Assembly: GCA_021797355.1 (NCBI GenBank)
Contig: JAJZZX010000001.1
Coordinates: 326,523-390,522 of the forward strand
Length of the DNA: 64,000 bases
Direction: 5' to 3'
Source: Thermoplasmata archaeon
Lineage (GTDB): Archaea > Thermoplasmatota > Thermoplasmata > Thermoplasmatales > Thermoplasmataceae
The position numbers and the translations under genes are program-made. Within the stretch, counting starts at the first letter, position 1. Every line of letters begins with the position of its first letter. Below are positions 1 through 64,000 of this stretch, piece by piece. The notes under the pieces are model-generated. The model had not been told where the DNA came from, made no database searches, and worked only from the letters and a program-made list of their open reading frames with translations.

Positions 1-363
1 AACATCTCCAGGTCATATTTGCCAACAGACGTAGAATTCTTCGGAAAATTTGTTTCATCCAAGGAATTCGCAAACGGCATAATGAAGCTGGCTAACACAC
101 TGGTACCCGTGCTTTATGCACTGTCCGATGAACGAACTTCAGACATAGTGAAGGCAATCCTTTACAATATGCCAGATATATCCAAAGACATAGTAGACAC
201 CGTGACATCCGGTAAGAAGCAGACGATGCTTACAATGTACTCAGAAATAAAGAGCGACAGGGACTTCTTTAACTTGATCACAGCCCTACTCAAGGCATTA
301 TCAAGGATTTCAAAATCCATAAAAGAGCTGGATTATAGTGATCCACTTGAAAAGATGAAATAA
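1..363 (+). CDS. DUF1641-like protein, 5'-truncated by window edge
   Basis: The frame is open from base 1 with no stop before the TTG at 19, so the true start probably lies upstream and only the C-terminal ~120 residues are seen. The product is a helical soluble protein, with hydrophobic runs around TLVPVLYAL and FFNLITALLKAL. It resembles DUF1641 (COG2427) proteins, which often sit beside formate-dehydrogenase or other redox genes. That link is family knowledge, because the upstream neighbours are not in the window. No catalytic motif is visible and the function is unknown. Family assignment is moderate; that this is a real gene is fairly sure. Confidence 0.6.
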   Translation, partial: NISRSYLPTDVEFFGKFVSSKEFANGIMKLANTLVPVLYALSDERTSDIVKAILYNMPDISKDIVDTVTSGKKQTMLTMYSEIKSDRDFFNLITALLKALSRISKSIKELDYSDPLEKMK

Positions 364-385
364 TCTTGCCTGTTTGGATTCTGAA

Positions 386-399
386 ACATATTTTTATCT
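386..399 (+). promoter_or_regulatory. TATA-like promoter of the M20 amidohydrolase
   Basis: An AT-rich acatatttttatct element is centred about 29 nt before the ATG at 421. That is the spacing expected for an archaeal TATA box driving a leaderless mRNA. No Shine-Dalgarno motif stands before the ATG. Confidence 0.45.
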
Positions 400-420
400 C
401 TATCTTTCCCATTTTCTGTC

Positions 421-1599
421 ATGGGTAGCAAAGAACTTTCGGATTCAGAGTTGAATGAATATATAATTGCAAAACGGAGGTATTTTCACGAGAATCCTGA
501 GCTAAGTTTTCAGGAGACCAAGACACTGAAGTTCCTCAAGGAAGAACTTGAATCAATGGGATTGGATGTCATAGAAGTGCCTAGGGGTGGTCTATATGCT
601 GACATAAAAGGCAGGTTATACGGCAGCAATGTGGCGGTCAGGGCCGACATAGATGGCCTCCCAGTAACCGAAGAAACTGGCCTTGACTTTGCGTCAAAGA
701 ACAGGGGTATAATGCATGCCTGTGGACATGATGCTCACATGTCCATGCTGCTTGGCCTTGCTAAGCTGGAAGCCGGCAGATCAGAGCATCTTCATGGGAA
801 CCTGAGGTTGATTTTCCAGCAGGCAGAGGAGAGGCCTCCAGGGGGAGCGCAGGGGCTAATTGCTGCCGGCGCTCTAAAGGATATTGATTTCATCATTGGG
901 CAGCATGTAATGTCAACAATTCCTTCTGGCAAAGTCGCCCTCTTCCCCCGGGAAGCAATGGCTAATGCTGATGAGTTCACTGTTAGGATACACGGAAAGG
1001 GAGGGCATGGATCAGCTCCCCATGAAACAGTTGATGCCCTTATGATATCAGCCCTCTACATGACTGAGGCACAGACAGTGGTTTCACGGCTTGTGGATCC
1101 GCAGGAGCCTGCAGTGCTCACATTCGGAACAATGAATTCTGGATACAGATACAACATAATTGCAGCCCATTCGGAAATGACCGGCACAGTAAGGACCTTT
1201 TCAGAAAACACAAGGAAAATAATAATGGAAAGCATGGAAAAGCTGCTTTCTAAACTATGCGAAGCTTATGGCGCAAAATATGAATTTCAATACGAGGAGG
1301 GTTATCCGGCTGTTATAAACACACCCCAGGTGACTGAGATCATAGAAGAAACAGCAGTAGAATTCCTAGGGAAATCGGGAATACTATATCCCAAGCCCAG
1401 TATGGGTGGCGAGGACTTCGCATATTATTTACAGAGGGTACCAGGAGCATTCTATTTTCTTGGAGTTGGCAATGAGAACAAAGGCATTGTAAGCCCCCAG
1501 CATAGCCCAACATACAATGTTGATGAAGCCGCTCTCCTCAACGGAACAAAAATACTCTGGGCAGCAGCTAAAAAACTGGCTGCCAAGAAGAAACAGTGA
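421..1599 (+). CDS. M20D-family metallo-amidohydrolase (N-acyl-amino-acid / aminoacylase type)
   Basis: Predicted cytosolic zinc or manganese amidohydrolase that removes acyl groups from amino acids or conjugates, of the IAA-amino-acid hydrolase/hippuricase/carboxypeptidase type. The family's metal ligands are visible: HACGHDAH near residue 100, the acidic pair in QQAEERPPGG near 137, IGQH near 160 and the C-terminal QHSPTYNVDE. GHGSAPHETVDAL near 195 begins the lid/dimerisation domain and MGGEDFAYY lies near 335. The 392-residue length is normal for the family. The ATG at 421 lies a leaderless distance from a TATA-like box. It is a single gene, convergent with yceI. The substrate cannot be read from the sequence. 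Confidence 0.9.
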   Translation: MGSKELSDSELNEYIIAKRRYFHENPELSFQETKTLKFLKEELESMGLDVIEVPRGGLYADIKGRLYGSNVAVRADIDGLPVTEETGLDFASKNRGIMHACGHDAHMSMLLGLAKLEAGRSEHLHGNLRLIFQQAEERPPGGAQGLIAAGALKDIDFIIGQHVMSTIPSGKVALFPREAMANADEFTVRIHGKGGHGSAPHETVDALMISALYMTEAQTVVSRLVDPQEPAVLTFGTMNSGYRYNIIAAHSEMTGTVRTFSENTRKIIMESMEKLLSKLCEAYGAKYEFQYEEGYPAVINTPQVTEIIEETAVEFLGKSGILYPKPSMGGEDFAYYLQRVPGAFYFLGVGNENKGIVSPQHSPTYNVDEAALLNGTKILWAAAKKLAAKKKQ

Positions 1600-1601
1600 A
1601 T

Positions 1602-2153
1602 TTATTGGGCAACTTCTTTCTGGGCAATGGGGGCAAAAGCCTCAAGCTGCAGGAAGAGGTTGACTTTTTCTCCCAGCATAACTCCGCCGCCTTCGAGAAC
1701 CATGTTCCATTTCACGTTGAAGTCACTCCTGTTGATTGCGGCTGATGCCGTGAGCCCGAATCTCTGGTTACCGTATGGGTCCTTTAATTTTCCCCCATAT
1801 TCGCCCTTGAAGGTAACCTCCTTCGTTATGCCCTTTATTGTTAAGTCGCCCGTTATGGTAAGATCATCAGGGGTGCCTGAAATTTTCTTGGTTACAAAAG
1901 TTATTGTTGGATACTTTGACATGGCCATAATGTCATCTGACCTCAGATGGTTATCTCTGTCAGGTTCTCCTGTATTTATGCTGGTCACCTTTATGACGAA
2001 TTTGGCCTTCATGCTCTTCAGGTCATCCGGGTTCCCCGTAATTTCAGCATCGTAATCTGTAAATTTTCCCCTGACAGTTGATATCATCATATGCCTTATG
2101 CTGAACTCTATGCTCGAATGCACCTTGTCCACAGTCCATTTCTGTTCTTCCAT
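1602..2153 (-). CDS. YceI-family protein
   Basis: A 183-residue YceI-domain protein with a lipocalin-like beta-barrel. The N-terminal WTVDKVHSSIEFSIRHMM and central GDLTIKGITKEVTFKGEYG are diagnostic. Bacterial family members bind polyisoprenoids and are secreted, but no signal peptide is present here, so a cytosolic role is likely. In other organisms yceI is often stress- or redox-linked. It is divergent from an hxlR-type regulator with a 96-bp shared promoter, which suggests the regulator controls it. GGGTGG lies just before the ATG and could act as a ribosome-binding site. Family assignment is firm; ligand unknown. Confidence 0.88.
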   Translation of the reverse strand: MEEQKWTVDKVHSSIEFSIRHMMISTVRGKFTDYDAEITGNPDDLKSMKAKFVIKVTSINTGEPDRDNHLRSDDIMAMSKYPTITFVTKKISGTPDDLTITGDLTIKGITKEVTFKGEYGGKLKDPYGNQRFGLTASAAINRSDFNVKWNMVLEGGGVMLGEKVNLFLQLEAFAPIAQKEVAQ

Positions 2154-2210
2154 ATTTCCACCCTAGATTACTCATTTCTATCTAATTGAATATCTAATCC
2201 CGATATAACA

Positions 2211-2244
2211 GTTATATTTAAATAATCTTTGTAACTTACTTTAC
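2211..2244 (+). promoter_or_regulatory. hxlR promoter with possible autoregulatory site
   Basis: tatatttaaataatc (about 2211-2224) is a good TATA element roughly 34 nt before the hxlR ATG, which fits a leaderless transcript. Immediately downstream, over the expected start site, lies an imperfect dyad with outer arms GTAA (2231-2234) and TTAC (2241-2244). HxlR-type dimers bind short dyads of this kind, so autorepression is plausible. This is inference from position and symmetry. Confidence 0.4.
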
Positions 2245-2249
2245 ATAAG

Positions 2250-2618
2250 ATGACGTTAAGGAAATCTACTGAAGCGGAGGAGATATCTCCAAAGAGGGAC
2301 AGTTGCCCAATAGTAGAGGCAATAAAGGAGATTGGGGGAGAGTGGAGGCTTATTGTCATAAGGTACCTAAATGACGGCCCCATGGGCTTCAACGATCTTC
2401 TTAAGAACATAGAGGGGCTGAACTCGAAAACACTATCATCCACTCTGAAATATCTTGAGGCTCATTCAATAGTAACAAGGGAGGTTGAAAGCACAAGGCC
2501 CTTCAGGGTGAGATATAGCCTTACGGATAAGGGAAAATCTCTCAAATATTCGCTTGAGGACCTCAAAAGATGGGGCGAGGAGTGGATAATAGAGCCCAGA
2601 AGTCAAGCAGGACAGTAG
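2250..2618 (+). CDS. HxlR-family winged-helix regulator
   Basis: A 122-residue MarR-like regulator of the HxlR family. It has GGEWRLIVIRYLNDGPMGFNDL near residue 30, the recognition region KTLSSTLKYLEAHSIV, and a wing with RVRYSLTDKG. A cysteine at residue 19 (DSCPIVEA) occupies the place of the redox/electrophile-sensing cysteine of the YodB, HypR and QorR type, so the protein may sense oxidants or reactive carbonyls. It lies divergent from yceI and upstream of an MFS exporter on the same strand, and both are candidate targets. The ATG is chosen because a TATA-like box sits about 34 nt upstream. Confidence 0.88.
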   Translation: MTLRKSTEAEEISPKRDSCPIVEAIKEIGGEWRLIVIRYLNDGPMGFNDLLKNIEGLNSKTLSSTLKYLEAHSIVTREVESTRPFRVRYSLTDKGKSLKYSLEDLKRWGEEWIIEPRSQAGQ

Positions 2619-2711
2619 CGTCTTAAAATTAACCAAGTTTAAGAATACAGCGAGTGATAACAGCACACGAAATCATCTCGCCGTTTATTTTCTGTTGCCC
2701 TCCAGGCACTG

Positions 2712-3854
2712 TTGTTCATGACACTGGGGAACTTTGCCAACTCCGCCTATTCTCCACTGACACCATTCCTGAAATCACATTACCTGCTGAACTCTGCACA
2801 ACTTGGGCTCGTAACAAGCTTCATTTTCATTGGGTCACTTTCAGTCTCTTCTCTTACGGGATTTTTCGTTGACCGCCTTGGATCTCGGACAGCCCTGAAA
2901 ATAGCCTTTGCCATAATTTCAGTAGGATCACTGCTGGCTGCAGCTTCAAGAAGCTTTCCGGAGCTTGTTGCCGGTTTCTATATGATAGGGTTTGGATACG
3001 GCATTGTGACACCGTCAACCAACAGTGCTGTAATGGGGTCATATTATCCAAATCATGCGAGGATAATGGGAATAAAACAGTCAGGAGTTCCCCTGGGCGC
3101 TGCTCTTGCAGCAATTTCTCTTCCTCTATTGGCACTTCACTTTTCATTGCAGGCTGCCCTCGTCATAGTGGCTGTAGTTTCCATTGCTGTTTCAGCTTCT
3201 GTCCATCGTGATAAACACCCTGGCCGGGAGAAAAATATCAGGAGTGGATATTTTCTTGAATTTGCCAGGACATGGGCAAACAGGACCTTAATATCTGTAA
3301 GCCTTCCAGTTGCCTTTCTTTCGTGGGGGCAGGCTAGTCTGCTGACATTCTATGTTGTCTACGATAGGAGCATGGGAATTCAGCTGGAGATCGCTGAAAT
3401 ATTACTGGCCACGTTGCTCGTTGGGTCGGTATTCGGCAGGATAGTATGGATAAGCCTTTCTGAACGCATGTTCTCCCAGAGCAGATCCCACATGATATCC
3501 CTCCTGATGTCATTGTCAGGTGTCCTATTCCTGGTTTTTTCAGTATCACAGGGAAATCTGCTTATCCTTGCGCCATTGACCTTCTTCATAGGCATGAGTG
3601 CAATTGGCTGGAACAGCACCTATGTAACCATGGTTTCTGAGATAGCCCCAAGGGAGAGAATTGGGCTGTTTAGCGGAGTGAGCCTTATGATGATAAGCAT
3701 GGGGACAATTCTGGGCACACCAACCTCCGGCATACTGGTGGATAATTTCTCTTACGTATTAATGTGGAGAGTGATAGGGGGCGCACTTCTCATAATGTCA
3801 CTGATAATGATACTGATTGCAAGAAGTCTTGGCAAGGGGAAAGCCTCAGGCTGA
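2712..3854 (+). CDS. MFS transporter
   Basis: Major facilitator superfamily carrier of 380 residues with about 12 hydrophobic segments. FFVDRLGSRTALKIAF is the cytoplasmic loop 2-3 motif (GXXXDRXGRR-like), and GIKQSGVPLGAALAA and GLFSGVSLMMISMGTILGTP are typical helix stretches. Start choice is uncertain: TTG at 2712 and ATG at 2718 both sit at the edge of the first membrane helix, and in-frame stops occur at 2655-2660. It follows the HxlR regulator by ~90 bp. Its 3' end overlaps the convergent Lrp-like gene by 9 bp. Substrate unknown; drug or metabolite efflux fits the HxlR context but is inference. Confidence 0.85.
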   Translation: MFMTLGNFANSAYSPLTPFLKSHYLLNSAQLGLVTSFIFIGSLSVSSLTGFFVDRLGSRTALKIAFAIISVGSLLAAASRSFPELVAGFYMIGFGYGIVTPSTNSAVMGSYYPNHARIMGIKQSGVPLGAALAAISLPLLALHFSLQAALVIVAVVSIAVSASVHRDKHPGREKNIRSGYFLEFARTWANRTLISVSLPVAFLSWGQASLLTFYVVYDRSMGIQLEIAEILLATLLVGSVFGRIVWISLSERMFSQSRSHMISLLMSLSGVLFLVFSVSQGNLLILAPLTFFIGMSAIGWNSTYVTMVSEIAPRERIGLFSGVSLMMISMGTILGTPTSGILVDNFSYVLMWRVIGGALLIMSLIMILIARSLGKGKASG

Positions 3855-4775
3855 TCTCACGTTTTCCTTTTTCTCCATGAGGCTTAACCTGCTGGTTATG
3901 GCATCGATAACCTCATCCTCGGAAATGGGATAGGTGTCAACTGGCGAGAATGTTGTAACATTGGTTACAAATGGAATGGAAGAAAGCCATTCCCGGCAGT
4001 GCAGCATCCTCTCATAGTTTTTTGAATAGCCCATTACGAGTACGGAAGAAACGAAATTGTCATCTATATTGTATATGTCGCTATCCGAGGCAGAAATGAT
4101 GTATTCCATCACCTTGCTTTCACAGCCAGTACAGGTTGTGAGAACTGCTGCAAATATTATGCCATTTTCCATTTTCTTTGAGTTTAATGCGGTTCTTAGG
4201 CTGAAAGCACCCCGCGCCGCCAGCCTATTGATTATTTTTTCGGCACTTCCTTGCTCCAGCCCTACAGTTCTTTCAATTTCCTTGCTTGAAACAAAGGGAT
4301 GCAGGATAAGTTCCCTCAATATCTTGAGTTCGTTCAGGGTAAATGATATCTTCCTCTTCCTGAATGCTGTGAGGTCAGCCAGGGGGAACTGAGTGTTACC
4401 AAGATCCTCCAAAACTGCTATTTTCCTGGCTAGATCGCTGTTCCCACGGTGAAGTATGTTATATGTTACATACCCATCCACAACGATATGTACAGAATAG
4501 ATCCATGAGAAGCCAGATGCTTTTGACACTATCTCCTCTGCACTCATTTTTGTACGGAACCCGATGGCAGATAGATCCAATCCCAAAAAAGGAAACCTAG
4601 GAACCAGCTTTATGTCCCTGATAACTCCGTCAACCCTCATCTTCCTCAATCGTGCCCTAACAGTCCATTCAGAAAAGCCAACCTTGCTGGCAATCCTTGC
4701 GTAAGTGGGCCTTTCCGGGTTGTTAGGGCTGGGCCATTGAAGTGCCCGAAGCAGTTCCAGAATGGAATTTTCCAA
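3846..4775 (-). CDS. Large Lrp/AsnC-like winged-helix regulator with two HTH units
   Basis: A 309-residue DNA-binding protein. The first wHTH (about residues 20-65) contains RIASKVGFSEWTVRARLRKM, typical of Lrp/AsnC. A second HTH (about 155-200) contains VSSKEIERTVGLEQGSAEKI. The region after each HTH has alternating hydrophobic stretches like RAM/ACT-type ligand domains, so the protein looks like a fused tandem of an Lrp-like unit. This is larger than the usual 150-residue Lrp. The TTG start lies ~25 nt from a taatttatag TATA-like element, which supports a leaderless TTG. Ligand and targets are unknown. The neighbouring MFS and APC carriers are candidates. Confidence 0.8.
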   Translation of the reverse strand: MENSILELLRALQWPSPNNPERPTYARIASKVGFSEWTVRARLRKMRVDGVIRDIKLVPRFPFLGLDLSAIGFRTKMSAEEIVSKASGFSWIYSVHIVVDGYVTYNILHRGNSDLARKIAVLEDLGNTQFPLADLTAFRKRKISFTLNELKILRELILHPFVSSKEIERTVGLEQGSAEKIINRLAARGAFSLRTALNSKKMENGIIFAAVLTTCTGCESKVMEYIISASDSDIYNIDDNFVSSVLVMGYSKNYERMLHCREWLSSIPFVTNVTTFSPVDTYPISEDEVIDAITSRLSLMEKKENVRSA

Positions 4776-4918
4776 TGCGAAAGCATGTTTTCAGGACTAT
4801 AAATTAATATTGATTTGCCTGTCTGTGCTTAAATGAGGAGGCAAAGTGTCCTATCCCAATTTTCTTTTCTACTGAAATAGTATTTTATTCTCATACCATA
4901 TGGAGGCAGGAACAAGAG

Positions 4919-5038
4919 TTGTGTCAGGACTGCGCAATTGAGGAATGCGAATGCAACAGCTGCTACGCCTACAGGCACAATCCAGCCTGCCCTGTATGCG
5001 GACATACAATCTATCTTGACTGCTGCCAGGGTTTCTGA
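4919..5038 (+). CDS. Candidate 39-residue Cys-rich metal-binding micro-protein
   Basis: In this frame a short ORF reads with nine cysteines in 39 residues: CQDC, ECECNSC, ACPVC and a C-terminal DCC, plus two histidines. CPVCGHTIYL looks like a zinc-ribbon half-knuckle. The frame is open from 4814 but has no ATG or GTG; TTG at 4919 is the best start, with GGAGG at 4902-4906 about 12 nt before it. The dense CxxC spacing is hard to get by chance, but the weak start makes this a candidate only. It precedes the APC permease by 230 bp. It could be a remnant of a longer zinc protein. Confidence 0.4.
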   Translation: MCQDCAIEECECNSCYAYRHNPACPVCGHTIYLDCCQGF

Positions 5039-5149
5039 TTAACTGGATTTAATTATTTATATCGCAATTAGAGGAAATTTATGAGTATTTAGGAAGCAAA
5101 TTAATCTAAGTATTGGCAAATTGTCGACATAAGTTCCGTTTACAATACA

Positions 5150-5272
5150 CTTTTATATAATGAAGTCGATTAGGATATGCTGGCGAATGGAATGTGAAGC
5201 TGCTTGATTCAGCAGGCAGTGGATAAATAATTTCTGGTCGCCAGAAGACCCAGAACTGAAGGGGATAACATC
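5150..5272 (+). promoter_or_regulatory. Promoter and structured leader of the APC permease
   Basis: ttttatataa at 5151-5160 is a strong TATA-like box. Transcription would start near 5180, giving a ~90-nt leader, unusual here where many genes look leaderless. The leader holds a hairpin at 5200-5215 (CTGCT/AGCAG) and a perfect 6-bp hairpin at 5232-5246 (TTCTGG-tcg-CCAGAA). CTGGCGA at 5180-5186 is fully complementary to TCGCCAG at 5238-5244, so it would compete with the second hairpin. An SD-like AAGGGGAT precedes the ATG. Two mini-ORFs start at 5177 (6 codons) and 5187. Switch behaviour is inference. Confidence 0.45.
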
Positions 5273-6739
5273 ATGATACGAAGAAGAAATAGACTACAAA
5301 GAAATGCCGTAGGGCTATTCCAGGGTGTTTTCCAGTCACTGGGACAGGTTGCCCCAGCTGCTGACATCGCCATACTTCTGGTAGCGTCATTCTCCATAGC
5401 AGGACCAGAAACGGTGCTTTCTGTAATATTTGGTTGGCTGATTTACGCCCTATGGATGATTACGCCTTACCAGTTTAGCAAGTACAAGTCAAACGCCGGA
5501 AGTTATTATGCGTACGCATCTTCGGCCACCGAAAAGGGAAAATTTGGTCCCATAACAGCATTCAGCTTCATGTATTATGACATAACCGGCGCAGCATTTG
5601 GCATTCTCGGTCTCTCAAGCTTCATCTTTCTTCTTTCACCTGAAATAACAAGGATTCCATTCGTATGGATACTGTTCGCTGCAGCCTTTACTGGCTATAT
5701 TATTGCGGTGACATATTTCGGCATAAAACCATCACTTGGGTACAATGCAATTGCAGGGCTCGCGGAGGTATTGTTCCTTCTCATAGGTGCCATAATAATT
5801 ATAATACGCGTGGGCCCGGGGAATTCAGTGTTGCCATTCACAATATCAAAGTCTACTGGCATCGGGTTTTCGGCCATAATGTTCGGTGCCGTTTTTTCAA
5901 TCCTGGACTTTACGGGAAGCGGCGTGGTGACAACAGTTTCAGAGGAAATCAGGGAGCCTAAGAGGAACATCGGCAGGTCAATTATATATGCAATTGTCCT
6001 CACGGCAATTTCTATAATTCCTGCTACGTATGCACTTACTGTTGGATGGGGGGTGCACAACATTGCAAGTTTTGCAACTACCAGCGATGCTGGACTGGTG
6101 GTTTTCAGCAGATACCTTGGCCCAGTTGGACTGGTACTGCTCATAATATTCACAGTGAACAGCTACCTAACCAATGGCGTTTCTAAGGCGACTGCCGTAA
6201 GCAGATGGTGGTATTCAGCTGCAAGTGATGGTGTCGTATTTCCCAGGAAACTAAGCCACATCCATCCTAAATACAAGTCTCCGGCAAACGCCATTATCGC
6301 CTGGGCCCTTGGCTCCTTTTTCCTTGATGTCGTCATGGGAATACTATACGGACCGGAGAATGCAGCATTCATTCTTGAAGCCGGAACCGGGATTTCCATA
6401 ATCCTCGTGCACATTCTTGCCAACACTTCACTTACGTTTTTCACGCGGCGGATTGGGGAATTCAAGCTCCTGACTCATGGTATTGCCCCTGCGGTAGCTA
6501 CAGCCATTGGGCTGGTTGTGATATATTTCACCATAAGCGATGTAGTTTCCAGGTGGCTCTCCACACCTTCTGCGGTGAATGACGCATATTTCGCATCATT
6601 GATTGTAACAATGGCATGGATCATAATTGGAGGTCTTGCTGTTACCGCTTACTATTCAAGGAAGCGTCCTGGCACACTGGAAAGCGCGGGAGAATTCGAT
6701 GTTGAAGGCTCAGAGGCGCGAAGCAACCCTGCAGATTAA
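5273..6739 (+). CDS. APC-superfamily amino acid permease
   Basis: A 488-residue cytoplasmic-membrane carrier with about 12 hydrophobic helices. The N-terminal GLFQGVFQSLGQVAPAADIA segment resembles the broken first helix of APC transporters. The FTGSGVVTTVSEEIREPKRN motif near residue 215 is the hallmark loop (…EEIxxPxRxIPRAI). It likely imports amino acids or other organic cations by proton symport; the substrate cannot be told. The C-terminal tail after ~460 is hydrophilic and acidic. The ATG at 5273 has an SD-like AAGGGGAT 6-7 nt before it. The gene has a long structured leader and ends in a 4-bp convergent overlap with the esterase gene. Confidence 0.9.
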   Translation: MIRRRNRLQRNAVGLFQGVFQSLGQVAPAADIAILLVASFSIAGPETVLSVIFGWLIYALWMITPYQFSKYKSNAGSYYAYASSATEKGKFGPITAFSFMYYDITGAAFGILGLSSFIFLLSPEITRIPFVWILFAAAFTGYIIAVTYFGIKPSLGYNAIAGLAEVLFLLIGAIIIIIRVGPGNSVLPFTISKSTGIGFSAIMFGAVFSILDFTGSGVVTTVSEEIREPKRNIGRSIIYAIVLTAISIIPATYALTVGWGVHNIASFATTSDAGLVVFSRYLGPVGLVLLIIFTVNSYLTNGVSKATAVSRWWYSAASDGVVFPRKLSHIHPKYKSPANAIIAWALGSFFLDVVMGILYGPENAAFILEAGTGISIILVHILANTSLTFFTRRIGEFKLLTHGIAPAVATAIGLVVIYFTISDVVSRWLSTPSAVNDAYFASLIVTMAWIIIGGLAVTAYYSRKRPGTLESAGEFDVEGSEARSNPAD

Positions 6740-7665
6740 TGCCTACCAATCTTCATACCAACCAGTTTCCAGACCATTAGTGCTGTATCCCTGGCAGGCC
6801 CAATGAGCGAAGCGGTGCTAAGAAAACCATGTATCATCCCAAGAGACCTGATTCCAGTGGCCTGAACTCCGGCCGATCTCAGCAGGGAAACATAGGTCTC
6901 AGCCTGATCCCTCAGGGGGTCATGCTCGGCAGTAACAACGATTGCTTCGGGGAGGCCACTAAGGTCCGGATGCATTATAGGAGAAAAGTAGGGGTTGAGA
7001 GCATCCCTGTCATCCCTAAGATACATGTCGCCAAACCATTTTAACTGCTCTCTCGATATCAGATATCCATTTCCATATTCCCTCATGGATTCTGAGTATA
7101 GGTCAGCTCCAATGGGAGGGTAAAACAACACCTGCAACCGAGGCAGTTTCTGGCCTTTATCCTTCAGCATAAGGCATGCGACTGCTGCAAGATTTCCCCC
7201 GGCACTGTCTCCTGCAAGTGCAATTGAATCCTCCATGATACCAAGGCTAAACGAATTTTCTTCGGCCCAGAGGAAAGACGAATAAGCATCCTCTGCAGCG
7301 GCTGGAAATTTGTTTTCAGGTGCAAGTCTGTAATCTATTGAAAGTACCTTGCATCCAGATTCACTTGAAGCTAGCCTGCATATTGCATCATGTGTGTCAA
7401 GATTTCCAAATACAAATCCGCCGCCATGAAAATAAATAATGAGCGATCTGCACGTTTCATCTGGGATGTAAAGCCTAGCTGGCAGTTTCCTGTCTCCCAG
7501 CGCAATTGAGATATCCTCAACTTTTTTGACAAAAATCTGTTCATGAGGTAAGGGAGAGGCATCCATCATTCTACGAAGCTGGCCAACATCCATAGAGTTA
7601 AAGTTTGAAACTCTCAAGTTTTCCAGCATCTGTAGCAGTTTTCTAACTGAAGGGTCCAGTGCCAT
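6736..7665 (-). CDS. HSL-family alpha/beta-hydrolase (carboxylesterase)
   Basis: A 309-residue cytosolic esterase of the hormone-sensitive-lipase family. It has the oxyanion motif YFHGGGFVFG near residue 77, the nucleophile GDSAGGNLAAVA near 150, the acid in TAEHDPLRDQAE near 240 and the base histidine in GMIHGFLS near 278. That makes a complete Ser-Asp-His triad. It is close in size and layout to thermophilic archaeal esterases such as AFEST. Substrates are probably short-chain acyl esters. A TATA-like element at 7693-7704 lies ~34 nt upstream of the ATG (leaderless). It stands alone, convergent with the APC permease. Confidence 0.93.
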   Translation of the reverse strand: MALDPSVRKLLQMLENLRVSNFNSMDVGQLRRMMDASPLPHEQIFVKKVEDISIALGDRKLPARLYIPDETCRSLIIYFHGGGFVFGNLDTHDAICRLASSESGCKVLSIDYRLAPENKFPAAAEDAYSSFLWAEENSFSLGIMEDSIALAGDSAGGNLAAVACLMLKDKGQKLPRLQVLFYPPIGADLYSESMREYGNGYLISREQLKWFGDMYLRDDRDALNPYFSPIMHPDLSGLPEAIVVTAEHDPLRDQAETYVSLLRSAGVQATGIRSLGMIHGFLSTASLIGPARDTALMVWKLVGMKIGRH

Positions 7666-7692
7666 TATACGTCAGAATATAATGGGAGCCTG

Positions 7693-7704
7693 ATATTTAT
7701 ATTT
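7693..7704 (-). promoter_or_regulatory. TATA-like promoter of the esterase gene
   Basis: On the minus strand the element reads aaatataaatat. It is centred about 34 nt before the esterase ATG at 7665, the expected position for a leaderless archaeal transcript. Confidence 0.45.
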
Positions 7705-7780
7705 GTTAGGGAGGGGGAAATATTCTGCTAGATGCCATTGTACAATAGATAGTGCCACTTCTGCCTAGGGGGAGTGTTAT

Positions 7781-8269
7781 TTACTGCAGGGTAGCTGAGT
7801 GGAAGTCCTTTCTGTAATATATTAGTGGAGGAGCTTCTCTAAGCACATAAGAATTTGTCACATTGCCAACTATAATTGCGTGGTCTGCAATTTCAAGGGT
7901 CCGGAAAAGATCGCACTCAATAACGCCAACGACTCCGTCAAGAACCGGCAAGCCATTAATGCCTGGCTTGTATCCTCCATCAATGAAGCGCATCACCTGA
8001 TCACCGGTTGAAAAGAGCACGGCCCGGTCTTTCTGATCAGCTGCCATAATGTTGACATTGAATTTTTCAGCTTCAAATATAGCTTTGGCTGTCCTGGATC
8101 CAGACATGATGTTAACGGAGACCAGCTCCGGATTCAGAGAAAGGGAAGCAAAGGAATTCATCGTCCCCCCTACTGGATTTCCCTTGCTGATTGATGTGAC
8201 AATGGTCACTCCGGTGGGATAATTCTGGAGAGTGTTTCTTAGACCAGTCACTGCAGATATTTCGGTCAT
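7781..8269 (-). CDS. Flavin reductase-like FMN-binding protein
   Basis: A 162-residue protein of the flavin reductase (HpaC/Ferric-reductase-like, split-barrel) family. GVTIVTSISKGNPVGGTMNSFASLSLNPELVS near residues 18-50 carries the FMN-binding pattern, and GVIECDLFRTLEIADHAIIVGNV near 115-140 is also diagnostic. Members reduce free FMN/FAD with NAD(P)H for a partner oxygenase or act as flavin-binding oxidoreductases; no oxygenase lies nearby. A TTACT-N6-AGTAA dyad lies 44-59 bp upstream. It is co-directional with the DsrE-like gene 86 bp upstream but probably has its own promoter. Confidence 0.88.
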   Translation of the reverse strand: MTEISAVTGLRNTLQNYPTGVTIVTSISKGNPVGGTMNSFASLSLNPELVSVNIMSGSRTAKAIFEAEKFNVNIMAADQKDRAVLFSTGDQVMRFIDGGYKPGINGLPVLDGVVGVIECDLFRTLEIADHAIIVGNVTNSYVLREAPPLIYYRKDFHSATLQ

Positions 8270-8312
8270 GTGCCTAGTAGTGTAGAATAGTTATTAACTT
8301 TATTGATTGCAC

Positions 8313-8328
8313 TTACTTGCTAGAGTAA
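8313..8328. promoter_or_regulatory. Perfect dyad TTACT-N6-AGTAA upstream of flavin reductase
   Basis: Two perfectly inverted 5-bp arms are separated by TGCTAG, lying just upstream of the AT-rich region expected to hold the flavin-reductase promoter (minus strand). The layout resembles TACT-N7-AGTA sites described for YodB/CatR-type HxlR regulators, with a spacer one base shorter. The 8-mer ACTTACTT here is also present at 2234-2241 over the hxlR start site. Binding is inference. Confidence 0.35.
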
Positions 8329-8355
8329 AGTAAAATTTGGAAAGATTAACAGCTT

Positions 8356-8697
8356 CTAGAAGACGATTGGAACATAGTCGTCATTCACAAGCTTAGCAAG
8401 CCTCTCTCCGGCGGGTTGGAGTTCGACACCTCTCTTCAGTATGGGCTCCGTTATGGTGAGGCGTTCGGCTATGAATTTGCAAGCAGAATCTATATTGTGG
8501 TTTTTTATGAGGTAGTCCACATTTTCCTTTATGTCTGGAGAATCATCCAGAAGAAGCTTTTCGCTCATCCCCTGAAGTATAACCTTGACATCGGCAAATC
8601 TCTTGTTTTCAGCCGCCCTTCTTGCCACAGTAAGACCCATGGCAGCCCTTTCTTTCTCTGCTGCAATAATGTAGAACAATGCTTTTTTCATTGCCAT
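8356..8697 (-). CDS. DsrE/DsrF-like small protein
   Basis: A 113-residue soluble protein. The N-terminal KKALFYIIAAEKERAAMGLTVARRA is the Rossmann-like first strand and helix of the DsrE/F fold, followed by ADVKVILQGMSEKLLL. Members with conserved cysteines relay sulfur. Here the one cysteine (near residue 74, DSACKFIAE) is not at the usual catalytic position, so sulfur transfer is doubtful. The ATG at 8697 follows a gap that also holds the divergent iorA promoter. Fold assignment is moderate; role unknown. Confidence 0.6.
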   Translation of the reverse strand: MAMKKALFYIIAAEKERAAMGLTVARRAAENKRFADVKVILQGMSEKLLLDDSPDIKENVDYLIKNHNIDSACKFIAERLTITEPILKRGVELQPAGERLAKLVNDDYVPIVF

Positions 8698-8885
8698 GAT
8701 GGCTCATATTTTTTTTCCTAAAAAAGCTAATGTAATTCAGGGGATCAGTTACCAAGTTACCATTAGGATATTCAGTGAAATAGATTGGTAAATAGTTTCG
8801 TTACATCACGGAATGCTTGTTAGATTCTATCAGACCATTAGGGATCGCATTGAAATATTGCATATTATTTGATCAAGTGAACAGC

Positions 8886-10772
8886 ATGTCCTCATATAGG
8901 GAGCTTGTTACACAACAACCAGGTTCGAATGCATTTCTCCTGGGAAATGAAGCAATAGTCAGAGGACTCTTGGAAGCAGGAGTAGAGGCGGCTTCCACGT
9001 ACCCAGGAACCCCATCAAGCGAAATAGGGGACGCCCTTTTTGAAATCGCCGAAGAAGCAGGCATCAGGTTTGAGTTTTCAGTAAATGAAAAAGTTGCAGT
9101 GGAAACAGCCTTTGCAGCTTCACTTTCAGGCCTGAAATCGTTCGTGTTCATGAAGCATGTTGGGCTCAACGTCGCATCCGACGCTGTCATGAGCATTGCG
9201 TATACCGGTGTTGGTGCGCCAATGGTCATAATGACCGCTGACGATCCATCAATGTTTTCATCTCAAAATGAACAGGACAATCGAATCTATGCCGGCCTGT
9301 CCCATCTTCCGATGGTAGAACCATCTGATCCACAGGAGGCGAAGGACTTTCTGATATCTGCCTTCGATATGTCAGAAAGGGAAAAGCTACCCGTGCTGTT
9401 CAGAACGACCACAAGAACAAGCCACATGAGGTCAACTGTCACGTTCGGCAGCCCGAGACAAAGGACCAGATATGAAGTCCTCAATGATCCCGGAATGTTT
9501 GTAACCTTGCCGTCTAATTCTTACAAGTTCAAGGAAAAACTGATAGAGAGAATGGGCAAAATAGCAGCTGCTGGTTATGAAAAGGTATTTAACTCTACCA
9601 TAGTCAATTCCGGCTCAAACACAGGAATAGTTTGCTCTGGAGAAGCTTACAACGTAATTTCTGATGTCTTGACTGAAATAGCCCAACCACTTGACATTCT
9701 GAAACTTGGTCTCATAAATCCATTGTCGGAAGGTATGATTGTGGACTTTCTTTCAACCCATAAAACGGTGCTGGTTGCAGAGGAAGTTGACCCGGTTATA
9801 GAATCTGGGATCAGGGCCATATCACAGAAGAACGGGTTAGCTGTCACAATTCTGGGAAAGCTCGATGGAACCTTTCCAATGAGTTATGAAATGTCTCCAA
9901 GTGCTACTGAAAAAATTTTGCGGAAAATGCTGCATCTCGAAAGGAATGAAAACTCAGAAAAAATAACATTGGGCTATTCTGTCCCACCAAGGCCTCCTGT
10001 TCTCTGCCCTGGCTGCCCGCATAGGGGAACTTACTTCGCAGTAAAGAGGGCGGTGAAGATGCTTAGAATAGATAACCCTATTTATTCTTCAGATATCGGT
10101 TGTTATTCCCTTGGAGACTATGAACCATTCAAGGAAGCAACCGTGATGCTAAGCATGGGCTCATCCATAGGTGTTGCATCGGGCTTCAGGGGAGCAACGG
10201 ACCGCAGGATCATATCGTTCATCGGAGATTCAACATTCTTCCATAGCGGCATCCCTGGCCTCATAAATGCCGTTCACAATAGGTCCAGAATTCTCTTCGT
10301 GATAATGGATAACGACGTCACCGCAATGACAGGCAGGCAGCCAAATCCAGGAACTCCTGCCAATCTTATGGGGGGATTGCGCAGCATATCAATTGTCGAT
10401 CTAGTGAAATCAATTGGCGTGGATTTCATCAGGGAAATCGATCCCTATGATCTCAGGGAGTCCCTAGCTGCAAGCATGGAGGCACTAAGGCATGAGGGAG
10501 TATCAGTAATAATCGCCAAGCGGGAGTGTGCAATAATAAGGGATAACAGGAACAGAAAGGCCGGTATATCTGAAAAATATAAGGTCAATCCAGATAAATG
10601 CAGCGGGTGCATGAACTGCGTAACTACGTTTTCATGTCCCGCAATGTCGATATCAAACGGTAAAGTCACCATAGATCCTGCCCTTTGTGATGGCTGTGGC
10701 GTATGTGCACAGCCCTATGTCTGCCCATTCAACGCCATCCAGATAGATGAGGTGTCTGCCAATGCAGCATAA
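8886..10772 (+). CDS. iorA: Indolepyruvate ferredoxin oxidoreductase, alpha subunit
   Basis: Thiamine-diphosphate and iron-sulfur subunit that oxidatively decarboxylates aryl-pyruvates to aryl-acetyl-CoA with ferredoxin. The pyrimidine-binding domain starts at GNEAIVRGLLEAGVEAAST. CPGCPHRGTYFAVKRA near residue 380 and the TPP motif GDSTFFHSG near 450 follow. The C-terminus has two 4Fe-4S sets, CSGCMNC…CP and CDGCGVC…CP. The ATG at 8886 gives 628 residues, normal for the family. An upstream TTG at 8817 would add an atypical 23-residue leader, and a gcatattattt element supports a start near 8886. iorB overlaps by 11 bp, so the two are one operon for aromatic amino acid catabolism. Confidence 0.94.
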   Translation: MSSYRELVTQQPGSNAFLLGNEAIVRGLLEAGVEAASTYPGTPSSEIGDALFEIAEEAGIRFEFSVNEKVAVETAFAASLSGLKSFVFMKHVGLNVASDAVMSIAYTGVGAPMVIMTADDPSMFSSQNEQDNRIYAGLSHLPMVEPSDPQEAKDFLISAFDMSEREKLPVLFRTTTRTSHMRSTVTFGSPRQRTRYEVLNDPGMFVTLPSNSYKFKEKLIERMGKIAAAGYEKVFNSTIVNSGSNTGIVCSGEAYNVISDVLTEIAQPLDILKLGLINPLSEGMIVDFLSTHKTVLVAEEVDPVIESGIRAISQKNGLAVTILGKLDGTFPMSYEMSPSATEKILRKMLHLERNENSEKITLGYSVPPRPPVLCPGCPHRGTYFAVKRAVKMLRIDNPIYSSDIGCYSLGDYEPFKEATVMLSMGSSIGVASGFRGATDRRIISFIGDSTFFHSGIPGLINAVHNRSRILFVIMDNDVTAMTGRQPNPGTPANLMGGLRSISIVDLVKSIGVDFIREIDPYDLRESLAASMEALRHEGVSVIIAKRECAIIRDNRNRKAGISEKYKVNPDKCSGCMNCVTTFSCPAMSISNGKVTIDPALCDGCGVCAQPYVCPFNAIQIDEVSANAA

Positions 10773-11394
10773 TATCATAATAACAGGAGTGGGAGGGCAG
10801 GGGGTGGTCACACTTGGCCTCATCATTTCATCTGCTGCAATCTCATTTGGGGAAAGGGCCATAATGTCAGAAATTCATGGACTTGCGCAAAGGGGAGGCA
10901 GTGTTTCCGTTGACGTAAGAATAGGCAATTATCGCGCTCCTATAGTTCCGGATGGGAAGGCAGACCTGATTATTTCTCTGGAACCTCTAGAAGCTCTCCG
11001 GGCAATTTCAAGGGCAGGACCATCCACCGTTGTGGTGATGGGGGAAGAAAGGCTGCCACCAGTCTATTTGGGAATACACAGGCAGAGCTATCCCGACTTA
11101 AACGAAATAATCGGTGTCATATCACATAAGCTCAGGCTTTACCATCTGGACGCCATGCGTCTTGCAAGGGAAGCTGGCGATACAAGGACAGTAAATACCG
11201 TAATGGTAGGCTATATTGTCGGTTTGGGTCTGATATCTATCCCTCAGCAGATTTTTCACAGAGAGATAGAGAAAACCTTTGCGAAAAAGTATGCGGATAT
11301 GAATATGAAGGCATTTGCGTTAGGCTTGCAGACTGCACAGAAAATAATGGCAACGGGAAACGACACAGTTGAAATTCAACATGGCTTTGGTTAA
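10762..11394 (+). CDS. iorB: Indolepyruvate ferredoxin oxidoreductase, beta subunit
   Basis: The 2-oxoacid oxidoreductase gamma-type subunit that pairs with IorA. NIIITGVGGQGVVTLGLIIS at the N-terminus is the family signature, followed by SEIHGLAQRGGSVSVDVRIG and NTVMVGYIVGLG. The ATG at 10762 gives 210 residues and a domain start right at the motif; a further in-frame ATG lies at 10747. The overlap with the iorA stop implies translational coupling. The length matches stand-alone IorB proteins. Confidence 0.94.
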   Translation: MQHNIIITGVGGQGVVTLGLIISSAAISFGERAIMSEIHGLAQRGGSVSVDVRIGNYRAPIVPDGKADLIISLEPLEALRAISRAGPSTVVVMGEERLPPVYLGIHRQSYPDLNEIIGVISHKLRLYHLDAMRLAREAGDTRTVNTVMVGYIVGLGLISIPQQIFHREIEKTFAKKYADMNMKAFALGLQTAQKIMATGNDTVEIQHGFG

Positions 11395-11488
11395 ATCTAA
11401 AGAAACTCTGATGCGGCATTTTAGTGTTGAAGGGCAGTATTGAGTAATAGACTGAAAATAACAATATTGAAGGACAGCATAGGAGATC

Positions 11489-12388
11489 ATGGAATGCACT
11501 CTTTGCGGGAGAGAAGCCGTATATGAGGCAAGGTACAGCGGTGAACTCCTCTGCATGTCCCACTTCATGGAATCTGTTGAGAGAAGGATAAAGCGGGAGA
11601 TACGAGACCAGGTTAACTTCTCCGGCAGGAGAATAAGGATAGCTGTTGCGATTTCCGGAGGAAAGGACAGCTCCGTTACACTTTTCAGCCTAGCAAAACA
11701 TTTCAGTGGAAGAGATGATGTTGACCTGACTGCTTTTACCATTGACGAGGGCATAGAAGGCTACAGAAGCGCCGGATTGCAAACTGCCCGGCGCCTATCA
11801 GCCGAACTTGGAATTCCACATAAGACAATTTCGTTTGACGAAGTATTCGGCACAACAATGGACAAGGTTGTGAGAACAATGCCAGAGGTCATACCATGCT
11901 CACGCTGCGGTCCTATGCGCAGGCAGATAATGGATGCTGAAAGCCTAAGGATTGAGGCAGACTACGTTGCCCTGGGCCTGAATCTGGACGACTATTCCCA
12001 GAGCATCCTGATGAACGTTGCAAGGGGAGACGTGGACAGGCTTGCACGAATGGCCCCCCACAGGACATCCAAGGAGGGAATGGTGAGGAGAATCCTTCCG
12101 TTGCGGAGAATTCCAGAAAAGGAAGTCATGCTATATGCAATACTCAAGAAGATCGAGTTTGATTCATCCTGGTGCCCATATTACGGAAAAGCCCAAAGAA
12201 ACACTTTCAGGGAGGTGATTGAGACTCTGGAGGAGCGCCATCCAGGCACTAAGTATGCCATATTGAATTTCCAGGAAAAGATACGCCCTCTTATCTCCAG
12301 CGATGACAAGAAAGAAATTAATAAATGCCAGCTTTGCGGGCGCCCAACTTCAGGGAATGTCTGCTCAGTGTGTTCCGCATCTTCGTAA
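11489..12388 (+). CDS. ttuA: TtuA/Ncs6-type tRNA 2-thiouridine synthetase
   Basis: ATP-pyrophosphatase that adenylates and thiolates tRNA uridine (U54 or wobble U34) using a ubiquitin-like sulfur carrier. The N-terminal zinc site is C3, C6, C22, H25. The PP-loop is SGGKDSS near residue 57. The catalytic/Fe-S cysteines are CSRC near 136 and the one in SWCPYYGKAQRN near 228. A second zinc site, CQLC…CSVC, ends the protein. These positions match the described Thermus/Pyrococcus TtuA layout. GGAG 5 nt before the ATG acts as a ribosome-binding site. The gene lies 95 bp after iorB. The sulfur carrier is not in the window. Confidence 0.9.
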   Translation: MECTLCGREAVYEARYSGELLCMSHFMESVERRIKREIRDQVNFSGRRIRIAVAISGGKDSSVTLFSLAKHFSGRDDVDLTAFTIDEGIEGYRSAGLQTARRLSAELGIPHKTISFDEVFGTTMDKVVRTMPEVIPCSRCGPMRRQIMDAESLRIEADYVALGLNLDDYSQSILMNVARGDVDRLARMAPHRTSKEGMVRRILPLRRIPEKEVMLYAILKKIEFDSSWCPYYGKAQRNTFREVIETLEERHPGTKYAILNFQEKIRPLISSDDKKEINKCQLCGRPTSGNVCSVCSASS

Positions 12389-12533
12389 ATTGCTTATGAT
12401 TACTGGCACCGGAAATAGCGGAATTAAAATTGCTGAATAACCCTCTTCCTGATTCATGGTAGATCCTGCTGCGAAATATTTATTATGGCACCTCTAATTT
12501 TGGGGAACCTGTGAGTTATGCATCACAGAGACT

Positions 12534-12608
12534 GGGGTTGTAGCTTAGCATGGTTTGAGCACCCGGCTGATAACCGGGAGGTCACCGGTTCAAATCCGGT
12601 CAGCCCCA
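12534..12608 (+). tRNA. tRNA-Ile (GAU)
   Basis: A full cloverleaf can be drawn. Acceptor arms are GGGGTTG / CAGCCCC with discriminator A at 12608. The anticodon stem CCCGG/CCGGG encloses loop CTGATAA (anticodon GAT). The T arm is ACCGG-TTCAAAT-CCGGT. There is no intron and no encoded CCA. The AT-rich aatatttatta about 12475-12485 is a plausible TATA box. Confidence 0.95.
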
Positions 12609-12721
12609 TAGGCCAAAATTTGCCGCATGCCAATGTTACCTATTGCGCAAGACAGCAGCATAGGTATAGAATGCTGCATAATCTGGCATATTATTTTATT
12701 CCTGTGGATATTTGAGGTTGA

Positions 12722-13468
12722 ATGAAGCAACTGAAGAGGGAAGATGTAGCCTGGTTATCTGCATTCATATACATAGCATACATCTACTTAGGGCAGATCC
12801 CTCATCTAAAGCAAGCAACTGTATTTTCCACTCTTTTTGTTTCGGTTCTGCTTGTTCTGGAGTATGCCCTTGCATCGACAGTAATCCTGGGGATAAGGAG
12901 GGCATCGATCTTCTTCGTCATTTCCGCATTGATAGGATATCTTATGGAATTACTCAGCATACATACAGGATATCCTTTTGGTTCATATACGTACACAAAC
13001 GCACTGGGGCCAGAAATTGGGCCCATACCCATTTTCATTCCACTGTTATGGTCTTCGCTGAGTTTTTTTTCAATAGAAGCATTCGGCCCGTTATGGATGC
13101 CTCTCTCCATGCTTTTCCTGGATCTATCTTTTGATCCAAGGTTTTCGGGAGTGCTATGGATATGGTCCGTTCCTACTCAGTATTACGGGGACCCAATTTC
13201 CAATTTTATCGGCTGGTTTGTAACGTCAGCAATTATATCTATGGCTGTTGCGCTTATTATAAAATTCAAAGGCTACGGTTCACTAAAAGCCATACTTTTC
13301 TATCTTCTGTTTGGATTAGACAGTTCAATCTCAGATATCTACCATGCATTATACGTACCGGCTGCAGTAGCTTCTGTTCTTATAATTTTTCTATCAGCGG
13401 CATTTATTATTGGAAACCGCAGCAAAAGAAGTTCCGGCAGCAATGCAGATCAGGCAGGTGCCCAATGA
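12722..13468 (+). CDS. CruF/DUF422-like carotenoid hydratase-type membrane protein
   Basis: A 248-residue integral membrane protein with about seven hydrophobic helices. GYLMELLSIHTGYPFGSYTYTNALGP with GPIPIFIPLLW matches the carotenoid 1,2-hydratase (CruF / bacterioruberin hydratase, DUF422) family, whose members hydrate terminal psi-ends of C40/C50 carotenoids. FLDLSFDPRFSGVLWIW is also typical. The C-terminal tail is polar and Ser/Gly-rich. GAGG 5-8 nt before the ATG serves as a ribosome-binding site. No other carotenoid gene lies nearby, so substrate and pathway are unclear. It follows tRNA-Ile and is convergent with coaA. Confidence 0.75.
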   Translation: MKQLKREDVAWLSAFIYIAYIYLGQIPHLKQATVFSTLFVSVLLVLEYALASTVILGIRRASIFFVISALIGYLMELLSIHTGYPFGSYTYTNALGPEIGPIPIFIPLLWSSLSFFSIEAFGPLWMPLSMLFLDLSFDPRFSGVLWIWSVPTQYYGDPISNFIGWFVTSAIISMAVALIIKFKGYGSLKAILFYLLFGLDSSISDIYHALYVPAAVASVLIIFLSAAFIIGNRSKRSSGSNADQAGAQ

Positions 13469-13482
13469 GAATCCAGTCATAT

Positions 13483-14478
13483 TCATATCTTTCTCATGAA
13501 TATTTCTTCAACAGAATGATCCGGCCCCTTTCTTAAAATAAGATGGGCATGGTATTTTGTAGGCTCTATATTCTGCCTCAGATTGACCCCATTTATCTCT
13601 TCCCATATTGAAGAGGCGACTTCAACTGCCTCCTCCCTCGAAAGTTCTGAATATTTCCTGAAATATGATTGCGGGTTTCGGAACGCGGTTTCATAGAGGA
13701 CGAGAAACCTGTCAATGAACCATTTCTTTATATGTGCTTCATCTGCATCAACATAGATTGAAAAGTCAAAGAAGTCTGAGACAAATAATTCGTGGTAAGA
13801 CTGCTGCGCCATTGTGCTTCTTGTCTGGAGAACATTAAGGCCTTCAAGTATCACAATATCTGGGGTTTTCACATCCTGAAATTTGCCAGGAACTATGTCA
13901 TAGGTCAAATGGGAATAAACTGGTATCTTGAGCTCACCCTTTCCGCTTTTCAGCTCATAAAGAAAACGTATGAGATTCCTCACATCATAGCTTTCAGGAA
14001 ATCCCTTCCTGTTCATCAGGCCTCTTTTTTCAAGCTCTGAATTGGGCAGGAGAAATCCATCTGTAGCTATCAGTTCCACCTTGGGGCTGCCTGGCCATCT
14101 TGAGATCAATGTTTTCAGCAGCCTTCCGGTAGTGCTCTTGCCAACAGCAACGCTTCCAGCCATGCCAATAACATAAGGCACCATGCCACCATTTTCTTTA
14201 AGGAAGGCCTTCCTTGCGTTATATAGCATCTGAGCAGCATTGAAATACAAATTTATGAGCCTTGAAAGGGGAAGATAAATGTCCTCAACTTCACGAAGAG
14301 ATATCTTCTCATTGATTCCCCTTATAATGGCCAGATCATCCTCTGAAATGGTCAAAGGTGTGGAATCTCTCAATGAGCTCCACTGTTCCCTGGTAAATGA
14401 TATGAACGGGGAGACTTTGCTTTCATCCAGTATCTTCAGCAGATCTATCACCCTGTGAACCTGACAGGGTATTTCCAT
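13483..14478 (-). CDS. coaA: Type I (bacterial-like) pantothenate kinase
   Basis: Phosphorylates pantothenate as the first step towards coenzyme A. A 331-residue P-loop kinase: [17 protein letters not shown] near residue 108, [20 protein letters not shown] near 155, [11 protein letters not shown] near 200 and LEGLNVLQ near 225. These are CoaA signatures. Most archaea instead use pantoate kinase plus phosphopantothenate synthetase, but a CoaA homologue has been described in Picrophilus torridus, so this is consistent with Thermoplasmatales. It is convergent with the CruF-like gene and divergent from the zinc-ribbon gene. Confidence 0.92.
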
Positions 14479-14560
14479 TTATCTCTTATGGGCAAACAAT
14501 GTTGCCTTTGTGCCGTTATGATCACGATCAGGATTATCTTTGCGAAGTAGATGACCAGTC

Positions 14561-14743
14561 ATGCACAAGGTCTGCCCCATATGCCATTCGGATAATGTCA
14601 CAGGGGCCATGATAATGATTATGGGGCAATACAAGTGCCTTGACTGTGGATACAGTGGGCCCTTCATTATGGAGCTTGACGACCCAGCATACGAAGAGCT
14701 TCTTTTGGATGATGAGAGGAGAAGGAGAGACAAGGGCCAGTAA
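14561..14743 (+). CDS. Small zinc-ribbon protein (60 aa)
   Basis: CPICHSDN near residue 5 and CLDCGYSG near residue 26 form a classic four-cysteine zinc ribbon. The rest is a hydrophobic centre and a strongly charged C-terminus (DDERRRRDKG). It resembles the many single-ribbon archaeal proteins of unknown role, including transcription- and translation-linked ribbons. It lies between coaA (divergent) and a TauE/SafE gene (convergent, 2 bp apart). Gene call likely; function unknown. Confidence 0.75.
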   Translation: MHKVCPICHSDNVTGAMIMIMGQYKCLDCGYSGPFIMELDDPAYEELLLDDERRRRDKGQ

Positions 14744-14745
14744 TG

Positions 14746-15513
14746 CTAGAGGATTATCTTGAACGTTTCAAGGATAATGACAGCCACAAAGACCGATCCT
14801 ATGGAAAGATAGATGATCCGTTCCGCAACTCTATGTGCGGCATATGAAAATATTATGCCGCTGGCCAGAGATGTGGTACCAATTACAAGGGCCGCCACCA
14901 ACGATATTCTCCCTACGGAAATGTAGCCACTTGCGCCACTAGCTGCGCTGAGAAACATAGCCATAGTCGCTGTCCCAACCATCTTCTGGGCACTCATTGT
15001 AAAGAGGAGAAGTATTATCCCCATGAACATTACTCCACCGCTGGTGCCAAGAGTGCCTGTCATAAAGCCCACAGGCAAGCTCATGGCAAAGGCAAATGCC
15101 AGAGTACGATTTGTTATGCCGATCATCTGCCTCATCTTCTGTCCAAGGGAATGGCCAGTGGCCCTCCTGAACATCAGAAACGCAAGAATTCCGGTCAGGA
15201 TCACGAATGCCACCTCAAGAGGAACTTGTGATATTGATATTGCAAATCTTGTGCCAATCTGCGCACCAATGACAGCACCGAGTCCCATTAGCATTGCTGC
15301 TTTGAGGTCAAGACTCTTCTTCCTGATGTATACATAGGCAACAACCGACGTGGTTATGACGTCAACAAGGAGACTGGTTCCCACCGAAACCTGGAAAGAA
15401 ACTCCCAGTAGCCCAAGTGCAGGAACCACAACCAGCACCCCGCTGCTACCAGTCATCCCTGTAAGTGCCCCAACAGCAACCCCAATAACCAGGAGAATAA
15501 GGATAGAGATCAC
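14746..15513 (-). CDS. TauE/SafE-family anion (sulfite/organosulfonate) permease, copy 1
   Basis: A 255-residue inner-membrane protein with about eight helices. GVAVGALTGMTGSSGVLVVVPAL at the N-terminus and LPVGFMTGTLGTSGGVMFMG in the middle are the duplicated glycine-rich motifs of the TauE/SafE (COG0730) family, which moves sulfite, sulfoacetate or related anions. The start is GTG at 15513. A second paralogue lies at 53999-54784. Direction and substrate are not evident. Confidence 0.88.
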   Translation of the reverse strand: MISILILLVIGVAVGALTGMTGSSGVLVVVPALGLLGVSFQVSVGTSLLVDVITTSVVAYVYIRKKSLDLKAAMLMGLGAVIGAQIGTRFAISISQVPLEVAFVILTGILAFLMFRRATGHSLGQKMRQMIGITNRTLAFAFAMSLPVGFMTGTLGTSGGVMFMGIILLLFTMSAQKMVGTATMAMFLSAASGASGYISVGRISLVAALVIGTTSLASGIIFSYAAHRVAERIIYLSIGSVFVAVIILETFKIIL

Positions 15514-15669
15514 TCGCCATAATTCATGGCTGATATTAATATTCTACATTAATGACCTTTTATCACAAATGTGAATATAATCCTCAATATTGCGGAACAT
15601 GTGAAACAGGGGTTCCAAACACCATTAAATATCTGGGGATGCAGATCGGCCTGCAATCTTTATGGTGAG

Positions 15670-15700
15670 CTGCTGAATTCACAGGTAAGAATATCAGCAG
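15670..15700. repeat. Inverted repeat (11-bp arms with one bulge)
   Basis: Arms CTGCTGAATTC (15670-15680) and GAATATCAGCAG (15689-15700) pair completely except for one bulged A, with an 8-nt loop. It lies 24 nt past the 3' end of tRNA-Ser (minus strand) and upstream of the TauE/SafE gene. It might act in tRNA 3' processing or termination, or belong to the TauE leader. No T-run follows on the minus strand. Confidence 0.4.
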
Positions 15701-15724
15701 AAAATGTATTAATGTGACAGACAA

Positions 15725-15807
15725 CGCCGGGGGGGAGATTCGAACTCCCGAGCTACAAGAGCAATAGATCTCGAGTCTATCGCCTTACCGGGCTAGGCTA
15801 CCCCGAC
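15725..15807 (-). tRNA. tRNA-Ser (CGA)
   Basis: On the minus strand the acceptor GTCGGGG pairs with CCCCGGC, with discriminator G as in archaeal tRNA-Ser. The anticodon stem ATAGA/TCTAT encloses loop CTCGAGA (anticodon CGA, codon UCG). A long class-II variable arm and the T arm GGGAG-TTCGAAT-CTCCC follow. There is no intron and no encoded CCA. ttaattatg about 25 nt upstream may be the TATA box. Confidence 0.95.
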
Positions 15808-15840
15808 CTGCCCACTGGTATTGAAGTCATAATTAAGGTT

Positions 15841-16263
15841 TTATCTCTTTCCGAAGTGCCGAGAATGTTCTTTCATCATGCATCTGTCCATAACAACCAG
15901 GGAGCCGGATTTTTTAGCAACTTCCGCTGCTTCCTTATTTATGACGCCTTCCTGGAACCAGACCGCATAAGGTTTAAGGTTTGATGCTTCCTTTGCAACG
16001 TCAATTGCTGCATCAGGCTTCCTGAAGACATCAACAACGTCTACCTTAACGCTGCTGGGAATAGAAAGAAGGCTGTCGTAGGATTTTATCCCATTCCACT
16101 GTCCGATTACCGGATTTACAGGAATTATTGTGTAGCCAGCATCCCGGAGATAGCTGGCAACCCTGTAGCTGTCCCTGTCTGGTTTGTCTGAGATTCCGAC
16201 CACGGCCACAGTCTTTGCTTTCTTTAAAATTTCTGGTATCCTCTCCTCATCGTAGGAATCCAT
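15841..16263 (-). CDS. CoA-binding domain protein (YccU-like)
   Basis: A 140-residue single-domain Rossmann protein of the CoA_binding_2 family. KTVAVVGISDKPDRDSYRVASYLRDAGY near residues 18-45 is the nucleotide-binding beta-alpha unit, and PVNPVIGQWNGIKSYDSLLSIP and AVWFQEGVINKEAAEVAKKSG follow. The C-terminal DRCMMKEHSRHF is typical. The precise function of the family is unknown; it may sense or store CoA or acyl-CoA. It stands alone beside tRNA-Ser. Confidence 0.88.
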   Translation of the reverse strand: MDSYDEERIPEILKKAKTVAVVGISDKPDRDSYRVASYLRDAGYTIIPVNPVIGQWNGIKSYDSLLSIPSSVKVDVVDVFRKPDAAIDVAKEASNLKPYAVWFQEGVINKEAAEVAKKSGSLVVMDRCMMKEHSRHFGKR

Positions 16264-16349
16264 GTTTTCACATTAACAAACAATAGATAGAACTTTTGTC
16301 TCAGTTAACTGGAGAATTGCCAGCTTACAAGGTTACGTTAAAAATGCAG

Positions 16350-16374
16350 ATTTATAAAGGTTAAGGTATATATA
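16350..16374 (+). promoter_or_regulatory. Double TATA-like promoter of tfs
   Basis: Two TATA-like elements, atttataaa (16350-16358) and gtatatata (16366-16374), precede tfs. The first lies ~35 nt before the ATG at 16389 and the second ~28 nt before the in-frame ATG at 16398, so each could make a leaderless message from a different start codon. Confidence 0.4.
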
Positions 16375-16388
16375 CTATTTCAGACTCC

Positions 16389-16703
16389 ATGCATCCTATG
16401 TTTTGCCCAAAGTGCGGGTCTCTCATGTCACCTTCCAACGGAAAAATGGTCTGCAATTCCTGTGGCTATACACAGGCAACTGGAAATGGAAAATCTGGCC
16501 TGATTGTAAATACATCTCTTGCCAAGGAAGTCATTATGATCAAGGAAGAAAAAAATGCGGAACCGCTTGATTCAGACGCGGTATGCCCTAAATGTCAGCA
16601 CAGAGGTGCCTATTATCTTCTGAAGCAGACACGATCCGCAGACGAGCCGGAGACAAAATTTTACACCTGTGAGGCATGCGGCCACAGGTGGAGGGAATAT
16701 TAA
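16389..16703 (+). CDS. tfs: Transcription factor S (TFIIS/Rpb9-like)
   Basis: Archaeal transcript-cleavage factor that rescues backtracked RNA polymerase. The N-terminal ribbon has CPKCGSLM…CNSCGY and the C-terminal TFIIS ribbon has CPKCQHRGAYYLLKQTRSADEPETKFYTCEACGHRW. The acidic pair Asp-Glu in SADEP is the tip that enters the polymerase active site. Length is 104 residues, or 101 if the ATG at 16398 is used (MFCPKCG, the more usual family start). It lies 20 bp upstream of srp54 and is probably co-transcribed with it. Confidence 0.95.
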   Translation: MHPMFCPKCGSLMSPSNGKMVCNSCGYTQATGNGKSGLIVNTSLAKEVIMIKEEKNAEPLDSDAVCPKCQHRGAYYLLKQTRSADEPETKFYTCEACGHRWREY

Positions 16704-16729
16704 CCTGAATTGCCATGGGGTAATTGATT

Positions 16730-18097
16730 ATGGTTCTTGAAGGCCTGGCCGGTTCTCTAAGAGAAACAATAAGGAAAATATCGCGCGCCAGCTACATCGA
16801 TAAAGATACCATAAAGGAAGTATCAAAGGAACTTCAGAGGGCGCTGCTGAAAGCAGACGTCAACGTCAAGCTGGTTCTGGAACTGTCTTCCACTCTGGAG
16901 AGAAGGGCCACTGAGGAAAAACCGCCTGCCGGAATGACCGAGCAGGACTACATGATCAAGATAATCTATGAGGAACTACTGAAAATTCTTGGCGAGGACT
17001 CAAAGATTAGGCTTACGGAGCAGACAATAATGCTTGTTGGTTTGTACGGGCAGGGTAAAACCACGAGCGCAGGGAAGCTCGCAAAATTCTTCCACAGGAA
17101 GGGGCTCAGCGTAGGCTTAATTGCAGCAGATATCCACAGGCCTGGCGCTTATGATCAACTGGAACAGATTGCCAGGCAGGTCAACGTCCCATTCTATGGC
17201 GAGAGAAATGTTAAGGATCCAATCAGAATAATAAGAAACGGATTGGCTGAGTTCAGGGAGATAAAGGTAAAGATAATAGATACCAGCGGCAGGGATTCAC
17301 TGAACCAGGAACTTATCGAGGAAATCAAGGGCATTAAAAGGGAATTCAATCCTGATGAGGTACTTCTGGTTATGGATGCCACAATAGGACAGCAGGCCGG
17401 CCCACAGGCGCAGACAATAAATGAAGCTGTGGGAATCACAGGCGTAATAATTACAAAGATGGATGGCACTGGTAAGGGGGGAGGGGCTCTAAGTGCGGTG
17501 GCTAGCATTCATGCTCCGGTCTATTTCATAGGCACAGGGGAGCATATGGATGATCTGGAGGTTTTCAACGCTAAGAAGTTTCTATCCAGGCTCCTGGGCC
17601 TTGGTGATCTGGAAACACTTCTTGAGGCTTTCAAAGAGACAGAGATAACTGAGGAAGAGGCGGAGGAATCCATGAACCGCTTAATGTCCGGAAAGTTCAA
17701 CCTGAAGGACATGTACGACATATGGGAAAAGTTTGCCCAGCCCGGGATAATGAGGAAGATGTTTGATGCACTGCCTCTTGCCAAAATGCCCGGCGCGGGC
17801 AAGATAGGGAGCGATGATATCGAGAACGCCCAGAATAAACTTAACAGCTACCGCGTCATAATGGATTCCATGACATTTTTCGAGCTTGAGCATCCGGAGG
17901 AGATCAATGCAAAGAGGATTTCTAGGATTGCAAGGGGCTCCGGCAAGGATGAGAACGATGTACGAAACTTGCTGCGTGAATTCAAGGCCATGAAGAACAA
18001 CCTCAAGGCAATGAAGGGGAACAGGGGCTTCAAGAAGTTGATGAGGAATCAGATCAAGGCGGGGAACTTTGGCCTGGAGAACATAGAAGGCCTCTAG
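16730..18097 (+). CDS. srp54: Signal recognition particle 54-kDa GTPase
   Basis: SRP54/Ffh binds signal sequences and 7S RNA and targets ribosomes to FtsY. Order: N domain (1-90); G domain with GLYGQGKTTSAGKLA near 105, DIHRPGAYDQLEQIA near 135, DTSGR near 185 and TKMDGTGKGGGALSA near 245; and an M domain with RISRIARGSGKDENDVRNLL near 395, the RNA-binding helix. Length (455) is normal. The ATG at 16730 follows a GGGG; an in-frame TTG at 16724 is less likely. It follows tfs closely and overlaps the convergent GGR-like gene by 4 bp. FtsY is at 59371; no SRP RNA gene was found. Confidence 0.96.
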   Translation: MVLEGLAGSLRETIRKISRASYIDKDTIKEVSKELQRALLKADVNVKLVLELSSTLERRATEEKPPAGMTEQDYMIKIIYEELLKILGEDSKIRLTEQTIMLVGLYGQGKTTSAGKLAKFFHRKGLSVGLIAADIHRPGAYDQLEQIARQVNVPFYGERNVKDPIRIIRNGLAEFREIKVKIIDTSGRDSLNQELIEEIKGIKREFNPDEVLLVMDATIGQQAGPQAQTINEAVGITGVIITKMDGTGKGGGALSAVASIHAPVYFIGTGEHMDDLEVFNAKKFLSRLLGLGDLETLLEAFKETEITEEEAEESMNRLMSGKFNLKDMYDIWEKFAQPGIMRKMFDALPLAKMPGAGKIGSDDIENAQNKLNSYRVIMDSMTFFELEHPEEINAKRISRIARGSGKDENDVRNLLREFKAMKNNLKAMKGNRGFKKLMRNQIKAGNFGLENIEGL

Positions 18098-19251
18098 TGG
18101 GGCGCCAAGAGCCTATCTATTATTTCATTGAGGTGAAGCCCTGATTTTCTAATAATCTCATTGAGGGATACCTCTCTCAAATTAAGTTGGGAGATTTCCT
18201 GAAGAAGCATGGATATTTTCTCATCGCTTGAATGTTCCAGGGCATCAAATAAACTAACTTCGCCAGAAATGGTCTGCATAACTTTCTCATCTGCGGCCTT
18301 TGCGTAAATATCAGATATCTGTCTGCTCCCATCGTGAATATGATCCAGAATTATGCTGGCAAGGACAGACGAAGTTTCCACAGCCTGTGCAAAACCGGTG
18401 AGAAAAAGCGGATTCCATATTCCAGACTGCATGCCTATAACTGGAAATCCAGATTGGACAGGCTGAGGAACCGATGGTATGGAAACGATTCTTTGGCCCC
18501 TTATTATGTATGGGGCACCCAAATCCATCTGGCGTGAGCCTGTCGCCATCTCCAGTTCCATGCAATCAGTCATGCTGGCAGAGAAAGGGAATTCCAGGCC
18601 CATTGAAATATGCGGTCTGGAAATTACATTCAGTTCCGCCCTCTCTCCAGGGTGCCCAGTAACCTTCCTGCAATAATTCTCAAAAATGGAACGGGTTTTA
18701 GCGGGAGCACCAATCTCACCCTCAAGATGAAGGAAATTCCAGTTTCCTGCGGCTAGTACCACAAGTTTTGACTGGAAGTGGGCATCCTTGCCGTTCTGAA
18801 GGGCAATAACATCGAAGGTCCCATCATTTCTACAATTGATGCCAGTGGCAGCTGTCCTAAGGAAAATGCTTGATCCGGCCATGGCAGAAAGAGCAGCCAT
18901 TTCCTTATGCAGCTTATCGGTTTCGACACTGGCATTGAAAGCGTCATTTATCCCTCCTGATGCACTCATTTCTGCATGTGAAGTACCGCAGGTCAGCCTG
19001 ACTGATTTTATTCTGCTTTGCACTATTTCCTCGGGATTGATGCCAGCCCGCTTTAGATCATGAACGTTGACAACTCCATCCGCCCTTAAAGGTGAGCCTA
19101 TCTCCAGCCTCCTGTCGAGGATGGCAACCCTCAGGCCATGCTCTGACAGGATTTTCCCCAGATTGGAACCTGCGGGACCACATCCAATTATGGCGCAATC
19201 GAACAATGAGTCTTTATCATATGGTAGTGTTTTTACTTTGCTATGGGGCAA
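18094..19251 (-). CDS. Diverged geranylgeranyl-reductase-like FAD protein
   Basis: A 385-residue flavoprotein of the GGR/PHBH superfamily. The dinucleotide site CAIIGCGPAGSNLGKILSEHGLRVAILDRR lies near residues 18-45, followed by EIGSPLRADGV where typical GGR proteins have a Cys-Gly (RCGEG-like) motif. The second FAD motif region IGMQSGIWNPLFLTGFAQAVET lies near 285, with Asp replaced relative to GD-type motifs. The Gly-Tyr-Gly-Trp substrate motif seen in the divergent neighbour is absent. Activity may differ from lipid saturation. It shares a 57-bp promoter with the other GGR-like gene. Confidence 0.75.
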   Translation of the reverse strand: MPHSKVKTLPYDKDSLFDCAIIGCGPAGSNLGKILSEHGLRVAILDRRLEIGSPLRADGVVNVHDLKRAGINPEEIVQSRIKSVRLTCGTSHAEMSASGGINDAFNASVETDKLHKEMAALSAMAGSSIFLRTAATGINCRNDGTFDVIALQNGKDAHFQSKLVVLAAGNWNFLHLEGEIGAPAKTRSIFENYCRKVTGHPGERAELNVISRPHISMGLEFPFSASMTDCMELEMATGSRQMDLGAPYIIRGQRIVSIPSVPQPVQSGFPVIGMQSGIWNPLFLTGFAQAVETSSVLASIILDHIHDGSRQISDIYAKAADEKVMQTISGEVSLFDALEHSSDEKISMLLQEISQLNLREVSLNEIIRKSGLHLNEIIDRLLAPH

Positions 19252-19308
19252 TCAGGGTCAAAGAAATTTTAAATAGCTTGCAATATACAGACCCAGTAGT
19301 AGATTTTC

Positions 19309-20754
19309 ATGAACAAATCTGGAGATTACGACATAATAGTGGCGGGAGCCGGACTTGCAGGAATGCTTGCAGCAACAATGGCTTCAAGGGCCGGCAGGAG
19401 TGTGCTGCTTCTGGACAGGAACAAACAGGATGAGGTAGGCAAGAAGACTGTGTGGGGGTGGACATGCGGCGATGCCGTTGCTGGATCACACATCGATTTT
19501 ATTAGCAAGCATCTTGGTGCCACTTTCGGATTTCCAGAATTAGACAGGCGTGTTGACGGAGTGTATGCAATATCCCCTGATCTAAAGACTAGGTTCATGT
19601 TCGAGGGCGTAGGTTACACTCTGGACAGGCCGGAGTTTGAGTCAAAGCTGCTTCAGTTTGCACTTAAGGCTGGTTCAGACTACATAAGTGAATTTGACAT
19701 AGCAGGCCCAATCCTGGATGGCAAGCGGGTTGTGGGGGTACATGGCAGGGATAGGGACAAGAATGTGAGGGAATTCAGGTCGAAGATAGTCATTGATGCT
19801 CTGGGAGTATCAACCGTTATCAGGAGAAATCTGCCGGAGAATCCGTACATAGACAGGAATATAGACATAGACGACATCGAATCTACGGGCAGATACATAT
19901 ACGAGTTCGATCTTGATCATGAAGATCTCAGATATTACGACCCTGACAATGCACTCATACACCTCAACAATGAAATTGCCCCAGGTGGATATGGCTGGGT
20001 TTTCCCAAAAAGCGGAAACAGGATAAACATTGGACTAGGTGTTCAGAAGAAAAGTCTTGACATCAGGAATTCAAAGATGTCCAGGACCGATAATCTGCAA
20101 GCCCTGATAGATAGTTACGTAAAGTGGAACCCGGTCTTCAAGAATCTGAAGATCTTCAACAAGAATAACAACGGAAAGGGTATATGGTCAGTCACGGTCA
20201 GGAGGCAGATGGAAAGCCTGGTGATGGACGGATACATGGGGGCTGGGGACAGCATGGTGATGCCTAACCCCATCAGCGCTGGAGGAATAGGGCCAGCCCT
20301 TATAGCAGGCACTCTTGCTGGGGAAAATGCGGCACTTGCCATTGAATCGGGCGACACATCGGTGAAGGGACTGTGGAAGTATAACCTGGACTTCAACCAG
20401 GCATATGGAAAGAGGACCGCTGGGATGGAGGTATTCAGGATCTATCTCCAGTCACTGAACAATGATATCCTGAATTACGGAATGAGGACTTTCCTGACAT
20501 CAAAGGAAGCCTCTGACATTACTCTGGGTCTCATACCGGAACTCAGCCTGGCGTCAAAGTTCAAGATGGTCCTGAAGGGAGCCACAAACATAAGAGCCTT
20601 CACTAACCTTGTGTATGTCGTAGGCAAAATGAAGGAGATGAATGAAGTGTATGACAATTATCCTGACACTCCCGAGAAGTTCCCGCAATTCAAGAAGAGT
20701 GTTGTCTCAACAATTGAGGAGGCAAAGGAAAGATTCAAGCCGAATCCAGTCTGA
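19309..20754 (+). CDS. Geranylgeranyl reductase family FAD-dependent oxidoreductase
   Basis: Likely (di)geranylgeranylglycerophospholipid reductase, which saturates the isoprenoid chains of archaeal membrane lipids at the membrane. The FAD motif is IIVAGAGLAGMLAATMASRAG at residues 9-29. WGWTCGDAV near 48 has the expected cysteine. PGGYGWVFPKSGNRINIGLG near 225 is the GGR signature, and GAGDSMVMPNPISAGGIGPAL near 310 is the second FAD motif. At 481 residues it is longer than most (about 400), with a ~90-residue C-terminal extension. gaaattttaaatag about 30 nt before the ATG is the probable promoter. Its 3' end abuts the convergent nth gene. Confidence 0.85.
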   Translation: MNKSGDYDIIVAGAGLAGMLAATMASRAGRSVLLLDRNKQDEVGKKTVWGWTCGDAVAGSHIDFISKHLGATFGFPELDRRVDGVYAISPDLKTRFMFEGVGYTLDRPEFESKLLQFALKAGSDYISEFDIAGPILDGKRVVGVHGRDRDKNVREFRSKIVIDALGVSTVIRRNLPENPYIDRNIDIDDIESTGRYIYEFDLDHEDLRYYDPDNALIHLNNEIAPGGYGWVFPKSGNRINIGLGVQKKSLDIRNSKMSRTDNLQALIDSYVKWNPVFKNLKIFNKNNNGKGIWSVTVRRQMESLVMDGYMGAGDSMVMPNPISAGGIGPALIAGTLAGENAALAIESGDTSVKGLWKYNLDFNQAYGKRTAGMEVFRIYLQSLNNDILNYGMRTFLTSKEASDITLGLIPELSLASKFKMVLKGATNIRAFTNLVYVVGKMKEMNEVYDNYPDTPEKFPQFKKSVVSTIEEAKERFKPNPV

Positions 20755-21405
20755 TTATCCCTTCCTTTTCTGCTTCTGCCTGTAGTAGTCGCAGAAGCTG
20801 CTTATCTTGCATTCACTGCATCTTGGTCCCACCGGCCTGCAAATCTTTTTTCCAAACTCTACCATGGTAGGATTGAAGCCAACTTGCCTGTTTTCCGGAA
20901 CTATCTTAAGCAGGGACTTTTCGACCTCTTCAGGGTCATTGCTGTGCGCCCATCCAATCCGGTTTGATATCCTCAGAACATGCGTGTCCACAGCAATTGC
21001 GGGTAGCCCGAAGGAATCAGCAAGGACCACATTAGCCGTTTTTCTGCCAACGCCCGGGATTGACGTAAGTTCATCCATAGAAGCTGGAACCTGCCCCTTG
21101 TATTTTTCCAGGATAATCTTCGCAGCTCCAATTACCCTTGATGCCTTGACCTTGCTGAAGCCAACTCTTGATATGGCTGACAGGACGTCCTCATATCTGG
21201 CGTGTGCCAGACCGTAGCAGTCGCCAAAGCGTTCAAAAAGGTTCCTGGCGGCCCGGTCCGTGACCTCATCCTTTGTCCTGTGGGAAAGTATTGTTGTAAT
21301 GAGGACCCAGAATGGATCATGGAATTCAAAATGATGCGGCGGGGCTTGGCTTGAAATCAGGCTGAAGACTTCATTAAAGGTTTTCCTGGCCGTGGCTATC
21401 TTCAT
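20755..21405 (-). CDS. nth: Endonuclease III (DNA glycosylase/AP lyase)
   Basis: Base-excision repair enzyme for oxidised pyrimidines. SIPGVGRKTANVVLADSFG near residues 112-130 is the helix-hairpin-helix with the catalytic lysine, and the catalytic aspartate follows in AIAVDTHVLRISNRIGW near 137. The 4Fe-4S cluster is CRPVGPRCSECKISSFC near the C-terminus (C-x6-C-x2-C-x5-C). Length (216) is typical. It abuts the convergent GGR gene. Confidence 0.95.
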   Translation of the reverse strand: MKIATARKTFNEVFSLISSQAPPHHFEFHDPFWVLITTILSHRTKDEVTDRAARNLFERFGDCYGLAHARYEDVLSAISRVGFSKVKASRVIGAAKIILEKYKGQVPASMDELTSIPGVGRKTANVVLADSFGLPAIAVDTHVLRISNRIGWAHSNDPEEVEKSLLKIVPENRQVGFNPTMVEFGKKICRPVGPRCSECKISSFCDYYRQKQKRKG

Positions 21406-21827
21406 TGAATTTCAACCTCAGATTCTATTCGTACGGTGAGGAAATGGATCAATGGCATGGCGTACCTATGGATATTATGATCTATTTAATATGGATTGCA
21501 CAGCCATCCACAGGGCCAGTCAAGGATTCATTGGAAGTTCCAGTGCGTTCCTGAAAAATACTCGCGTTCCATATTTAATGCTGAATTTTAATTCCCACCA
21601 GCATTTGATCCGTCACTTGCTGCCGCCGCAGGTCATCAATGTGAGCTTGCTTTACATTCGTGCATGTCTTGCTTTCCAATATAGTTATCTAACATACTGA
21701 CTGGACACAGCGAGAGCCCGAATCTCTTTCCGTACTCCAATCTCATGGTGATTACGATTAGATATCGCATTTTCTCAAGCTGAAAGCCCTGTAACCAATG
21801 TCCCGAATCAATATTTAGGAAAAAGTC
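21406..21827. other. Intergenic region with no recognised gene
   Basis: About 420 bp between nth and carB, whose 3' end lies at 21828. A 82-codon frame at 21452-21700 (+) has no recognisable family and an unusual Cys/His/Phe-rich composition, and I do not call it. The tatttaatatgga stretch near 21482 could hold an nth promoter. No tRNA, repeat or clear hairpin was seen. Confidence 0.5.
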
Positions 21828-24800
21828 CTACCAGTATTCGCTTATTTCCCTATAATGGATATCAACCCCTGATCCAAGGCTCCTGACCATACTTTCTGCC
21901 AGCCTTATGTTTGTCAGTAGGGGGATATTTGACCTTATTGCAAGCCTCCTTATCTCATTGCCATCCCTTATGGAACCTGACCTGGCAGTTGGCGTGTTGA
22001 TTATGAGCACAGGCTTGCCAGAAAAGATGAAGCTGTCCACCTTCGGCTCCCTTAAGTCCTCAATCTTGTAAACAACCTCTGCCTCAATTCCGTGGTCCTG
22101 CAAAAATCTCCTAGTGCCAGGGGTTGCGTATATTCTGTAACCCATACTTTGGAGGGCAGCAACTGCATGATAGCCTCTTTCCTTATCCCTGTCACTAAGG
22201 GAGACCAGAATCTTCCCATCCTTTGGCATCTTGACCCTCATCAGCTGGAGGGCCTTCACCAGAGCCTCGTCAAGGGTGATTCCGGCACTCATGGCCTCGC
22301 CTGTGGACTTCATTTCCGGGCCAAGGACAGCATCCAGATCCAGGAATCGGTTGAAAGGGAACGAGGGAACTTTCACAAAATAAGATCTAGGATACCTTGA
22401 TGCATGATCTATCCTCCTTCCCAGGTATGCCATAATGCCAGTCTTGATCCAGTCAACTCCCATTGCCTTGCTCACGAATGGCAGAGATCTGGAAGCCCTG
22501 GCATTGAGTTCTATGATGAAAATGTCGTCACCGCGCACTGCTAGCTGCAGGTTTGAAAATCCAATCAGCCCGTATTTTGCCGTGAAAAGGTTTGCCAGGC
22601 TTGCCAGCTTATGGAAAAGCTTTTCCTCCGGCACATCTGGCCCCATTATCATGGTCGCGTCTCCAGAGTGAGTGCCAGCTTCCTCTATGTGCACATTGAC
22701 ACCAGCTATGACGGCATTTTTTCCGTCAGATACGAAGTCAACGTCAATTTCTGTGGCATTCTCCACATATCTGCTCAACAGTATTGGGAATCCAGGCCTC
22801 TCATTGATCAGATCTGTAATCCTGCGAAGCAGCTCCTCGCGGTCGCTCACTATGTCCATGGCCCTTCCCCCTATGATGAAGCTGCTCCTTACAATCACCG
22901 GGAGCCTGGCTGTTTCCACAGCCTCCACTGCCTGATGCAGGTTGGTAACGGTCACAAATTCAGGCTGCAGAAGCCCCATCTCCTGCAGCGCCTCTGCGAA
23001 ACGCTTCCGGTCTTCTATTGCGTCTATGCTATCGGGAAGGGTGCCCAGGAAGATGCTTGCTCCGAATATGCGCTGGAGGCTGGATGCCAGGTTTTGCCCC
23101 GTCTGCCCTGAAAACTGAAGTATTATTCGGCACGGCTGCTCCCTGAAGATTACATTGCTTATATGCTCAAGGTCCAGTGGTTCAAAGTAGAGGGTATCAG
23201 AAACATCAAAATCGGTAGATACGGTCTCAGGGTTGCTGTTTATCATAACAGTCCTGAATCCAAGTCGCCTTAGCTCCAGGACGGCTTTCACAGCGCCGAA
23301 GTCAAATTCAAGCCCCTGGGAAATCCTGTTGGGCCCGGATCCAAGCACCACGATTGTCCCCCTGCTTCTCCTCCTCGGAAAGGTTTCATCTTCCAGATCG
23401 TAAGTGGAGTAAAGATATGGTGTTCCAGCCTCAAATTCTCCTGAACAGGTGTCTATTGCCTTAAATACAGGCAAAACTGATTTTCTGGACCTCTCCAGCA
23501 CGAGGTCTGTCTCCGGTATTCCGATAAACGTGGAGATTATGCTGTCAGGTATGCCGAGGAATTTTATCTTTTCAAGGTCCTCCGGTATCACCCCCCGCTC
23601 CAGCGTATTCAGAACCCTCACTATATTCTGTATCTTGCCTATGAAAAATTCAGGATAGCCAGAAAGCTGGCTTACCTTCTTCTGATCCCATCCCCTGAAT
23701 AGGGCCTCAAAAATTGCGTAAAGCCTTAGATCCGATGGCACAAGTAAAAGTGAGGATAGCTTATCATCACTTACACCAAGCCTCAGTTTCCTAGATTCCG
23801 CAGTATCGAGGGATGCGATGGCCTTCATAAGCGCTTCCTCAAAAGTCCTTCCAATGCCCATGACCTCCCCGATGGATTTCATCTGGACACCTATTCTCCT
23901 GTCCACCTCGAACTTGTCAAAGGGCCATCTTGGTATCTTGACAGTGATATAGTCCAGAGAAGGCTCGAAAGCTGCGGAAGTGTTGCCCGTAATGGGGTTC
24001 CTGATTTCCGTCAGGTTATATCCAAGCGCGATCTTGCTGGATGTCCTGGCAATTGGGTAACCGCTTGCCTTGGAGGCGAGGGCTGACGACCTGGACGTTC
24101 GCGGGTTCACCTCAACTATGAAGTATTCATCAGTATCCGGATTCAGGGCAAACTGTATGTTGCATGCCCCTCTTATTCCAAGTGAAGAGATGACTTTTAT
24201 TGCAGATTCCCTCAGCATGTGATACTCCCTGTCACTAAGTGTCTGAGAAGGTGTTACAACTATGCTTTCACCGGTGTGCACACCCATGGGATCAAGGTTT
24301 TCCATGTTGCATATTGTTATGCAGTTCCCCGCATTGTCCCTGATGACCTCGTATTCTATCTCCTTTAGCCCCTCAAGGGACTTTTCAAGTTCAAGGGTCT
24401 GATCAGGATAAATCCCGAAAAACTCATCACAAAGCTGGGCAAGTTCATCTCTATTCTTTATTATCCTCCCCCCAGATCCGCCAAGCGAGAAGGATGTTCT
24501 GACGATGAGAGGGTAAAAATCTATCATCCCCAGTGATTGGGAGTAGTTGCCGCTGTTGAGCCTAGCGGAGGGCGCAACAGGCTCTCCAATTCTTATCATG
24601 AGTTCATGGAACTTCTCCCTGTCTTCAGCTGTCTCAATGGATTCAACAGGGGTTCCAAGTATCCTTATTCCGGACTTTTCGAGGAATCCATCCTTCTGCA
24701 ATGCCACTGCCATGTTAAGGGCGGTCTGCCCCCCCATTGACGGAAGGATTGAATCTATTTTTTCCCTTTCAGCTATGGCCTTTACAGCTTCAAGTGTCAT

Positions 24801-25004
24801 GGGCTCTATGTAAACACGATCAGCAATTTCATGATCAGTCTGTATTGTGGCCGGGTTGGAATTTATGAGAACAGTCTCTATACCTTCTTCCCTGAGTGAA
24901 AGGCAAGCCTGGGAACCTGCGTAGTCGAATTCAGCAGCCTGGCCAATAACAACAGGTCCTGATCCGATTATGAGGACCTTTTTGATTGCAGGATCACGGG
25001 TCAT
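21828..25004 (-). CDS. carB: Carbamoyl-phosphate synthase large subunit
   Basis: Makes carbamoyl phosphate from bicarbonate, ammonia and 2 ATP for pyrimidines and arginine. Two ATP-grasp halves are seen: the first starts at VLIIGSGPVVIGQAAEFDYAGSQAC (about residue 10) with IEVNPRTSRSSALASKA near 300, the second at VVLGSGPNRISQGLEFDF near 555 with IIELNARASRSLPFVSKAMG near 835. A C-terminal MGS-like allosteric domain (KILVSLSDRDK…) follows 925. Length 1058 is normal. It overlaps the carA stop by 4 bp (ATGA-type coupling), so carA-carB is one operon. Confidence 0.97.
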   Translation of the reverse strand: MTRDPAIKKVLIIGSGPVVIGQAAEFDYAGSQACLSLREEGIETVLINSNPATIQTDHEIADRVYIEPMTLEAVKAIAEREKIDSILPSMGGQTALNMAVALQKDGFLEKSGIRILGTPVESIETAEDREKFHELMIRIGEPVAPSARLNSGNYSQSLGMIDFYPLIVRTSFSLGGSGGRIIKNRDELAQLCDEFFGIYPDQTLELEKSLEGLKEIEYEVIRDNAGNCITICNMENLDPMGVHTGESIVVTPSQTLSDREYHMLRESAIKVISSLGIRGACNIQFALNPDTDEYFIVEVNPRTSRSSALASKASGYPIARTSSKIALGYNLTEIRNPITGNTSAAFEPSLDYITVKIPRWPFDKFEVDRRIGVQMKSIGEVMGIGRTFEEALMKAIASLDTAESRKLRLGVSDDKLSSLLLVPSDLRLYAIFEALFRGWDQKKVSQLSGYPEFFIGKIQNIVRVLNTLERGVIPEDLEKIKFLGIPDSIISTFIGIPETDLVLERSRKSVLPVFKAIDTCSGEFEAGTPYLYSTYDLEDETFPRRRSRGTIVVLGSGPNRISQGLEFDFGAVKAVLELRRLGFRTVMINSNPETVSTDFDVSDTLYFEPLDLEHISNVIFREQPCRIILQFSGQTGQNLASSLQRIFGASIFLGTLPDSIDAIEDRKRFAEALQEMGLLQPEFVTVTNLHQAVEAVETARLPVIVRSSFIIGGRAMDIVSDREELLRRITDLINERPGFPILLSRYVENATEIDVDFVSDGKNAVIAGVNVHIEEAGTHSGDATMIMGPDVPEEKLFHKLASLANLFTAKYGLIGFSNLQLAVRGDDIFIIELNARASRSLPFVSKAMGVDWIKTGIMAYLGRRIDHASRYPRSYFVKVPSFPFNRFLDLDAVLGPEMKSTGEAMSAGITLDEALVKALQLMRVKMPKDGKILVSLSDRDKERGYHAVAALQSMGYRIYATPGTRRFLQDHGIEAEVVYKIEDLREPKVDSFIFSGKPVLIINTPTARSGSIRDGNEIRRLAIRSNIPLLTNIRLAESMVRSLGSGVDIHYREISEYW

Positions 25005-26053
25005 TGGAGTCCCTCCATGTCTTCCGTAATCTTCCTGAAGTAAATTCTTGCATCATGTGGGCCTGGTGAAGCCTCTGGGTGGTACTGTACGGACATGACC
25101 TTGAGCCTGCCGTGCTTCATCATCTCCACAGTGCCATCGTTGATGTCTCTCTGCATTACATTGAGGTTTGTGCCCTGCAAGCTGCCTTCTTGCACGGCAT
25201 AGCCGTGATTGTGGGACGTGATCATTATACTTTTCCCATCGGTGACCGCATGGTTAGATCCCCTGTGGCCGAACTTCATTTTTACGGTTTTCCCTCCGAA
25301 TGCTAGCCCAATCAGTTGATGCCCAAGGCATACGCCATAAACAGGCTTAGTCTCCGCCGTATTCCTGATGAATTCGGTTATACCCTTAAGTGAGCTGTGG
25401 GCAGGGTCCCCGGGGCCATTTGAAAGGAAGACCGCATCGCAGTCCCTGGAAAGCTCAATGAGGTCAGAATTATAGGGCACGACCAAGAGCCGTCCAACGC
25501 CAGCCATTTCCTTCACCAGGCTGGACTTCGTTCCAAGGTCTACAAAGAGAAACCTGTAGTCTCCATTCCCTTTGACCTCATATGGCTCAGAACATGAAAC
25601 CTGAGACACAAGGTCCTGTGCCATTGGATCAGGAAAGGCCAATTTTCCAGGCTTCTCGTCAACAATGTGGCATCTCATTGTGCCTCGTTCCCTGATCTTC
25701 CTCACCAGCATTCTCGTATCAAGCAGGTCGATGCCAGGAACCTTGCTGTCAAAAAGGAACCTGTCGAAAGCATCCCAGGACTGATCAGATTTCAGCACTG
25801 AATGAGCATCCCTTGTCACTATGCCTGCAACCTGAGCTGACTTGCTCTCCATGGAGCCCTTTTCCATAGGGTAATTTCCTATTGTTGGGCTGGCAAAGAT
25901 CAGTATCTGCCCCCTGTAAGAAGGATCGGTAATGGATTCAAGGTAGCCAGTCATGGAAGTAGTGAATACCAGTTCGCCATAGGAGTCGCCATCATAGCCA
26001 AAAGCCTGGCCTTCCAGTGTTGTACCATCCTCAAGAACAAGATACCTCTTCAC
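25001..26053 (-). CDS. carA: Carbamoyl-phosphate synthase small (glutaminase) subunit
   Basis: Class-I glutamine amidotransferase that feeds ammonia to CarB. The N-terminal domain starts YLVLEDGTTLEGQAFG and contains VFTTSMTGYLESITDPSY. The nucleophile is the Cys in GVCLGHQLIGLAFGG near 241, with SHNHGYAV near 297 and the His-Glu pair in SVQYHPEASPGPHD near 328. The start is GTG at 26053, whose bases overlap the TGA of a 62-codon upstream frame (GTGA), suggesting translational coupling. Confidence 0.96.
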   Translation of the reverse strand: MKRYLVLEDGTTLEGQAFGYDGDSYGELVFTTSMTGYLESITDPSYRGQILIFASPTIGNYPMEKGSMESKSAQVAGIVTRDAHSVLKSDQSWDAFDRFLFDSKVPGIDLLDTRMLVRKIRERGTMRCHIVDEKPGKLAFPDPMAQDLVSQVSCSEPYEVKGNGDYRFLFVDLGTKSSLVKEMAGVGRLLVVPYNSDLIELSRDCDAVFLSNGPGDPAHSSLKGITEFIRNTAETKPVYGVCLGHQLIGLAFGGKTVKMKFGHRGSNHAVTDGKSIMITSHNHGYAVQEGSLQGTNLNVMQRDINDGTVEMMKHGRLKVMSVQYHPEASPGPHDARIYFRKITEDMEGLQ

Positions 26054-26238
26054 TGGACCACCGCCACTATGTCATTAGCCAGCAAATCTGCAGAGGTTTT
26101 GCCAGATGCACATTCACGTGAAACAATGCCATCCACATGTGCAATTGGGGCAATAAAACCTGCATTTCCCCAAATGTCAACAAATCTCAAAGTCTTTCGG
26201 GTTTGGAGATTATAACTCTGCATAAAATGGTTTTCCAA
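26050..26238 (-). CDS. Candidate 62-residue protein coupled to carA
   Basis: A short frame fills the 200-bp space between sfsA and carA. It ends in a TGA that overlaps the carA GTG (GTGA), the arrangement seen in coupled operon genes. The start would be TTG at 26238 or ATG at 26223; the frame is open back to 26292 inside the 3' end of sfsA. The product has WGNAGFIAPIAHVDGIVSRE and ASGKTSADLLANDIVAVV stretches that look protein-like, but I do not recognise a family. Alternative: a non-coding leader for carAB control. Confidence 0.4.
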   Translation of the reverse strand: MENHFMQSYNLQTRKTLRFVDIWGNAGFIAPIAHVDGIVSRECASGKTSADLLANDIVAVVQ

Positions 26239-26254
26239 CCATGCAACCGGGGCA

Positions 26255-26947
26255 TCAATGAGGGCATAGTGGGACTTCGCCCTCGTACCTTAATTTGTAC
26301 CCGTCAAACCCGAATGACGGCATATGGACAATGACTCCAGAATCCAGGCATTTCATGAACTCTGAATGGAAGTCAGGATCCGTCTCCTTGTTTGGGAGAA
26401 AGCACCTCGCCCCAGTCCTGAGAACCAGAACTATAAGTTCTGCCCCATATCCAGAATCCACAAGATTCCTCAGGAGCTTCAGGTGTTCCACTCCCCTTGC
26501 AGTAGGGGCATCGGGAAACATCGCAACGTGATCCACCATGAGAGTGCAGCCTTTCACCTCTATATATGTCTGTCCAGACAGGAAATCAAGCCTGTGTTTC
26601 CCCACTCTTACTTCCTGCAAGGCATTTTCAGGAAGGAATTTTTTAGCTATGGAGCTATGAAACCTTGTATCCGTGAGCACCCATTCACCATCCTGGCTGG
26701 CCGCCGTAATGGAATAGTGAGTCTTATTTCCCTGGAATTCCCTGATCAGTACAGCATTTCCCCTGAAAATCAGTTCCTTGAGCCTCCCTGGATCATGAAG
26801 ATGGCACAGGATCTCGTCTCCCGGGGTGCTAACTTTTACAAGAAACCTGTTAATTCTTTCCACAACTCTAGCTTCAAACATTTTGCTTTGTAATTCCAGG
26901 ACCGTTGCCCCAATTTCTGGATCAGAGAATGGATCTTTGGGTTCCAA
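26255..26947 (-). CDS. sfsA: SfsA-family nucleic-acid-binding/nuclease-like protein
   Basis: Homologue of the sugar fermentation stimulation protein, with an OB-fold N-terminus and a nuclease-like C-terminus. ARVVERINRFLVKV, CHLHDPGRLKELIF and KHRLDFLSGQTYIEVKGCTL (about residue 125, nuclease-like E-V-K core) plus FPDAPTARGVEHLKLL are diagnostic. The TTG at 26947 lies ~28 nt from a tatttataat TATA-like box, supporting a leaderless TTG. An internal ATG at 26881 would match shorter family members. It is the first gene of a probable sfsA-(62 aa)-carA-carB transcript. Confidence 0.88.
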   Translation of the reverse strand: MEPKDPFSDPEIGATVLELQSKMFEARVVERINRFLVKVSTPGDEILCHLHDPGRLKELIFRGNAVLIREFQGNKTHYSITAASQDGEWVLTDTRFHSSIAKKFLPENALQEVRVGKHRLDFLSGQTYIEVKGCTLMVDHVAMFPDAPTARGVEHLKLLRNLVDSGYGAELIVLVLRTGARCFLPNKETDPDFHSEFMKCLDSGVIVHMPSFGFDGYKLRYEGEVPLCPH

Positions 26948-26970
26948 GCAGCCAGTAATACAGCCGAATC

Positions 26971-26980
26971 TATTTATAAT
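26971..26980 (-). promoter_or_regulatory. TATA-like promoter of the sfsA-carAB cluster
   Basis: attataaata on the minus strand is centred ~28 nt before the TTG start of sfsA. It is the only good TATA-like element before the cluster. Confidence 0.4.
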
Positions 26981-27069
26981 GATCCAGGGTTGCCATATAA
27001 AAACTTTGGGAATAACGCATCTGAAGAATGCGGCAAAGTCAAAGGTAAGAATGAAATTTGAAAGCCGGA

Positions 27070-28269
27070 TCAGTTGCGCTTGAGGATACCAATCCTTCTT
27101 CCAACCCTTTCAAATGCCTCTACTGCGAAATCAAGATCCTTCTTGCTGTGGACTGCAGATGGCATCAGCCTTATCCTGGCTGTCCCAGCGGGTACAGTTG
27201 GATAAACTATGGGAGACGCAAAAACGCGCTCTGAACTGTACAGTTCCTCACTGAGGTTTACGGTTAGCTTTTCGTCGCATATCATTACTGGAGTGATTGG
27301 TGTTTTGCTGTTTCCCAGATTGAATCCAGCTTCTGTAAGCCTTTTCTTAAGATACTGTGAATTTTCCCACAATTTCTTTAGCAGGCTATCATCCCTTTCC
27401 ATTATCTCTATGGACTTCAGCACGGCGGCAGCATCGCCAGGATTGAGGCCGCTGCTGAAGAGGAACGGCCTTGCCTTCCTCTTCAGAAACTCTATGAGGT
27501 ATTCCGGCCCAGCAACAAAGCCGCCCATTGATCCTATTGCTTTTGAAAACGTCCCCATCTCTATGTCAATTCGGTCTGCAACATTGAAATGGTCAGCAAT
27601 CCCCCTTCCGTGATCGCCAAGTACCCCCTCGCCGTGGGCATCATCCACATAGCTGATTGCGCCATATCTCTGGCTGAGTTCCACAATTTCAGGAACAGGG
27701 GCTATGTCACCATCCATGCTGAAAACGCCGTCAGTTATAATCAGTTTCTTCCCAGATGTTCCGGAGCCTGATAGGAGCGCCTTAAGATCAGACATATCCA
27801 TGTGCTTGTATACGGTTCTCTGCGCTGCGCTAAGCCTGACGCCATCAATGATGCTGGCGTGGTTCAGTTCTTCACTGAATACTGTGTCGCCCTTCCCAAC
27901 AAGTGCAGGTATGGTGCCCGTATTTGCAAGAAGCCCCCCCTGGTACACAATTGATGCCTCCATGTGCTTGAACCTGGCAACCTTTTCCTCCAGTTTCGCG
28001 TCGATCTCGTTTGTTCCAGCAATAGAACGCACGGCTCCTGCACCTACGCCATAATCTTCTATTGCCTGTATTGCAGCCTTTTTAACTTCTGGATGATTTG
28101 CCAGCCCGAGATAGTTGTTTGAACACATATTCAGATAGTCCCTTCCGTCGATCCGCACCCAGGCACCCTGTGGCCCCTGGAGAACCTTTATGGGCACAAA
28201 CCTGCCAGCCTCCTTCATAGCCTTAATTTCGCCATTAATCCAATCTAGTGATCCCATGATCGTCACCAT
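27070..28269 (-). CDS. PLP alpha-oxoamine synthase (glycine C-acetyltransferase/KBL type)
   Basis: Fold-type I PLP enzyme that joins an acyl-CoA with an amino acid or runs in reverse: 2-amino-3-ketobutyrate CoA ligase in threonine breakdown, or BioF-like. NMCSNNYLGLANHPEVK near residue 47, FSEELNHASIIDGVRLS near 130, SYVDDAHGEGVLGDHGRG near 205 and the PLP lysine in GTFSKAIGSMGGFVAG near 240 are clear. SPIVYPTVPAGTARIRLMPSA lies near the end. Length 399 matches KBL. ATGs at 28269 and 28257 are both possible. No threonine dehydrogenase or biotin genes lie nearby, so KBL is favoured only on sequence feel. Confidence 0.88.
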   Translation of the reverse strand: MVTIMGSLDWINGEIKAMKEAGRFVPIKVLQGPQGAWVRIDGRDYLNMCSNNYLGLANHPEVKKAAIQAIEDYGVGAGAVRSIAGTNEIDAKLEEKVARFKHMEASIVYQGGLLANTGTIPALVGKGDTVFSEELNHASIIDGVRLSAAQRTVYKHMDMSDLKALLSGSGTSGKKLIITDGVFSMDGDIAPVPEIVELSQRYGAISYVDDAHGEGVLGDHGRGIADHFNVADRIDIEMGTFSKAIGSMGGFVAGPEYLIEFLKRKARPFLFSSGLNPGDAAAVLKSIEIMERDDSLLKKLWENSQYLKKRLTEAGFNLGNSKTPITPVMICDEKLTVNLSEELYSSERVFASPIVYPTVPAGTARIRLMPSAVHSKKDLDFAVEAFERVGRRIGILKRN

Positions 28270-28350
28270 ATTATGGCTAGTAAAGTAATAAGCATGTGCA
28301 TATTCAGGTTCCGGGTAAAGTAGAAATAGTTGATTACTGTATTATATGCA

Positions 28351-28935
28351 ATGACAGATTTAATAGTTTCAGGGAATCTCAAGCTTAAGAATCTTGCCCA
28401 GGTAACATGGAGCTGGTACGACAAATCAACTGGCACTGTTCAGTGGACTTTCAGGAATCCTTCATCCAGGGTTCAGAGCATAATACTTTTCAGATCCGGA
28501 TATTACTTTGGAAACGCATACTGGCCTGTTTATCTGGCAAATTCAAACTTTAACGTGCACTGGTCTAATAACAGTCCGCTTATTAACGTCGGTTCACAAC
28601 AGAATTCGCCTCCCATCGGCGTTATAAATTTTTCAGGGAAGAGGATTGTGTGCTTCGTATTCACTCTGAATCCAAACCAGGACTGGTCCATGCTGGAAGG
28701 AGGCTTTCAGGGCACAGAGCCTGAGTCTGTAAAGGCGGTTCCCGTATCATATGAGGGGACATCTGAGTTTTGCATTGAGTACGACAAGAATCAAGTAAAC
28801 GACTGGGATTTACAGACAGGTACGGGGCTGAAGGGATACCTCCCAAATCCAAACACATTCATGACTGCCTATTATGCTTGCAGGGATGAGTACTACTCCA
28901 TCTTTGACGATGTCATCAAACCAGGTAAATGCTGA
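28351..28935 (+). CDS. Unrecognised beta-rich protein
   Basis: A 194-residue product from the ATG at 28351; a TTG at 28330 would add seven residues. I do not recognise a family. It is rich in aromatic residues, Asn, Gly and Ser with alternating hydrophobic strands (VTWSWYDKSTGTVQWTF, IILFRSGYYFG, RIVCFVFTLNPNQDW), suggesting an all-beta, perhaps carbohydrate-binding or surface fold. It has no signal peptide or membrane helix. Cysteines occur at SEFCIEY, YYACRDEYY and the last residue. It abuts the convergent glucoamylase gene. A real gene is likely from its length and composition; function unknown. Confidence 0.65.
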   Translation: MTDLIVSGNLKLKNLAQVTWSWYDKSTGTVQWTFRNPSSRVQSIILFRSGYYFGNAYWPVYLANSNFNVHWSNNSPLINVGSQQNSPPIGVINFSGKRIVCFVFTLNPNQDWSMLEGGFQGTEPESVKAVPVSYEGTSEFCIEYDKNQVNDWDLQTGTGLKGYLPNPNTFMTAYYACRDEYYSIFDDVIKPGKC

Positions 28936-31338
28936 TCATTGGGAAGTGCCGTCCACTATTTCTACCGAAAAATCACGGTTTTCCCAGTTGCCGGTATCCA
29001 ACCAGTAGAACGTGAACATTACCTTATCGCCTCCCTTAAGTTCTGATGTCTTGAGGTCTACATAGTACACCCCAATGCCGGTGTCAATTGTTTCGTTATC
29101 ACTAAACGAGGCCCAGTTGTCCACTGACCAGTGCACGGTTGCCCTGGCCAGGGTGTGTATTCTGAGAGTCCTTCCTGGCTCCAACCACGTGAACTTGTTG
29201 CTGAAGCTCCAAATTGAAAGGCTACTAGTAACTCCATGTTCCAGGTATCTACTTTTAGTAACTTCTGGCATATCGTATACCCTTCGATCGTGAAGCGATC
29301 GCCCAAGCTTGAGGTACTCTGCATGGGCCCACACGAGAGGCATCGCAGAACCTGACGGTTTGCCATTGAATAGCCCCCTCTCCGGTATGTCTCCGGCGTC
29401 CCATACCTGTTCAGGAATGAGTCCTCCAGAACTTGTCATGTTTTCCATCACGTTCAAGAGCCTCTGGGCTTCCTGGAATTTGCCACTTGCAAGCTCATAA
29501 TGAGCCCTTTCCCCCACAAGGAGCGGCCAACCCCTGCCTTTGCCCGTTCCGTTAAAAGGGGAACCGTCGTCATGTTCTCCATATCCGTCATAATTATAGC
29601 GGTGCCATACTGGCCCAGACTTAGTTTCAGACTTAAGTACAGCATCAATCACTTTCACGGTATTTACAATCCTCTCATCATGCGGAGACCTAAGGCCGAA
29701 CCTGACAAGTGCCAGAGCGTCAGTGCTGACTATCTCTTCAGCAGGCACATCGCTTTGCCCAAGCGGCCTGTTCTTTATGGGGACGTAACCCTTCAGGGCG
29801 GATGAGGCAAAGTGCATCCCCCTATCCGGCGGGGCTATGCGCACATAATAGCCATCCACTCCGGCCTTCCTGGCTGTGTCGGTGTTCTTCGCATATGTCC
29901 ACCGTTCCAGGTTTGAGTTGAAAGAATCAGCGGTTTCCCTTAGGAATCTGCCCAGTTCAGTTTCATCGTTCAGGTCAGCGAATTCAGCAGCCGCCAGTAG
30001 CGCTGCTATCTCCACTGCCAGTGTGAATGGCGAGTAGCCACCATCCTCTTCCCACCGGTCCTGCTGAGTGCATGGGCCGCTCCTGGCCATAAATCCCGCT
30101 GCCTTGCGAACCATTGGCCATGCATTGTGCATGTCTATCTTCTCAAGCTTCCAGAGCTTGTAAGCCAGCAGGATGGGAAAGGCGGTTTCATCAATCTGTA
30201 TGCCGTCCCAGTACCTTCGCCCGTCTAGCCACATATTCTGCTGCCAGTGGCCATCAGATTCCTGGGTAACAAGCAGAAACCTGAGTGCAGCAACCGCTCC
30301 ATTGAAATCCCCCACTGCAATCTGGGCTTCTGCGGCTTCAACCATGTCCCTGGGCCAGATAAGGTGGTAGCCCCCAATGTCGTTATCACCCTTGGAGTTG
30401 CCCCAAGGTATTGAAAGGCTGGCAATTAGTGCTCCTGGAAATTGGTCCTTTGCCTGGTGAGTCCTGATAACGGATATACTAATGTCATCGAGCCTGTTTC
30501 TCCATTTTCTTTCCTGCGATTTTTCGAGATAGGAATTATAGGAGTTCCAGCCCGATTCAAACTTCCTGAGTATGTCTCTGTAATCTTTCATCCTGCTGCT
30601 TCTTGCTTTTAGCGCCGCTTCCTCAGGTGTGCTCCCAAATGCAAGGTAAAAATTGAATTCTCCGGAATCCGGAACTTCAATTTCGGCTGTTATTGCAACA
30701 TTTCCATCCATGGCCCGGGGGAACTCCCATGTCATTTTGTGATTCCTGCTTATGTCCTGCCATCCGTCGGAAAATCCTGAGTAGCCACAGCTCATCCTGT
30801 TATGTGGGGCATCGATACAAGCAGCGAGATAAGTCGATTCCCGGGACGCATACATCATGGGGATTCCCTTGTATTCGCCTATCCATGCGCTATTTCCGCT
30901 TCCTGAATTTCCAATGTGTGGAGCAAGAAGAGAATAGATGTGCAGGCTGTCCTTGTACTTCCTAGATGGTTTGAACAAAACATGCTCCACTAGTACGTCT
31001 GCATCCGGGTCAGAAAAGATGATTTTCTCAATCCTGTATCTTTCCTCCCTGCACCTGTTTACTATGGCATAAGCAGGTATTCCTGGCTTCGTGGTTTCAA
31101 TGCTGTGGAAGGTATCCCTTCTCTCCTCAGAAAAGAATCCATCTCCAGCAACCAGAAACTGATGGTCTCTTGTGTTGGCAGTGTCAATGCGGGGATAATA
31201 GACTTCATTCACTATCCCATGGGAAATGGTGTACCATATCCTGCTGTGTGATGAAATGGCAGTGCCTACACCATCTTTTGCACTGGATGTCCACCTGGGC
31301 TCTATTCCAGGATATCCAAAAGCTGCAGACTCATACAT
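28936..31338 (-). CDS. GH15 glucoamylase / glucodextranase-like glycosidase
   Basis: Releases glucose from the non-reducing ends of alpha-glucans. The N-terminal beta-sandwich (about 1-270) has WTSSAKDGVGTAISSHSRIWYTISHGIVNEVYYPR. The (alpha/alpha)6 catalytic domain has IWPRDMVEAAEA near 330, the general acid in DRWEEDGGYSP near 425 and the general base in GLIPEQVWDAGD near 645. A C-terminal beta domain (about 700-800) resembles glucodextranase-type extensions, making it longer (800 aa) than compact archaeal glucoamylases (about 620-660). There is no signal peptide, so it is probably cytosolic and acts on storage glycogen or imported maltodextrin. Confidence 0.92.
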   Translation of the reverse strand: MYESAAFGYPGIEPRWTSSAKDGVGTAISSHSRIWYTISHGIVNEVYYPRIDTANTRDHQFLVAGDGFFSEERRDTFHSIETTKPGIPAYAIVNRCREERYRIEKIIFSDPDADVLVEHVLFKPSRKYKDSLHIYSLLAPHIGNSGSGNSAWIGEYKGIPMMYASRESTYLAACIDAPHNRMSCGYSGFSDGWQDISRNHKMTWEFPRAMDGNVAITAEIEVPDSGEFNFYLAFGSTPEEAALKARSSRMKDYRDILRKFESGWNSYNSYLEKSQERKWRNRLDDISISVIRTHQAKDQFPGALIASLSIPWGNSKGDNDIGGYHLIWPRDMVEAAEAQIAVGDFNGAVAALRFLLVTQESDGHWQQNMWLDGRRYWDGIQIDETAFPILLAYKLWKLEKIDMHNAWPMVRKAAGFMARSGPCTQQDRWEEDGGYSPFTLAVEIAALLAAAEFADLNDETELGRFLRETADSFNSNLERWTYAKNTDTARKAGVDGYYVRIAPPDRGMHFASSALKGYVPIKNRPLGQSDVPAEEIVSTDALALVRFGLRSPHDERIVNTVKVIDAVLKSETKSGPVWHRYNYDGYGEHDDGSPFNGTGKGRGWPLLVGERAHYELASGKFQEAQRLLNVMENMTSSGGLIPEQVWDAGDIPERGLFNGKPSGSAMPLVWAHAEYLKLGRSLHDRRVYDMPEVTKSRYLEHGVTSSLSIWSFSNKFTWLEPGRTLRIHTLARATVHWSVDNWASFSDNETIDTGIGVYYVDLKTSELKGGDKVMFTFYWLDTGNWENRDFSVEIVDGTSQ

Positions 31339-31375
31339 CTATATGCATGGAAACATGGGTTAAAAGAATTGGCAG

Positions 31376-31936
31376 TTATGACTGCCTGATATGGGTCTGA
31401 ATGGGATTCTCCATGGCGAAAACGGCCGGGCATCTCTTCTTGGCCTTCTCAATTTCGGATTCCAGACTTGCAGACGAATGCACAAGAAACTCCATCTTTC
31501 TTATTATTGGCATGCTCTCGCCCGTTACAACCGGCCCAAGATCATAGTAAAGAGTTCCTGTAAGGCTCAGATCATCCAGTTTGATGCCGTCCAAGGCGCA
31601 CTGCATTGCAAGTGTTGATGCAAAGCAAGACATAACCCCAAAGAGCAGATATGTCAGAGGAGTTGGCTGAATACCCTGCCCACCAAGTACGCTGGGTTCG
31701 TCGCAGCCAAGTACAAAAGCGCTCATTTCAGTGCTAATGGGGGCGCTGAACATCGGGCTTCTGTCAAGGCTGAATTTCCCCTCGATTGTTCTCTGGGAAG
31801 GAAGGCTATTGCCATTGAGCGATGCTTTTTTTCTGCTATCTTCCACAAGGTTCAATTCTATGTTGTTGATCCTCACGGGCAGGAATGAGAAAGGATTTAT
31901 TTCAAGGCATTGATCCCATCTCCGGCTCCGAGCCAT
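31376..31936 (-). CDS. OsmC-family peroxiredoxin-like protein
   Basis: A 186-residue OsmC/Ohr-superfamily protein. EPSVLGGQGIQPTPLTYLLFGVMSCFASTLAMQC near residues 85-120 has the family pattern with the peroxidatic cysteine (SCFAS), and the second cysteine is in KKRCPAVFAMENPI near 168. It likely reduces organic hydroperoxides or acts in sulfur metabolism. The N-terminus is hydrophilic and the precise start is uncertain; the ATG at 31936 is used. It lies 37 bp upstream (in its own direction) of the glucoamylase and may be co-transcribed with it. Confidence 0.85.
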   Translation of the reverse strand: MARSRRWDQCLEINPFSFLPVRINNIELNLVEDSRKKASLNGNSLPSQRTIEGKFSLDRSPMFSAPISTEMSAFVLGCDEPSVLGGQGIQPTPLTYLLFGVMSCFASTLAMQCALDGIKLDDLSLTGTLYYDLGPVVTGESMPIIRKMEFLVHSSASLESEIEKAKKRCPAVFAMENPIQTHIRQS

Positions 31937-32318
31937 GGATACCTGGATCGCGGTTTCTCCTGCTCCTTGATGCCGCGGTGCCCTCTTGCCGCGTTTCCCC
32001 TGCAGATTTTCCTGCTTTTCTTGGTTTCCCGGGTAAAATCAGGCAGGTGCTGGAATTCAACTCAAGCAGGAATTCCATTCCGCTGGCTAGCAACCTGTTT
32101 ATGCACTGATCCTTCATATTGGTGTTAACCCAGCAGGCATAAAAACCTTGGTACGGTGTATTGGGAAACTGGACCTAACTGCCAGTACACTATTGTCGAA
32201 TGAGAAGAGATGGGGATGAAAGCCAGAATCCATGCTAAATTGCGTTCCCTGAATACATGTCTATGGGCTAAATAAAAATATAAGTTGTCTGACATTATAC
32301 CCGATAAGCTGACAGATT
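31937..32318. other. Intergenic region between osmC-like and MFS genes
   Basis: About 380 bp between divergent genes. aataaaaatataag near 32270-32283 is a likely TATA box for the MFS gene (ATG 32319). An inverted repeat GGAATTC (32052-32058)/GAATTCC (32070-32076) is present. Several short frames overlap here but none has a recognisable product. Nothing else stands out. Confidence 0.5.
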
Positions 32319-33695
32319 ATGGGTACCCTGGAGATCACAGAGACGGGTAAAATATCAGGAATACGGTCTGGAAAATTTTCCTCCCAGGGACACGCGTGGT
32401 TCGTAAGCTACCTGCTGTCAAATGTTTCTGGCGGCTTGACGTCACCCCTTATCCCACTCTTTGTGGTTCTGTACCTTCACTACAGCGTTGTATATGTTGG
32501 GATAACATCATCACTTGCATCGGCTGCCAGTGTGCCTGCACTTATCTTCTGGGGCAACCTGTCAGATGCACTGAAGAGAAGGAAAGTCTTCATAGTAATT
32601 GGATTCACGGGGTCATTCCTATCACTGCTACTGATCCTAATAACCCATACCATAGGCATGTACATCGCCACCCTGGTTATTTTCCAGATTGTGGCAATGG
32701 CAAGCACACCTGTAGCTACTCTTCTCATTCTTGAGAGTACTGTTGAAAAGAAATGGCCCAATGTCATGGCGAGCTTCAACACCGTTTCCTACATAGGCCT
32801 GGTTGCGGGCCTGGCTGCCGGGACGGTAATACTGAATGTTTATGGAAGTGGCGGAACTGCGATCCTCCCGCTTCTTTATCTTATGTCAGCAATAGTATAC
32901 CTTGCTGCTGCATTAAGTGCAATATTTCTGTTGCCTGAGCCAAGAAAGAAACTGCCAAGAAACAGTGATGAGCTTTCGCGGGTTGCTTCGTTCAGGACAA
33001 TAGAGCGGATGCGATATTTTCCATCCAGCGTTATCCACCTCATCTCGCTCAAGAACGGCAGTGGCAAGAAACTGGCTACGCGAACAAAGATCTACATTCT
33101 CTACACATGTATACTTATGTTGGGATTTCAGATTTTCTTTGTGCCGTTCCCGGTTTTTGTTCTCAACAGGCTTGGCGGAACCGAGACAGAGGTTTTCATA
33201 ATGTATCTTATGAACAACGTAGCGTCCATGGTTGCTTTCAGGATCAGCGGAAAATCCGTTAACAGGGTGGGAATTACGAGAACTCTTTCCATGGCAATAT
33301 TTTCCAGAGTCGGGATACTGGCATTTTCCACATTGCTTGGCCTTTATCTTATGGCAATTTCCGCTAGCCTGTGGATTGGAATAGCATGCTATTCGGTCAT
33401 GGGTTTCTTCTGGAGCTTCATCAGCATTGGGTGGGTGACGTCCATTTCAAAACTGGCAATTCCTGAAAACAGAGGGAAAGCCATTGGCTACTACAATTCA
33501 TTCCTGGGCATAGGACAGATAGCCGGAGGCCTCATTTCAGGCTTTGTCTCCGAGGCCTTTGGATACCCAATTGATTTTTTGCTTGCCACAGTTGTGGTGC
33601 TGTCCGGAGGCCTAATGCTCCTGCGGTTCCAGAGGAAGATGGAAATCTATATCACTGGGCAGCAATCATCGAGGTCGGCTGCAACTGGAAACTAG
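32319..33695 (+). CDS. MFS transporter
   Basis: A 458-residue carrier with 12 predicted helices and a ~40-residue hydrophilic N-terminus. Loop 2-3 carries WGNLSDALKRRKVFIVIGF, and helix 11 holds GKAIGYYNSFLGIGQIAGGLISG. The central cytoplasmic loop (about 205-255) is long and basic. It probably effluxes or imports a small organic solute; the substrate is unknown. The ATG is used, with a TATA-like element ~40 nt upstream. Its end overlaps the sepF stop by 4 bp (convergent). Confidence 0.88.
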   Translation: MGTLEITETGKISGIRSGKFSSQGHAWFVSYLLSNVSGGLTSPLIPLFVVLYLHYSVVYVGITSSLASAASVPALIFWGNLSDALKRRKVFIVIGFTGSFLSLLLILITHTIGMYIATLVIFQIVAMASTPVATLLILESTVEKKWPNVMASFNTVSYIGLVAGLAAGTVILNVYGSGGTAILPLLYLMSAIVYLAAALSAIFLLPEPRKKLPRNSDELSRVASFRTIERMRYFPSSVIHLISLKNGSGKKLATRTKIYILYTCILMLGFQIFFVPFPVFVLNRLGGTETEVFIMYLMNNVASMVAFRISGKSVNRVGITRTLSMAIFSRVGILAFSTLLGLYLMAISASLWIGIACYSVMGFFWSFISIGWVTSISKLAIPENRGKAIGYYNSFLGIGQIAGGLISGFVSEAFGYPIDFLLATVVVLSGGLMLLRFQRKMEIYITGQQSSRSAATGN

Positions 33696-34063
33696 AAAGC
33701 GCGTATTCTTTGTCTGTCTATGCTTATGCCTGGCGGCGTAACAACGAAATACGCTCCGTTGGAACCCAGTCCTGCCACATCTCCATTCACGTCCCGCACG
33801 ATTCGCTTGAGTTCATCCTTGATCCTGGTCATAAGATATTCCTCACGGGATACAGGGGAACAGTCGAGAATTAAGATATTCCCCTCATAGATGAACGGGC
33901 TGATCTTTCTTACATCCTCAAACCTGGCAATTTCTGCAACCCTGACAATGCCTCTGCTTTCGTCTTTCATTTCCGGGAACTTGTAATCGTTCAGATCAAT
34001 GAATTTTCGGGTTCCCGGAGGATTACCGCTTTCAGGTGCAGATCTTTTCCTGAGGATTGCCAT
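33692..34063 (-). CDS. sepF: SepF-like cell-division protein (FtsZ anchor)
   Basis: A 123-residue protein whose C-terminal ~80 residues match the SepF/DUF552 core. IVRVAEIARFEDVRKISPFIYEGNILILDCSPVSREEY followed by IVRDVNGDVAGLGSNGAYFVVTPPGISIDRQ is diagnostic. In archaea with FtsZ, SepF links Z-rings to the membrane through an N-terminal amphipathic tail. Here the N-terminus is basic (MAILRKR), which could serve this. aaaattattag ~30 nt before the ATG is the probable promoter. FtsZ is not in the window. Confidence 0.88.
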   Translation of the reverse strand: MAILRKRSAPESGNPPGTRKFIDLNDYKFPEMKDESRGIVRVAEIARFEDVRKISPFIYEGNILILDCSPVSREEYLMTRIKDELKRIVRDVNGDVAGLGSNGAYFVVTPPGISIDRQRIRAF

Positions 34064-34173
34064 GGTAAGTAATCATCTATCCCGTTCTAATAATTTTCCT
34101 TATCCGCCAAATCAGAGACAATTTATGCACACTTATGGTTTCATGTAGCACGAGGAGAAAAGCATGGATGCAT

Positions 34174-34839
34174 TCAGCTATTTCCACTGACTCTTTTTAC
34201 AAAGACATAAAAGAGGTTAGAAAAGCCATCTCTCCACGTCTTCAGCTTTGGCTTTGTGATCCTGACTCCATATCTTATTGGGACCTCAATGAACTGACCT
34301 AGCCTGATAGCCTCAATCTTAATATCCTGCGAGAATGACATGCCGTTGCTTAGATTCCTCATCTTTCTGTAGATTTCCGACCTGAATATCCACATTCCGC
34401 TCTGTGAATCCTTGAGGCTTGTCTTAAAGAGAATCCCTATACTCTTAGTGAGTATGCTGTTGCCAACGAAGTGTAAGGTTGTATAATTCTTGGCCGTTCT
34501 CAGGGTTATTCTGTCACATGAAATGAAATCAACCTCATCATATTGTAGAAGCTCAATAAGCGGGCCGACTACATTCGTGGGATAGGTCCCGTCACCGTCC
34601 ATGCAGACCACTATATCGCCTGTGACATATTCCAGGCCGGTCTTGTAAGCTCGGCCATAACCTTTTCTTGGCTCATCAATTACCTTAGCCCCCTTATTTC
34701 TGGCTATTTCCCGTGTCCTGTCCGTGGAGTTTGTGTCAACAACTATTATTTCGACATTTCCGAGGCTGAGGAGGCCGTCAATGACTTCACCTATGGTACG
34801 CTCCTCGTTTATTGTCGGAATTACTGCGCTTATTTTCAA
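34174..34839 (-). CDS. GT2-family glycosyltransferase (dolichol-phosphate sugar synthase-like)
   Basis: A 221-residue soluble GT-A enzyme. ISAVIPTINEERTIGEVIDG at the N-terminus, IIVVDTNSTDRTREIARNKGA near 33, and the DXD-like VVCMDGDGTYP near 78 mark the nucleotide-sugar site. PRKGYGRAYKTGLEYVTGD is typical of dolichyl-phosphate mannose/glucose synthases. There is no C-terminal membrane domain. It likely charges a polyprenyl phosphate with a hexose for surface glycans. cttaaatata lies ~45 nt upstream. It is single, downstream of the rad50 operon. Confidence 0.9.
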   Translation of the reverse strand: MKISAVIPTINEERTIGEVIDGLLSLGNVEIIVVDTNSTDRTREIARNKGAKVIDEPRKGYGRAYKTGLEYVTGDIVVCMDGDGTYPTNVVGPLIELLQYDEVDFISCDRITLRTAKNYTTLHFVGNSILTKSIGILFKTSLKDSQSGMWIFRSEIYRKMRNLSNGMSFSQDIKIEAIRLGQFIEVPIRYGVRITKPKLKTWRDGFSNLFYVFVKRVSGNS

Positions 34840-34945
34840 TACAGTTTCACCTAAGGGTCCAGCTAGACCAAATTAACAGGGAATATATTTAAGTATTTCC
34901 AGGGCCATTTACGACGTTCACACATCATTCTGAATAGCTTTCAGA

Positions 34946-37642
34946 TTATTCCGCCTCGCGTACGAAAGATTTGCCATTGACCTTGGAAACCTCAAATATG
35001 TTGTTGGAAACCGATCTCAGCTCTGAATGGTGTGACACTATTATCATCTGTGGAATTGGAATTTCGTCCCCATTGAAACTGTACTGAAGAATATCGGTCA
35101 GGTTTTGCCTGCGATCCTCGTCCAGGAACACAGTGGGCTCATCCATAACCATGGTCTTTATACTGTCATTGACGTACTTAACAAGCGCAAGTCGAAGCGC
35201 TATGGCAAGGGCTGTCCTTTCCCCGCCGCTCAGCATGTCTATGCTCTCTACGTTCCCATTCTGTGAGACCTCTATGCTCATGTCTTCCCCCACCCTAATA
35301 TCATCAAAGTTGAGGTTGAACGCCATGGAATATTCCCTCATCATGTTGGTGACATAGACCGCAGAATCCCTCCTGATGGTCTTCTGAATGCCGTCCCTGT
35401 CAAAGCATGTCCTGATCAGATCCAAACGTGCTATTGCTTCCCTGAGGTTTTCAAGCCGGGCAACCTCCTGTTCAGCTGCAGTCCTCTCGCGAATTGAGGA
35501 GTCCATGGCTGCTTCAAGTCCTTTCAGCCTTTCCCTGTATGATGATGCCTCTGAAATATGGCTCTGCCACCTATCATCAGCCATCCTTAGGTCATTAGTT
35601 GCCTTCTCAAGCGCTTCAATGGCAGCCGGCAGTCCTGATACTGATCCGGACAGCATATCCATATCCCTTTCAAGATCGGCCAGGCGTGCTGCTATTGTTC
35701 TCTCCGCCTCTCTTTCTCCACCAATTGATCCCATAAGGGCGGACAGCTCCCGATCAGCTCTCAAACTTTTCTGGAGCTTATCCTTAGTTCCATCGTCCGG
35801 AATAAATCCCAAGTCCCTTAAAATGGAATCCTTCTCGTTTCTCAGCAATGATATCTCATCCCCCAGGCGTGAAATCTCATTTCTGATCCTTTCCCCGTTC
35901 ATCTCCTTCATGGCTGCCTGAAGTGAGATGTATCTGACCTCTGAGGGATTTTTAGCTTCAAGCTCCGAAGTGATGGACTCCAGCTCGCTTTTCAGGGATT
36001 GGTAAGCCAGGTGATCATTCTCAAGTTCAGACATCCGCTTCCTGTGCTGGTCAAGTTCCTGTTCTTCTGCACTAATCCGCTTCATTAGTGAAAGGTAATT
36101 CTGGACTTCCTGTGAAGAGAGCTCATCAAGTTCTTCTGCTAGCTTTTTTCTTTCCCTTTCAAGCCGGGATTTTTCTTCAGTAAGCTTCTCCAATTCCTCA
36201 AGGAGGCGACTATCCTCATTTTTGTAGTCAGATGTGAGCCTATCCATGTGTTCATTGGTCAACGGCTGTTTGCAAAGGGGGCACACGTTTCCGCTGCCGA
36301 GTTCTGACAGGCTGGCTGAAATTTTCTTCCTTTCATTGAATATCCGTCCGGCCTCAGCCTTGATCTGGGCTATCCGGCCATCAATCGAGAGTATTTTGCC
36401 CTGAAGCCCATTCCTGATCGTGTTAACCTTTACTTCGTCAGCATCCTGATCCAGAATTCCCAGGATCTTTCCCTTTATTTCGGAAAGCTCCCCATTCATC
36501 CGCTGAATCCTGCTAATGGACTGGTCATATGAGTTCCTTACCAGAGAAAATGTTTCCTCGCCTCTTTCCAAGGTTTTTATTTTTTCTTTCGTTACGACCA
36601 ATTTTTCCGACAGTAATTTAAAGCTCTCGTGGTCCGGAAGAAGCGATCTCACCTCGGCACTGATACTTTCGAGCCTTTCCTGTTGTTCCTTGAAATTTTG
36701 CATCAGCTTTTCTCTGGAATCCAGAATAGTCAGAAGATCGAAATACCTCTGGATATGCAGTTGCATTCCTAGCAGCTCAGAATCTATCTGGCCTCTGAGT
36801 TCGGATGATTTTCTTTCCATATCGCTGATCCTGCGCTTCTTTTCGGCGAGTTCCATGCTAACGGCATCAATCTTTCCCTGCAGTTCCTTTCTTTTCCTAT
36901 CATCCGATTCAATCTTCTGGACCGTTGCTTTTGCATCCTGGAACCTGCTTTTGGCGGCTTCTAGTGCGGATTTAAGTGGCCCCTCCCTGGACTCGGATTC
37001 ATGTAGGGCATTCCTGGTTGCCAATATCTCGTTCTGTGTGGCTTCAATCTTTTCAATGGCTTCCTGCAGATTCTTAGGAGCTGAGGACATGGCATCAACC
37101 CTACCCCTCAGCAGCTTTGTCGAATCCTGTATGTCCTGGGCCAGCTGCTGCAGAAAGTTCAGGCCGAGGATGTGGCTGAATGTCCTCTCTCTCACAGACT
37201 TGTTTTCAGATACAAGGGAAGTTATCTCGCCCTGCTGAACAAATACCGAATTGAGAAAGAGGTCTTCAGTTATGCCAAGGATGTCCTCCATTGCCCTGTT
37301 AACGGCTGAAACAGTCCTGGCTATCTCCGTGTTATTTTTTATCAAGGTTGCGTCCCTGCTCTTTATCCCAGAACGGCCCAGGGACATGGCCCTTGTGACA
37401 GTATAATGATCTGAAGAAATAGAGAAATCAAGCTTAACAAAGGCTTCGCTGCTACCATTTCTAACCATGTCAGCAACAGCTCCTCCTCTGCTGTCCCCAA
37501 AGAGGGCAAATTTAATCCCGTCTATGATGCTGCTCTTTCCAGCGCCATTCTTTCCAGTTATAAGGTTGACCCCAAGATCGAAATTTACCCGGCTGTCCTC
37601 GTGGGAAAGAAAATTTCTAAGCTCAATTGAATGAATTATCAT
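34946..37642 (-). CDS. rad50: DNA double-strand break repair ATPase Rad50
   Basis: SMC-like ATPase of the Mre11-Rad50 complex. The Walker A is GKNGAGKSSIIDGIKFALFG near residue 30. A long coiled coil (about 170-720) is interrupted by the zinc hook CPLCKQP near 452. The ABC signature LSGGERTALAIALRLAL lies near 800 and Walker B TMVMDEPTVFLDEDRR near 835. Length 898 is normal. It is the last gene of nurA-herA-mre11-rad50, with an ATGA-type 4-bp overlap with mre11. Confidence 0.97.
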   Translation of the reverse strand: MIIHSIELRNFLSHEDSRVNFDLGVNLITGKNGAGKSSIIDGIKFALFGDSRGGAVADMVRNGSSEAFVKLDFSISSDHYTVTRAMSLGRSGIKSRDATLIKNNTEIARTVSAVNRAMEDILGITEDLFLNSVFVQQGEITSLVSENKSVRERTFSHILGLNFLQQLAQDIQDSTKLLRGRVDAMSSAPKNLQEAIEKIEATQNEILATRNALHESESREGPLKSALEAAKSRFQDAKATVQKIESDDRKRKELQGKIDAVSMELAEKKRRISDMERKSSELRGQIDSELLGMQLHIQRYFDLLTILDSREKLMQNFKEQQERLESISAEVRSLLPDHESFKLLSEKLVVTKEKIKTLERGEETFSLVRNSYDQSISRIQRMNGELSEIKGKILGILDQDADEVKVNTIRNGLQGKILSIDGRIAQIKAEAGRIFNERKKISASLSELGSGNVCPLCKQPLTNEHMDRLTSDYKNEDSRLLEELEKLTEEKSRLERERKKLAEELDELSSQEVQNYLSLMKRISAEEQELDQHRKRMSELENDHLAYQSLKSELESITSELEAKNPSEVRYISLQAAMKEMNGERIRNEISRLGDEISLLRNEKDSILRDLGFIPDDGTKDKLQKSLRADRELSALMGSIGGEREAERTIAARLADLERDMDMLSGSVSGLPAAIEALEKATNDLRMADDRWQSHISEASSYRERLKGLEAAMDSSIRERTAAEQEVARLENLREAIARLDLIRTCFDRDGIQKTIRRDSAVYVTNMMREYSMAFNLNFDDIRVGEDMSIEVSQNGNVESIDMLSGGERTALAIALRLALVKYVNDSIKTMVMDEPTVFLDEDRRQNLTDILQYSFNGDEIPIPQMIIVSHHSELRSVSNNIFEVSKVNGKSFVREAE

Positions 37643-38769
37643 TCACTCACGCCCAGCCTCTCCAGCAATGCCTTGATTGCTGCCTCACGGTCACCCCTGG
37701 CATTCCTGTAATATTCAGTAACAAGCTCTGACAGTTCAGGATGGTCTCTAAAATATGCCCCTATGTAATCGGACATGTTTTCCATGCCGGGTCTTGTCTC
37801 AACATCAACATGGTCAGGTATAATCTCTGGCGGCCTGAAAATGATCCCGTCGTACTTCTTCAAATCGGATATAACCTTGTCCCTGTCCGCTGTTCCGGAT
37901 ATCCGTACAGTGAAAATTGGCTTCTTGTTGCCAAACCTTCCAGAATATTTACTTATTGCCTCTTCAATGTCAGTTATGTAAGAGCCAGGGCTTGTAGCCA
38001 CAAGATACTGGAATCTCACCGACTTTAGAGGAATCCTTTCCACAGAAACAGAACCGTTGTCTATTGAAACAACATTCACTGACTTTCCATACCGAATAAA
38101 CGATCTTATTTCCCTGGTGCTTTTCATCTCAGTTGATCCGGCATATGAGAATACGGGCCTTGCATCAGTTTTAAGGGCCCAGTCATGTACGTGGCCAAAC
38201 GCTAGATAAGAGTAGTTGGCCGGGAGATCAGATGGTTTCGCTTCGCATGCTTCATCATACAGGAATCCTGTGATGGCCTGGTGCGATATCAGTATGGAAT
38301 TGCTAAAGCCTGAAGCTGAGTTCTCCGCCTTCCTGTACTCCTCAAGAAGCTGACTCCGCCTGAATCCCTTAAGATTGGAAATGCCTGCAATCAAGATCTC
38401 CTCACCATTCTTCTGGTGGATCGTGGTTTCAAGCCCCTCGCGCCCAAGAAGCCTTATGCCAAGAAAGTTAAATATTTCGGCCGCAGGGTAATCCGCCCGC
38501 TTGGGCCTGTCATGGTCTCCCATGATAAGGTACATTGGGATGCCGGCATCCCTGATTGCGAGTGCGGAATCCCGGAATTTAGAAAGGGCAAGGTTGCTTG
38601 GGCTCCATGTATCGAAAAGGTCCCCGGAATGGACTATGAAGTCCACACCTTCCCTGACAGATATATCTATAGCCTCCTGGAAAGCATCATAGAAGTCCTG
38701 TTCCCTCTCATCGCTCATGTACATCCTGCTCCCCAGGTGGGTATCAGACATGTGTATGAATTTAAACAT
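37639..38769 (-). CDS. mre11: DNA double-strand break repair nuclease Mre11
   Basis: Mn-dependent calcineurin-like nuclease. Phosphoesterase motifs: MSDTHLGSRM near residue 7, VHSGDLFDTWSPSN near 47, MGDHDRP near 83, ILISHQAITGF near 168 and FGHVHDWA near 195. The third motif is usually GNHD; here the metal-binding/catalytic Asn is Asp. A capping domain and a C-terminal Rad50-binding helix follow. The ATG directly follows the herA TGA with no spacer, and the end overlaps rad50 by 4 bp. Confidence 0.95.
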   Translation of the reverse strand: MFKFIHMSDTHLGSRMYMSDEREQDFYDAFQEAIDISVREGVDFIVHSGDLFDTWSPSNLALSKFRDSALAIRDAGIPMYLIMGDHDRPKRADYPAAEIFNFLGIRLLGREGLETTIHQKNGEEILIAGISNLKGFRRSQLLEEYRKAENSASGFSNSILISHQAITGFLYDEACEAKPSDLPANYSYLAFGHVHDWALKTDARPVFSYAGSTEMKSTREIRSFIRYGKSVNVVSIDNGSVSVERIPLKSVRFQYLVATSPGSYITDIEEAISKYSGRFGNKKPIFTVRISGTADRDKVISDLKKYDGIIFRPPEIIPDHVDVETRPGMENMSDYIGAYFRDHPELSELVTEYYRNARGDREAAIKALLERLGVSE

Positions 38770-40323
38770 TCAGTCACCCAGCAGGCGAGAAATCCTCTCT
38801 TTCTGTGCGGAAGGGCTCTTTGATCGGTCCCGCTCCATTCTGGCCTTCCTTAGCATATCAACTATGTCAACATCTCCTCCGCCTTCCATGCTTTCCCTGC
38901 TTCTTATGCGCACATTCACTGGAACCCTGACGAATTGGCCAACTAGGATCGCTTCCCCCACGTTCAGCGACGGGAGATCGTCAATGACTGACTGGCTGAT
39001 GGCCTCTCCACTTTCCAGGATTGCCTTCTGGTCAAGGGGGTTGGTGATCCTGAGAATTATCTCTGAGTTGCACTGGCTCAGTACATCCTGATCAATCTTT
39101 CCGGGCCTTTGTGTTATCACTACAAGAAAAATCCCAAATTTTCGGCCTTCAGAGGCTATCTTCTTGATTATCTGCGCTATCAGTGTCTGGGAGCCGGGAG
39201 GAACAAAATTGTGTGACTCCTCAATAAAGATGAAAACAGGGAACTCGTATTGAGATGTAATCTTCGCTTCATAGATCTCGCTGAGTACCCTGTATGAGAA
39301 ATAACCAGCTAGGAACTGATCCATTCCTGAGAGATCCAGTATGGACATCATTCCGGGTGCAAGATAATCGCCCATACCAGTTGTTCTGTCAGAAAAAATG
39401 CTCTTGATCTTTGCCAGCAACCGCAGCCTTCCAGATATCCGGTGATAGTCTTCCTGGTCCATGTTCTCAGCAGTATGCAGGAAATCCTCAAAATCACGCT
39501 TTCCATGCATCCCGTTGATCGCCTGTTCCACTGCTTTTCTGAGATTTGTCCAGGATTCCTTTATCCCCATTATTTCTGATACGTCATCGGCGTCAAGATC
39601 AGCAAATCTGAGCGTGAACTGATCCACAAAGCCTTTCTGTTTTTCATCGTACCTCCCTGTGCTCAGAGGAGTCCGGAAAACTTTTATGGAGCCGCTGTAA
39701 AACTTGCCGTCAGATCCTTTCCGCATAAGAACGTAATCCGCATGGGGATCGAGCACTATTATGGAGGCCCCCTTTTTTAGCAGTTCCTCCATCAGCACAC
39801 CCGCTGTGTGGCTTTTCCCTGCTCCCGTCTGTGCCACGATGGCAACATGCCGCCTCATTCCCCTGACATCGATGGACACATTCACATCCGGCCTGTCAGC
39901 CAGAGTGCCAACTTCCAGCCCTTCATCTTTCCCAAAGGAAAATATCCTTTCAAGAACCTGAGCCGGTGCCCTGAATACAGCAGTTCCAGGCTGTATGAAA
40001 TCTCGGGATAGCTCAAGTTCGTTTCCGTTAAGGCTTCCAAGGCTGCGTGCTACGCCAAGATTGACTGCATAACTCATCTCGCTTTCCACATACCTCTGTA
40101 CACTCCGGAAATCCATCCCGTCATTGAGCAGCTCGCTCTTTGACACAACCCTTTCAACGCGGCCAACTACTGTCTTTCCAGAAGACCTGACAAAAACGTA
40201 CTCCCATTTCTTCAGGTCAACCTTGTCCTTGATTACGAACCTGAAAACCTCAGAAGTGTTATCCCCCACAACATACCCTATCTCAGATTCTGATTCTGGC
40301 ACGGCGCTCACCTCTTGTCTCAT
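38770..40323 (-). CDS. herA: HerA hexameric DNA-pumping ATPase
   Basis: HerA-FtsK-type ATPase that works with NurA to resect DNA ends. The N-terminal HAS-barrel (1-100) starts around IGYVVGDN. Walker A is AQTGAGKSHTAGVLMEELL near 165, Walker B VFIFIEESHNFVPPG near 355, followed by VVITQRPGKIDQDVLSQC near 395, the sensor region. The ATG at 40323 overlaps nurA by 41 bp. A GTG at 40302 with GAGGTGA just upstream is an alternative start that removes seven residues. It is followed without spacer by mre11. Confidence 0.95.
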   Translation of the reverse strand: MRQEVSAVPESESEIGYVVGDNTSEVFRFVIKDKVDLKKWEYVFVRSSGKTVVGRVERVVSKSELLNDGMDFRSVQRYVESEMSYAVNLGVARSLGSLNGNELELSRDFIQPGTAVFRAPAQVLERIFSFGKDEGLEVGTLADRPDVNVSIDVRGMRRHVAIVAQTGAGKSHTAGVLMEELLKKGASIIVLDPHADYVLMRKGSDGKFYSGSIKVFRTPLSTGRYDEKQKGFVDQFTLRFADLDADDVSEIMGIKESWTNLRKAVEQAINGMHGKRDFEDFLHTAENMDQEDYHRISGRLRLLAKIKSIFSDRTTGMGDYLAPGMMSILDLSGMDQFLAGYFSYRVLSEIYEAKITSQYEFPVFIFIEESHNFVPPGSQTLIAQIIKKIASEGRKFGIFLVVITQRPGKIDQDVLSQCNSEIILRITNPLDQKAILESGEAISQSVIDDLPSLNVGEAILVGQFVRVPVNVRIRSRESMEGGGDVDIVDMLRKARMERDRSKSPSAQKERISRLLGD

Positions 40324-41326
40324 AAAGGCTTATTCCTATTTCCTTTTCAAAGGCACGCATATATATGCCCTCCACCTCATCGTTCCTGAATTTAACCAGC
40401 CTGTCTGCATCGGCCAACCAGATGTTGTGAACCTTTATGTCCCCATAACCCCAGAATGCCAGCGAAAGTATATCATCTTCGATAATTCCATCTTTCCCTG
40501 AGTACACATCCATTTTCACAGGTAAGTCCTTTGGATCCGGGAGTAGGTGGGTTGTATTATAAGTATACTCCTTCTCGCCGAATGTGGTTCTAAGAGAAGC
40601 TCTCTGGGCCAGGGGCCTAGTATATCCCGCCGAAGATGCAAGGGACTTGACCAGATAATGGTCATTGAGGCGGGTTTCATGTTCTGCCCTGATTATATCC
40701 TCTTGCAACTTTGTTCTCCCCAATTCCTGAAGAAGGAACTCCCTGAAAACCCTTGATTCAGAGCTCTTTGCCATGAATACCAATGGTATGCTAAGCTCTG
40801 CAGAACGGTCAAGAAGCTTGGAAAGCGTATCTGAATATTCCTCATGGAATTGTTCGTAACCCTCTGCCACCAGAGGGCGTCTCTGTCTGTTGATCCTTCC
40901 GCTTATGGATCCATCAACGAGGAGATAATCTGGTTTCCTTTCCTCAAGAAGCTTCAGCATGCTCATATGTTCCGAATGTTCCATGAGCATGGTCAAGAAT
41001 CTCTGGACATCATCCCTTCCAACCGATATGACAAGCGGAATGAAGCTGGCATATCGGTGGGTTCCTAGGACTGAATATGATCTTATCAGTATGAGCTTCT
41101 TTCCGTTATAGAGCTCACGAACAGTTTCCGTGCTGTCTGTAGCCGCAATCTCCTTTCCAAATGGCACTTCAGGTATTTCGGTAATGTAGTTTCTCCGGAA
41201 AACTTCTGAATAAAGCATTCTTCGCGGCGAATCATATGGCATCAGAAGGTCATTCCTTATCTCATCCCTGTTTTTCTTCAGGAATTCCATGAATTCAGAG
41301 AAAGTATCATTCATCCTTGCATGCAA
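40283..41326 (-). CDS. nurA: NurA 5'-3' nuclease
   Basis: A 347-residue RNase H-like Mn-dependent nuclease that loads on HerA. EIAATDSTETVRELYNGKKL near residue 55 bears the first catalytic Asp, DYLLVDGSISGRINRQR near 135 the next acid, and a C-terminal aspartate lies near WLADADRLVKFRN. Context is decisive: nurA-herA-mre11-rad50 in one direction with overlaps. Only 33 bp separate it from the upstream M50 protease gene, so it may share that transcript. Confidence 0.93.
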   Translation of the reverse strand: MHARMNDTFSEFMEFLKKNRDEIRNDLLMPYDSPRRMLYSEVFRRNYITEIPEVPFGKEIAATDSTETVRELYNGKKLILIRSYSVLGTHRYASFIPLVISVGRDDVQRFLTMLMEHSEHMSMLKLLEERKPDYLLVDGSISGRINRQRRPLVAEGYEQFHEEYSDTLSKLLDRSAELSIPLVFMAKSSESRVFREFLLQELGRTKLQEDIIRAEHETRLNDHYLVKSLASSAGYTRPLAQRASLRTTFGEKEYTYNTTHLLPDPKDLPVKMDVYSGKDGIIEDDILSLAFWGYGDIKVHNIWLADADRLVKFRNDEVEGIYMRAFEKEIGISLYETRGERRARIRI

Positions 41327-41359
41327 ATACTCATAAGTGTATTAAATGGTTCACAGATT

Positions 41360-42445
41360 TCACCTTATTCCGATTGGTACGGCAGTAAAAGTAAGGATGA
41401 ACATTACAAGTGCTGCAACTCCAAGGGCAATATCCACAGGCTTTACAGGTGCATAATCGTCCAGTGCAGGGGGATGCGTGAGTCCAAGCAGAACCACGAA
41501 TATGGCAAGCAGCCACCACCCCTCGTATCTGAAGCCAAGAATGAACAGAAATGCCACGAAAATGTAGTCAACTATGGATGCCCTTTTGCCAAGCAAGCCT
41601 CTTACTACATGACCGCCGTCGAGCTGCCCCACCGGTATAAGATTCATGGCAGTTGCAAACATGCCTACCCATACTGCAAGCACCATTGGAAATACCGGCA
41701 CCCCGTGGGGCTCGTTTAGGTGAAGTACCCTGTAAATGAGGGGAAAATTGATGAAAAATCCAATGCGAAAATCATGGAGGGGAGGAAAGGCATGTGAGAG
41801 GGAGTTGGCGATGAACACCAGAGGCAGAGCGGTCAGGAAACCCGCTATTGGCCCGGCAATTCCGATCTCGGTCATTGCCCTGCGGTTTGGGAGCGGATCT
41901 CTCAGAGATATGAAAGCGCCAAAAGTGCCAAGTGTCAGAGGGAAGGGTATGAAAAACGGAAGGGATGCCCTGACTTTGTGCCATCTGGCGACAATGAAAT
42001 GCCCCGTTTCATGAATGCCGAGTATTAGCATCAGAGGGAGCGAGAAAAAAACAAACCCATACAGGATTCTGGTGTAAATGTCCCTGGGATTTGCTACAAA
42101 GTTGACTGCGTATATTGAGCCAACGTAAATGGTTGACGCAAGGGTAAGGATAAGCATTATTATGTTAAGGTACACACCTCTGAATTTTACTGGTGGGCGC
42201 CTTGTAACTTCCAGAAAATGCTCACCCTCCTCGGACAGGAAAGGTATGAATCCCTTAGGCACAAGTTCTTTCCGTATCTCGTCAAATGCGTTGTCAATGT
42301 CCGGGTTGTCGCTGTTTATGTAATAGAATCTTATGCTCACAGGGGTAGCCTGTATATCATAAGCGTTCAGATGATCCCTAACTACCCTCACCACATATTC
42401 AAGGTCTTCGCTCTGCATACCAGTGAGGTTAGTTTGGTTATCCAT
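41360..42445 (-). CDS. Site-2-protease-like intramembrane metalloprotease (M50)
   Basis: A 361-residue membrane zinc protease with about seven or eight helices and a ~95-residue cytosolic N-terminus. LGIHETGHFIVARWHK near residue 147 is the HExxH site in a membrane segment, and NLIPVGQLDGGHVVRGLLGKR near 265 is the second metal-ligand motif. Such enzymes cut membrane-bound regulators. The ATG overlaps the stop of an 18-codon frame (TAATG), itself overlapping a 44-codon frame. It lies upstream of nurA in the same direction. Confidence 0.93.
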   Translation of the reverse strand: MDNQTNLTGMQSEDLEYVVRVVRDHLNAYDIQATPVSIRFYYINSDNPDIDNAFDEIRKELVPKGFIPFLSEEGEHFLEVTRRPPVKFRGVYLNIIMLILTLASTIYVGSIYAVNFVANPRDIYTRILYGFVFFSLPLMLILGIHETGHFIVARWHKVRASLPFFIPFPLTLGTFGAFISLRDPLPNRRAMTEIGIAGPIAGFLTALPLVFIANSLSHAFPPLHDFRIGFFINFPLIYRVLHLNEPHGVPVFPMVLAVWVGMFATAMNLIPVGQLDGGHVVRGLLGKRASIVDYIFVAFLFILGFRYEGWWLLAIFVVLLGLTHPPALDDYAPVKPVDIALGVAALVMFILTFTAVPIGIR

Positions 42446-42501
42446 TACAATCCTCTTTTAATGAATTTTCCCCAGTTTAACGGGAACCACTCACGTTTCA
42501 T
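42445..42501 (-). CDS. Candidate 18-residue mini-ORF coupled to the M50 protease
   Basis: ATG at 42501 overlaps the TGA of the 44-codon frame (ATGA), and its TAA shares a base with the protease ATG (TAATG). The peptide is basic and aromatic (MKREWFPLNWGKFIKRGL). It may be a regulatory minicistron, or the tail of the upstream frame reached by a frameshift. Too short to judge by composition. Confidence 0.3.
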   Translation of the reverse strand: MKREWFPLNWGKFIKRGL

Positions 42502-42632
42502 AGCTCCACTGACCCCTGGGGAACTTTTCGCTTGTCGCTGATCGGGAGTTCACTGCCAGGTGGCCCACCAGTTGCTGATCCCGAGGCCCATGACGAAACG
42601 ATCTTTAGTCTGCTGTCGTCATATGTGATCAT
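42498..42632 (-). CDS. Candidate 44-residue small protein upstream of M50 protease
   Basis: An ATG-started frame on the minus strand encodes MITYDDSRLKIVSSWASG followed by a Gly/Pro-rich stretch and QGSVEL. It ends with TGA overlapping the next ATG. No family is recognised. The regular chain of overlapping stops and starts up to the protease argues for translation, but a chance frame of this size cannot be excluded. Confidence 0.35.
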   Translation of the reverse strand: MITYDDSRLKIVSSWASGSATGGPPGSELPISDKRKVPQGSVEL

Positions 42633-42755
42633 GATTCACACATACTAATTTGGCAGACAAAACACGAATTCATAACTGGCATAAAAATTTTGCAAATGGA
42701 AAATAATAAAGCAAGAGGCAAAGATATTAATCCAAAGTTATTTTCACGACCACAG

Positions 42756-42828
42756 GGGCTTGTGGTCTAGCGGTTATGACATCGCTCTCACACAGCGAAG
42801 GTCGCCGGTTCAAATCCGGCCAAGCCCA
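42756..42828 (+). tRNA. tRNA-Val (CAC)
   Basis: Acceptor GGGCTTG pairs with CAAGCCC, with discriminator A at 42828. The anticodon stem TCGCT/AGCGA encloses CTCACAC (anticodon CAC). The T arm is GCCGG-TTCAAAT-CCGGC. There is no intron and no encoded CCA. aagatattaatc ~30 nt upstream may be its TATA box. Confidence 0.95.
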
Positions 42829-42935
42829 TCTGCTCGTGGCAAATCATTGTAAAGTCCAAAAGGCGTGACCTGCACAATAGCTTAATGCTTTCGTAATGGG
42901 CTCAGTAAAAACACTTATGGAATTAAGCCCCAGCT

Positions 42936-44129
42936 TCATGATGCGATCGTCTTAGTGCTCTCCTTAGTTAAATTAATGCTACGCATCTCTCTGTACAGGA
43001 ACAACAGCAAGAGTAAGATTACTGGTATCAGGGCGGCGAAAGAGTATCTCAAACCAATGTAACTAACAATCACGCCGGATACGAGCGGCATCAATGCTCC
43101 CACAGCCATCATAACTGAGAAGAATATGCTGTTCGCAGCATTCCTTGTGCTTATGTCGGATGATCTTGATATTGAAATGACCGATAGCGGATAAGTGAAT
43201 CCATGGGGAAATCCCAGCAGAAGGAAGAACATTTCCAGAACCAGAATATTCGGGGATTCGATTATTCCAATGAGCCCGACAGAAGTTATCACAACTGAGA
43301 GTATCATAAGCCTCCATATATCGTCTGGAGGACGAATAGAAAGCAGCAGCCTGCTCAAAAACGACGTAAAAAAGAAAGTTGAGAACATCAGTGTCACTGT
43401 GGCATAATGGACACCGAATTTAGAAACAGCATATATCCCGCCAAAGGTCAGCATAAAAGCAAACGGGATGTTATATGTCATAATATTGTACACAGCTGCC
43501 CTGAATCCATGGTTTCTTAACACTTCACTAACAGGCGCATTTGATTTTTCCTTTTCCTCTGGGAATCTCAGAAAGAATGAGAGCACAAACACGGCTATCG
43601 GAAAAACGCTGAATACAAGGAAAGTTTTTAGAAGAGGCATTAGATCAAGCAAATAAGTTTCGAGTGCCGGTCCGGCTACAAGCGACACGCTGAGTGTCAG
43701 TGTGTACAATGATAGCAGCCTTTCTCTCTGCTTTCTATCGGGAAGAAGGCCGGCAGATGTTATTATGTTCGGCATCAGGGCCCCAAGTGAGAATCCGGCT
43801 ACGAACACCACAGGCCAGATAGTCTCCGCGTTTGTTAAGTAAAACATCGGAAATACCAAAGCGTAGACAAGTGAAGATGCAATGAAAACAAAACGTCTCC
43901 TGCCTGCCCTCAGCCTTGAATTTATGAGAGCACTCATTATAAATGTGCCAGTGGCTGCAAGGGCCGAAATCGATCCTACCAGAAATTCCTTGAAGCCGAA
44001 TACGTATTTTGCTATGAGCGGAATTTCTGTCATGTACATGTTGTTACTCGCTCTTACCGAAAAAGTTATGGAGACAATCACAACAAGCAAATAGAGAAAA
44101 GATGCCCTTAATTCCTGTTCAATATCCAT
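42936..44129 (-). CDS. MFS transporter
   Basis: A 397-residue, 12-helix carrier. SALINSRLRAGRRRFVFIAS near residue 67 is the loop 2-3 motif region, and FAGFSLGALMPNIITSAGLLPDRKQRERLLSLYTL matches MFS helices 4-5. FFLLLGFPHGFTYPLSVISISRSSD lies in the second half. Substrate unknown. It is 8 bp downstream of an unrecognised 220-aa gene on the same strand, so the two are probably co-transcribed. Confidence 0.87.
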   Translation of the reverse strand: MDIEQELRASFLYLLVVIVSITFSVRASNNMYMTEIPLIAKYVFGFKEFLVGSISALAATGTFIMSALINSRLRAGRRRFVFIASSLVYALVFPMFYLTNAETIWPVVFVAGFSLGALMPNIITSAGLLPDRKQRERLLSLYTLTLSVSLVAGPALETYLLDLMPLLKTFLVFSVFPIAVFVLSFFLRFPEEKEKSNAPVSEVLRNHGFRAAVYNIMTYNIPFAFMLTFGGIYAVSKFGVHYATVTLMFSTFFFTSFLSRLLLSIRPPDDIWRLMILSVVITSVGLIGIIESPNILVLEMFFLLLGFPHGFTYPLSVISISRSSDISTRNAANSIFFSVMMAVGALMPLVSGVIVSYIGLRYSFAALIPVILLLLLFLYREMRSINLTKESTKTIAS

Positions 44130-44137
44130 GCTTTCAC

Positions 44138-44800
44138 CTAAATCATAAATCTCGCTGGTAGCTGCATGCTCAGCTTTCTGCTATTAACAAGGTGGGCGTT
44201 TCCGTCTGGTCCAAGCATAGCGCCATACATAAAGGAAGAATCTATTTTAACAGGCAACACAGCAGAAATACAATCCACATCCCACACTGGGTTGTTTCTT
44301 ATTCCTTCGATACCAAGCTCATGTTCCTCAATAAAAATATCCTCCAGTTCATCTTGCACGAACTCTGCACCGATGCCCGGCAAGTTAATCCCCTGGCTGC
44401 TGAATACAGGCTCAAGTGGCAGTCTACTGTGTATAGGCGAAGTGCCAATGGCAGAAACTATTTTCCAGTCTTTCTGAAATTCAATCGCCTTCTTTTGGGT
44501 TTGTCCCTTAAATATTGGTCTTTCATATTGCAGGCTTGCTGATATCTCCATCATACTGTTGCTGGAATTCCCATTTCTATGCACTCCAGTGAGATTCCTC
44601 AGTTCAGGATATGCGGAGGACAGATTTACCAGTGATGAAGTATTCAATGACGTTTTTCCTTTTATTAATGGAAATGCTGATTCCATGCAGAAACCACTGA
44701 AACTTGCTTTTCCTGAGACTAGATTAAAGCGATCAGACATTGATAAAATAAGTTGATAGTTAACTGGCCCAGACGCTGATGGATTTTTTCCTTTCTGCAC
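44138..44800 (-). CDS. Unrecognised 220-residue protein, operon partner of MFS carrier
   Basis: I do not recognise a family. The product is soluble and beta-rich, with GPVNYQLILSMSDRF near the N-terminus, SPIHSRLPLEPVFSSQGINLPG in the middle and MYGAMLGPDGNAHLVNSRKLSM near the end. The latter looks like a small-molecule enzyme fold. No signal peptide or metal motif is obvious. It is separated from the downstream MFS gene by 8 bp, so it may process or sense the transported compound. The gene call rests on length and tight spacing. Confidence 0.6.
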   Translation of the reverse strand: MQKGKNPSASGPVNYQLILSMSDRFNLVSGKASFSGFCMESAFPLIKGKTSLNTSSLVNLSSAYPELRNLTGVHRNGNSSNSMMEISASLQYERPIFKGQTQKKAIEFQKDWKIVSAIGTSPIHSRLPLEPVFSSQGINLPGIGAEFVQDELEDIFIEEHELGIEGIRNNPVWDVDCISAVLPVKIDSSFMYGAMLGPDGNAHLVNSRKLSMQLPARFMI

Positions 44801-45797
44801 ATATGAATATGTTATTTATCAATAAATAAATTATTGATCCTTCCCCTGGCTTCTGCTCTCAAGACCATTACCGTTATTTTCCGGTTACTGGAACCGCTCA
44901 AAAGCACGAAAATATATAGCTTATAAAGATGTGCAGCATGCAATAATCAGATCCATTTTCATATGTCAGGGCAACCGAAAATCCAGAGTTTTGGTGTTCT
45001 TACAGTGCTCAAGAGATAAGCTTCGGCAAAGTTCATTCCTTATGATCATCCCTGGTTATTGTCCGTAACGTGAGAACTTAGGAAGGTATGGATCCATGAA
45101 ATAGTCCCTCATTTTGGTGCCACTCTATCTCCAATGCCAGGTCCTGATTATACGCTTCACAAGACTGCATACAGATAATGATAATGGTGAAGGGATTCAT
45201 GCTGCGCCCTTTAATGGTAACCAGACCCTGGTTCTGAAGCCAGTCCAAGAATCTTGCATTTCATGGCTGCACAGCTCCCATTTTCCTGTACCTGAAGCAG
45301 CTTAGAAATGAAGCTTTCCGCTGCAATTAGGAGAATGCAGCAACAGTATAGCTGATGTTAGAAAAATTTTCTCCGGGATTATAATTAAGACGATGATGAT
45401 TGCACCCGAAAGAAAGTGCCACAGTTTTCATCAAGGAGCGATTCGGAAATCTCCCAGCACAGCCCTATCCCGAGATACATTAGATCCAATTTCGCCCATA
45501 TGGTGATTTCAGATGAATTAAGTCACTGTCATATGGCAATCTTCAATAAGGCGAGTTAAGAGATTACTTTGGTAATGTCTGTGTTAAGATTTCCTTATGA
45601 AATCTGTTGTTGTATTGGATGGCAACATCCGCACAAAAGGGCATAGATGTCCATTCTTATGAAAATATATTGATACCACGCTAGATGATTTGCAAATATG
45701 AAAAAGGTCGAAATTCACATTTTGGTCAGGCATCTACGCATACGGTCGGCGGAGACCCCTAGAATGTCTTGATTACCGGCCATTTCAGGGAATTGGA
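44801..45797. other. About 1 kb of apparently gene-poor DNA
   Basis: No recognisable gene in either strand. A 63-codon frame at 45114-45305 (+) is not convincing. A 24-codon frame starts at 45698 (+, MKKVEIHILVRHLRIRS…), about 31 nt after an aaaatatatt TATA-like box, as a leaderless gene would; it may be a decayed gene start. The stretch may hold the remains of lost genes or an unannotated RNA. No terminal repeats or transposase remnants were seen. Confidence 0.5.
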
Positions 45798-45953
45798 TCA
45801 TGCTTTTTCCTTTTCTATTTTCTTCTTTAGCTCCCTTATCTCTTCCTGGAGCTGCCTATTCATCGGGTTATGCTTAGCCTTTTCCTCAAGCTCCTCCAGC
45901 TTGAGTTCAAGGCTCTTCTTCTTCCTGGTCAGATCTCTCTTACTTAGTCCCAT
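45798..45953 (-). CDS. 51-residue coiled-coil micro-protein
   Basis: An ATG-started minus-strand frame encodes a highly charged peptide with heptad-like Leu/Ile spacing: LELKLEELEEKAKHNP, then LQEEIRELKKKIEKEKA. Two helices are split by HNPMN, suggesting a helical hairpin or dimeric coiled coil. GGGGG lies 4-8 nt before the ATG and a TATA-like attataaa (centred near 45985) sits ~32 nt upstream. The opposite frame (Ser/Phe-rich) is its shadow. It lies downstream of katG on the same strand. No family or function is known to me; it could resemble prefoldin-like or nucleoid peptides. Confidence 0.65.
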   Translation of the reverse strand: MGLSKRDLTRKKKSLELKLEELEEKAKHNPMNRQLQEEIRELKKKIEKEKA

Positions 45954-46059
45954 GTTCCCCCGGCTGCTATAGTCACTGAATTTATAATTTTTGGCTGCGC
46001 ATTCATTTTAACTTGGGGCGTAGCCATCATATGGTTGTTTCCGGGCTCATCGGTACGGA

Positions 46060-48246
<2,187 letters not shown>

Positions 48247-48322
48247 CTACAATCCTCCTTTTTTATGTGCTGCTCATATACCGCCGATAAATATTCTGCC
48301 ATAAAAAATAGTTCCTCTTAAT

Positions 48323-48337
48323 TGATAATAATTATTA
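48323..48337. promoter_or_regulatory. Fur/PerR-like 7-1-7 operator between katG and the EXXE protein
   Basis: TGATAAT-A-ATTATTA differs at one base from the Fur-family 7-1-7 dyad TGATAATnATTATCA and contains a perfect 12-bp palindrome (48326-48337). It sits midway between the divergent katG and membrane-protein genes, about 80 bp from each ATG. The base composition is AT-rich here, so chance similarity is possible. No Fur-family gene is in the window. Confidence 0.45.
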
Positions 48338-48418
48338 GAATATTAACTTATCTAATGGCTACGAGCGACATGTTACGACAAAAAAATTAAAGAATCAATG
48401 GAATGATACCCAAAACCC

Positions 48419-49102
48419 ATGGAAATTGAAGTGGCAATACTACTGGCAGCAATGGGCATAACTCTACTTGAGATGTCTGAAGCATCAGCCGTTGGCTTGG
48501 CTCTATATGCAGAGGCAAAGAGTCCCGCCCCATTCCTTGCAGTCTCACTTGGAGTGATCACAGTCCTCATCCCCACAGCTCTCGCTGGCAATTTTATCGC
48601 TTTATTCCCGCTGTTCTATGTGAGGATAATTTCAGCAGTCCTCCTTTTGTATTTCGGGCAAAGACTCATGAAAAGCGCCAGGCGATCCATGAAATACCAG
48701 AGGATAGGATTTCCCCAGGGAAAACACGAGGCAGAGAGCAAGAGTGTCATCAGTACTGCTTATTCTGTGGGAATGGTTGAGGCATTTGAGGCAGCAATAG
48801 TTCTGGTGGCTCTGTTTCCTGAGAATTACGATTCCACACTCATTGGGCTTGTGCTTGGAATTATTGCAGTCATTGCAGCAGTTTACATATTGAGGAATCA
48901 GGTAAGGAAAGTCAAGCAGGCCAACATGAAAGTAGCTGTATCAGCTCTGCTTCTTTCTTTCTCGCTTTTCTGGTTCATTGAATCAGTCCATGCCATCAGC
49001 GATCTCTTTCTTTTGCCTTTTTTTGTAATATTTTTCCTGGTGGTTTATTACTATGCAACCAGGAATCTTCCATCTGGAAAATCGGAAAATCAATCGGCAT
49101 GA
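48419..49102 (+). CDS. FTR1-like two-repeat membrane protein with EXXE motifs
   Basis: A 227-residue polytopic membrane protein (about six helices). The first half has ITLLEMSEASAVGLALYAE (EMSE at residues 18-21) and the second GMVEAFEAAIVLVALFP (EAFE near 121-124), each inside a predicted helix. Duplicated EXXE motifs recall the REXXE of FTR1 iron permeases and related COG4280-type proteins. I infer a divalent-metal carrier. The loop between halves is basic and the C-terminal ~12 residues polar. It is divergent from katG across a Fur/PerR-like site, which suggests a metal or peroxide role. Family match is moderate. Confidence 0.65.
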   Translation: MEIEVAILLAAMGITLLEMSEASAVGLALYAEAKSPAPFLAVSLGVITVLIPTALAGNFIALFPLFYVRIISAVLLLYFGQRLMKSARRSMKYQRIGFPQGKHEAESKSVISTAYSVGMVEAFEAAIVLVALFPENYDSTLIGLVLGIIAVIAAVYILRNQVRKVKQANMKVAVSALLLSFSLFWFIESVHAISDLFLLPFFVIFFLVVYYYATRNLPSGKSENQSA

Positions 49103-49112
49103 TAGGTCCTAA

Positions 49113-50927
49113 TCATTTGCCCGAAAAGGAAAATTTTATTGATTTTCCCTCCTTTATATAGTTGTACAGAGCAGAGCCGGTATCACTTGCAATTTTGATC
49201 CGGACGATTCCCTTGGATGAACTCTTTGCCTGAAGGACAAGTATATTGTCCACATAGAATTTGACGTCCCGGTTAGGTTCTCCAACGTTTAGGTATATGA
49301 TCTTGTTCTTGATTTCTATCTGGGCATCCCTCCTCTCCTCTTCAGTATCACCAGCAAACGGTTCTACCTCAATGTGCAAACCAAGCCTCTTTTCAAGTTC
49401 AGAAACTGTTGCCCCCTTTCTCCCTATTAGCTTTGATACATTCTCCTCCGGAACCTGAACCAGTGCTTTGTTTTCCCCAAGCATCTTCACCTGCACTTTG
49501 CCTGTCCCAGTTATTCTCTTTATTTCCTGGGCAATCCTGTCCTCAGCAAGCCTGAAAAATGATCCCTTTTTCCCTTCCTTCAAGACTGGAACAACAACTA
49601 TCTGTTCTCCAAATGTATATATCTCGAAGACAGCAGTTTGCGTGAAGAAGTCGCGGACTTCAATCACCGGCCTGGCCAGGTCCTCCTCCTGCATCCCGCT
49701 TGGCACCTTGACAGAGTATTGTGTGACCAGCACAGACGAGACCTGGCCACTCTCTATGAATATTATGGTATCAACAACCTGAGGTATCATTCCTAGCTCG
49801 ATACGCCCGATAAAGCGCTGTATGGCATCAATGCCTCTCGTGGCATGAACAACCCCGATCATGCCCACCCCAGCTAGGCGAAGATCAGAATAGACATGAA
49901 AGTCGTTAGTTACACGCATCTCATCGAATACTGTGTAGTCTTCTCTGACCAGGAGAAGAATGTCCCCAGTCTTCTCCATGGAGCCTTCAAGGCCCGTATA
50001 TTGCGTGATCTCCCTGGAAACCTGAAGATCCCTGGGCCTCTCCATTGTCTTGACAACCTTTCCAAGAGAGCTTAGATATTCAGCCAGTGCCTGAACAAAT
50101 GTGCTCTTTCCTGCACCCGGGCCACCGGCAACTAATATTCCGTTAGCCTGGTTTTTCAGGCGTTCCAGAAGCTCAGGCTTCAGTCTATAATCGTCAATAG
50201 AAAGCTTTTTTATGGGCCTGACAGCAGTAATTTCCAGGTCATCAGAAAAAGGGGGGCGTGTTATGACTATCCGTATGTTGTGCAGCTGAATTACAGTAGC
50301 TCCGTGAGAGTCCATTTCTATAAAGGAATTCTCCTCATTTTTTCCACGCTTGACGATGTGATTCGCAATGTCCTCAAGATCTCTCCTCGAGATCCTGGGT
50401 CCATGTCTCTCGTAATTGACCATGCCAGGCGGCCCCCTCTTTACTGCTGGCTCCAGTTCTGCCTTGAGATGTACAGAACTGGTGAGTTCGTCGAAGAACT
50501 CCTCGATATTCCTTGGTTCTTTTGCTTCAGGTGAGATGTATTCTACCTTGATTCCCTTAATAATGGCAATATCTCTCTGAATCTGATCTCCCGTTACAAG
50601 AACGGCGTCGTTTTCATAAGCCACCATTCTTATTATCTCATCAATCTCTCCGCTCTTGGCTCTTCTGATCTGCCATTCGCTGGGTCTTCTACCCTGAATT
50701 TCAAGAAATATCCTGCCATCGTTGGCCATATCCCTTATCTTCTTCAGTTCTTCTAGGGCGGCAAAACCTATGGATCGGCCTTCGTTGGCCTGGTGTTCAA
50801 CTTCTGAGATCATTGCCTCTGAAAGTATCACTCTGGCTTCGTGATGAGAGGAGAGAAATGCAGTAAACCTGCCATCAATGATGACTGAGGTATCCGGAAC
50901 GTAGTCCACGTCTCTGGTAGTCCTCAT
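49113..50927 (-). CDS. PIN-domain / PilT-type ATPase / KH-domain protein
   Basis: Archaeal COG1855-type protein of 604 residues. The N-terminal PIN nuclease domain has YVPDTSVIIDGRF near residue 10 and later acids (NDAVLVTGDQIQ near 115). The secretion-type ATPase has GGPGAGKSTFVQALAEYL near 265 and a Walker B around DYTVFDEMRV near 330. The KH domain carries VSKLIGRKGATVSELEKRL near 510. It probably acts on RNA or ribosomes. The ATG at 50927 is preferred over an upstream ATG at 50954, which would leave only 6 bp to the divergent gene. Confidence 0.9.
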   Translation of the reverse strand: MRTTRDVDYVPDTSVIIDGRFTAFLSSHHEARVILSEAMISEVEHQANEGRSIGFAALEELKKIRDMANDGRIFLEIQGRRPSEWQIRRAKSGEIDEIIRMVAYENDAVLVTGDQIQRDIAIIKGIKVEYISPEAKEPRNIEEFFDELTSSVHLKAELEPAVKRGPPGMVNYERHGPRISRRDLEDIANHIVKRGKNEENSFIEMDSHGATVIQLHNIRIVITRPPFSDDLEITAVRPIKKLSIDDYRLKPELLERLKNQANGILVAGGPGAGKSTFVQALAEYLSSLGKVVKTMERPRDLQVSREITQYTGLEGSMEKTGDILLLVREDYTVFDEMRVTNDFHVYSDLRLAGVGMIGVVHATRGIDAIQRFIGRIELGMIPQVVDTIIFIESGQVSSVLVTQYSVKVPSGMQEEDLARPVIEVRDFFTQTAVFEIYTFGEQIVVVPVLKEGKKGSFFRLAEDRIAQEIKRITGTGKVQVKMLGENKALVQVPEENVSKLIGRKGATVSELEKRLGLHIEVEPFAGDTEEERRDAQIEIKNKIIYLNVGEPNRDVKFYVDNILVLQAKSSSKGIVRIKIASDTGSALYNYIKEGKSIKFSFSGK

Positions 50928-50960
50928 AATTATATAATTGGATCGAATATTCAAGACACT

Positions 50961-51683
50961 TTGTTCAACGATTACCAGAGAGAATGCTTAGAACTGGGGA
51001 AGTATATCTCACAGTTCCTTCGGAATGAAGTCCCGGAAGGATCGGCACTGGGATTCTCAGGCGGAATCGACAGTTCCCTGCTGCTCTATCTCTCCACTGG
51101 AAAACTTATTCCTTACAATGTCAGCATTCTGGGTTCTAGGGATAACATGAATGCTTCCAGAGTTGCAGGTGCCCTTGGAATAAAATTCACGCACATCGAT
51201 CTGCACAAGGTTGATGTTAAAAGGTATCTGGAAATAATTCAGGATATAGATCCTTCAATTTCCCGGGCTGATATTGGGTATGAGTTGATCCTCGCAATAC
51301 TTCTTGGTTCAGTTCATGAGGAATATGTGGTAACAGGACAGGGTTCGGATGAGATATTCTATGGATACAGACGTTTTACCGATGATCCATTCCTAACCAA
51401 CGTTGGGCACATTGAAAAGCTTTTCAATATCACCCTACCAAGAGAGACTAAGCTCGCGGATTATTTTGGGAAGAAATTGCTGACGCCATATCTGCAACAT
51501 GAGATCATGGAGCTTGCTGCCAGCTTTCAGAGGTCTGACCACATCGATGCAGCAGGAAACAAGAAGGTGCTTCGGCAGGCCGCACGCCTCATGGGTTACC
51601 CGGAAGAACTTTCTGAGATGCCAAAAAAAGCGGCCCAGTATGGTTCAGGTATCATGAAGATCCTGCATTCTCTGCAAGAATAG
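50961..51683 (+). CDS. Stand-alone asparagine-synthetase-like ATP pyrophosphatase
   Basis: A 240-residue PP-loop protein: GFSGGIDSSLLLYLSTG near residue 32, VVTGQGSDEIFYGYRRF near 122 (the AsnB SDE motif) and LLTPYLQHEIMELAASF near 173. It matches the C-terminal synthetase domain of AsnB but lacks the N-terminal glutaminase, so it would need free ammonia or another amine and an unknown acyl acceptor. The start is TTG at 50961, since no in-frame ATG or GTG is available. The C-terminal region LRQAARLMGYPEELSEMPKKAAQYGSG is typical. It is divergent from the PIN-ATPase. Confidence 0.85.
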   Translation: MFNDYQRECLELGKYISQFLRNEVPEGSALGFSGGIDSSLLLYLSTGKLIPYNVSILGSRDNMNASRVAGALGIKFTHIDLHKVDVKRYLEIIQDIDPSISRADIGYELILAILLGSVHEEYVVTGQGSDEIFYGYRRFTDDPFLTNVGHIEKLFNITLPRETKLADYFGKKLLTPYLQHEIMELAASFQRSDHIDAAGNKKVLRQAARLMGYPEELSEMPKKAAQYGSGIMKILHSLQE

Positions 51684-51832
51684 GTCATAAGGCCGCCTAG
51701 TTGTAGGCTACCTTCTGCCACTGTGAGAATACATTTTCCCAGTGTTTAGATAGTTGTGCCGGGGCAAGACAACTAAATTAAATATTATCAAAGAATAGCC
51801 GGAAAAAGTTACAGTCACAGCACAGTGATAGC

Positions 51833-52606
51833 ATGGTTTACATAGGAATAATTGGAGGAAGCGGATTATACAACCTTCTGGAGAACCCAAAATCTTTCGA
51901 CATTGACACGCCATTTGGCAACCCGTCAAGCCAGGTGGAAGTGGGAAAGATTAACGGCGTGGAAGTAGCATTTATTCCCAGACACGGGAAAAAGCACACA
52001 ATACCTCCCCACAAAGTAAATTACAGGGCTAATATATGGGCGCTTAATAGCCTTGGGGTAAAAAGGATTATAGGGATAAATGCAGTAGGATCCCTTAAGG
52101 AAGAGTTAAAGCCTGGGCACGTTGTGATTCCGGACCAGTTCATCGACTTCACAAGAAAAAGGGATCTGACGTTCTACGACGGTCCAGATGTATATCATAT
52201 TTCAATGGCAGACCCTTTTTGCCCAGAAGTTAATAACGCACTATATAGCATCTCAAGAAGAATCGACACAAATTCGCATTTTGGAGGCTCCTATGTAACC
52301 ATTGAGGGCCCCAGGTTCTCAACAAGATCTGAGTCCAGGATGTTCAGGCAGTTTGCTGACATAATAGGAATGACGCTAGTTCCAGAAGTCAATCTGGCTG
52401 ATGAAATGTCCATGTGTTATTCTGTCCTGGCAACTGTAACGGATTATGATGTATGGTCTGAAAATCCAGTTGAAGCGTCTGAAGTCTTCAAGACCATGAA
52501 AGAGAACGAGGATAAGGTGACCTCCATAATCAGGGAAGTTCTTCCCGTAATAAATTCAGAGAGGCACTGTCACTGTAAAGACCGGCTTAAGGATGCCAAA
52601 GCATGA
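51833..52606 (+). CDS. mtnP: S-methyl-5'-thioadenosine phosphorylase
   Basis: Phosphorolyses methylthioadenosine in methionine salvage. [12 protein letters not shown] at residues 4-15 is the phosphate loop, [21 protein letters not shown] near 47 and [26 protein letters not shown] near 80 are family motifs, and [15 protein letters not shown] near 157 with the Met in [14 protein letters not shown] near 180 form the nucleoside site. Length 257. aattaaatattatc ~50 nt upstream is the likely TATA box. It is followed by the beta-CASP nuclease gene, whose start lies 10 bp downstream or overlaps. Confidence 0.95.
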
Positions 52607-52616
52607 GGAAACCAAA

Positions 52617-53843
52617 ATGAAAGTAAAGTTTTTAGGAGGAGCTGAAGAAGTAGGAAGGCTAGCCATAAAGTTTCAGGATGGAAGCACAGGTTTCATGGTG
52701 GATTACGGTGTAGTCCCAGAGAAGCCGCCACAGTACCCGCTTCCTTACGAGCCTGTAGATGGGATATTCATTACACATGCGCACCTGGACCATATTGGTG
52801 CGCTACCAGTATGTTTCCATGCGGACAAGCCGGATCTCTATACAACCACAATGACCGCTAACAGCATGGAACCGCTTCTTACTGATTCTATCAAGATTAT
52901 GGAGATCGAAGGCTATCCGCATCGTTTTGATATCACGGACATTGATAACATGTTTGAGAAGCTTACTGCCGTGAACTATGATGATACGGTACAGGTTGGG
53001 AAATATTATGCAACCCCGTATTCAGCGGGACATATACCGGGCTCGTCAATGTGGTTGTTTGAGAACAGCAAGAAGATACTTGTGACTGGAGACCTGTATA
53101 CAAGGGATTCAAATCTCTTAACAGGGGCTAAACCAGTAAAGGCTGACATTCTTGTAATGGAAAGTACCTACGCAGGCAAGAATCACGAGGATAGGTCACA
53201 GGTCATAGCACGCCTCAAGAACAGGATTAAGGAGGTAGTTGATAACGGCGGAAAGGTTATATTGCCCTCATTCGCGCTGGGCAGGACTCAGGAACTTATC
53301 ATGATACTGGCAGATCTTGGATATAGGATAGCAGTAGACGGAATGGGCAATCTTATCACAGGCATATACCTGAACACGCCAGGATACCTTAGATCAAGAA
53401 GCGAATTCAGGAGAAAGGTGGGCAGGGTAAGACAGATACGTGGCCGCAGGATGAGAGAAGCTGCCCTGGAGAATGATGTGATCATAACAACTTCAGGAAT
53501 GCTTGATGGAGGGCCAGTCCTTAACTACATACAGCAGTTGGTTGATGATGATAAAAGCGCAATATTCCTTACAGGATATCAGGTTGAGGGTACGAACGGG
53601 CGCAGCCTTGTGGAAACAGGTACAATAAATATAGCAGGTTCGCCCGTCAGGCCAAGCATGCAGGTAGAATTCTTCGATCTTTCAGCACACGCAGGCCATG
53701 ATGATCTTGTTTCGTTTGTGAAGGGAGTCAGCCCCGAAAAAGTAATTCTCTGCCACGGAGAAAGCAGGGAAAAACTGCTGGACGATCTATCAGAGTTTGA
53801 GGTGCTTTTGCCCACAAACGGAAATGAGTTTACTGTAGAGTGA
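52617..53843 (+). CDS. Beta-CASP metallo-beta-lactamase RNase (aCPSF2/RNase J-like)
   Basis: RNA-processing nuclease. The MBL motif THAHLDHIGALP lies near residue 55, SAGHIPGSSMWLF near 140, VTGDLYTRDS near 160, and the beta-CASP motifs LPSFALGRTQELIMIL near 215, TSGMLDGGPVLNYI near 290 and FDLSAHAGHDDLVSFVKGV near 350. The C-terminal CHGE motif follows. No N-terminal KH domains are present, so it is the short aCPSF2/RNase J type. The ATG at 52617 has GAGG just upstream. An ATG at 52593 would overlap mtnP by 14 bp. Confidence 0.92.
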   Translation: MKVKFLGGAEEVGRLAIKFQDGSTGFMVDYGVVPEKPPQYPLPYEPVDGIFITHAHLDHIGALPVCFHADKPDLYTTTMTANSMEPLLTDSIKIMEIEGYPHRFDITDIDNMFEKLTAVNYDDTVQVGKYYATPYSAGHIPGSSMWLFENSKKILVTGDLYTRDSNLLTGAKPVKADILVMESTYAGKNHEDRSQVIARLKNRIKEVVDNGGKVILPSFALGRTQELIMILADLGYRIAVDGMGNLITGIYLNTPGYLRSRSEFRRKVGRVRQIRGRRMREAALENDVIITTSGMLDGGPVLNYIQQLVDDDKSAIFLTGYQVEGTNGRSLVETGTINIAGSPVRPSMQVEFFDLSAHAGHDDLVSFVKGVSPEKVILCHGESREKLLDDLSEFEVLLPTNGNEFTVE

Positions 53844-53924
53844 ATGTTAGTGATTCTAATTTTTGAAAATCATAATTCATAAGTATGAAAATTAATCTTA
53901 AATAGTGATTTACAATCACAGATT

Positions 53925-54002
53925 ATGTCAACTAAATCGGGTCAAAACCTCCCTATGCCTGCGGCTGCCCTGCAGATAGTGAGCAAAGGGTGTTTATCAT
54001 GA
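53925..54002 (+). CDS. Candidate 25-residue upstream ORF coupled to TauE/SafE copy 2
   Basis: MSTKSGQNLPMPAAALQIVS… is read from an ATG at 53925 and ends in a TGA overlapping the permease ATG (ATGA). A taaatag TATA-like stretch lies ~27 nt before it, fitting a leaderless mini-cistron. The permease itself lacks a close TATA box. It may couple or tune permease translation. Short, so chance cannot be excluded. Confidence 0.35.
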   Translation: MSTKSGQNLPMPAAALQIVSKGCLS

Positions 54003-54784
54003 TTATTACGCTCCTTCAGTATTTGCTCTCTGTTGTTTCAGGAGTGGCGGTTGGCTTCTCCCTTGGGCTCATAGGCGGCGGCGGTTCCATACTTGCAATC
54101 CCGCTCCTCCTCTATTTTGTGGGAATTGATGATCCGCACGTTGTAATTGGCACTACTGCCCTGGCAGTAGGAATCAATGCGTATATAAATTCAATAAGCC
54201 ACTGGAGGCGCCACAATATAAATTTCAAGGTTGGGTTGATTTTCTCGGCGATGGGGGTCATAGGCGTACTATTGGGTACAACCTTGGGATTGATTACAAA
54301 GGGCGATCTTCTTCTGTTCATTTTTTCATTCCTTATGATGGGAATAGGGATTTACATCTTCGTTACACGATGCAGGAAACCCTCAGCTGACAGCAGCGAA
54401 AAAGCCAGCGAAATAGGAAAACCGGCAAACATCAGCGCCTTCGGGGTCCTGGCCGGTTTCGCATCCGGATTCTTTGGAATAGGCGGGGGCTTCCTCATAG
54501 TCCCCTCAATACTGTATTCATCAAACCTTAACATAAACAGGGCGGTGGGGACATCCCTTATTGCAGTCGGGACTTTCGGGATTGTAACAGCGATAAGGTA
54601 CGGGATTGCCGGCCAGCTACTTATTCCAATAGCACTGCTGTACGTCATTGGCGGAATTTTCGGAGGAGTAGTGGGTTCGCGGATATCCTCCGGCATGGAC
54701 AAAACGCTTCTTAGGCGGATCTTTGCCCTGATAATAATTGCAGTGGGAATATATGTGGCAATACAGAATATTTCGGCATTGTGA
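53999..54784 (+). CDS. TauE/SafE-family permease, copy 2
   Basis: A 261-residue membrane protein (about eight helices). GFSLGLIGGGGSILAIPLLLYF near residues 18-40 and GFASGFFGIGGGFLIVPSIL near 150-170 are the paired glycine motifs of COG0730. It likely moves sulfite, sulfonates or another sulfur anion. The ATG at 53999 is favoured over the GTG at 53990; the ATG overlaps the TGA of a 25-codon ORF. It is only distantly like copy 1 at 14746-15513. It lies 1.6 kb upstream of agl3, which uses sulfite. Confidence 0.9.
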   Translation: MIITLLQYLLSVVSGVAVGFSLGLIGGGGSILAIPLLLYFVGIDDPHVVIGTTALAVGINAYINSISHWRRHNINFKVGLIFSAMGVIGVLLGTTLGLITKGDLLLFIFSFLMMGIGIYIFVTRCRKPSADSSEKASEIGKPANISAFGVLAGFASGFFGIGGGFLIVPSILYSSNLNINRAVGTSLIAVGTFGIVTAIRYGIAGQLLIPIALLYVIGGIFGGVVGSRISSGMDKTLLRRIFALIIIAVGIYVAIQNISAL

Positions 54785-54805
54785 TTTTCCTATTCCCCCT
54801 TCAAA

Positions 54806-55432
54806 TCAGTGCAAAACTCCCAGGGCGATCATTGCATTAATGAAATACTGAATGGCAAAACCAGCAACGAGGAGACCGAAGATTCTCGTCAGCGCTTTCA
54901 GAACCTTCTCACCAAGAATTCTGGTAATCCTTGATGAGAAAACAAAGAAGATGTATATTATGAGCATGACAAGTGTCAGTGACAGGATGGTAAAAGCGTC
55001 ATTCACCGGATTCGAGAATAGCTGCCCCTTCATAAGTATAATAACAAGGGATATTGCGCCAGGACCAGCTATAAAAGGAGTGGCAAAAGGTACAATTCCT
55101 ATGTCGGTCTCAACAGGGCCGCCACCTCCCATGGACTTGGGTCTGTCCCCCTCCCGCACCATTTCTATACCCATTATCAGGAGAATAAGCCCTCCGGCTA
55201 TTTCCAAGGCCTCTATGGAAATCCCGAAGAAACTTAGCAAATAGGAGCCAAAGACTGCAAAAAATAGAAGAATCAATCCTCCATATACCACAGCATCGTT
55301 CGTAATCACGCGTCTTGTTCTGTTATCAAGGCTCCCTGTCATTGCCACGAACAGAACTAGCGATCCAAATGGGTCTATGACCACGAACAACCGCACGAAG
55401 ATGCTGACAAAATCAAGTATCTCAGAACCCAA
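54806..55432 (-). CDS. MarC-family integral membrane protein (UPF0056)
   Basis: A 208-residue protein with six helices. DPFGSLVLFVAMTGSL near residue 20, AGGLILLIMGIEMVREG near 80 and VPFATPFIAGPGAISLVIIL near 110 are family signatures; the duplicated DP and GPGA motifs lie in re-entrant regions. Despite the name the family has no proven role in drug resistance; an amino acid or small-solute exporter role has been suggested for relatives. It is convergent with the TauE/SafE gene. Confidence 0.9.
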   Translation of the reverse strand: MGSEILDFVSIFVRLFVVIDPFGSLVLFVAMTGSLDNRTRRVITNDAVVYGGLILLFFAVFGSYLLSFFGISIEALEIAGGLILLIMGIEMVREGDRPKSMGGGGPVETDIGIVPFATPFIAGPGAISLVIILMKGQLFSNPVNDAFTILSLTLVMLIIYIFFVFSSRITRILGEKVLKALTRIFGLLVAGFAIQYFINAMIALGVLH

Positions 55433-55644
55433 TAGCTTGGGGATGTTAAGAACCTCATTAACTTAACTCATGGAAACCTATAATTTCAATTCAACCCAAT
55501 GTCCCGTTTTTGCATCGGAACTAAGGAAAGGTACAACTTGGGATCAGCAGGGAAATTAACCTCCTAATCCGCCACAATATGTATCAGAAGAGATATTGGG
55601 TGCACAATCAAGCTTTTTAACTGTATCCTCAATACGGTTTCACC

Positions 55645-56814
55645 ATGAAGGTTATGATCCTTGGTATTGATGGCTACATAGGATGGGCACTGGCTCTGAG
55701 GGAGATAAGTAAGGGCAATGAAGTATCGGGGATTGATAATTTTTTCACCAGACGCAGGGTCCGCGAAGTAGATTCAGATTCCGTCATACCAATTTCAACA
55801 ATGCAGAAAAGAATTTCACAGGTAAGAGAAAAGATGGGAAAGAGGATAAATTTTTATCGTGGGGATGTCGCGAATCCAAAACTGATCATGGATGCCGTGC
55901 GGGAAGAACGGCCAGACGTAATAGTCCATCTTGCAGAGCAGAGATCAGCGCCTTATTCCATGATTGGGCTGAGGCAGGCAACACAGACTATGGTAAAGAA
56001 TGTTGTCAGCACACTAAACATAATCTATGCTGTTAAGGATATAGTTCCTAAAGCACATATACTCAAGCTTGGCACAATGGGAGAATATGGAACGCCGAAC
56101 ATTGACATCCCTGAGGGATTTTTTGAGATCGAGTACCATGGAAGAAGGGATTATCTGCCGTTTCCAAAGCAGGCGGGATCATGGTATCATTGGACCAAGG
56201 TGCACGATTCAAATAACCTCATGTTTGCTAACAAGGTATGGAAACTTGCCATAACGGATGTAATGCAGGGCGTAGTTTATGGCACAAGGACACGCGAAAT
56301 ATCAGAGACCGGGCTCAGAACAAGATTCGATATAGATGAGGTCTGGGGGACGGCTCTGAATAGATTTTGTGCCCAGGCCATTGCTGGGCTCCCCATCACG
56401 CCCTATGGAAAGGGAGGCCAGACTCGGGGATTCCTTTCACTGGAGGACAGCATTTCATGCCTGGATATTGCAATAGACAATCCTCCCAATGAGGGCGAGT
56501 ACAGAGTCTTCAATCAGTTTGATGAGCACTATTCAGTTATGCAGCTTGCCACAATGGTAAAGGAAATTTTTGAGTCCGAATATGGAAAAGAGGCCCGGAT
56601 AGTTAATGTGCCAAATCCAAGGATTGAGGCAGAAGAGCACTATTATAACCCAGAGCACATTAAACTGGCCAGGCTCGGCTATAGAAGGTCAAGGGAACTG
56701 AAGGACGAGATTTCCCTGATTCTGGAGGACCTCTCCCACAACAGGGCACGCATAGAATCGTTGAAAGAAGTAATCAGTCCAAGGACGGTCTGGCAGAAGA
56801 GCAGCGTTAACTGA
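55645..56814 (+). CDS. agl3: UDP-sulfoquinovose synthase (SQD1/Agl3 type)
   Basis: Extended SDR that makes UDP-sulfoquinovose from UDP-glucose and sulfite. The NAD motif GIDGYIGWALALR at residues 7-19, the diagnostic KLGTMGEYGTPNIDIPEG near 140 and the catalytic Tyr/Lys in GSWYHWTKVHD near 180 match plant SQD1 and Sulfolobus Agl3. Archaeal Agl3 supplies sulfoquinovose for S-layer N-glycans. Length 389. ctttttaac ~30 nt before the ATG is the probable TATA box. It overlaps the convergent sugar nucleotidyltransferase by 8 bp. Confidence 0.93.
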   Translation: MKVMILGIDGYIGWALALREISKGNEVSGIDNFFTRRRVREVDSDSVIPISTMQKRISQVREKMGKRINFYRGDVANPKLIMDAVREERPDVIVHLAEQRSAPYSMIGLRQATQTMVKNVVSTLNIIYAVKDIVPKAHILKLGTMGEYGTPNIDIPEGFFEIEYHGRRDYLPFPKQAGSWYHWTKVHDSNNLMFANKVWKLAITDVMQGVVYGTRTREISETGLRTRFDIDEVWGTALNRFCAQAIAGLPITPYGKGGQTRGFLSLEDSISCLDIAIDNPPNEGEYRVFNQFDEHYSVMQLATMVKEIFESEYGKEARIVNVPNPRIEAEEHYYNPEHIKLARLGYRRSRELKDEISLILEDLSHNRARIESLKEVISPRTVWQKSSVN

Positions 56815-57550
56815 CATTGCCCCTGCTCCTGCCCAGGGTCTCAGATAAAACCCGCACGTAGTCATCAACTCTGCCAACGCTGATCCAGTCATCATGCTTA
56901 ACAACTTTCCCCATGGTCTCCATGCCGTTCTTTATGGTACCCCTGATTGCAGGCGTCAGCTCAACATTGTCGGACTGGTCCCTTTCAAGATAGCCAAATA
57001 TTTCCGGCGTCAGAACATAAAAGGCGCAAATGGCATAGTCGGAGAGGGGATTGGGAGATTTCTCAACAAGATCGGTAATCTTCAGCATAGCTCCCTGTCT
57101 CTCAATGCTAACAGTCCCGTAATTCTCGGGGTTCTTTACCCTTCTTATTGTTAGGATGTTTCCCGTGAACGCTGATCTTACTGAGTCGGCTGCAGTTTTC
57201 TCATCAAGCAGAAGTCCATCCCCCGCGTTGAGGACAAACCTATTTTCTCCTATGAAGTCCTTGGCGCAAAGCACTGCATGTCCGAATCCTCTCTTAACCT
57301 CCTGGAATATTATCTCAATATCAGGATATTCCCTTTTAACGTATGAGAGTGTTATCTCATCCGCAGGGTCCAGGACGACTCCGATCTCAGTTATCCCATA
57401 AGCCTTGAATCTGGCAATTATAACATCGATCATCGGGCGCAGCACAAGTCGCCCCTCCCTAATATCATATACGGGCAGCATCTCTTTCCTTAATTTTCCA
57501 TCAAGGCCAGACCTTGTGCCTTTGCCTGCGGCTGTTATGAGGCCCTGCAT
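56807..57550 (-). CDS. Sugar-1-phosphate nucleotidyltransferase
   Basis: A 247-residue GT-A-fold enzyme of the glucose-1-phosphate uridylyl/thymidylyltransferase type. GLITAAGKGTRSGLDGKLRKEMLPV at the N-terminus is the NTP loop with the basic catalytic residues, and RGFGHAVLCAKDFIGENRFVLNAGDGLLLD near 85-115 holds the sugar/Mg site. Most likely it makes UDP-glucose (or dTDP-glucose). It faces agl3, which consumes UDP-glucose, so a supply role is plausible though the two are convergent and not co-transcribed. Confidence 0.85.
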   Translation of the reverse strand: MQGLITAAGKGTRSGLDGKLRKEMLPVYDIREGRLVLRPMIDVIIARFKAYGITEIGVVLDPADEITLSYVKREYPDIEIIFQEVKRGFGHAVLCAKDFIGENRFVLNAGDGLLLDEKTAADSVRSAFTGNILTIRRVKNPENYGTVSIERQGAMLKITDLVEKSPNPLSDYAICAFYVLTPEIFGYLERDQSDNVELTPAIRGTIKNGMETMGKVVKHDDWISVGRVDDYVRVLSETLGRSRGNVS

Positions 57551-57670
57551 AATCTTCTGTTATGCATTACAAGTCTGATTAAAAGGCTGCCGGAAATCAC
57601 ATGTCATCGAAAAGGGAACATGCTGCATTAATCCACGGAAAAGTACGATCCAATATGAACATAGGCAAAT

Positions 57671-57681
57671 AGATATATCTT
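57671..57681 (+). promoter_or_regulatory. TATA-like promoter of pgk
   Basis: agatatatctt is centred ~27 nt before the pgk ATG at 57702, consistent with a leaderless pgk-pfdA-ftsY transcript. Confidence 0.45.
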
Positions 57682-57701
57682 TACTGTGCGATTACCTCTT
57701 G

Positions 57702-58964
57702 ATGTCCAGATATTCTGGAAGATTTTTTACGATGGATAATTTCGACTTCAGGAACAAGCGCGTCTATTTGAGGTTGGATATCAACTCCCCAATAAATCCA
57801 ATAAATGGAAACATTATGAGCCTAGCCAGGTTCGCCTCTCATCTTGAGACCATTCACGAGCTGTCACAGTCGATGCTCGTAATCGTGGCTCATCAAAGCA
57901 GGCCAGGGAAAAATGACTTCACATCCCTGAGAAACCACGCTGAACAGCTTGAGAAGCTTATCGGTCGGTCGGTTGAATTTGTGGATTCCCTCTTTGGATC
58001 CGATGCAAGGAGCAGGATACGCAGGATGAAGCCCGGAGATATAATAATGCTTGAGAATAGCAGGTTCTACAGCGAGGAAGTGGATATAGACGCGGAGGAC
58101 ATCGAGGTCGCTGAATCAACGCATATCGTTAAGAATCTTGTGGACCTTTTTGATTACTTTGTCATAGATGCTTTCCCTGCAATACATAGAGCTCAAACGA
58201 GCCTTGTGGGCTTCAGAAGGCTGAAGCCAAATATCGCCGGCCGGCTGGTGGAAAGAGAAGTCGAAATGATTGACAAGTTCCGGGACAGCAAAGACAGGCC
58301 AAAACTGGCAATTCTGGCCGGTTCCAAGATAGATGACAGCATAAGGGTGAGCAGCAGCTTTCTCAGGGATAATACTGTAGATTACATCATTGTAGGAGGA
58401 GTCGTAGCCAACGCCTTTCTATGGGCGGATGGGTTTGACATAGGGATGAAGAACAGGGACTTTATTATTAAAAATAATAAGAATCATTCTGAAATAGTGG
58501 AGAGCTGCAGGAAGATTTTGAAGGAATTCCCAGGAAAGATAGTTATGCCAGTAGATTTTGTTCTGAACCCCTCAGGGCGGATTGCAGACAAGAGCAAAAA
58601 CATCCCGGGCGACCAGCTTATTGCTGACATCGGGCTTGAATCCATATCAAGGTTTTCCTCTATGATTTCAGAAGCCAAGGCCATATTTCTAAACGGTCCC
58701 ATGGGAATGTATGAAATTGAAGAATATTCTGTTGGCACCAGGGAAATACTCGAATCCGTTGCCGGATCAGAGGCACTTACAATAGCAGGTGGAGGACATA
58801 CGCTTAATGCCCTTGAAAAACTCAATCTGCTTGGAAGGATTACTCACGCATCAACTGGAGGGGGCGCACTCATAAGTTATTTATCTGGTGACCCAATGCC
58901 TGTATTGGAATCCTTGGTGGAAAGCAGGAATATCTTTGGTGGTAACGGGAATGGACAACAGTAG
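57702..58964 (+). CDS. pgk: Phosphoglycerate kinase
   Basis: Glycolytic/gluconeogenic kinase for 3-phosphoglycerate. VYLRLDINSPINPINGNI near residue 20 is the RxDxN substrate motif, HQSRPGKNDF near 65, ENSRFYSEEVD near 115, VIDAFPAIHRAQTSLVG near 150, the LAGSKIDDSI loop near 205 and GPMGMYEIE near 330 plus GGGHTLNAL near 365 form the nucleotide site. The motif variants are those of divergent archaeal PGKs. The ATG at 57702 fits the TATA box; an in-frame ATG at 57732 is possible. It overlaps pfdA by 14 bp. Confidence 0.94.
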   Translation: MSRYSGRFFTMDNFDFRNKRVYLRLDINSPINPINGNIMSLARFASHLETIHELSQSMLVIVAHQSRPGKNDFTSLRNHAEQLEKLIGRSVEFVDSLFGSDARSRIRRMKPGDIIMLENSRFYSEEVDIDAEDIEVAESTHIVKNLVDLFDYFVIDAFPAIHRAQTSLVGFRRLKPNIAGRLVEREVEMIDKFRDSKDRPKLAILAGSKIDDSIRVSSSFLRDNTVDYIIVGGVVANAFLWADGFDIGMKNRDFIIKNNKNHSEIVESCRKILKEFPGKIVMPVDFVLNPSGRIADKSKNIPGDQLIADIGLESISRFSSMISEAKAIFLNGPMGMYEIEEYSVGTREILESVAGSEALTIAGGGHTLNALEKLNLLGRITHASTGGGALISYLSGDPMPVLESLVESRNIFGGNGNGQQ

Positions 58965-59364
58965 TGCGGGCATTTCGGAGGAACTGGACTACCTGAAATC
59001 GCTAATAGAGTCGGTCGACAACCAGCTCTCGGTTCTTGTGAGAGGAATGGAAGAGTACAACCGGGCACTTCTGGTTCTAAAGGAGAATTATCTCAAGGAT
59101 TCCAGGGATGTGAAGGTCAGCATCGGAGCAGGCATTTACCTTAAGGCAGACATTCATTCTGATGAAAAACTGTTTGTCCCAATAGGTTCTGATTTGTATA
59201 TAGAGGAGGATTCTAAGACCACTCTCAGCAGACTCGATAGAAACATAAAGGAGATACAGGATTCTGTTCAGAACATCCAGCAAAGGAGATACGAGATAAC
59301 AGAGAGATACAACACCCTTATTTCCGCTGTGCAGAGACAAATCCAGCAGCCACAAGAGAGATAG
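58951..59364 (+). CDS. pfdA: Prefoldin subunit alpha
   Basis: Subunit of the hexameric prefoldin (GimC) chaperone, which captures unfolded proteins. The 137-residue product from the ATG at 58951 has the expected coiled coil, beta hairpins, coiled coil: EELDYLKSLIESVDNQLSVL, then SIGAGIYLKADIHSDEKLFVPIGSDLYIEE in the middle, and RLDRNIKEIQDSVQNIQQRR near the end. The ATG overlaps the pgk end by 14 bp; a longer start at 58888 is unlikely because it would lie within pgk and adds a Trp-rich tail. It is 6 bp upstream of ftsY, an arrangement known in several archaea. Confidence 0.92.
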   Translation: MDNSSAGISEELDYLKSLIESVDNQLSVLVRGMEEYNRALLVLKENYLKDSRDVKVSIGAGIYLKADIHSDEKLFVPIGSDLYIEEDSKTTLSRLDRNIKEIQDSVQNIQQRRYEITERYNTLISAVQRQIQQPQER

Positions 59365-59370
59365 TCGTCC

Positions 59371-60258
59371 ATGTTTGATAACTTCAAAAAGAAACTCTCA
59401 GGGATCTTCAAAATTTCAGATCGCCAGGAGACTCTGAAGAAAAGTGAGATTGAGGATGCAGTAAGGGAAATTCTTCTCGAGTCAGATGTCGCACTTGAAA
59501 CTGCAGAGAGAATAATTTCCGATCTGGATCGATATATGGCTGATCCAAAAAAAAGGCTGACCCGTTCAGAGCTTAAGTCAACTCTGAAGCGTTCAATTGA
59601 AAGCATACTCAATTCCAACCCAGTGAGCAAAGATATCCTGCATCCAGACAAGAAGCCATATGTGATCCTATTTCTTGGCATCAACGGCACTGGAAAGACC
59701 ACTACAGTGGCTAAAATTGCGAATTACCTGAAGAAAAGGGATAAACGCGTAGTTGTAGCTGCAGGCGACACATTCAGGGCAGGGGCCATCGAGCAGCTGG
59801 CACTTCTCTGCGGCAAGGTTGGGGCCGAGATCATAAGGCACGAGGCAGGAAGCGATCCCGCCTCTGTGGCATTCGATGCCATAGAGCATGCCAGGGCCCG
59901 CAATCTTGACTACGTACTGATAGATTCAGCAGGCAGAATGCAGACTAACAGGAATCTGCTTGAAGAAATGAAGAAAATGAAGAGGGTGGCAAAACCAGAC
60001 CTTGTCCTGCTGGTGCTTGATGCAATGATAGGGCAGGACGCAGTCCAGCAGGCCCAAACCTTCATGAAGGAAATATCCTATGATGGCGTAGTTCTGACCA
60101 AGCTTGACACAGATGCAAGGGGTGGAGCCATAATCACCATAGCGGATCAGTTAAAGAAACCAGTTTATTTCATAGGCACCGGCCAGGAAATGGGGGACAT
60201 AATGGAGTTCTCGCCAAAATGGTATCTGGACAGGATATTGCCGGAAGACGGTAAGTAA
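59371..60258 (+). CDS. ftsY: Signal recognition particle receptor FtsY
   Basis: SRP receptor GTPase. The N domain (1-85) leads into the G domain with LFLGINGTGKTTTVAKIANYL near 95, AAGDTFRAGAIEQLALL near 130, LIDSAGRMQTNRNLLEEM near 185 and VLTKLDTDARGGAI near 240; GTGQEMGDIMEFSPKW closes it. It is short (295 residues), with almost no acidic A domain, so membrane contact would rely on the N-terminal helix. It pairs with srp54 at 16730. It follows pfdA and is convergent with the next gene, 1 bp apart. Confidence 0.95.
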   Translation: MFDNFKKKLSGIFKISDRQETLKKSEIEDAVREILLESDVALETAERIISDLDRYMADPKKRLTRSELKSTLKRSIESILNSNPVSKDILHPDKKPYVILFLGINGTGKTTTVAKIANYLKKRDKRVVVAAGDTFRAGAIEQLALLCGKVGAEIIRHEAGSDPASVAFDAIEHARARNLDYVLIDSAGRMQTNRNLLEEMKKMKRVAKPDLVLLVLDAMIGQDAVQQAQTFMKEISYDGVVLTKLDTDARGGAIITIADQLKKPVYFIGTGQEMGDIMEFSPKWYLDRILPEDGK

Positions 60259-60259
60259 A

Positions 60260-60664
60260 CTATTGCTGCTTTTCATTGCCAGTGTTTTCCGCCTGGTCAC
60301 TGACGTCCATTGAGGGTACGTAGTTCTGCTCGGTTTTTTTCTGATCCCTCCTTACAAGAGGCTTGATATCGAACTTTATCCCTATTCTGGTGTTTATCAT
60401 CTCCAGGTTCTTCCTGACCATCTGTGTGAATTTAGATAGATCATTAAAGAATTCTTCATCCCTGTTGCTTACTTCCGCACTAGATTTCACCTGGGGCACC
60501 ATTGCTTCATTACCGCCTGCCTCCGACCTACTTGTCTCAACCTCTTGAGCCATAGGCTGGGTATTGCCTTGTGGCCTGACTGACCTGCTCTTTAGAAATG
60601 TGATTATCCATAGGACAATTGCGATAATGGAGAACAGAAGTGCCACTATGGTTAGATCGCTCAT
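60260..60664 (-). CDS. Single-pass membrane protein of unknown function
   Basis: A 134-residue protein with one N-terminal transmembrane helix (IVALLFSIIAIVLWIITFL, residues 6-24), a basic KSRSVRPQ stop, a Gln/Ser/Glu-rich linker and a helical segment FFNDLSKFTQMVRKNLEMINTRIGIKF near 72-98. It likely faces the cytosol. No family is recognised. It is 28 bp downstream of signal peptidase on the same strand, so it may be part of a membrane-protein unit. Confidence 0.65.
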   Translation of the reverse strand: MSDLTIVALLFSIIAIVLWIITFLKSRSVRPQGNTQPMAQEVETSRSEAGGNEAMVPQVKSSAEVSNRDEEFFNDLSKFTQMVRKNLEMINTRIGIKFDIKPLVRRDQKKTEQNYVPSMDVSDQAENTGNEKQQ

Positions 60665-60691
60665 TGTCTGACAATAGCTTGGTGGATTAAT

Positions 60692-61471
60692 TTATTTGCG
60701 TTTCCGTCCAAGTGATCTGTAGGGAAAGAATATGGCCCCAAAAATGGCTGCAAGCGAAATACCTAGATACAGGTAACTGTTGGCTGGGACCTCATTATAA
60801 TATGGCCAATCTCCCTCTGCGCGCATAATGTTCAACTTTATCAACCCAAACCACGGTATCTGTCCCCTGGCAACTCCAAGCACCTCGCCCGCCTTGACCG
60901 GTGTGGGCATGATCCCAACGTTCTGGTCAGCAGCAAGATATGCGTCATATCTGGAATTGTAGAGTGGAGAAGTTGCCAGGTTGTGATCTCCCACAGTTAT
61001 GAATCCGCTTTCGTTAACAAATTCTGATACGTTTACCAGGAGGTTCCTGTGGGAGTATCCACAATCATAGATGATGATGTCCTGACCATGGATGGAGAGC
61101 CAGCTCTGATTCGCATAACCAGCAACAACAGGAGTTCCGTTGTTCCAGGAAAGATAAAACATTGCCCTATGTATAACAATGTCCCCATCAGGATCATGAT
61201 AAAGGATAACATCCCCATATTCACCGTATGTGCTGAAATTAGTCTCTCTCCCAACCACGTAAGTAATGACATTCCTAACAGGATCTGGCACATTTTTTAC
61301 AATGACTATGTCGCCCACGTTTATGGTACCCCATGTCCAGGTGCTGGAATGCTCCATGCTTTCTGATTCTACCACAGATGCAGGAGGGAATTCCCCGGAA
61401 TATATTGTTATGCCAGAAAAAATCAGTATAACTGCAATCAAGGCTATCAGGCCTGCTGAAACTTTTACCAT
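60692..61471 (-). CDS. Archaeal-type signal peptidase I (S26B)
   Basis: Membrane serine peptidase that cleaves signal peptides. An N-terminal helix (SAGLIALIAVILIFSGI) is followed by the nucleophile region VESESMEHSS near residue 36, GDIVIHRAMFYL near 100 where His replaces the bacterial Lys (Ser-His type), and GFITVGDHN near 165. A second C-terminal helix (LGISLAAIFGAIFFPY) anchors it. The ATG at 61471 is ~29 nt from a gattataatg TATA-like box; the ATG at 61495 would be too close to that box. Confidence 0.92.
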   Translation of the reverse strand: MVKVSAGLIALIAVILIFSGITIYSGEFPPASVVESESMEHSSTWTWGTINVGDIVIVKNVPDPVRNVITYVVGRETNFSTYGEYGDVILYHDPDGDIVIHRAMFYLSWNNGTPVVAGYANQSWLSIHGQDIIIYDCGYSHRNLLVNVSEFVNESGFITVGDHNLATSPLYNSRYDAYLAADQNVGIMPTPVKAGEVLGVARGQIPWFGLIKLNIMRAEGDWPYYNEVPANSYLYLGISLAAIFGAIFFPYRSLGRKRK

Positions 61472-61494
61472 GAGACACGGGCAGATCGGCACCA

Positions 61495-61505
61495 TACATT
61501 ATAAT
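61495..61505 (-). promoter_or_regulatory. TATA-like promoter of signal peptidase I
   Basis: On the minus strand the element reads gattataatg. It is centred ~29 nt before the ATG at 61471, supporting that start over the one at 61495. Confidence 0.4.
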
Positions 61506-61571
61506 CTTTAAGTTGTGCCCACATCAGGAACGCTTAAAGATCATTGTGTTTGCGGGATCAGATCAGAAAAA

Positions 61572-62246
61572 TTACTTCAGGGATGACATTATTCTGGACA
61601 CGGAACTGGCATCAAGTTCTGTCACTATTAGTGGTATGTTTTCAACGTCCGCCAGCTTAACTGCAAGGTCATCTATTCGATCGGGTTGAATGTAAACCAC
61701 TGCGGCGGGTTTCAACGGATGAACGCGTATGGCAATCATAGGGCTGCGGCCAAGTTTTACCTCAGTGAAGAAGATTATCCTCTGACTCGACCAGCCGTAG
61801 AGTTTGCTGTACTCGGAATAGGAAAAGGACAGGATTGCCTTGATCCCATCGACAATCGTATAGCCACGTATATAACGGTTAAGGCCCACAGAAGAGTAAT
61901 TTGTGCCGCTTATCATCCTTATGACTCTTTCGAGGGAAACATCATGGCTGTAGTCACTGATATCAATTATTGCATCAGACGGCATGCCGCTGTTGTAACG
62001 CCTCAGCACCTGCCCACCACGCTTGAGATCAATTTCCACCAGAGCGTTAACGATCTTCCTGATGGACATAACTCCGGGAGATTTTCTTCTTCCTGATTCA
62101 TAATCGCTTATAACGGAGGGAGATATTTCCAGGTATTTTGCCAGATCTAGCTGAGAAACCTGAAATTCTTCCCGCCACTTGCGTATTGTTTCTCCTGGAT
62201 TTTCAGCTATTGTTATTTCTCCTGCGATCTTTTCCTGTATGTCCAC
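61572..62246 (-). CDS. XRE-type HTH regulator with archaeal C-terminal domain (COG1709-like)
   Basis: A 224-residue regulator. The HTH at residues 20-75 has IRKWREEFQVSQLDLAKYLEISPSVISDYESGRRKSP. The C-terminal half (about 100-224) has alternating strands and helices (SYSEYSKLYGWSSQRIIFFTEV, IAIRVHPLKPAAVVYIQP), as in the archaeal COG1709 regulators. The GTG start at 62246 lies ~25 nt from a tttttaaacg TATA-like stretch (leaderless). A TGTAAC/GTTACA half-dyad at 62258-62268 overlaps the promoter and resembles motifs before the next gene. Its ligand and regulon are unknown. Confidence 0.85.
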   Translation of the reverse strand: MDIQEKIAGEITIAENPGETIRKWREEFQVSQLDLAKYLEISPSVISDYESGRRKSPGVMSIRKIVNALVEIDLKRGGQVLRRYNSGMPSDAIIDISDYSHDVSLERVIRMISGTNYSSVGLNRYIRGYTIVDGIKAILSFSYSEYSKLYGWSSQRIIFFTEVKLGRSPMIAIRVHPLKPAAVVYIQPDRIDDLAVKLADVENIPLIVTELDASSVSRIMSSLK

Positions 62247-62257
62247 AACTGGAGAGA

Positions 62258-62273
62258 AATGTAACGTTTAAAA
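62258..62273 (-). promoter_or_regulatory. XRE promoter with ATGTAACGTTTAAA element
   Basis: The plus-strand sequence AAATGTAACGTTTAAA holds the putative TATA (tttaaa on the minus strand) and an imperfect dyad ATGTAAC/GTTtAaA. GTTACATTT recurs at 63322-63330 (before the 318-aa gene) and 63401-63409. Autoregulation by the XRE protein is a guess based on position. Confidence 0.35.
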
Positions 62274-62332
62274 ATATGTCGAATGTCAATACGATTTCTG
62301 ACGAACAAATATCTGGAATTAAGTTATGGCAG

Positions 62333-63289
62333 CTAAAAATTCGCTTCAGGGAACTGCTGTTCCTTGCTGATTTTTTCCGAATACGGAGATACTTCCTTAA
62401 GGAAAATTCTCCAGCTTGGAAACTTGACGGTGGCCCTTGCAATTTTTCTTATATATTCACCAGTATATGCGTATGGAAGGATCATTGATATGGTGAACCG
62501 AGAATTTTCCAAGCTCTGAAAACGCCTGAACGCCGGGATCATGACATTTCCATCCTTTGATGAGAGATAGCTCAGAAGCTCATTCTGTGTAGTAAGTTCA
62601 AATATACTGTCTGCAACCCTGACGGCTCCCCCAATCTCTCTAGAATAAGGGGTGCAGTAAACAGCCCTTACTGAACCGTCGAATGTCCTGCACTTAATTT
62701 CCCTTGCCCATTCGTGGCCAATCGGATTCCTGTCTGGCTCGAGTTCTTCTGGAGGTGGAACAGTTTCAATGGTGATCTCGAAAAGGTTTAGTTTCTGATC
62801 GATCCACTCTAGCACTCTCTTCATCCTGTCATTTATTCCAAGCCTGTTGATAATCAACCCCTCCGGAGCATCCGACGTGAGCATTATATCTGAGAGCTGC
62901 GGGAGATATTCATGTCTGAAGGCGAAGTGGAAGTAATGCCTGCCGTTCCACACATATGAGGCATAGTTTATTACGGATGGCACATCAATTATTTTGCCCA
63001 ATAGCGAATAGGGTTTGTATTTGCTACTTGAGGCATAAAGCGTAAAGATCCCGCTATGGCTGCGGGCTTCGTACCTGTTGAGGAAAATCTCCATATCTCT
63101 GTTTCCTTTGACAAGCGATTCACTAAAATAGTAAAGAACAGCCACTTTATCCTGCCCAGTTATTAGAATGGCCGGGATGAATAGATTATGATCCCTGCTG
63201 AAAACCTCAATTGGAAACCCTGAATTATCCTCAATTACGAGTTCCATGTCAAGGCAGTTCTCAGGATATTGATCTTTGGACAGTGACAT
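62333..63289 (-). CDS. Unrecognised 318-residue soluble protein
   Basis: I do not recognise a family. It is probably cytosolic with mixed alpha/beta content; there is no signal peptide or membrane helix. Notable stretches are NLFIPAILITGQDKVAVLYYF near residue 30, YVWNGRHYFHFAFRHEYLPQLSDIMLTSD near 115, and IGHEWAREIKCRTFDGSVRAVYCTPYS near 190. The layout recalls sensor halves of archaeal regulators, but no HTH was found. It lies 86 bp upstream of the XRE regulator on the same strand and shares a promoter-proximal motif with it, so co-regulation is likely. Confidence 0.6.
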   Translation of the reverse strand: MSLSKDQYPENCLDMELVIEDNSGFPIEVFSRDHNLFIPAILITGQDKVAVLYYFSESLVKGNRDMEIFLNRYEARSHSGIFTLYASSSKYKPYSLLGKIIDVPSVINYASYVWNGRHYFHFAFRHEYLPQLSDIMLTSDAPEGLIINRLGINDRMKRVLEWIDQKLNLFEITIETVPPPEELEPDRNPIGHEWAREIKCRTFDGSVRAVYCTPYSREIGGAVRVADSIFELTTQNELLSYLSSKDGNVMIPAFRRFQSLENSRFTISMILPYAYTGEYIRKIARATVKFPSWRIFLKEVSPYSEKISKEQQFPEANF

Positions 63290-63695
63290 CAGTTATATCC
63301 TCTCAATGGAGGGGATTTTAGGTTACATTTAAAAACTTTCCATAGGTCGAAGGTATTTCGCCATTTTGTCCGTTTTTAATCTTTAGTTTAAATATTATCT
63401 GTTACATTTATTGATGAATTTACCCCCCATCTGATATTTGTTTCTGCTCCTCATTCAGTTTCTTTCCCAGAAGATAGGAATTTGCCATCCCAAGATATAG
63501 GTCATCCAATCAGTATAAATGGCAAGTGTAGCTTAAGTGAGAAGTTAAGCAATCCTATGTGGCGGCATGATGAAGAGAATTACCGTAAATTGAGTGCCGC
63601 AATCTATTGACCTTAAATGAAAAATGTCTTAAACCATTGCGAAACAATAATATGCATGCTACTTTATATCTTATTGATAGATAGTCGGTGAAAAT
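63290..63695. other. Intergenic region with repeated GTTACATTTA motif
   Basis: About 400 bp between divergent genes. GTTACATTTA occurs twice (63322-63331 and 63401-63410), the first over the likely promoter of the 318-aa gene. ctttatatctta at 63661-63672 is the probable TATA box of the downstream gene. The 63520-63600 stretch is less AT-rich and could hold a small RNA, but no clear fold was recognised. Confidence 0.45.
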
Positions 63696-63908
63696 ATGGT
63701 TAAAGATAGGGAACTCACTGTTGAGACAACTGCTGGTGTTGGTGTAGTGTATATGATATTGGCCATAGCGACTACGTATGCTGCACCTTATCCGGGAGCA
63801 TCCACATTGAGAATAGTTTTTGTAGTTGTAGGTGTGATATTTGCCGCAATTGCCATAGTGTCAGGCCTCGTCAGAGGGGGCAAAAAGAAGGCAGCCTCTG
63901 CGGCGTGA
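63696..63908 (+). CDS. Small two-TM membrane protein (70 aa)
   Basis: A 70-residue protein with two hydrophobic helices (GVGVVYMILAIATTYAA and IVFVVVGVIFAAIAIVSGLV) joined by a short PYPGAST loop, with a basic C-terminus GGKKKAASAA that should remain in the cytosol. GGTGA precedes the ATG by 4-8 nt, and a ctttatatctta TATA-like box lies ~29 nt upstream. No family or function is recognised. Its clean promoter and amphiphilic layout argue for a real gene. Confidence 0.65.
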   Translation: MVKDRELTVETTAGVGVVYMILAIATTYAAPYPGASTLRIVFVVVGVIFAAIAIVSGLVRGGKKKAASAA

Positions 63909-63955
63909 TTTTTTCCTTACCAACTTATAATTTCGGTCTTTTTGCAATAGAATGG

Positions 63956-64000
63956 CTACCAAGTCTTCCCAGGATGGCGCCTGATCGGATCAATTGGACC
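63956..64000 (-). CDS. Possible C-terminus of a gene entering from the right edge
   Basis: On the minus strand the last bases read GPIDPIRRHPGKTW and then TAG, and the frame is open to the window edge. It may be the end of a gene that starts outside the window. Fourteen codons are too few to judge. Confidence 0.2.
   Translation of the reverse strand, partial: GPIDPIRRHPGKTW

Follow-up and report, generated by a model that had tools for sequence, protein, structure and literature searches.

Orphan riboswitch candidates, of which the crcB (fluoride) motif is an archaeal example, combine a structured 5' leader, a conserved unpaired core and a transporter gene. The same combination is found in front of an APC-type amino acid permease in the window, the whole 64-kb stretch of DNA that was analysed (its genome is referred to as G000). 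The element described here differs from such candidates in that it has no Rfam match, serves one gene in two genera, and has no conserved expression platform that could be found. It is best explained as an orphan, lineage-specific cis-acting RNA at the 5' end of the permease mRNA, with an internal loop that a small molecule or protein probably recognizes; we give this reading a probability of about 0.58, divided roughly evenly between the two kinds of reader. The features of the locus are as follows.

5152..5159, forward strand: TATA box TTTTATAT in the promoter of the permease, kept in each of the five orthologs.
5180..5244, forward strand: structured RNA element of 65 nt, beginning at the predicted 5' end of the mRNA; 75.9 bits in the window with model R1, which was built from the five elements and scores those five by construction.
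5180..5186, forward strand: 5' strand of the outer stem P1, CTGGCGA, pairing with 5238-5244.
5189..5192, forward strand: 5' strand of P1b, GGAA, pairing with 5232-5235, less strongly in G004 and G025 than in G000, G001 and G003.
5193..5198, forward strand: first strand of the internal loop, UGUGAA, 6/6 identical in every pair compared.
5200..5219, forward strand: inner hairpin P2, CTGCTTG-ATTCAG-CAGGCAG, with CTGC/GCAG invariant and distal pairs that vary while pairing is mostly kept.
5221..5227, forward strand: second strand of the internal loop, GGAUAAA, 7/7 identical in every pair compared.
5232..5235, forward strand: 3' strand of P1b, TTCT, from the alignment of five orthologs.
5238..5244, forward strand: 3' strand of P1, TCGCCAG, pairing with 5180-5186.
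5259..5265, forward strand: weak SD-like AAGGGGA before the start codon, read directly.
5273..6739, forward strand: APC-type amino acid permease of 488 aa (Pfam AA_permease PF00324, E 3.6e-62), the start of which aligns with the orthologs.

The element consists of an outer stem (P1) and an inner hairpin (P2), between which UGUGAA faces GGAUAAA across an asymmetric internal loop. P1 is formed by CTGGCGA/TCGCCAG in G000 and by TAAGCGG/CCGCTTG in G001 and G003; in G025 two registers are possible, GAGAGG/TCTCTC or the model register UGAGAGG/CCUUCCA with one mismatch. P2 is CTGCTTG/CAGGCAG in G000, CTGC(C)ATG/CATGCAG in G001 and CTGCAGGT/ATCTGCAG in G025. P1 starts at the TATA-predicted mRNA 5' end in all five genomes. 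In G000 the element ends 28 nt before the start codon, with the ribosome site about 15-20 nt past P1, and counterparts of the SD-like sequence are seen at a similar place in the relatives (GGGAG in G001, G003 and G004, GAGGT in G025). The TATA region (5144-5160) is identical at 15/17 positions between G000 and G001 and at 11/17 between G000 and G025. A first-pass annotation of this DNA had proposed a structured leader of about 90 nt before the permease in a chromosome where many starts look leaderless. The comparison of five orthologs supports a structured and conserved leader, and its length is supported by TATA-to-ATG distances of 122, 132, 130, 130 and 129 nt. A rough look at leaderless starts, in which distances are approximate as they run from longest-ORF starts, places a strict TATA word less than 200 nt upstream of 9 of the 49 ORFs of at least 150 aa, and more than 100 nt away in two of these nine.

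The five upstream regions (G000, G001, G003, G004 and G025) were aligned from the TATA box to the start codon, with minus-strand loci turned round. The element, of 65-67 nt, precedes the permease in four of the five genomes that represent the window's genus, and also in G025, a genome of a sister genus. This gives five sequences, four of them distinct, from three independent lineages, which is too few for a formal covariation test. All 13 loop bases (UGUGAA and GGAUAAA) are invariant across the three lineages, while most of the remaining leader has diverged. Spacing is also kept: the TATA box lies 40-43 nt from the UGUGAA loop strand, and UGUGAA through GGAUAAA spans 35-36 nt in the five genomes. 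The permease gene is saturated at fourfold-degenerate sites between lineages (identity 0.24-0.32) and the upstream flank is identical at 29/100 positions between G001 and G025; since the loops are invariant against this background, the element is under constraint. The few sequences, all from one clade, could speak for chance conservation or for shared ancestry without function. This is very unlikely, because with fourfold sites saturated unconstrained leader bases should not survive, and the 13/13 loop bases stand against a flank of 29/100. The thirteen invariant bases suggest instead that something reads them.

The arms of P1 are identical at only 3/13 and 7/17 positions between G000 and G025, yet they pair within each lineage. 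Matched arm duplexes of the three lineages have energies of -15.8, -13.2 and -9.1 kcal/mol, the lowest summed energy of the six ways in which three lineages can be combined, and swapped arms are mostly weaker, with the exception of the G001 5' arm with the G000 3' arm (-14.9). When both arms were shuffled, an equally good duplex was obtained in fractions of 0.0015 (G000), 0.0045 (G001), 0.0085 (G004) and 0.073 (G025), so that P1 of G025 taken alone is not significant. In the background of the window, arm pairing as good as that of G000, G001 and G025 occurs at 0.0014, 0.0072 and 0.077 of 6392 positions. Two-sided changes are found in P1 at column pairs 1-67, 2-66, 3-65, 5-63 and 7-61. Counted over the 18 pairs of the whole fold, such changes number 4/18 in an unfitted MAFFT alignment, a value reached by 7/500 shuffles. 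The model-fitted alignment, which leans to structure, has 6/18 pairs, reached by 0/500 shuffles and compared with two or fewer in slid controls.

In a leave-one-out search with a genus-only model, the G025 element ranks first among 30 permease loci, scoring 22.1 bits with structure versus 17.8 with sequence only. Structure therefore adds about 4 bits and most of this signal comes from the sequence core; the E-value of the structured model (0.013) is poorer than that of the sequence-only model (0.00053). Folded alone, the G004 element prefers another fold, as do the fuller leaders of G001 and G003.

The conserved block also occupies the stretch from about +10 to +48, shortly after the promoter, a region in which archaeal repressors often bind. 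A transcription-factor operator in the DNA, the half-sites of which fall in a hairpin by chance, would be consistent with this position, with the conserved bases between the TATA box and +1 (11-12/19 identical, G000 versus its genus relatives) and with the AsnC/Lrp-like HTH gene upstream in the window genome (3846-4775). Such an operator is unlikely, as the conserved strands are not mutual inverted repeats beyond CTGC/GCAG, the P1 arms change together, and locus L041 carries the element but has no HTH gene at the same place.

With the preferred cis-acting RNA, the question arises of whether the leader switches between folds. The first-pass annotation had noted three sets of pairing words, CTGCT/AGCAG (5200-5204/5211-5215), TTCTGG/CCAGAA (5232-5237/5241-5246) and CTGGCGA/TCGCCAG (5180-5186/5238-5244), together with mini-ORFs starting at 5177 and 5187 ahead of the permease start codon at 5273; all of its words are present in the window sequence. 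It proposed that CTGGCGA breaks the second hairpin to give two mutually exclusive folds, or that the mini-ORFs act as an attenuator. The long-range pairing is supported, but not as a switch against hairpins: the 7-base complement is P1 itself, so it encloses the first hairpin and nests with P2 without competition. That first hairpin is retained as the inner hairpin, not as CTGCT/AGCAG but in the conserved form CTGCTTG/CAGGCAG (5200-5206/5213-5219). In G000 the P1 fold (-29.1 kcal/mol) is favoured over the TTCTGG/CCAGAA fold (-20.8) by about 8 kcal/mol. Blocking the 5' strand in silico brings out the TTCTGG/CCAGAA hairpin in G000 only and in none of the four relatives, whose folds with P1 blocked differ from one another. 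Lack of conservation or covariation of the pairing segments among relatives had been named as one outcome that would refute the proposal; P1 and P2 survive this comparison and the TTCTGG/CCAGAA hairpin is refuted. The small ORFs are likewise not kept: ahead of the loop, ATG-TGA is all that the G001 and G003 elements offer, and the G004 and G025 elements have no ATG there. Although all its pieces are present in the window, the model in which CTGGCGA alternates between two partners, or in which mini-ORFs attenuate, is the least probable of those considered. The element is well supported and switching is not; an undescribed archaeal riboswitch, also suggested by the first-pass annotation, is still a possible reading.

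Viewed in one sequence, the pairings of the first-pass annotation are not remarkable. Perfect 6-bp hairpins with loops of 3-8 nt occur at 2.14 per kb on the forward strand of the window, and 7-mers with a perfect complement 40-65 nt downstream at 1.78 per kb. The joint pattern, a 7-bp complement with a hairpin competing for its 3' strand, has nine start positions in three clusters on the forward strand of the 64 kb and six on the reverse strand. The 123-nt region has only a moderate folding advantage over shuffles (z -1.74; 14/200 equally good), and that of the 67-nt element is larger (z -3.84; 0/200). It is the comparative evidence, a block of 65-67 nt kept in five permease orthologs, that places the element above chance.

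Tempting pairings are available to the 3' arm of P1, in G004 with GGGAGC and GAAGAA, in G025 with GGGAUAC. The idea that this arm sequesters the ribosome site was rejected, matched arms being no better than swapped, shuffled or slid controls, and conserved pairing of the arm with the ribosome site or early codons was not found in the five genomes (shuffled-arm fractions 0.22-0.78). The lack of a conserved switching partner, and the fact that P1 begins at the predicted mRNA start in each of the five genomes, would fit a passive stabilizer, a stem at +1 that protects the mRNA against 5'-to-3' decay or keeps the ribosome site open. This reading is improbable, since a plain stem would do and the 13 invariant loop bases would go unexplained.

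For the favoured reading, a cis-acting RNA with a recognized loop, transcription is predicted to proceed from the conserved TATA box, such that the mRNA would begin at about 5180 with P1. The internal loop UGUGAA/GGAUAAA may then be the recognition site for a small molecule or an RNA-binding protein, and as the gene is a permease an amino acid or a derivative is the natural guess for a ligand. Occupancy of the loop would change translation or stability of the permease mRNA, and control would thus act after the start of transcription. Given its start at the predicted +1 and its end 28 nt short of the start codon in G000, the element could affect either the loading of ribosomes or decay that sets in at the 5' end. 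Its use with a single gene speaks against this reading to some degree, being unusual for a metabolite sensor. Two hallmarks of riboswitches are seen: a relevant gene has a structured 5' leader element, as judged from the predicted transcription start, and the element has an aptamer-like conserved unpaired core (UGUGAA 6/6, GGAUAAA 7/7). A more specific proposal, that the element represents a new minimal class of archaeal riboswitch, in which a 5'-terminal hairpin of 65 nt, with UGUGAA/GGAUAAA as its loop, senses the amino acid being transported and gates translation of the permease, is tentative and rather doubtful. In the window's genus the sensed amino acid would possibly be aromatic, because indolepyruvate oxidoreductase genes lie close by. 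The element is a candidate control switch in an acid-loving archaeon, of a kind rarely described in archaea, and since it is short, has an invariant core, serves one gene and lends itself to a clear design of mutants, it offers a directly testable case that bears on the basic question of whether archaea sense amino acids with RNA.

Two known structures resemble parts of the element. A kink-turn consists of a three-base bulge and tandem G-A pairs with canonical stems on both sides. In the element GAA lies opposite GGA beside P2 and could form tandem sheared G-A pairs, as on the non-canonical side of a kink-turn, the motif of L7Ae sites in archaeal leaders. The adjoining canonical stem, however, is missing: pairing of the base preceding UGU and of the U that follows GGA is confined to G000, G001 and G003, and the other strand carries about nine additional bases. 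Identity with a kink-turn was rejected on the alignment, in which the canonical C stem is missing from the G004 and G025 elements. The second resemblance is to end hairpins of the IS200/IS605 type. A conserved hairpin, UUUGAGGGA..CUGUAAAACUCC..AUGCUUCAGCAUGG.., is present at 1501-1560 of each of the loci L036, L039 and L038, from G048 (two copies) and G002. It shares the P1-P2 layout and scores 28.8-30.0 bits (G048) and 21.4 bits (G002) with R1. Unlike the element it lacks GGAUAAA, its first loop reads CUGUAAA, and it adjoins ORFs which, recognized by eye, we take to be IS200/605-type transposase-like. The resemblance is likely to be due to chance or convergence.

At E values of 4.6e-8 and below, R1 strongly matches 5 of the 61 relatives, 4 of the 5 genus genomes, 5 of the 77 genomes from the family, 1 of the 40 from the order and 2 of the 389 from the phylum, the last two both of the window's genus. 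All these matches belong to one set of five genomes, and each lies before this permease; with R1 no strong match was found before any other gene in up to 389 genomes. Searches above 40 genomes used strict filters, under which the phylum search scored only 13 candidates per genome and may have passed over distant relatives. Weak matches occur in G051 and G067 (among the 40 order genomes) and G265 (among the 389 phylum genomes), and two matches in G030 were chance-like on reading. A search of the 77 family genomes for the loop words gave one match each in G000, G001 and G003, which is the element itself, two in G004 and three in G025, each including the element; by eye the other matches listed are not hairpins of the element's kind. 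A looser loop-word search, run on 41 genomes, lacked the specificity to be of use. A scan of genome contigs found 21 permease loci, three with the element (G001, G004 and G025 again), and viral contigs yielded none. The element is absent from permease orthologs in Ferroplasma, Acidiplasma and other genera, and the Ferroplasma-type orthologs have TATA-like words near the start codon. A tree of 23 proteins groups the five permeases that carry the element in a single clade (99/96 support), so one origin of the element suffices.

With the 4227 models of Rfam 15 the whole window gives three tRNAs and nothing else at the gathering score, and a permissive search of 5130-5300 only snR61, which lies on the opposite strand (E 2.5; 15.7 bits, gathering score 45). 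Literature searches of open papers, covering titles, abstract openings and passages of PMC8241225, PMC4247193, PMC2864571, PMC10354927 and PMC11349054, listed no paper that names such an element in Thermoplasmatales. Novelty rests on absence from Rfam 15 and from the open papers searched, which is not proof of absence.

Among 61 genomes, three of the four remaining ones in the window's genus have close orthologs of the permease (89% identity); the ortholog in G025, of a second genus of the family, has 74% identity and those of other genera 58-71%. In G002, the fifth genome of the window's genus and 66% complete, the only homolog has 33% identity. A single-sequence search found no solved structural relative of the permease, a profile search gave one weak structure match (7ccs, E 1e-5), and matches in NCBIfam were below the cut-off only. 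In L006 and L014 (G009 and G027) the permease orthologs contain internal stops, the parts in G027 lying about 1.9 kb apart, which suggests decay or insertion.

The gene order in G000 and G001 is HxlR, MFS, microprotein, permease, esterase, flavin reductase, small protein and indolepyruvate oxidoreductase alpha; the beta gene is seen only in G000, as L041 ends inside alpha. The surroundings of the permease differ in G025. In the window, indolepyruvate ferredoxin oxidoreductase alpha and beta occupy 8817-11394 (forward strand), two kb past the permease, and alpha was recognized in L041 by ORF resemblance. The proximity of these genes in the genus prompts the idea that the permease carries an aromatic amino acid, a weak guess and no more. 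The AsnC/Lrp-like HTH gene (3846-4775) is on the reverse strand between the MFS gene and the permease, and is absent there in L041.

An unlisted cysteine-rich microprotein of 39 aa, with CxxC, CxCxxC, CPxCGH and DCC motifs, is encoded at 4919-5038 (forward strand). It starts with TTG in the window and with ATG in relatives, has no NCBIfam match, and is matched in 38 of the 77 family genomes, mostly at 56-82% identity with a few weaker. Among the fetched loci it adjoins the permease only in the window's genus. Finally, L044 and L047, from another genus (UBA447, FK_Sedi_A_Bin.74), have a different structured leader about 90 nt before the permease start, CCCAA..GGTTC..GAACC..TTGGG, for which the two sequences give folds of -14.8 and -22.6 kcal/mol.
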